Positions 1-18,607 of a stretch of 18,607 nucleotides of DNA are shown here, in pieces. The notes beneath the pieces are model-generated. The model had not been told where the DNA came from and searched no databases. It was given only the letters and a program-made list of their open reading frames with translations. The translations under genes were made by a program, and so were the position numbers. Numbering within the stretch: position 1 is the stretch's first letter; every line of letters starts with the position of its first letter. This DNA comes from a bacterium (GTDB lineage Bacteria > Blakebacterota > Blakebacteria > Blakebacterales > Blakebacteraceae): the NCBI GenBank assembly GCA_025774615.1, contig JALGVQ010000067.1, forward strand, positions 1 through 18,607, written 5' to 3'.

Positions 1-583
1 ATCATCCGCCCCCGGTTCATCATGCCCATGCTGCCACTGCGACCCGACCCGGCACGTCCCGGCATCGATCCACGTCCACGACTGAAACCAGCTTGTCCCC
101 GACCCATCGATCCACGTCCACGGCTGAAACCGGCTTGTCCCCGGCCCATTGATCCACGTCCACGGCTGTAAACGGTCTGTCCACGGCCCATCGATACACG
201 TCCGCCGGACATCATGGCGTTGCCGAATGTCCCCCGAAAGCCGAGAAACCCGGATGCCCGGTTGAACAGCTGCTGCTGGTCTTCAGGGAGGACATTCATG
301 ACCTCCGCCCGGTTCCGGATGGACTGAATCTTTCAGGGTCCGTATCCAGCATCAGTTTGTTCAGGTCGGCTCGTGCCTGGACCAGTGCCGACTGAGCCTC
401 GAGCGCCGCTTCACGGTGTCTCTCGCTGATCTGCTGGATCTCTGCCTTCTGCTCGTCGGTGAGTTCCAGTCGCTGCTGCCAGCTCTGCCCCTGTACCGGT
501 GGGACCTGCTGGGCACTGATACCCGCCTGAACCACGATCGTGAGCAGGGCTGCGCCGGCCATCAATCCTGATATTCGTCGCAT
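1..583 (-). CDS. Spy/CpxP-like exported protein with RG-rich repeat tail; frame broken once, 3' end outside window
   Basis: The start is the ATG at 583, behind a GGAAAG ribosome site. It begins MRRISGLMAGAALLTIVV, a Sec signal peptide cut near SAQQ. A charged helical region follows, beginning LELTDEQKAEIQQISERH; the LTxxQ element, Glu/Gln-rich helices and size fit the Spy/CpxP/LTXXQ family of small periplasmic chaperones or metal-stress proteins. The frame breaks near 331-333. Read straight, it stops at 296 after ...TDPERFSPSGTGRRS. One extra A restores ...DPEKIQSIRNRAEVMNVL, which continues as LPEDQQQLFNRASGF, then FRGTFGNAMMSGGR, then three 14-residue repeats of the type MGRGQAGFSRGRGS and an RG/GM-rich end still open at position 1. 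The continuation is clearly coding, so this is either a real one-base deletion or a sequence error. The signature does not look like a programmed -1 site, because the P-site codon GAA would have to re-pair on TGA. The family call is moderate; the function of the RG tail is unknown. Confidence 0.65.
66..203 (-). repeat. 42-bp in-frame tandem repeat (about 3.3 copies) encoding MGRGQAGFSRGRGS
   Basis: Units lie at 66-107, 108-149 and 150-191, with a partial copy at 192-203. On the minus strand each unit is 14 codons, and the copies read MGRGQTVYSRGRGS, MGRGQAGFSRGRGS and MGRGQAGFSRGRGS. The two downstream copies are nearly identical at the DNA level and the first has drifted, which suggests recent expansion. 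The unit length is a multiple of three, so copy-number change keeps the frame. Confidence 0.9.
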
Positions 584-692
584 CTGTCTTTCCTTTCCCT
601 GATAAGTTGCGCAGCGCCCCATACCGCCGCTTTTTCATTCATTCGACACCATGAATGATCAGTTACTTGCGCTGCAGACAGGCATGATCCGG

Positions 693-714
693 ACTGGTGA
701 CAGGGATCACCAGT
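693..714. other. Perfect 8-bp inverted repeat between the two convergent-read ends of minus-strand genes
   Basis: ACTGGTGA-CAGGGA-TCACCAGT forms an 8-bp stem with a 6-nt loop, 22 bases downstream of the stop of the TPR/GWxTD gene. There is no T-run on the minus-strand side, so it is not a standard intrinsic terminator. The loop-side sequence GGTGACAGGG recurs as a direct repeat (696-705 and 724-733). It could be an mRNA 3'-end stabilising hairpin or an operator for the Spy-like gene. The rest of the 584-735 gap shows nothing else I can support. Confidence 0.4.
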
Positions 715-735
715 GTCATGTCAGGTGACAGGGCA

Positions 736-2838
736 CTAACGATCAGGTGGGTATGGATGGAGTGCCAGAAGGGTGACTTCCCTGCTGATCTCCCTCTCCA
801 GGAGATTATCCCTCACCGTGACTCTCAGCCGGTACGGCCCTTCCGGATACTCACTCAGGCTGAGGAGCGGCCGGTGTGTATTGTCCGGCTGAAGACTCCT
901 GTAGATACTTGAGAGGGCGACGACCGGTTCGCCTCTGCTGATCCCGAGCAGGGCCGCGATCGAGGACTGGATGGTTCCCGATCTGACCTGGGAGCCCGGC
1001 TCAGGAAAAACCTCATAGATGACTTCGTAGTCGGTGACACCATCGATATCACGGCCGAGACCATAGAGCTCGAAATACACCTGAAATGAACGGTCGATAT
1101 CGAATACTCCTGCCGGGTGGGGCAGGAATTCCAGACCCTCATCGAGAAGATTCTTCTCCAGATCACTGAGTGTGTCGGCCGACGCAAGGACCAGGTCACT
1201 CATGCCGAGATCGATCCCCGAATAGTCCCGGATCTCAAGGGTCACCGGCCCTATCGATCCATACCGTTGTGAGGAGCGGTGGGCCACGAATGAGGATATC
1301 TGGTACGTTCCCGGATCGATATCCAGAGTTATCGCTTCCACAAATCGTCTCGATCGCTGGATCTCTGTGGAAGGCCCCGCCAGGATCAGCCTGGAACGAT
1401 CGACGTCAGCGCTGATCCGCAGGTTCTCATCCTCCAGCGTGACCTCGCTGATCATGGCTTCAGACGGCAGAGAATCAAGTGTGGACCCGATCAGTTCAGA
1501 GACCGGGATGGAGAAATAGGCATGGAGCCTGGTCTTTCCTTCCACTCCTCTGAACTGGGCGACCTGGAACGCCGGTTTCAGCGATTCGTTCATCTCCTCC
1601 AGCCGGGAGATCACGGGAAGGTGTTCCTTCAGGGCATTGTTGAGAGCGAGTCCATCACCGGTGAGCAGCATCTCGCCGCCAACGGTCACATCACGAAGCA
1701 CGAAGAGGAATCCTTCCCACTTGTAGACCCAGAAGGAGAATCGCCCCTGTCCCCTCGGTGGTTCGAAGTCGGTGTTGAAAAAGGTGGTGCTGTTGCCGGA
1801 ATCGAACGAGGTGATCGGCAATCCCAGTTCAAGCATTCTCGAACGCCACTGTGACTGGAAGTCTCCATCCAGAATCATGTTGAGACTGAGGCCGGAGGTG
1901 CTCGTCACGCGGAAATCGGGTGGGCCGTATCTAACGAAGAGCTCACCCCGGAAATCCCAGGGAAACGTGATGTCTCCAAACCGGGTCCTCGCCTCGGTGA
2001 CTCGCCACATATGTTCAATGAAGCGCGTGGCGTATCCGTCGAGGTTTGCTCCCCCCCGCTTCGCCCAGTAGCGCCGCTGGAAAAGCTCCCGGGTCTCGGG
2101 ATCGAGCTCCCGGTACAATGCCTCTTCGGCGCTGGAGAGCAGAGGAGCGATATCGTAGATCACCTCCCGCTCCATTGGTGAGAGGATCGACAGATAGCGC
2201 CGCGCCACGAGTGCGGCAGAGGCCCACTCTCTCTTCCTCAGATACAGTTTGATGAGTGGCCGGTATATCCTCGGCTGGGTCCTGAACTCCACCAGCACCC
2301 GGGAGGCAAGCGATTCCGCCATCTCCCATTCCCGCATATCGACCGAGAGCTCCAACAGGCGAACTGTGGCTTCCATATGGAGAGGATCAGCCTGGAGCTG
2401 GTTCTCGAATTCGATTCCTGCCCTGAGTGAATCACCAACACCCTCCAGCCAGGCAATACCCCTTTTGAGATACACATCGGGATAGGAAGGATTCAGCTGG
2501 ACGACCTGATCGAACGCGCTGATGGCATTCCGGGCCCGTCTCGCGGTAAGTCCTCTGTCAACGAGAGAGAGGTAGACTTCTCCCTGAAGCATCCATGCCG
2601 TGACATCCTCTTTATCTTTACGCGTGGCACGCCGTATCAGTCTCAACGCCTCCTCTTCATGTCCCTCTTCGAAGGCGGCACGTGCCTGTTCGACCAGGTT
2701 CTCCTGGCTCACCGCTGAGATCGGTGTAAAGAGGATGAGCAGAAGGAGGAGCCCGGAACGGATGAAGTGTCTGGAAGAACGATCTCCCCGGGAAGCGCCC
2801 GGGAAAACAGGATTAATAGATGAATTCCCTGATGTCAT
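736..2838 (-). CDS. Exported TPR protein with GWxTD-type domain
   Basis: The frame opens at 2922, but the better start is the ATG at 2838 with GAGG five bases upstream, giving 700 residues. This start overlaps the end of the radical SAM gene by 26 bases, which suggests translational coupling. After a long polar N-terminus, residues 28-45 form a hydrophobic signal segment (GLLLLLILFTPISA). Residues ~47-215 are TPR-like helical repeats, for example EEALRLIRRATRKDKEDVTAW and the NAISAFDQVVQLNPSYPDVY unit. Residues ~250-310 carry a GWxTD-like segment: FQRRYWAKRGG, then helices, then FPWDFRGELFVRYGPPDF, matching the family pattern GWxTDRGxxYIxYGxPD. The remaining ~390 residues look beta-rich. GWxTD proteins are exported proteins of unknown function in Acidobacteria, Gemmatimonadota and FCB-type phyla, so no biochemical role can be given. 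Its partner with the same domain is the plus-strand gene at 5078. Confidence 0.75.
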   Translation of the reverse strand: MTSGNSSINPVFPGASRGDRSSRHFIRSGLLLLLILFTPISAVSQENLVEQARAAFEEGHEEEALRLIRRATRKDKEDVTAWMLQGEVYLSLVDRGLTARRARNAISAFDQVVQLNPSYPDVYLKRGIAWLEGVGDSLRAGIEFENQLQADPLHMEATVRLLELSVDMREWEMAESLASRVLVEFRTQPRIYRPLIKLYLRKREWASAALVARRYLSILSPMEREVIYDIAPLLSSAEEALYRELDPETRELFQRRYWAKRGGANLDGYATRFIEHMWRVTEARTRFGDITFPWDFRGELFVRYGPPDFRVTSTSGLSLNMILDGDFQSQWRSRMLELGLPITSFDSGNSTTFFNTDFEPPRGQGRFSFWVYKWEGFLFVLRDVTVGGEMLLTGDGLALNNALKEHLPVISRLEEMNESLKPAFQVAQFRGVEGKTRLHAYFSIPVSELIGSTLDSLPSEAMISEVTLEDENLRISADVDRSRLILAGPSTEIQRSRRFVEAITLDIDPGTYQISSFVAHRSSQRYGSIGPVTLEIRDYSGIDLGMSDLVLASADTLSDLEKNLLDEGLEFLPHPAGVFDIDRSFQVYFELYGLGRDIDGVTDYEVIYEVFPEPGSQVRSGTIQSSIAALLGISRGEPVVALSSIYRSLQPDNTHRPLLSLSEYPEGPYRLRVTVRDNLLEREISREVTLLALHPYPPDR

Positions 2839-4000
2839 AGCTGCCTCGTCGAGGCCCGCCATCCCGGTACGGCCGGAGAGCCGAAGCGATAGCCTGGTGC
2901 TGTTCTTCCATGCCCGCTTCATCGAGTGCCGATATTCCTTCCTGGCGCGCGATCACGCCATATGCCGCGTCCGGCAGGTCCATATGCCTGCTGAAGTATA
3001 CCATATCCTCTGAATCGAGCGGCAGTTCCCTGAGCACACGGATCGTATCCCGTACATGAGCTTCGTCGTACTCACGTCCTCCCGCTCCAAGGAGTATGAC
3101 GAGTGACACCCCCATTCCGGCCACCTTCATCGCTTCAGCGGTCTGGACGACATCGGAAGTCGAACCCGGCTTATTGAGCCATCGCAGGAGCGGATCGTGT
3201 CCCGATTCCATACCGATACAGGTCCGCCTGAGTCCCTTCTCCACGAGATGACGGTACTCTTCGACATTCTTTTTCGCTCCGGAGAAGCCATCGAGAAAAG
3301 CATGCATCCCCCCCCTTGCGGGCTGTTTCCCCCGATAATGCGCCATCACGATATCTATCAGGGGCACAAGCCTGTCCATCGGGAGGGCCAGCGCGTTCGC
3401 GTCCCCCAGGAATATCGACCGTCTCAGATCCACCCCCTCTCCCAGGAAGGAATCGACAGCAGTGAGGTGATCGCGCAGATCTTCACCGGTAGTGACCGAG
3501 AAGGGAGTATCCCGATAGAAGGTGCAGAAGGTGCAGGTATTGAACTGGCAGCCGTGAGTGAGCTGAACCACCAGCGCCATATACTGGTCGGGCGGAAGGA
3601 TGCCGACCGGTGACCATATCTGTGAGAACCGCTCCGCGTCGGCCAGGAGAGCGGCGCCGTCCCGCGCGGCGACTCTTTCAAGGGTGGTGAACAAACCGGG
3701 GAGTGGAGGTTGCGCGCCCCCGGGACCCGGTACCGGCTCAAGGCCTGGCAGATCGCCGGAGATCGCCGACTCCAGAAGCAGAGAGAGGCGGTCGCGCGTT
3801 CGCTCCCAGAGCGCGACCGCCTCATCTGATTCCACCCAGTGGTATGTTCGACCTCTTCGCGGTGCCCGCTCGATCGCGAGCACACGGCCGTTGAGACCCC
3901 ACCGGAACGTGCGATCGCCGTCGACGAGGCGCCATGGCCTCCCTTCGTGATCGACGGCGAGCAGGAGACCAGGATCGAGCCCGATCACCAGGCTCCCCAC
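2813..4000 (-). CDS. Radical SAM protein (COG1032/Elp3-type core), substrate unknown
   Basis: From GTG at 4000 the protein has 395 residues. The iron-sulfur/SAM motif is THGCQFNTCTFCTFY with C151, C156 and C159. The spacing is CX4CX2C rather than the commoner CX3CX2C; the longer first gap occurs in a known subset (GCxxNxCxFC type). Other radical-SAM landmarks follow: IFLGDANAL, the GMESGHDPLLRWLNKPG segment (the Elp3/HemN-like 'G.ESG....L..i.K' strand) and VILLGAGG. The first ~130 residues are a separate N-terminal region (LVIGLDPGLLLAVDHEGRPW). The start is doubtful: the frame is open up to the preceding gene's TAA at 4091-4093, a GAGGAG ribosome site lies just inside, and the extra codons look protein-like (PLWIWNREIEGCRPTLRYS), yet they contain no ATG, GTG or TTG. 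Function is cytoplasmic [4Fe-4S]/SAM radical chemistry; the substrate cannot be inferred from its envelope-protein neighbours. Confidence 0.8.
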   Translation of the reverse strand: MGSLVIGLDPGLLLAVDHEGRPWRLVDGDRTFRWGLNGRVLAIERAPRRGRTYHWVESDEAVALWERTRDRLSLLLESAISGDLPGLEPVPGPGGAQPPLPGLFTTLERVAARDGAALLADAERFSQIWSPVGILPPDQYMALVVQLTHGCQFNTCTFCTFYRDTPFSVTTGEDLRDHLTAVDSFLGEGVDLRRSIFLGDANALALPMDRLVPLIDIVMAHYRGKQPARGGMHAFLDGFSGAKKNVEEYRHLVEKGLRRTCIGMESGHDPLLRWLNKPGSTSDVVQTAEAMKVAGMGVSLVILLGAGGREYDEAHVRDTIRVLRELPLDSEDMVYFSRHMDLPDAAYGVIARQEGISALDEAGMEEQHQAIASALRPYRDGGPRRGSYDIREFIY

Positions 4001-4090
4001 GCTGTAACGCAGCGTGGGCCTGCACCCTTCAATCTCCCTATTCCAGATCCAGAGAGGGATTACCGGTCGAAGGCCGCAGCCCCTCTCCTC

Positions 4091-4927
4091 TTACTTGACC
4101 TTGATCGTGGAGGTCATGGTCATCGTCATCGGGATGTCCATGCCCTGAGCCGAGATACCTCCACTCATGGTACCCTTCGACTCACCAGAGAGAAGCATGC
4201 CGGTCACAGCATCGACGATCAGGATCCCGTCGCCGGTTCCGGAAAGAGCGAAGTCGAGGAACGTCCCCATCTGCTCGCCGCCGCCACCCAGACTGATCTT
4301 CGACTCCGACTCGATCTTCAGCGCACGCGTACCCTCGAATACAGTCTCTTCGACACAGCGGTAGGTGTCGACTAATTCGAACAGCAGCTCCATGCCCATC
4401 TGGAGGGCTGTGTATCCATACTCACGCGTCCAGGTCACCCCTGGCCTTACCTGCTCCTCCGGCAGGTAGAGGAATAAACTGCGGAGTTCTTCGGTGTAGG
4501 CCTCCACACCACTCATCTCATCCACGTACACATTGCCGGCGAGCCCGCTCGCCTCGACCACCTCACCCCGCTCGTTGAGCTGAAGCATGGCCTCGAGTCC
4601 GATGAGTTCGCTGATATCGGGCATCATCCCCATGTCAGGCGAGTCACTGCTCGAAGAAGCGTCGAGTACCCTGATCATGAACTCCCGCTCACCGACCGAT
4701 TCGATCCCAAATTCAACGGTCTGCGAGCTGTTCCCGACCTGTTCACCCGCACCGGGTATATCCATCGCCTGGCTCTGGGCAGTGGTGGCTTCGTATGTGA
4801 CACTCGTTCCCGTCGGCCAGACATTCAGCGCGGCTGACGATCCGGCGCTCCCCGCTGCACAAGCGGAGGCCAGCAGGGTGAACACCGCCAGTGCGGCAGT
4901 CAGGTTGCGACGTGCATAATCGTTCAT
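4091..4927 (-). CDS. Putative beta-rich lipoprotein of unknown function
   Basis: The ATG at 4927 is chosen over the upstream ATG at 4969 because AGGAGG sits seven bases before it and the signal peptide starts cleanly there (MNDYARRNLTAALAVFTLLASAC). Cys23 or so is a lipidation candidate; the lipobox LASAC is acceptable but has Ala at -3. The mature ~255 residues are low in Lys and rich in Gly, Ser, Glu and Met, with alternating beta-strand patterns (WPTGTSVTYEAT, TVEFGIESVGEREFMIRVL, GDGILIVDAVTGMLLSGESK). This looks like the DUF6263/DUF4412-like class of periplasmic beta-sandwich proteins, but I do not recognise a specific family. The C-terminus is a threonine/methionine strand (MTMTMTSTIKVK). 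It is the first gene of the minus-strand cluster that continues into the radical SAM and TPR/GWxTD genes, and it diverges from the gene at 5078 across a ~150-bp shared upstream region. Confidence 0.7.
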   Translation of the reverse strand: MNDYARRNLTAALAVFTLLASACAAGSAGSSAALNVWPTGTSVTYEATTAQSQAMDIPGAGEQVGNSSQTVEFGIESVGEREFMIRVLDASSSSDSPDMGMMPDISELIGLEAMLQLNERGEVVEASGLAGNVYVDEMSGVEAYTEELRSLFLYLPEEQVRPGVTWTREYGYTALQMGMELLFELVDTYRCVEETVFEGTRALKIESESKISLGGGGEQMGTFLDFALSGTGDGILIVDAVTGMLLSGESKGTMSGGISAQGMDIPMTMTMTSTIKVK

Positions 4928-5077
4928 CAGGTTTCCTCCTGGGTGGTATCCGGTTTCACTCTCATTCATCGACTGAATGCCGTGAAGGCAGCCAGTCTCG
5001 AAGGTGTACGAGAATTGGTGCTAACTGTTTCGGACAAATATGAACTGCGATTGACCAAAAGCATGTAAACAACAATC

Positions 5078-7345
5078 ATGCATCATTCGCATCGCTACCG
5101 GCAACCACGGATCGCGACAGGCCTGAGAATGAGAATCATTGAATCCTCCGCTGTTTTCCACCGACTCCCGTCAATTGCTCTCCTCCTGATCGCAGGTATC
5201 GTGGTTACATCCTGCGCCGGGAGTGGACCCTCATCTCAGGAAGTGACGCAGATCGTCGCTGCCGACAGGATCGAAGAGGTGAGGATCGCGGCCCTGATCT
5301 CCAACGCATCCATGAGAAGAGAGATGCGTCAGTCCGAGGATCCGATCGCCTGGCTGGACAATTTCTGGCAGCAACGTGACCCGACACCATCGACACCGGA
5401 GAACGAGGCGCTTCAGGTCTACATGCAGCGAGCGGAATTCCTGCGGAACCGGTTCCCTGAACTGGTCGATGCTGAGTGGCCCGAGCTTATGGTTCTCTTT
5501 CTGAAACTGGGTTCACCCGACTGGCAGGGCCCCGAATACGTAGTCTGGCCCCGAGTTGACGATGAGGGCAAGGACCGCACCATTCCAACAATCTCCGGGG
5601 GGTTCCAGTGGGAGCGGATGCGGTATGGCACGCCTCATGCATTCACCCTGGTCGTGGAGGAAGGGGAATTACGGAGGAATCTTCAGGTGGTCGTGCCTTA
5701 CGATCCACCCTCCCTGGAAGGTGTCTGGGAGATACTGGAGGGAAGCACGGCGAGCGCGTCGGAGCGCATCGAAGCGCTGACGCGAATCTCCTGGTACGAG
5801 CTTCCATCGATAGCCTCAAGGCTGCTCAATCTTTCCCCCGCGGGATTCACCGGGATTCAAGACCAGTACATGGTAACCCTCGAGCGGATTTCGGTCCGCA
5901 GTGCTTACCGCCTCGGTGTGGAAGGTGTCCGTCGGCTGGCCGCGCTGAGAGCTGCCGGTGCAACTCCTGAATTGTGCATTCGCCGGGCGATGTCGGGAGA
6001 ATACAGCGTGCAGAACCTGCTGACCGACCTGCGCCCTCTCTCCAATCGCCGCTATATTCTGGCCCGTGGTCCGAACCGCGGCCCCCATCCCCTGCTCTGG
6101 CTGAATCCGGAAGGTCTACTCGAGAGTCTGACACGCGATTTTCCCGCATCGCACACGATGACCGGCTGGGATTGGCAGGGTGATGTATTTCTCGCATTCG
6201 GCCCCCCCGCATACCTCGACATCAACAACCGGGCGGCCCGGTTCCTCTGGGGCACACCGGAGATACTCGGGATCGGCGACACCATGCTCGGCAAGGTGGA
6301 CGCAACCCGTCTCGATGATCAGCTGGCTTCGTTCCTCCGTGAAACCGCCGGTACCATTGAGCGGCGCAGGATACAGGAGAATCAGGCTGCGAATACCGTC
6401 ACAAATGCCCTGACCGGTGGTGGAACCGACCAGGTTACCCGGGGTATGCTCGACCAGCTGCACGTCCTTGCCCCACCTCTGGTATACAACATGGGTCTCC
6501 CCTCTGAGGTGCGCCCCATACCGATATCGATGGATATCGTGGCATTTCCGACTGAAACTGATTCGGTCGAGGTGCAGGCCACTTTCGGTGTTCCGGCTAA
6601 TGCCGTTCGCATGCGGGTTCAGGAAGAGTTCCTGATCACCGACCTCAGAACAAATCTGCTTATCATCGACCACGATCTGAACGCGATCCATGCGGAGAGT
6701 CGTCAGCAGGGGTACGTGATCAATACTTCGGAGGGAACCGAGGGGAGGTTCTTCCTCGACACCTACCGCTTCAAGATCCCCCCCGGTTCATACATCGCCT
6801 ATCTGTCGGCTGAAGACCCGAACGGTGAGACCTCCGGTGCAGCCATGGTGAGTGTAGACCTCACCTCCATGGCTACCGACCGGCTGCAGGTCTCACCGAT
6901 CCTGCTCGCTTCCGACATCCAGCCGACCGGGGAGGAAGGGAAGTTCATCCGCGGGGGGCTGCAGATACTGCCCGCCCCGTCCCGGCGATTCCTGTATGGC
7001 GACGATCTCTTCTTCTACTACGAGGTGGATAATCTCAGCCGTTCCGATGTGGGGGACTACGTGATCAGCGAATCCCTCTACATCATCCCGAATGACACCA
7101 ATGAGGGGATCATAACCATCGCCTCGGGGCAGAACATCACCGGACTCGAACCCTCACTGAACCGGAGCATGGGTATCGATCTCTCCAGTCTGGGCAGATC
7201 GTATGAGGGCGTAGTGCACCTCGTTGTGCTGGTGACCGACCAGGTCTCAGGTGAGCAGGCCGTGGGCGCTACCCTGCTGATCCTTCGTCGACCGAATACA
7301 GAGGGTCAGGAACCACCACCCGGTGATACGCCGGACATTCAATAA
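5078..7345 (+). CDS. GWxTD-domain lipoprotein with duplicated GWxTD segment
   Basis: The frame starts at ATG 5078 (755 residues). The internal ATG at 5129, with an AGG about eight bases upstream, gives a more normal lipoprotein signal (MRIIESS...IALLLIAGIVVTSC) and may be the true start. Lipobox VTSC puts lipidated Cys46 (numbered from 5078). The first GWxTD-type unit is at residues ~88-150: IAWLDNFWQQRDPTPSTPEN is the classic helical lead-in ('FW..RDPTP.TPENE'), followed by a degenerate EWPELMVLFLKLGSPDW. A second, clearer copy lies at 363-377, GWDWQGDVFLAFGPP. The rest is beta-rich, including a repeat-like segment SYIAYLSAEDPNGETSGAAM and YGDDLFFYYEVDNLSRSDVG, and a Pro-rich C-terminus. It heads a two-gene plus-strand unit with the M24 peptidase 18 bases downstream. 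The role is unknown for the family; an envelope location is well supported. Confidence 0.8.
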   Translation: MHHSHRYRQPRIATGLRMRIIESSAVFHRLPSIALLLIAGIVVTSCAGSGPSSQEVTQIVAADRIEEVRIAALISNASMRREMRQSEDPIAWLDNFWQQRDPTPSTPENEALQVYMQRAEFLRNRFPELVDAEWPELMVLFLKLGSPDWQGPEYVVWPRVDDEGKDRTIPTISGGFQWERMRYGTPHAFTLVVEEGELRRNLQVVVPYDPPSLEGVWEILEGSTASASERIEALTRISWYELPSIASRLLNLSPAGFTGIQDQYMVTLERISVRSAYRLGVEGVRRLAALRAAGATPELCIRRAMSGEYSVQNLLTDLRPLSNRRYILARGPNRGPHPLLWLNPEGLLESLTRDFPASHTMTGWDWQGDVFLAFGPPAYLDINNRAARFLWGTPEILGIGDTMLGKVDATRLDDQLASFLRETAGTIERRRIQENQAANTVTNALTGGGTDQVTRGMLDQLHVLAPPLVYNMGLPSEVRPIPISMDIVAFPTETDSVEVQATFGVPANAVRMRVQEEFLITDLRTNLLIIDHDLNAIHAESRQQGYVINTSEGTEGRFFLDTYRFKIPPGSYIAYLSAEDPNGETSGAAMVSVDLTSMATDRLQVSPILLASDIQPTGEEGKFIRGGLQILPAPSRRFLYGDDLFFYYEVDNLSRSDVGDYVISESLYIIPNDTNEGIITIASGQNITGLEPSLNRSMGIDLSSLGRSYEGVVHLVVLVTDQVSGEQAVGATLLILRRPNTEGQEPPPGDTPDIQ

Positions 7346-7363
7346 TACCAGGAGGTAGCAATC

Positions 7364-8548
7364 GTGGATCTCAACGCGATCCAGCAGGCGATAAAGGAAG
7401 CCGGCTTCGATGGCTGGCTCTTCTACGACTTCCATAACCGTAACCTTATAGACTACCGCATACTCGGCATTGATTCCGAACGGATGGCGACCAGGCGCTG
7501 GTTCTACTGGGTGCCGGCCGAGGGGGAGCCGATAAGGCTCGTCCATGGGGTCGAGCCGTCGCGACTCGATGGTCTGCCTGGTGAGAAACGGGTCTACAGC
7601 CGCTGGGTGGAACTGCACGAGGCGCTCGGATCGCTCTTCGGTACTGCCCGGACGGTCGCCATGCAGTACTCACCGCTCTGCGATATCCCCTATATCTCGA
7701 TGGTCGATGCCGGCACAATCGAACTGGTGAGGGAAGCCGGAGGCGTCGAGATCGTCTCTTCAGCTGATCTCGTCAGCCGCTTCGAAGCAGTATTCGGCGC
7801 TGAGGGAGCCGAGAGCCACCGGCGTGCGATGCATACCATCCTGGCAGTGAAGGATGAGGCATACGCGAAAATCGGCGCCGCAGTGACCGCCGGCGAGACC
7901 CTGACCGAATACGACATCGCCCGATTCATCCTCGACCGGTTCGAGGCTGAGGGACTCGACGCGGGCGGACATGTCCCGATCGTGGGTGTGGATGGCCATC
8001 CTGCCGATCCACATTTCGAGCCGACCGAAGAGAACGCGGTGCCGTTCGCAAGGGATCAGTGCGTACTGATCGACCTGTGGGCCCGCGAGAAGGCTCCGAC
8101 CTCGATCTTCGCCGACGTCACCTGGTGTGGATTCATCGGCCAGGACGTGCCCGAGGAGTACCAGCAGATGTTCGAAGCGGTCTGCGCCGGCCGTGACGCC
8201 GGGGTGGCACTGGTCAGGGAACGGTTCGCCGCCGGTGAACTGCTCGAGGGCTGGGAGGTCGATGACGTGGTCCGCGCGGAGGTTGAGAGGGCCGGGTTCG
8301 GGGATCAGTTCATCCATCGCACCGGTCACTCGATCGGATTCGAGGTCCACGGTAACGGCGCCAACATCGACAACTTCGAGACCCGTGACCGGCGTACCAT
8401 CCTGGCCGGAACCTGTTTCAGTATCGAACCGGGGATCTACTTTACCGATCGACGCGCGGTCAGGACCGAGATCGACGTGCTGATCACGCCCGAGGGTGAG
8501 GTGGAGGTCGTCGGAGACATCCAGCAGGAGCTGATCCTCATACCGTAG
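7364..8548 (+). CDS. M24 family Xaa-Pro aminopeptidase/prolidase-like metallopeptidase
   Basis: The start is GTG at 7364, fixed by AGGAGGT at 7350-7356 with seven bases of spacing. The protein has 394 residues and no signal peptide, so it is cytoplasmic. Residues ~1-140 are a creatinase-type N-terminal domain (FDGWLFYDFHNRN). Residues ~150-390 are the pita-bread catalytic domain. All five metal ligands expected for the family are visible: D237 (LIDLWA), D251 (FADVTW), H322 (HRTGHSIGFEVHG), E355 (SIEPGIY) and E369 (VRTEIDVLI). GHVPIVGVDGHPADPHFEPT is the equivalent of the usual N-terminal substrate loop. The expected reaction is hydrolysis of Xaa-Pro or Pro-containing di/oligopeptides with a dinuclear metal. 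It is convergent with a peptide/proton symporter, which fits peptide import followed by breakdown. Subfamily (aminopeptidase P versus prolidase) cannot be settled by eye. Confidence 0.9.
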   Translation: MDLNAIQQAIKEAGFDGWLFYDFHNRNLIDYRILGIDSERMATRRWFYWVPAEGEPIRLVHGVEPSRLDGLPGEKRVYSRWVELHEALGSLFGTARTVAMQYSPLCDIPYISMVDAGTIELVREAGGVEIVSSADLVSRFEAVFGAEGAESHRRAMHTILAVKDEAYAKIGAAVTAGETLTEYDIARFILDRFEAEGLDAGGHVPIVGVDGHPADPHFEPTEENAVPFARDQCVLIDLWAREKAPTSIFADVTWCGFIGQDVPEEYQQMFEAVCAGRDAGVALVRERFAAGELLEGWEVDDVVRAEVERAGFGDQFIHRTGHSIGFEVHGNGANIDNFETRDRRTILAGTCFSIEPGIYFTDRRAVRTEIDVLITPEGEVEVVGDIQQELILIP

Positions 8549-8627
8549 GGCCCCCCTGACCACCTGCCGCGCGCCGCGGCGGTTCTCTGTTCCGGTGGAC
8601 AGGATAATGAGGTCGAGTGAGAACAGG

Positions 8628-8661
8628 AAAAGGGGACCGGCCGAACGGCCGGTCCCCTTTT
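8628..8661. terminator. Bidirectional rho-independent terminator between peptidase and symporter genes
   Basis: AAAAGGGGACCGGCC (8628-8642), loop GAAC, GGCCGGTCCCCTTTT (8647-8661) form a perfect 15-bp stem, with further T's to 8663. The A-run on one side and T-run on the other make it usable from both strands, which suits the convergent genes ending at 8548 and 8713. No gene is seen in the rest of this 164-bp gap. Confidence 0.9.
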
Positions 8662-8712
8662 TTCGCTGCTTTACTCTGCCAGCAGAAGGCCGACCAGCGG
8701 CCCTCCTGATGG

Positions 8713-10278
8713 TTATTTGATACCACCCGCCAGTTTCGCGATCGGCCTGCTGAAGACCAGGAAGAGCGCACCCGATCCGATCACGATGAACCCGACAGTG
8801 CTGAACAGCCCGGGAAGCGGCAGGGTCTCGATCAATCCGGCCACCAGACCGGCGATCAGGTTTCCGAGCGCCGCGCCAAGGAACCAGATACCCATCATCT
8901 GGCTCACGAACCGTTCAGGTGAGAGTTTCGTGATGGCGCTCAGGCCCACCGGACTCAGCGCCAGTTCCCCGATCGTGTGGAAGAAGTAGGTAGCCACGAG
9001 CCACATCGGGCTCACCAGGCCGTTTTCGACGTAGGTGGATGCCCATGACATAACCAGGAAGCCGACTCCCAGCAGTGCCAGTCCGAATCCGAACTTCACC
9101 CCGAGGGAGGGATTCCGGTCACCCAGCCAGACCCAGAAAACTCCAACGACCGGGGCAAGGATAATGATAAAGAGCGGGTTGATCGCCTGCAGCCAGCCGG
9201 CCGGTGCCTCCAGGCCGAATGCCATCCGGTTGGTGAACCGTTCGGCAAAGAGGTTCATCGATGATCCGGCCTGCTCGAAGCCCGACCAGAACATGGCCGC
9301 GCCGATGAAGAGCACCCCGATGAGGGCGACCCGCTTCCGTTCTACCGAGTCACGACAGCCGAAGATGATCAGGACGGCAAAGTAGATGAGCGCCAGGATC
9401 AGGACGGCCACACCCGACACCCGCGCGAACACTACCAGACTGACCGTGATGATGTTGGTCGTGAGTAGAACTATAAAGACCGCTGTGAGGAGCACAACCA
9501 GCCCGATCCCCATGATGAAGCCGCGCATGGCACGGGCCTTCGCTTCCGGCTCCCGGGCCTCCCCCTTCAGCCATCCCGCATCGCCGAGGTATTTCCACCC
9601 GACGACATACTGGATGATACCGAAGGTCATCCCGAATCCGGCCGCCAGGAAGCCGAGGTGCCAGTTGATGTTCTCTCCCAGGAAAGAACAGATCAATGGC
9701 GCGACCAGGGCGCCGATGTTGATCCCCATGTAGAAGATCGAGAAACCGGCATCACGACGGGCGCCGCCTTCCGGATAGAGGTCAGCGACGATCGCCGAGA
9801 CGTTCGGCTTGAGCAGACCCGTGCCGAGGGCGATCATGATGAGACCGGGATAGAAGAGTCCCGCAGCAGGGATCGCAAGCAGGTACTGCCCGACCGCGAT
9901 ACCGATCCCGCCGTAGAGGACTGATTTCCGCTGACCGAGCAGTTTATCCGCGATCCACCCGCCCGGCAGAGCCAGAGCGTAGACCCCGAAGGTGAAGAGA
10001 CCGTAGATCGCGGTCGCTTTCGTGACATCCATGCCGCGACCGCCGTTCATGATCAGGTCGGTCATGAAGAGTACAAGGAGCGCCCGCATGCCGTAGTAGC
10101 TGAACCGCTCCCACATCTCGGTGAAGAAGAGTGTCTTCAGTCCCCGGGGATGCCCCATGAACGTCTTGAATTCGTCCACACTCCCATCAGCTCCGGGCTC
10201 GGAGGGTGGGGTTTCTGTCGGTGGTGTTTCTGCTGGTGGTGTCTCTTCCGGTGGTGCTCCGAATACATCATCACTCAT
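8713..10278 (-). CDS. POT/PTR2-family proton-dependent oligopeptide transporter
   Basis: The protein has 521 residues from ATG 10278, behind GGAG. The POT signature is intact: E54-M-W-E-R-F-S-Y-Y-G63 in the first transmembrane segment (the ExxERFxYYG proton-coupling motif), and [20 protein letters not shown] corresponds to the second PTR2 signature (FxxFYxxINxGxL). About 14 hydrophobic segments are visible, for example [20 protein letters not shown] and [20 protein letters not shown]. The family carries di- and tripeptides into the cytoplasm with protons across the inner membrane. The unusual part is the N-terminal ~35 residues, a Pro/Thr/Glu-rich cytoplasmic tail with an ETPP repeat encoded by a 15-bp DNA repeat. 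It is transcribed alone and ends at the shared terminator. Substrate specificity is inferred from family only. Confidence 0.93.
10205..10258 (-). repeat. 15-bp tandem repeat encoding ETPP(T/A/E) in the symporter N-terminus
   Basis: Units at 10205-10219, 10220-10234 and 10235-10249 plus a partial unit read GGTGG(T/G)GTTTCTG(T/C)(C/T) or close variants on the plus strand. On the minus strand they encode [17 protein letters not shown], in frame. Likely a variable, disordered cytoplasmic tail. Confidence 0.85.
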
Positions 10279-10471
10279 GTCATAGCTCCATTGCAGTCCG
10301 GTTCACATCTCTCACAGCCGCCGTGAATGTACTTCCAGGGCGATTACCAATACAAGCCCTCTCTCCACTTCCTGCAATCCACCCTCCCGTCCATCCAGCA
10401 GTGCTTCCCCTGATATGATCTCAAACCTGAGAACATTGCATGGTGGCATGGTCACGTTCCCGGTATACACT

Positions 10472-10500
10472 ATGGATTCCCGTTACCGATATCATATAAT
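10472..10500 (+). promoter_or_regulatory. Candidate promoter for the Cpn10-like gene
   Basis: A perfect -10 hexamer TATAAT lies at 10495-10500, 45 bases before the ATG at 10546. The -35 region at normal spacing (10472-10478, ATGGATT) is poor, so the promoter would need an activator or a non-standard sigma factor. Neither the CIRCE element typical of groES promoters nor any other known heat-shock operator is visible. The gap 10279-10545 also holds the upstream region of the divergent symporter gene and no gene. Confidence 0.35.
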
Positions 10501-10508
10501 CAGCCCGG

Positions 10509-10522
10509 CGGCGGATCCGCCG
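10509..10522. promoter_or_regulatory. Perfect 14-bp palindrome at the expected transcript start of the Cpn10-like gene
   Basis: CGGCGGATCCGCCG is perfectly self-complementary and begins nine bases after the TATAAT box, 23 bases before the start codon. Its position fits a repressor operator overlapping +1. It could equally be a GC-rich chance palindrome. Confidence 0.35.
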
Positions 10523-10545
10523 GAGACTCAGACAGGGCAATTCAC

Positions 10546-10923
10546 ATGGGTGGAATCAAAGATATCATTGTCGTCGGGGACCGCGTGCTCATCAGGCCGG
10601 AGGAGGAATCGGATCAGACCTCGCATGGTCTCTATCTGCCCGCGGGAGTCCGTTCAAAGGAAAAGGTACAGGGCGGGACCATCATGCAGGTCGGACCGGG
10701 ATACCCCATACCCGACCCGTACATGGATGACGAACCGTGGTCACAGGATGAGAAGGAGATCATCAAGTATGTCCCCCTGCAGTCCCAGCCGGGGGATTAT
10801 GCCCTCTTCCTGCGGGAGCGGGCGATAGAGATCGAATATGAGGGACAGACACTGCTGATCATTCCCCAGTCCTCCCTCCTCATACTGGTCCGGAAAGATC
10901 CCCTGGAAGAACTGCAGAGGTAG
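10546..10923 (+). CDS. Stand-alone Cpn10/GroES-like co-chaperonin family protein
   Basis: The 125-residue protein aligns with GroES across its length. VVGDRVLIRPEEESDQTSHG matches the first strand and mobile loop; GLYLPAGVRSKEKVQGG and IMQVGPG match the 'GGIxLP..A.EKPQEG.V.AVGPG' core; KYVPLQSQPGDYALF matches the 'VKVGDxVxF' turn; QTLLIIPQSSLLILV matches the C-terminal 'EYLIxxESDILAV' strand. The mobile-loop hydrophobic tripeptide that contacts GroEL is LYL rather than IVL/IML. About 20 residues (YPIPDPYMDDEPWSQDEKEI) are inserted in the roof region, making it longer than the usual ~95-100 residues. No groEL lies in the window. A family of this shape occurs in Bacteroidetes and relatives, from memory. 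It is probably cytoplasmic; whether it serves a chaperonin is unknown. The start has only a weak CAGGG ribosome site. Confidence 0.8.
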   Translation: MGGIKDIIVVGDRVLIRPEEESDQTSHGLYLPAGVRSKEKVQGGTIMQVGPGYPIPDPYMDDEPWSQDEKEIIKYVPLQSQPGDYALFLRERAIEIEYEGQTLLIIPQSSLLILVRKDPLEELQR

Positions 10924-10996
10924 TCTCCATTTGACGCGCAGGCTGGCGTTCCATCACCGATTCGGGTTACACTGACTGGTTCAGGATTCTTCGCGA

Positions 10997-11425
10997 ATGG
11001 AGACGAGATCGATGTCACGCATGTCACGCATGTCACGCAGTAACACGATCCACGGGCTGGTTGTGGCAGCCCTGTTGATCATGATTGCAGGCTGCGCCGC
11101 GAGCGCACCGAGTATTGACCAGGCCAGGATCAGGAACAAGCTCGACCTCAGACTGCAGGGCGCCCTCGGCGGCAGGAACATCGGAGAAACGCTGGGTGAG
11201 TTCATCCAGGTTTCAGTTCGCATGCAATCGGCAGGCACAGCTGAAGATCTGAGCCAGCTCGCCCTGTATGGGGTGCCCGGGCAGTTCCTGGGATCGATCA
11301 CCACGTTGATCATTGAACCATCAAAGATCATTGATGTTGCCGCGCTCGACAGGGTCGTCTTCCTCGAGCTGGCGGTCAGGAATGTACCGAACCCGGCGAT
11401 ACCCCCCCCACCCCCAGCGGATTGA
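10997..11425 (+). CDS. Small lipoprotein resembling a free-standing subtilase propeptide (I9-like), upstream of the subtilase
   Basis: The frame opens at ATG 10997 (142 residues). ATGs at 11012, 11021 and 11030 are alternatives; 11012 has GGAGA nine bases upstream. The signal peptide is TIHGLVVAALLIMIAGC, a good lipobox (IAGC). The mature part is ~110 residues with a Pro-rich end (NPAIPPPPPAD). By eye it matches the propeptide-like segment of the next gene: here IQVSVRM...AEDL...YGVPG...ITTLIIEPSKIIDVAALDRVVFLELA, there VEIVIRG...AVESAV...GGLIG...IHTARVPLRTLSVLALSDGIEWIEAA, with the same order of strand, helix, Gly, strand, 'P...l..lA..d.v..iE.a'. This is the I9/subtilisin-propeptide pattern. 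It ends within or 8 bases before the subtilase start. I infer a membrane-tethered protease inhibitor or folding aid; this is a visual match only. Confidence 0.6.
   Translation: METRSMSRMSRMSRSNTIHGLVVAALLIMIAGCAASAPSIDQARIRNKLDLRLQGALGGRNIGETLGEFIQVSVRMQSAGTAEDLSQLALYGVPGQFLGSITTLIIEPSKIIDVAALDRVVFLELAVRNVPNPAIPPPPPAD
11012..11038 (+). repeat. Three perfect copies of a 9-bp repeat (ATGTCACGC) at the start of the small lipoprotein gene
   Basis: Copies at 11012-11020, 11021-11029 and 11030-11038 encode MSRMSRMSR just before the signal peptide core. Each copy carries an in-frame ATG, so copy-number change would add or remove possible start codons without changing frame. Confidence 0.85.
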
Positions 11426-11433
11426 TCACTGTC

Positions 11434-14376
11434 ATGAAAGCGCTTCGAAGAACCAGCCGACTCGTACCGGTTATGGTAGCGGTTCTGACTGTCATGTTGA
11501 TGGGCGCCGCACCGCAGGAACCGCCGGAGGGTACCCGTCTCGACTCCGAACTCGCCATCATGCTGACCAGGATGGAAGAGGCACGGGCAGCGGGATTGAC
11601 TGTTGATATCCCTCTTCTTACCCGTACTGCGGGAGTCTACGAAGGCCCCCGGGGATCCGATGAGCCCTGGGTAGAGATCGTCATCCGCGGCGATGCTGTC
11701 GAGAGCGCTGTCCGGATGGCTGGTGGTTTGATCGGGAGCAGTCTCAACCGCATCCATACTGCCCGGGTACCACTGCGCACTCTCAGTGTGCTTGCCCTCT
11801 CTGACGGGATCGAGTGGATCGAGGCTGCGATGGTCTGCTACCCGGCACTCGATACCAGCATGCCGGCTACGCGTGCCGATCTCGTGCACGGCACGGCTTA
11901 CGGCTACAAGGGGGCCGGCATCCTCATCGCCATCTACGACACCGGCATCGACTACACTCACGATGATTTCCGCAATCTCGACGGCACTACCCGGATAAAA
12001 GCGATCTGGGATCAGACTGTCGATTCAGGTGCCGGGGCACCACCGACCGGATACACCTATGGCCGGGAATGGAGTGAAGCGGATATCAACGCCGAACTGG
12101 TCGCGAGTCCGCCAGGAACGGTGACCCAGCAGGATATCAACGGTCACGGCACCCATGTCGCCGGTATCGCGGCCGGGAACGGACGTGCGACCGGAAACAG
12201 CATCGCTGCCGGCAGGCATATCGGCATGGCTCCCGAAGCGGACATCCTTGTCATCAAAGGCGGCGACGATTCATTCCTCTCCACAAAGGTTCAGGACGGA
12301 GTTGCCTGGGCGATCTCGAAGGCGGCAGATGCGAGTCAGCCGATCGTGATCAACCTGAGTCTCGGCGGCCACGGCGGTGCCCATGATGGCACATCCAACT
12401 ACGAACAATACCTCGACTCCTCACTCGGGATCGGGAAGGTGATCGTGGCCGCAGCCGGCAATGAGGGGGGAGACTACATCCACAGCCAGACATCCCTCAC
12501 AGCGACGATGACCGATGTTGACTCTTTCGCGATCACGGTGAGCTATGACGGCGCCGTACAGGCCGGGACCGGCAACGACTATGCAAAACTGGAGAGCTGG
12601 CACGACGGCACTGCCACCGTTGAGATCACGGTACGCGCACCCGACGGGACAACGTACGGTCCGGTCAGTCAGGGAGGAAGTCTGAGCCTCGACCAGGCGA
12701 CCGGAAATGTGGAAATACAGTCCACTGCCTCACCGGTTACCGCGAACGGCGATCATCAGGCCGTTATCTACATCGATGACGCCACCGCAGGACAGGAACC
12801 GATGGCAGGCGACTGGTGGGTCATCTACGAACTGAGTTCGGGCACCACCGCCACGGTCGACACCTGGATCTATGAGACTTCCTCATTGGACGCTGAGGTA
12901 ACTGGAGGTGACGCCTCCTGGAGTGTCGGCATGCCGGCTACCGCGGAGGATATCATCACAGTCGGAGCCTGGGTCACAAAATGGTCATGGACTGCCATTG
13001 ACGATAACACCTGGGGATACCCCGGGACCGACCGGACCGGCGATTATGCCTCCTTCAGCAGTCATGGTCCCACAAGGGACGGACGGACCAAGCCTGAGAT
13101 CACCGCGCCAGGTCAGGGGATCGCTTCGTCCATGTCTTCAACCCTTGCCTCCGCGCCCCACATTTCAGCACAGGATCCTGACGGCCAGCATTTCATCACT
13201 CAGGGAACGAGTCAGGCTGCCCCCCATGTAACGGGTGCGGCAGCCCTCATGCTGCAGGCCGACGAGACCGGTACAGCCGCTCTGATCCGGAGCCTGTTGA
13301 TCTCATCGGCGGACACCGACGGGTTCACTGGCGCGGTTCCCAACCAGACCTGGGGATACGGCAAGCTGGACGCCAAGGGCGCGGTCGACCTCATCGCCAC
13401 CCTCGATGACGCAACCGGTCCCTCCTTTACGATCGGCCTGCTGAGAAACAGCGTGGTTACCGATTTTCTCGATGTCTATACGATCCCCTCAGAGGCTCTC
13501 GTGGACACCCCGTTGGTGAGGATCACCCGGCCCTCATCCTCCGTCGACACTCTTGGATCCACGCCGATCGTCACCTCAGAGGGAACACTCTACGCGGCCG
13601 ATTACCGGCTCACGGCAGACGGCACGTACACATTGACCGTGACCGGGATCGATGTGGCAGGCAACGATTCAACCACGACGCGCGACTTCACCGCGACGCT
13701 GGTCGGTTCTGCCGGAGGAACCCTGATTGCTTCAAGCGGGTTGATGCGCGTTACGCTCCCCTCCGGATCACTTCGCGAGGAAGGGTATGTGATTGCCAGT
13801 GAGGCGATCGATGACCTCGATCGGTCACATATCGAAACAGGAGGGGGCCTCTCCCCGGCCTGGCGCATCTCTCCCGACAACGAACCGCTGGGCAGGATGG
13901 CCCGTATCGAATTCTCCTGGGATCCGGCGAATCCGGAGAACCGGGCCGGCACCGTACCGGCTGTCCATCGCTGGGAGAACGGCCGATGGATACCCATCGG
14001 GAGCTCTGTTGATGAGTCGCGCCGCATCGTCGAGGCTTCGGTTGAAAAGCTGGGGATCTATCAGCTGCGGACCCGTGAGGGCGGCAGCGAATCGGGTCTG
14101 CTCCACGGACTGGAACAGAACTACCCGAATCCCTTCAACGGAGCGACACAGATCCGGTTCACGCTGGCTCACCCCGCAGATGTGGAAGTATTCGTCATGA
14201 ATGTTCGGGGTCAGCGGGTCACGACACTGATCGACCGGTATGAAAGCGCCGGCCGGCATGTGGTCAGCTGGAATGGCAGAGGGGAGGACGGACGGCCGCT
14301 TGCATCCGGCATCTACCTGGTCGCCATGAAGGTGGAAGGCCGGATGTTCACCCGTAAAGTGCTGTTGTTGCAGTAG
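11434..14376 (+). CDS. Secreted subtilisin-like serine protease (S8) with C-terminal FlgD-like/T9SS-type sorting domain
   Basis: I start at ATG 11434 (980 residues); TTG 11422, overlapping the previous stop as TTGA, is possible too, and neither has a clear ribosome site. MKALRRTSRLVPVMVAVLTV is the signal peptide. Residues ~75-135 are a propeptide-like domain. The catalytic triad is complete, numbered from 11434: D169 (IYDTGIDYTHDDF), H238 (NGHGTHVAG), S593 (GTSQAAPHVTGAAA), with oxyanion N343 (AAAGNEGG). A ~160-residue beta insertion lies between N343 and the SSHGPTRDG segment, as in larger S8 proteases. Residues ~660-870 are beta-rich (including a WDPANPENRAG segment). The last ~90 residues, LEQNYPNPFNGATQIRFTL to RKVLLLQ, are the FlgD-Ig-like fold used as a type A sorting domain of the type IX system. 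No T9SS gene is in the window. The small lipoprotein upstream and the TPR lipoprotein downstream are in the same transcript. Confidence 0.93.
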   Translation: MKALRRTSRLVPVMVAVLTVMLMGAAPQEPPEGTRLDSELAIMLTRMEEARAAGLTVDIPLLTRTAGVYEGPRGSDEPWVEIVIRGDAVESAVRMAGGLIGSSLNRIHTARVPLRTLSVLALSDGIEWIEAAMVCYPALDTSMPATRADLVHGTAYGYKGAGILIAIYDTGIDYTHDDFRNLDGTTRIKAIWDQTVDSGAGAPPTGYTYGREWSEADINAELVASPPGTVTQQDINGHGTHVAGIAAGNGRATGNSIAAGRHIGMAPEADILVIKGGDDSFLSTKVQDGVAWAISKAADASQPIVINLSLGGHGGAHDGTSNYEQYLDSSLGIGKVIVAAAGNEGGDYIHSQTSLTATMTDVDSFAITVSYDGAVQAGTGNDYAKLESWHDGTATVEITVRAPDGTTYGPVSQGGSLSLDQATGNVEIQSTASPVTANGDHQAVIYIDDATAGQEPMAGDWWVIYELSSGTTATVDTWIYETSSLDAEVTGGDASWSVGMPATAEDIITVGAWVTKWSWTAIDDNTWGYPGTDRTGDYASFSSHGPTRDGRTKPEITAPGQGIASSMSSTLASAPHISAQDPDGQHFITQGTSQAAPHVTGAAALMLQADETGTAALIRSLLISSADTDGFTGAVPNQTWGYGKLDAKGAVDLIATLDDATGPSFTIGLLRNSVVTDFLDVYTIPSEALVDTPLVRITRPSSSVDTLGSTPIVTSEGTLYAADYRLTADGTYTLTVTGIDVAGNDSTTTRDFTATLVGSAGGTLIASSGLMRVTLPSGSLREEGYVIASEAIDDLDRSHIETGGGLSPAWRISPDNEPLGRMARIEFSWDPANPENRAGTVPAVHRWENGRWIPIGSSVDESRRIVEASVEKLGIYQLRTREGGSESGLLHGLEQNYPNPFNGATQIRFTLAHPADVEVFVMNVRGQRVTTLIDRYESAGRHVVSWNGRGEDGRPLASGIYLVAMKVEGRMFTRKVLLLQ

Positions 14377-14398
14377 GCATCTACAGGAGGAAACCGGA

Positions 14399-15058
14399 GT
14401 GAGACGTTTCAGAACAATGTCGAAGAGACGGCATTACATTCCCGCGCTGCTGCTCCTGCTGACGCTCACGGCAACAGCATGCGAGGAGACCGGCACCGGT
14501 GGAGCCACCGTCGATGAGAAGATCGCTCTGGGCTGGACGGCATTCGAAGCCGGGGATATCACCGCCGCGTTCAGCCGCTTCAATGAAGCGATCTCGATCG
14601 ATCCCCTGAGCGCTGAAGCCCATCACGGAATGGGCTGGGTGCGGCTGCTGCGGGGTGAACTGAGTCAGGCTCAGTCGAGTTTCAATTCTGCGAACACGAA
14701 CGGATTGACGGTGACAGACGCTGACGCGGGTCTGGCGATCACCTGCCGCGACCTGCCTGATCTCAGTCAGGCGATCAGCAAGGCATGGACAGTCCTCACC
14801 TCATCCTCGAGCTGGTCGTTCTCCCACCGCACGTCGATTGACTGGAAGGACATGCGCCTGGTGATCGCGCAATGTTCCTACAGGCTGGGCGAGGACCACT
14901 TCGATGACGCCCAGACCGAACTCGATATCCTCGATGCCGACAATGGACTGGATCCACTGAATTCCGGCACCTGGATCGTGGGAAGCACCACCTATGACAC
15001 CTACGCGGAGGCGCTCCTGATGGCGATCGAAGCCCTGGAGACTACGATCGGGGGCTGA
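14399..15058 (+). CDS. TPR-containing lipoprotein
   Basis: The start is GTG 14399, fixed by AGGAGG at 14385-14390 with eight bases of spacing and lying 22 bases after the subtilase stop. The 219-residue protein begins MRRFRTMSKRRHYIPALLLL and has the lipobox TATAC, giving a lipidated Cys28. Residues ~38-100 form a pair of TPR-like helices with the usual signature (IALGWTAFEAGDITAAFSRF, then NEAISIDPLSAEAHHGMGWV, then LLRGELSQAQSSF). The remaining half is helical (DFWS/WKDM-type helices, DDAQTELDILDADNGLDPLN) with no recognisable family. An exported scaffold or periplasmic partner of the subtilase is possible but not shown. It is the last gene of this unit and is followed by the terminator at 15096. 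Confidence 0.75.
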   Translation: MRRFRTMSKRRHYIPALLLLLTLTATACEETGTGGATVDEKIALGWTAFEAGDITAAFSRFNEAISIDPLSAEAHHGMGWVRLLRGELSQAQSSFNSANTNGLTVTDADAGLAITCRDLPDLSQAISKAWTVLTSSSSWSFSHRTSIDWKDMRLVIAQCSYRLGEDHFDDAQTELDILDADNGLDPLNSGTWIVGSTTYDTYAEALLMAIEALETTIGG

Positions 15059-15095
15059 AGATCGGGAATCCCTTCCGATATCTACCGTGAAACAG

Positions 15096-15125
15096 AAAAG
15101 GGACCGGTAATCCCCGGTCCCTTTT
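15096..15125. terminator. Bidirectional rho-independent terminator between the subtilase operon and the thioredoxin operon
   Basis: AAAAGGGACCGG (15096-15107), loop TAATCC, CCGGTCCCTTTT (15114-15125) form a perfect 12-bp stem with T- and A-runs on either side. It serves the plus-strand gene ending at 15058 and the minus-strand gene ending at 15179. The stem core GGGACCGG is nearly the same as in the terminator at 8628. Confidence 0.9.
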
Positions 15126-15178
15126 CCTTTGCCAGATCGTGTCACCCGACCGTCTGAAGACGGCTCGAGTCGCGCCGT

Positions 15179-16156
15179 TCAGTCGATACCCTCATCCCTG
15201 TCTTTGACGAACAGCTCCATCAGAGTCTTAATTTCTTCTTCTGTGATCCGCACCGCGGCCTTCCTTATGATCTCCCCGAAAGTGGCGATCTCCTCATCGG
15301 TGACGGGACCGCCGATGTTGCCGTTCGGACCGAAACTGTCAGCCACGATCGATCCGTCCGGTTCCAGGATGAAGAAGACCGGGATGCCGCCGTAGGTATC
15401 GCCCCGGAACTTGTCTGTGATCTCGGCCAGGTACCGGTTCTTGACCTCCACCCCGCCGATGGTCCGGTCCTGGTCGATCTTCAGCACGATCAGGTCCTTG
15501 TCGATGATCGCTTTGGTGGCCTCACGGGCCAGGTAGGCTTCAAGCAGCCCACAGTATCCTCACCACGGGGCCCCGAAGGTGAGGAAAACCCGCTTATGGG
15601 TCCGCTCTGCCTCGGCCAGCGCATCGCTGAGGAGATCCTCGGCTGCCAGGTACTCCGCCTGATGCTCGGTCAGGAAGGAATTGACCAGTTCCGGATCATG
15701 GGCATTATCCTTCTCCAATGACCCGGTCTCCTGGTGAGTGACCACATTCCCCTCTCCGTCCAGTACCGTCAGGTAGGGCACTCCGTTACTCTTGAAATCG
15801 GCGCCGTATTTCTCGGCCAGCTCCAGGTTCTTGTCCCAGCGGCCGATGTCTACGTAGACGACCTCGTACTCATAGAGGAGTGTCCGGGCGACGGTGCGGT
15901 CATCCTGGTAAGTCCCATGCAGGAGTATGCACCAGCCGCACCAGTTGGCTCCCCACTGGATCAGAACCCGTTTGTTCTCCTTGGCGGCGACGGCCAGGGC
16001 GACCTGGATATCCGCGGCCGCATCAGCAGATTCATCGTAGACCGGGACTTCTTCGGCAGCCTCTTCCTGCTGGAAGGGTGCTGCCGCCACGCTCGTGGCA
16101 GGGAGAAGGACCGCGATCGCCAGCGCCAGTAACGCAGGGTGGGCGTATCGTCTCAC
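15179..16156 (-). CDS. Putative selenoprotein: exported tandem thioredoxin-fold protein (CxxC domain then UxxC domain), TGA read as Sec
   Basis: GTG at 16156 is fixed by AGGAGGT at 16164-16170. I read one 325-residue protein through the in-frame TGA at 15560-15562. Residues 1-26 are a Sec signal peptide (PALLALAIAVLLPATSVAAA). Domain 1 (~45-165) has the redox site W72-C73-G74-W75-C76 and cis-Pro127 (NGVPYLTVLDGEGN). Domain 2 (~170-325) has FLTFGAPW-U199-G200-Y201-C202 and cis-Pro259 (YGGIPVFFILEPDG). The TGA therefore replaces precisely the first catalytic Cys of a WCGYC motif, and 126 coherent codons follow, with helix (LLEAYLAREATKAIIDKD), strand (LIVLKIDQD) and C-terminal helices. The alternative is a TGC/TGT-to-TGA nonsense mutation or sequencing error. 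Role inferred: periplasmic thiol/selenol oxidoreductase. The true stop is also TGA, so the recoding signal must be local. Last gene of the NfeD/slipin/acyltransferase operon, 43 bases after the acyltransferase. Confidence 0.8.
15517..15559 (-). promoter_or_regulatory. Candidate bacterial SECIS region directly 3' of the Sec TGA
   Basis: On the mRNA strand, numbering from the base after UGA, two hairpins can form. Hairpin A: bases 8-27, GUGGGCU-GCUUGA-AGCCUAC, seven pairs with one G-U wobble and a 6-nt loop. Hairpin B: bases 29-43, UGGCC-CGUGA-GGCCA, five GC-rich pairs, with an outer GCUU/AAGC pairing (15-18 with 47-50) that would make a longer bipartite stem. The loop G's of both lie about 14-36 bases after UGA, and B's loop carries GU; bacterial SECIS hairpins typically place an apical G ~16-37 bases from UGA. 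A and B compete, so only one would be the working form. Confidence 0.45.
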
Positions 16157-16199
16157 TTTCCATACCTCCTGTGATCAGATCATGATGAAGATGTGTTTC

Positions 16200-17345
16200 T
16201 CAGATCTTTACGAAGATGCGTTTGCGGTATAGTACGGTCGCGACCACCAGCCAGAACAGCACATATCCGAGCGCAAAGAGAAGAGAGCCGTTCATGGGGC
16301 CGGCAAGCGGCACGAAGAGGTTGTTGTAGATCCAGGCGTAGAGTGAGGTCCGGTCTGCGTCCGCGCCGACCTTGATGAGGATGAGCATCTTGACCAGCAG
16401 ACCCGAGCCGACAAAGATCGCCAGCGGGTTCATGCCGAAATGGATCGCAGGCCCGGCCCACTTGTGGATCCCCTTCACGTCGATCAGCCAGTAACAGAGC
16501 GCGAGGAACTGCAACGCGGCGCCGGCGGAGAAGAGGACATAACTGCTCGTCCAGAGGGCTTTGTTGATCGGGAACCAGATTCCCATGACGAGCCCGGCCA
16601 GGATGGCGCCCCACCCCCAGACGAAAAGTCGGTTGGTGATATCACCCCGATCGCGGCCGGAATGGATCACGCGGCCGGTCAGCACTCCGAGGAGCACCGT
16701 CGCGATCGCCGGAATCGTGCTGATCAGACCTTCCGGATCGTAGAGGGTCCGCCACAGGTGCTGGCCAAAGAGTGATCGATCGATCCAGGCAGCCAGGTTC
16801 CCTTCCATGCTGAGGTCCCCCGCCCCGAAGCCCGGTACCGGTACCGTCTTCATCACCACCCAGTAGAAGAGCAGGAGCCCCCCCACCCACCGGATCTGTC
16901 CCGTCTGGCCGCTTCGCAGGGTGATGAGAGAGGCAAAGAGGTAGGCCAGCGCTATCCGCTGCAGAACCCCGAAGATCCGGAGGGTGCCGAGGTCGAACCG
17001 GGGGAAGGCATTCAGAAAGAGACCGATCGCAAAGATCAGCAGTGCACGCTTCAGTACCTTCAGGTGGAGATCACGCTCACTCAGACCCTTCTCACGCTGC
17101 TTCGCGAACGAAAGCGTCATCGAGACGCCGACGATGAAGAGGAAGAAGGGGAAGATCAGATCGGTGGGGGTCCAGCCGTGCCATTCGGCGTGACGAAGGG
17201 GAGCGTACACGTAAGACCAGCTGCCGGGGTTGTTCACCAGGATCATACCGGCGATGGTGATGCCCCGGAAGGCATCGAGCGAGACGAGCCTTCCGGGGAT
17301 CAGGGACTGCCTGGAACCGACGGCGTCGGTCCCGTTCCGACTCAA
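16200..17345 (-). CDS. Multipass membrane acyltransferase, HGSNAT/COG4299-like (DUF5009)
   Basis: The start is TTG 17345, four bases inside the upstream gene (TTGA overlap), with GAGGAG eight bases before it. The 381-residue protein has ~10-11 hydrophobic segments. The N-terminus [20 protein letters not shown] and [20 protein letters not shown] are the hallmark of the heparan-alpha-glucosaminide N-acetyltransferase-like family, which moves acetyl groups across the membrane to sugar amines; the His in the second motif is the expected catalytic or acceptor residue. [19 protein letters not shown] and [20 protein letters not shown] are further family segments. The bacterial substrate is unknown; amino sugars of wall or surface polysaccharide are the usual guess. 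It lies between the slipin gene and the selenoprotein gene, and is translationally coupled to the former. Confidence 0.85.
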
Positions 17346-18331
17346 ACTTCAGTCTCCTCTGGAGGCTTCCGCTCATACTTCGGAGGCTCGGCATCTTTCG
17401 CCTCCTTCAGCGCCTTGCCGGAAACGGCGGGCAGGTCCCCCAGGATCTCGGCGATCCCGCCCAGACCGCCCAGCAGGGCCGTGGCCTCGAAGGGGAGGAA
17501 GATCTTGGTGGCCTGGCCGTCGGCCATGTTGGTCAGGGCCTCAATGTACTTGATCGTGATCAGGTCCTGGGTCGGGTTCCCATTGTGGATCGCCTCATAC
17601 ACCTTGAGCACGGCCTCCGCCTCACCGTTGGCGACCGTGGTCAATTTGAACCGTTCGGCTTCAGCGACCTTCTCGATCGCCAATGCTTCACCCTCGGCTT
17701 CGAGGATGGCGGCCTGTTTCTGACCCTCGGCTACCATGATGGCGGCCTCCCGCTCGCCGTCGGCCTCAAGGACCACCGCGCGCCGTTCTCGCTCGGCCTT
17801 CATCTGACGGTGCATGGCGTCCATCACGTCAGTGGGCGGCTCGATCCGCTGGATTTCGACCCGCACGATCCTGACTCCCCATCGGTCGGTGGCATCGTCG
17901 AGGATCTCGCGCAGACGGGTGTTGATGAGTTCACGTGAGGTGAGTGAACTGTCGAGTGTCATCTCCCCTACGATGTTACGCAGGTTGGTCTGCGCCAGTT
18001 TGGTGGAAGCGGCGTAGAAGTTTGCCACGTTGTAGAGGAGCTTCACCGGATCGGTGGCCTCGTAGTAGACGATGGCGTCCATCGTGACCGCCACGTTGTC
18101 GGCCGTGATCACTTCCTGCGGCGGGACATCCACGACCTGCTCGCGCATGTCCACCTTTTTGACCTTCTCAATGAAGGGGATGATGATCACCAGTCCGCTC
18201 GGGAGGGTCCGCTGGTACTTGCCCAACCGTTCCACGACCCCCTTCTGGTACGGCAGGATGATCTTCAGAGCGTTCGCCACGAAGACGATCAGAACTAACG
18301 CGACGAATCCCAGAGCGACAACAGCTTCCAT
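17342..18331 (-). CDS. SPFH/band 7 protein (slipin/paraslipin, QmcA-like)
   Basis: The start is ATG 18331 with AGGAGG upstream; the protein has 329 residues. One N-terminal membrane anchor ([20 protein letters not shown], residues ~4-23) is followed by the SPFH domain (~25-185): [54 protein letters not shown]. Residues ~180-235 are an Ala/Glu-rich coiled coil ([20 protein letters not shown]), typical of the family's oligomer ring. The tail [15 protein letters not shown] is charged and Pro-rich. Such proteins form large membrane rings and organise membrane microdomains, often with an NfeD-type partner, which here is the next gene upstream, 52 bases away. The same pairing (SPFH plus NfeD) is a well-known conserved operon. 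Confidence 0.95.
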
Positions 18332-18383
18332 TATGTGCCTCCTGCAGGTATCACCTGCTCACGGGATCAGATATCGAATCGTG

Positions 18384-18607
18384 TTATTCAGGCCTGGCTT
18401 CTGTGTCCGTTCCATGATCCGCGGGAGGAGATTCGGATGCCTCTTTGCCGCCCTCCTCTGCCGGTCTTACGACCATGCTGGTACCGTCCACCCTTACGAT
18501 CACGGTCCAGGTCTCGGCGGGAATCACTTCTCTGTCGGCGGAATCAGCGCGCCACTCCTCGCGATCTATGCGAACCATCCCGGTGGCGGCCGCGGCATCG
18601 ATCGTTT
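18384..18607 (-). CDS. NfeD-like protein, C-terminal OB-fold part (5' end outside window)
   Basis: The frame is open from the stop at 18384 through position 18607 (about 74 codons visible). The visible part, TIDAAAATGMVRIDREEWRA then AETWTVIVRVDGTSMVVRP, matches the NfeD C-terminal OB-fold ('G.a.i.g..w.a......G..v.V..v.g..l.V.p'). It ends in a disordered acidic tail (EEGGKEASESPPADHGTD). An internal ATG at 18578 is not the start, because the frame continues upstream. Its position directly before a slipin gene supports the assignment. The membrane segments and any N-terminal protease domain would lie outside the window, so short versus long NfeD type cannot be told. Confidence 0.75.
   Translation of the reverse strand, partial: TIDAAAATGMVRIDREEWRADSADREVIPAETWTVIVRVDGTSMVVRPAEEGGKEASESPPADHGTDTEARPE

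Follow-up and report, generated by a model that had tools for sequence, protein, structure and literature searches.

An apparently new family of predicted exported bacterial selenoproteins with CxxC and UxxC thioredoxin domains in tandem

Introduction

An inventory of 119 prokaryotic selenoprotein families from 2026 includes UxxC thioredoxins, a PF13098 UxxC protein, a Trx7/PDZ protein with a CxxU motif, and seleno_TsoB, which is listed with two selenocysteine (Sec) residues in a UxxxxU motif; it holds no CxxC-UxxC tandem (PMC13188914). No such tandem appears in the accessible part of a list from 2022 (PMC9312934), and our literature searches returned no description of a CxxC-UxxC tandem thioredoxin family.

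Here, we analyzed a gene on the minus strand of an 18,607-nucleotide stretch of bacterial DNA (contig JALGVQ010000067.1 of assembly GCA_025774615.1), which as a whole is called the window. Like the bacterial Sec thioredoxin of PF00085 and the PF13098 thiol:disulfide interchange protein, the predicted product has a thioredoxin fold whose UxxC motif begins with a UGA-encoded Sec (PMC13188914). Unlike them, it is a fusion in which the Thioredoxin_7 domain follows a second thioredoxin domain that is Cys based, and it is predicted to be exported, the PF13098 representative (WP_011366075.1) being compared by description only. With the Trx7/PDZ selenoprotein NF041199 it shares a Thioredoxin_7-type domain with Sec (PMC13188914); however, NF041199 also has a PDZ domain, its motif is CxxU, with Sec at the second position, and the window protein did not match it at E 0.01. 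The thioredoxin part of seleno_TsoB (NF045694), a rhodanese/DsbD fusion-like selenoprotein, is likewise DsbD-like, but the window protein scores 41.9 bits against a cut-off of 805 bits and matches only the C-terminal thioredoxin part of that model. The DsbD C-terminal domain, DsbH, and the Xylella disulfide isomerase 3fk8 resemble domain 1 in fold and CxxC motif but have no UxxC second domain of the window kind. Eukaryotic PDI, ERp72, and QSOX1 also carry several thioredoxin domains per secretory protein and have weak sequence similarity to domain 2; they are, however, Cys based, and whole-chain TM-scores were low.

A sequence-only reading of this DNA had named no precedent for an exported CxxC-UxxC fusion in an NfeD/slipin operon, and neither the 2026 inventory (PMC13188914) nor NCBIfam supplied such a fusion. 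In NCBIfam of June 2026, no model scored above its cut-off for the window protein. Because the inventories lack the tandem and NCBIfam lacks such a model, these proteins look like a new selenoprotein family of a known kind, set apart from the PF13098 UxxC entry by description only, so that a link between the two is possible.

Results

The gene runs from 16156 to 15179 on the minus strand and has 325 codons, from a GTG start (16156-16154) to a terminal TGA (15181-15179). By sequence, a ribosome-binding site (AGGAGG, 16165-16170, minus strand) lies 8 nucleotides 5' of the GTG. Inspection of the reading frame found a single in-frame stop within it, a TGA at 15562-15560 (minus strand) that corresponds to residue 199, the first residue of the UxxC motif of domain 2. 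Thus, the two open reading frames noticed in one frame by the sequence-only reading are indeed split by this TGA alone. A putative signal peptide, read by eye, covers approximately residues 1 to 26 (16079-16156, minus strand), with a hydrophobic core and the ending TSVAAA. The sister genome L014, of the same genus, encodes a form of the protein (L014:2901-3695) with a lipobox-like LVTGC in place of this AxA-type signal peptide, so that even close relatives may be anchored differently. An inverted repeat, AAAGGGACCGG...CCGGTCCCTTT, at about 15097-15127, not assigned to a strand, lies between two convergent genes and is probably, judged from its sequence and position, a two-way terminator. An Rfam scan of the window gave no match.

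Both halves of the protein are predicted thioredoxin folds. Domain 1 (residues 39-164; 15665-16042, minus strand) has the active site C73-GW-C76 and a cis-proline at 127, and its assignment rests on Pfam, the structure model, and structure neighbors; domain 2 (residues 165-325; 15182-15664, minus strand) has U199-GY-C202 and a cis-proline at 259, assigned from Pfam and the model. Thioredoxin_7 and Thioredoxin_2 of Pfam matched the protein twice and passed their gathering cut-offs (80.2 versus 27 bits and 47 versus 27 bits, respectively). The context of residue 199 (GAPW-U-GYC) corresponds to its domain 1 counterpart (GANW-C-GWC), as had been proposed. When the halves were aligned with each other, 31% of residues were identical across 94 columns (E = 7e-12). 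In the AlphaFold2 model (mean pLDDT of 90), the order of strands and helices is repeated twice, C73 and residue 199 stand immediately before the active-site helix of their domains, as do P127 and P259 before the strand that follows. The model's P259 and the Thioredoxin_7 match at residues 174 to 266 also agree with the earlier view that the frame 3' of the TGA completes a second thioredoxin fold, including its cis-proline. A structure search with domain 1 only returned the bacterial disulfide isomerase 3fk8 (Z of 20) and the C-terminal domain of DsbD (Z of about 12).

A TGA within a conserved domain is what one classically sees in a pseudogene, and the draft assembly, 82% complete, is fragmented into 324 contigs. 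A nonsense mutation or an assembly error that broke the gene and left domain 2 as a relic was therefore weighed against relatives of the protein. These came from a genome scan (45 relatives) and from searches of 392 genomes in the phylum of L048 and 396 genomes in the phylum of L018, titled Aminicenantes; removal of duplicates and partial copies left 66 distinct full-length members, including the window protein. The other 65 are homologous to it across nearly its whole length. The codon for residue 199 is TGA in 18 members (the window and 17 others) and TGC or TGT in 48, and each of the 18 TGA members has its in-frame stop at residue 199 exactly and nowhere else. The L014 protein, 69% identical to that of the window, is one of them. 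The sequence-only reading had argued that a random nonsense mutation would rarely land on the one codon where Sec and Cys interchange, and this distribution strengthens the argument. Since the 18 TGA genes are in different genomes, an error in a single assembly cannot explain the codon. The identical codon in 18 members, selection on the part 3' of it (dN/dS well below 1; see below), and the presence of Sec machinery refute mutation or error in practice, and we regard it as extremely improbable. A natural end of the protein at residue 198 was likewise rejected, because all full-length relatives read on past that point with Cys or TGA.

By the titles of the genome records, the TGA members come from three phyla: the small phylum of the window (four genomes in the data set), the planctomycetes, and an Acidobacteriota-type phylum. 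Most members of the family are planctomycete proteins, and the window protein is thus one branch of a wider family. In a family tree built with the residue 199 column masked, there were at least seven changes between Sec and Cys, at least three of them forced by well-supported branches. Cys forms of the family also occur in Sec-decoding genomes.

Three TGA members from the phylum of L018 (L104, L105, and L106) have lost the CxxC of domain 1 (WGANDDALC and similar) and kept the UxxC of domain 2; the indispensable core thus seems to be domain 2, which can apparently be fed another way. These members also bear on a selenium-responsive switch, in which the gene would yield an active 198-residue CxxC protein without selenium and, with selenium, a CxxC-UxxC enzyme whose domain 1 passes electrons to the Sec domain within one chain. 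Because the whole of domain 1 precedes the UGA, a short product could fold, and domain 1 does have single-domain relatives (L055 and, in a plasmid search, partial single-domain matches, the only kind found there). However, the first helix and strand of domain 2 would be left unpaired in the 198-residue product, and in L104 to L106 this product would be redox inactive, because domain 1 there has no CxxC. We consider such a switch unlikely. Separately, L107 (G587) is a 631-residue open reading frame that ends in TAG directly behind a domain 1 copy at its C terminus and is a truncated or fused single-domain relative.

We next consider how the UGA would be read. The genome of the window has a tRNA-Sec (66.2 bits, anticodon TCA) and encodes SelA, SelB, and SelD; the sequence-only reading had proposed a search for these genes, and all four were present. 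Its SelD gene (G000:C273:7717-8634, outside the window) has one in-frame TGA, and therefore this SelD is probably a selenoprotein, as SelD is in many bacteria. Across the family, a tRNA-Sec match above the Rfam cut-off was found in all 18 TGA genomes, although it was marginal in G360. SelA was found in 13 of the 15 TGA genomes tested, G360 being one of the two in which it was not found, and in 24 of 40 genomes with the Cys form or an undetermined codon. The machinery is usually there, and there is no sharp correlation, so that SelA presence as a correlate of TGA is only suggestive.

Because the relatives' alternative at residue 199 is Cys, UGA could instead be imagined as an ordinary residue (Trp or Cys) read by a variant code or a suppressor tRNA. 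TGA, however, is a normal stop in this genome. The sequence-only reading had at least four genes of the window ending in TGA (11425, 15058, 16200, and 17342), of which those at 11425 and 17342 were seen as TTGA overlaps, and the present gene itself ends in TGA; UGA is therefore not a global sense codon here. Given these stops, the tRNA-Sec, SelA, SelB, and SelD of the genome, and the confinement of TGA within the family to the redox Cys position, we rejected a variant code, which has a negligible chance of being correct. Decoding as Sec thus remains the preferred reading of residue 199.

If UGA is decoded, the part 3' of it should be read as protein. Between the window and L014, dN was 0.236 and dS 0.708 after the TGA, compared with a dN of 0.162 and a dS of 0.683 before it, and in four other TGA pairs dN was well below dS on both sides. 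These rates indicate that the coding DNA 3' of the TGA is under purifying, protein-level selection and, because dN is well below dS there, that this part is translated.

The RNA sequence after the UGA also appears to be restricted, with synonymous change suppressed there in several close pairs. Between the window and L014, synonymous change is absent from the 13 codons that follow the UGA (0 of 10.3 sites; the gene average is 0.49 per site), and L104 and L106 have none there either (0 of 8.7 sites; gene average, 0.37). This depression is absent in some TGA pairs, and it was not consistent in 14 Cys pairs. We then scored ungapped hairpins with a G in the first two loop positions against synonymous recodings made with each gene's own codons. 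The mean z was -2.3 for TGA forms, -0.2 for Cys forms, and -0.17 after the domain 1 Cys of TGA genes, which served as a control, in sequences that are mutually related. One TGA form, L089, had no hairpin excess, and one large TGA clade has a common hairpin, CTCGAGG-AGTT-CCTCGAG, with its loop 22 nucleotides after the UGA.

In the window, the excess over synonymous recodings and the codon conservation against L014 mark a putative SECIS region (15517-15552, minus strand) with two hairpins. Hairpin 1 (15552-15533, minus strand; GTGGGCT-GCTTGA-AGCCTAC) has 7 bp, a GCUUGA loop 14 nucleotides after the UGA, and an energy of -10.2 kcal/mol; hairpin 2 (15531-15517, minus strand) has 5 bp, a CGUGA loop 33 nucleotides after the UGA, and -6.9 kcal/mol. 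Both exceeded the synonymous recodings (P of 0.01 and 0.03, respectively). Published bSECIS criteria call for a G in the first two loop positions, a loop 16 to 37 nucleotides after the UGA, and a minimum free energy of -7.5 or lower (PMC13188914); against these limits, the loop of hairpin 1 falls just short and hairpin 2 is too weak. A loose SECIS model that allows bulges fit all 18 TGA forms and 42 of the 48 Cys forms and hence did not separate them, and the whole-fold z-score of the 66 nucleotides around the UGA was weak (-1.04). Given these caveats, the comparison with recoded sequences still indicates that the RNA directly 3' of the UGA is constrained in TGA forms.

In the window and in L014, the genes share the order NfeD, slipin, HGSNAT-like membrane protein, selenoprotein. 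The NfeD/slipin setting pointed out earlier thus holds within the genus; beyond it, this gene order was not seen in the other family members examined. Because it is not conserved in those members, the neighborhood gives no functional clue. Elsewhere in the window are a stand-alone Cpn10/GroES-like protein (10546-10923, plus strand) with no adjoining GroEL gene within the window, an open reading frame with an Arg/Gly-rich repeat (RGRGSMGRGQ...) that runs off the window edge (3-299, minus strand), and two long exported proteins (736-2922, minus strand, and 5078-7345, plus strand) that resemble each other in style and are perhaps distant paralogues. A DsbD-type membrane protein (DsbD_TM) is encoded by the window genome, and a search of eight other TGA genomes found one in each.

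Discussion

Taken together, the distribution of TGA and Cys across the family, the Sec machinery, the selection after the UGA, and the constraint on the RNA there support the tandem CxxC/UxxC selenoprotein put forward by the sequence-only reading. The gene very probably encodes an exported thiol-disulfide oxidoreductase of two thioredoxin folds, periplasmic or at the cell surface, in which the genome's own SelA, SelB, tRNA-Sec, and SelD would insert Sec at the internal UGA, directed by a hairpin within the coding sequence just after it. Sec incorporation of this type would be standard, and it is the family and its architecture that look new.

Within the protein, Sec199 of domain 2 is probably the attacking nucleophile, with C202 as the resolving residue, and domain 1 probably serves as a relay. 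Because domain 1 is like the C-terminal domain of DsbD, it is plausible that electrons would pass from a DsbD-type membrane reductase to C73/C76 and from there to U199/C202. The most likely job of the protein would be the reduction of oxidized envelope proteins or small oxidants.

With standard gene calling, proteins of this family are cut short at residue 198 or come out as two separate genes. The family adds a CxxC-UxxC tandem to the bacterial selenoprotein inventory and would mean that an exported redox protein found in planctomycetes, in an Acidobacteriota-type phylum, and in a third, barely sampled phylum contains Sec. Because Sec and Cys have been exchanged repeatedly within a fixed framework and Cys forms occur in Sec-decoding genomes as well, it offers a natural data set on why redox enzymes gain and lose selenium.
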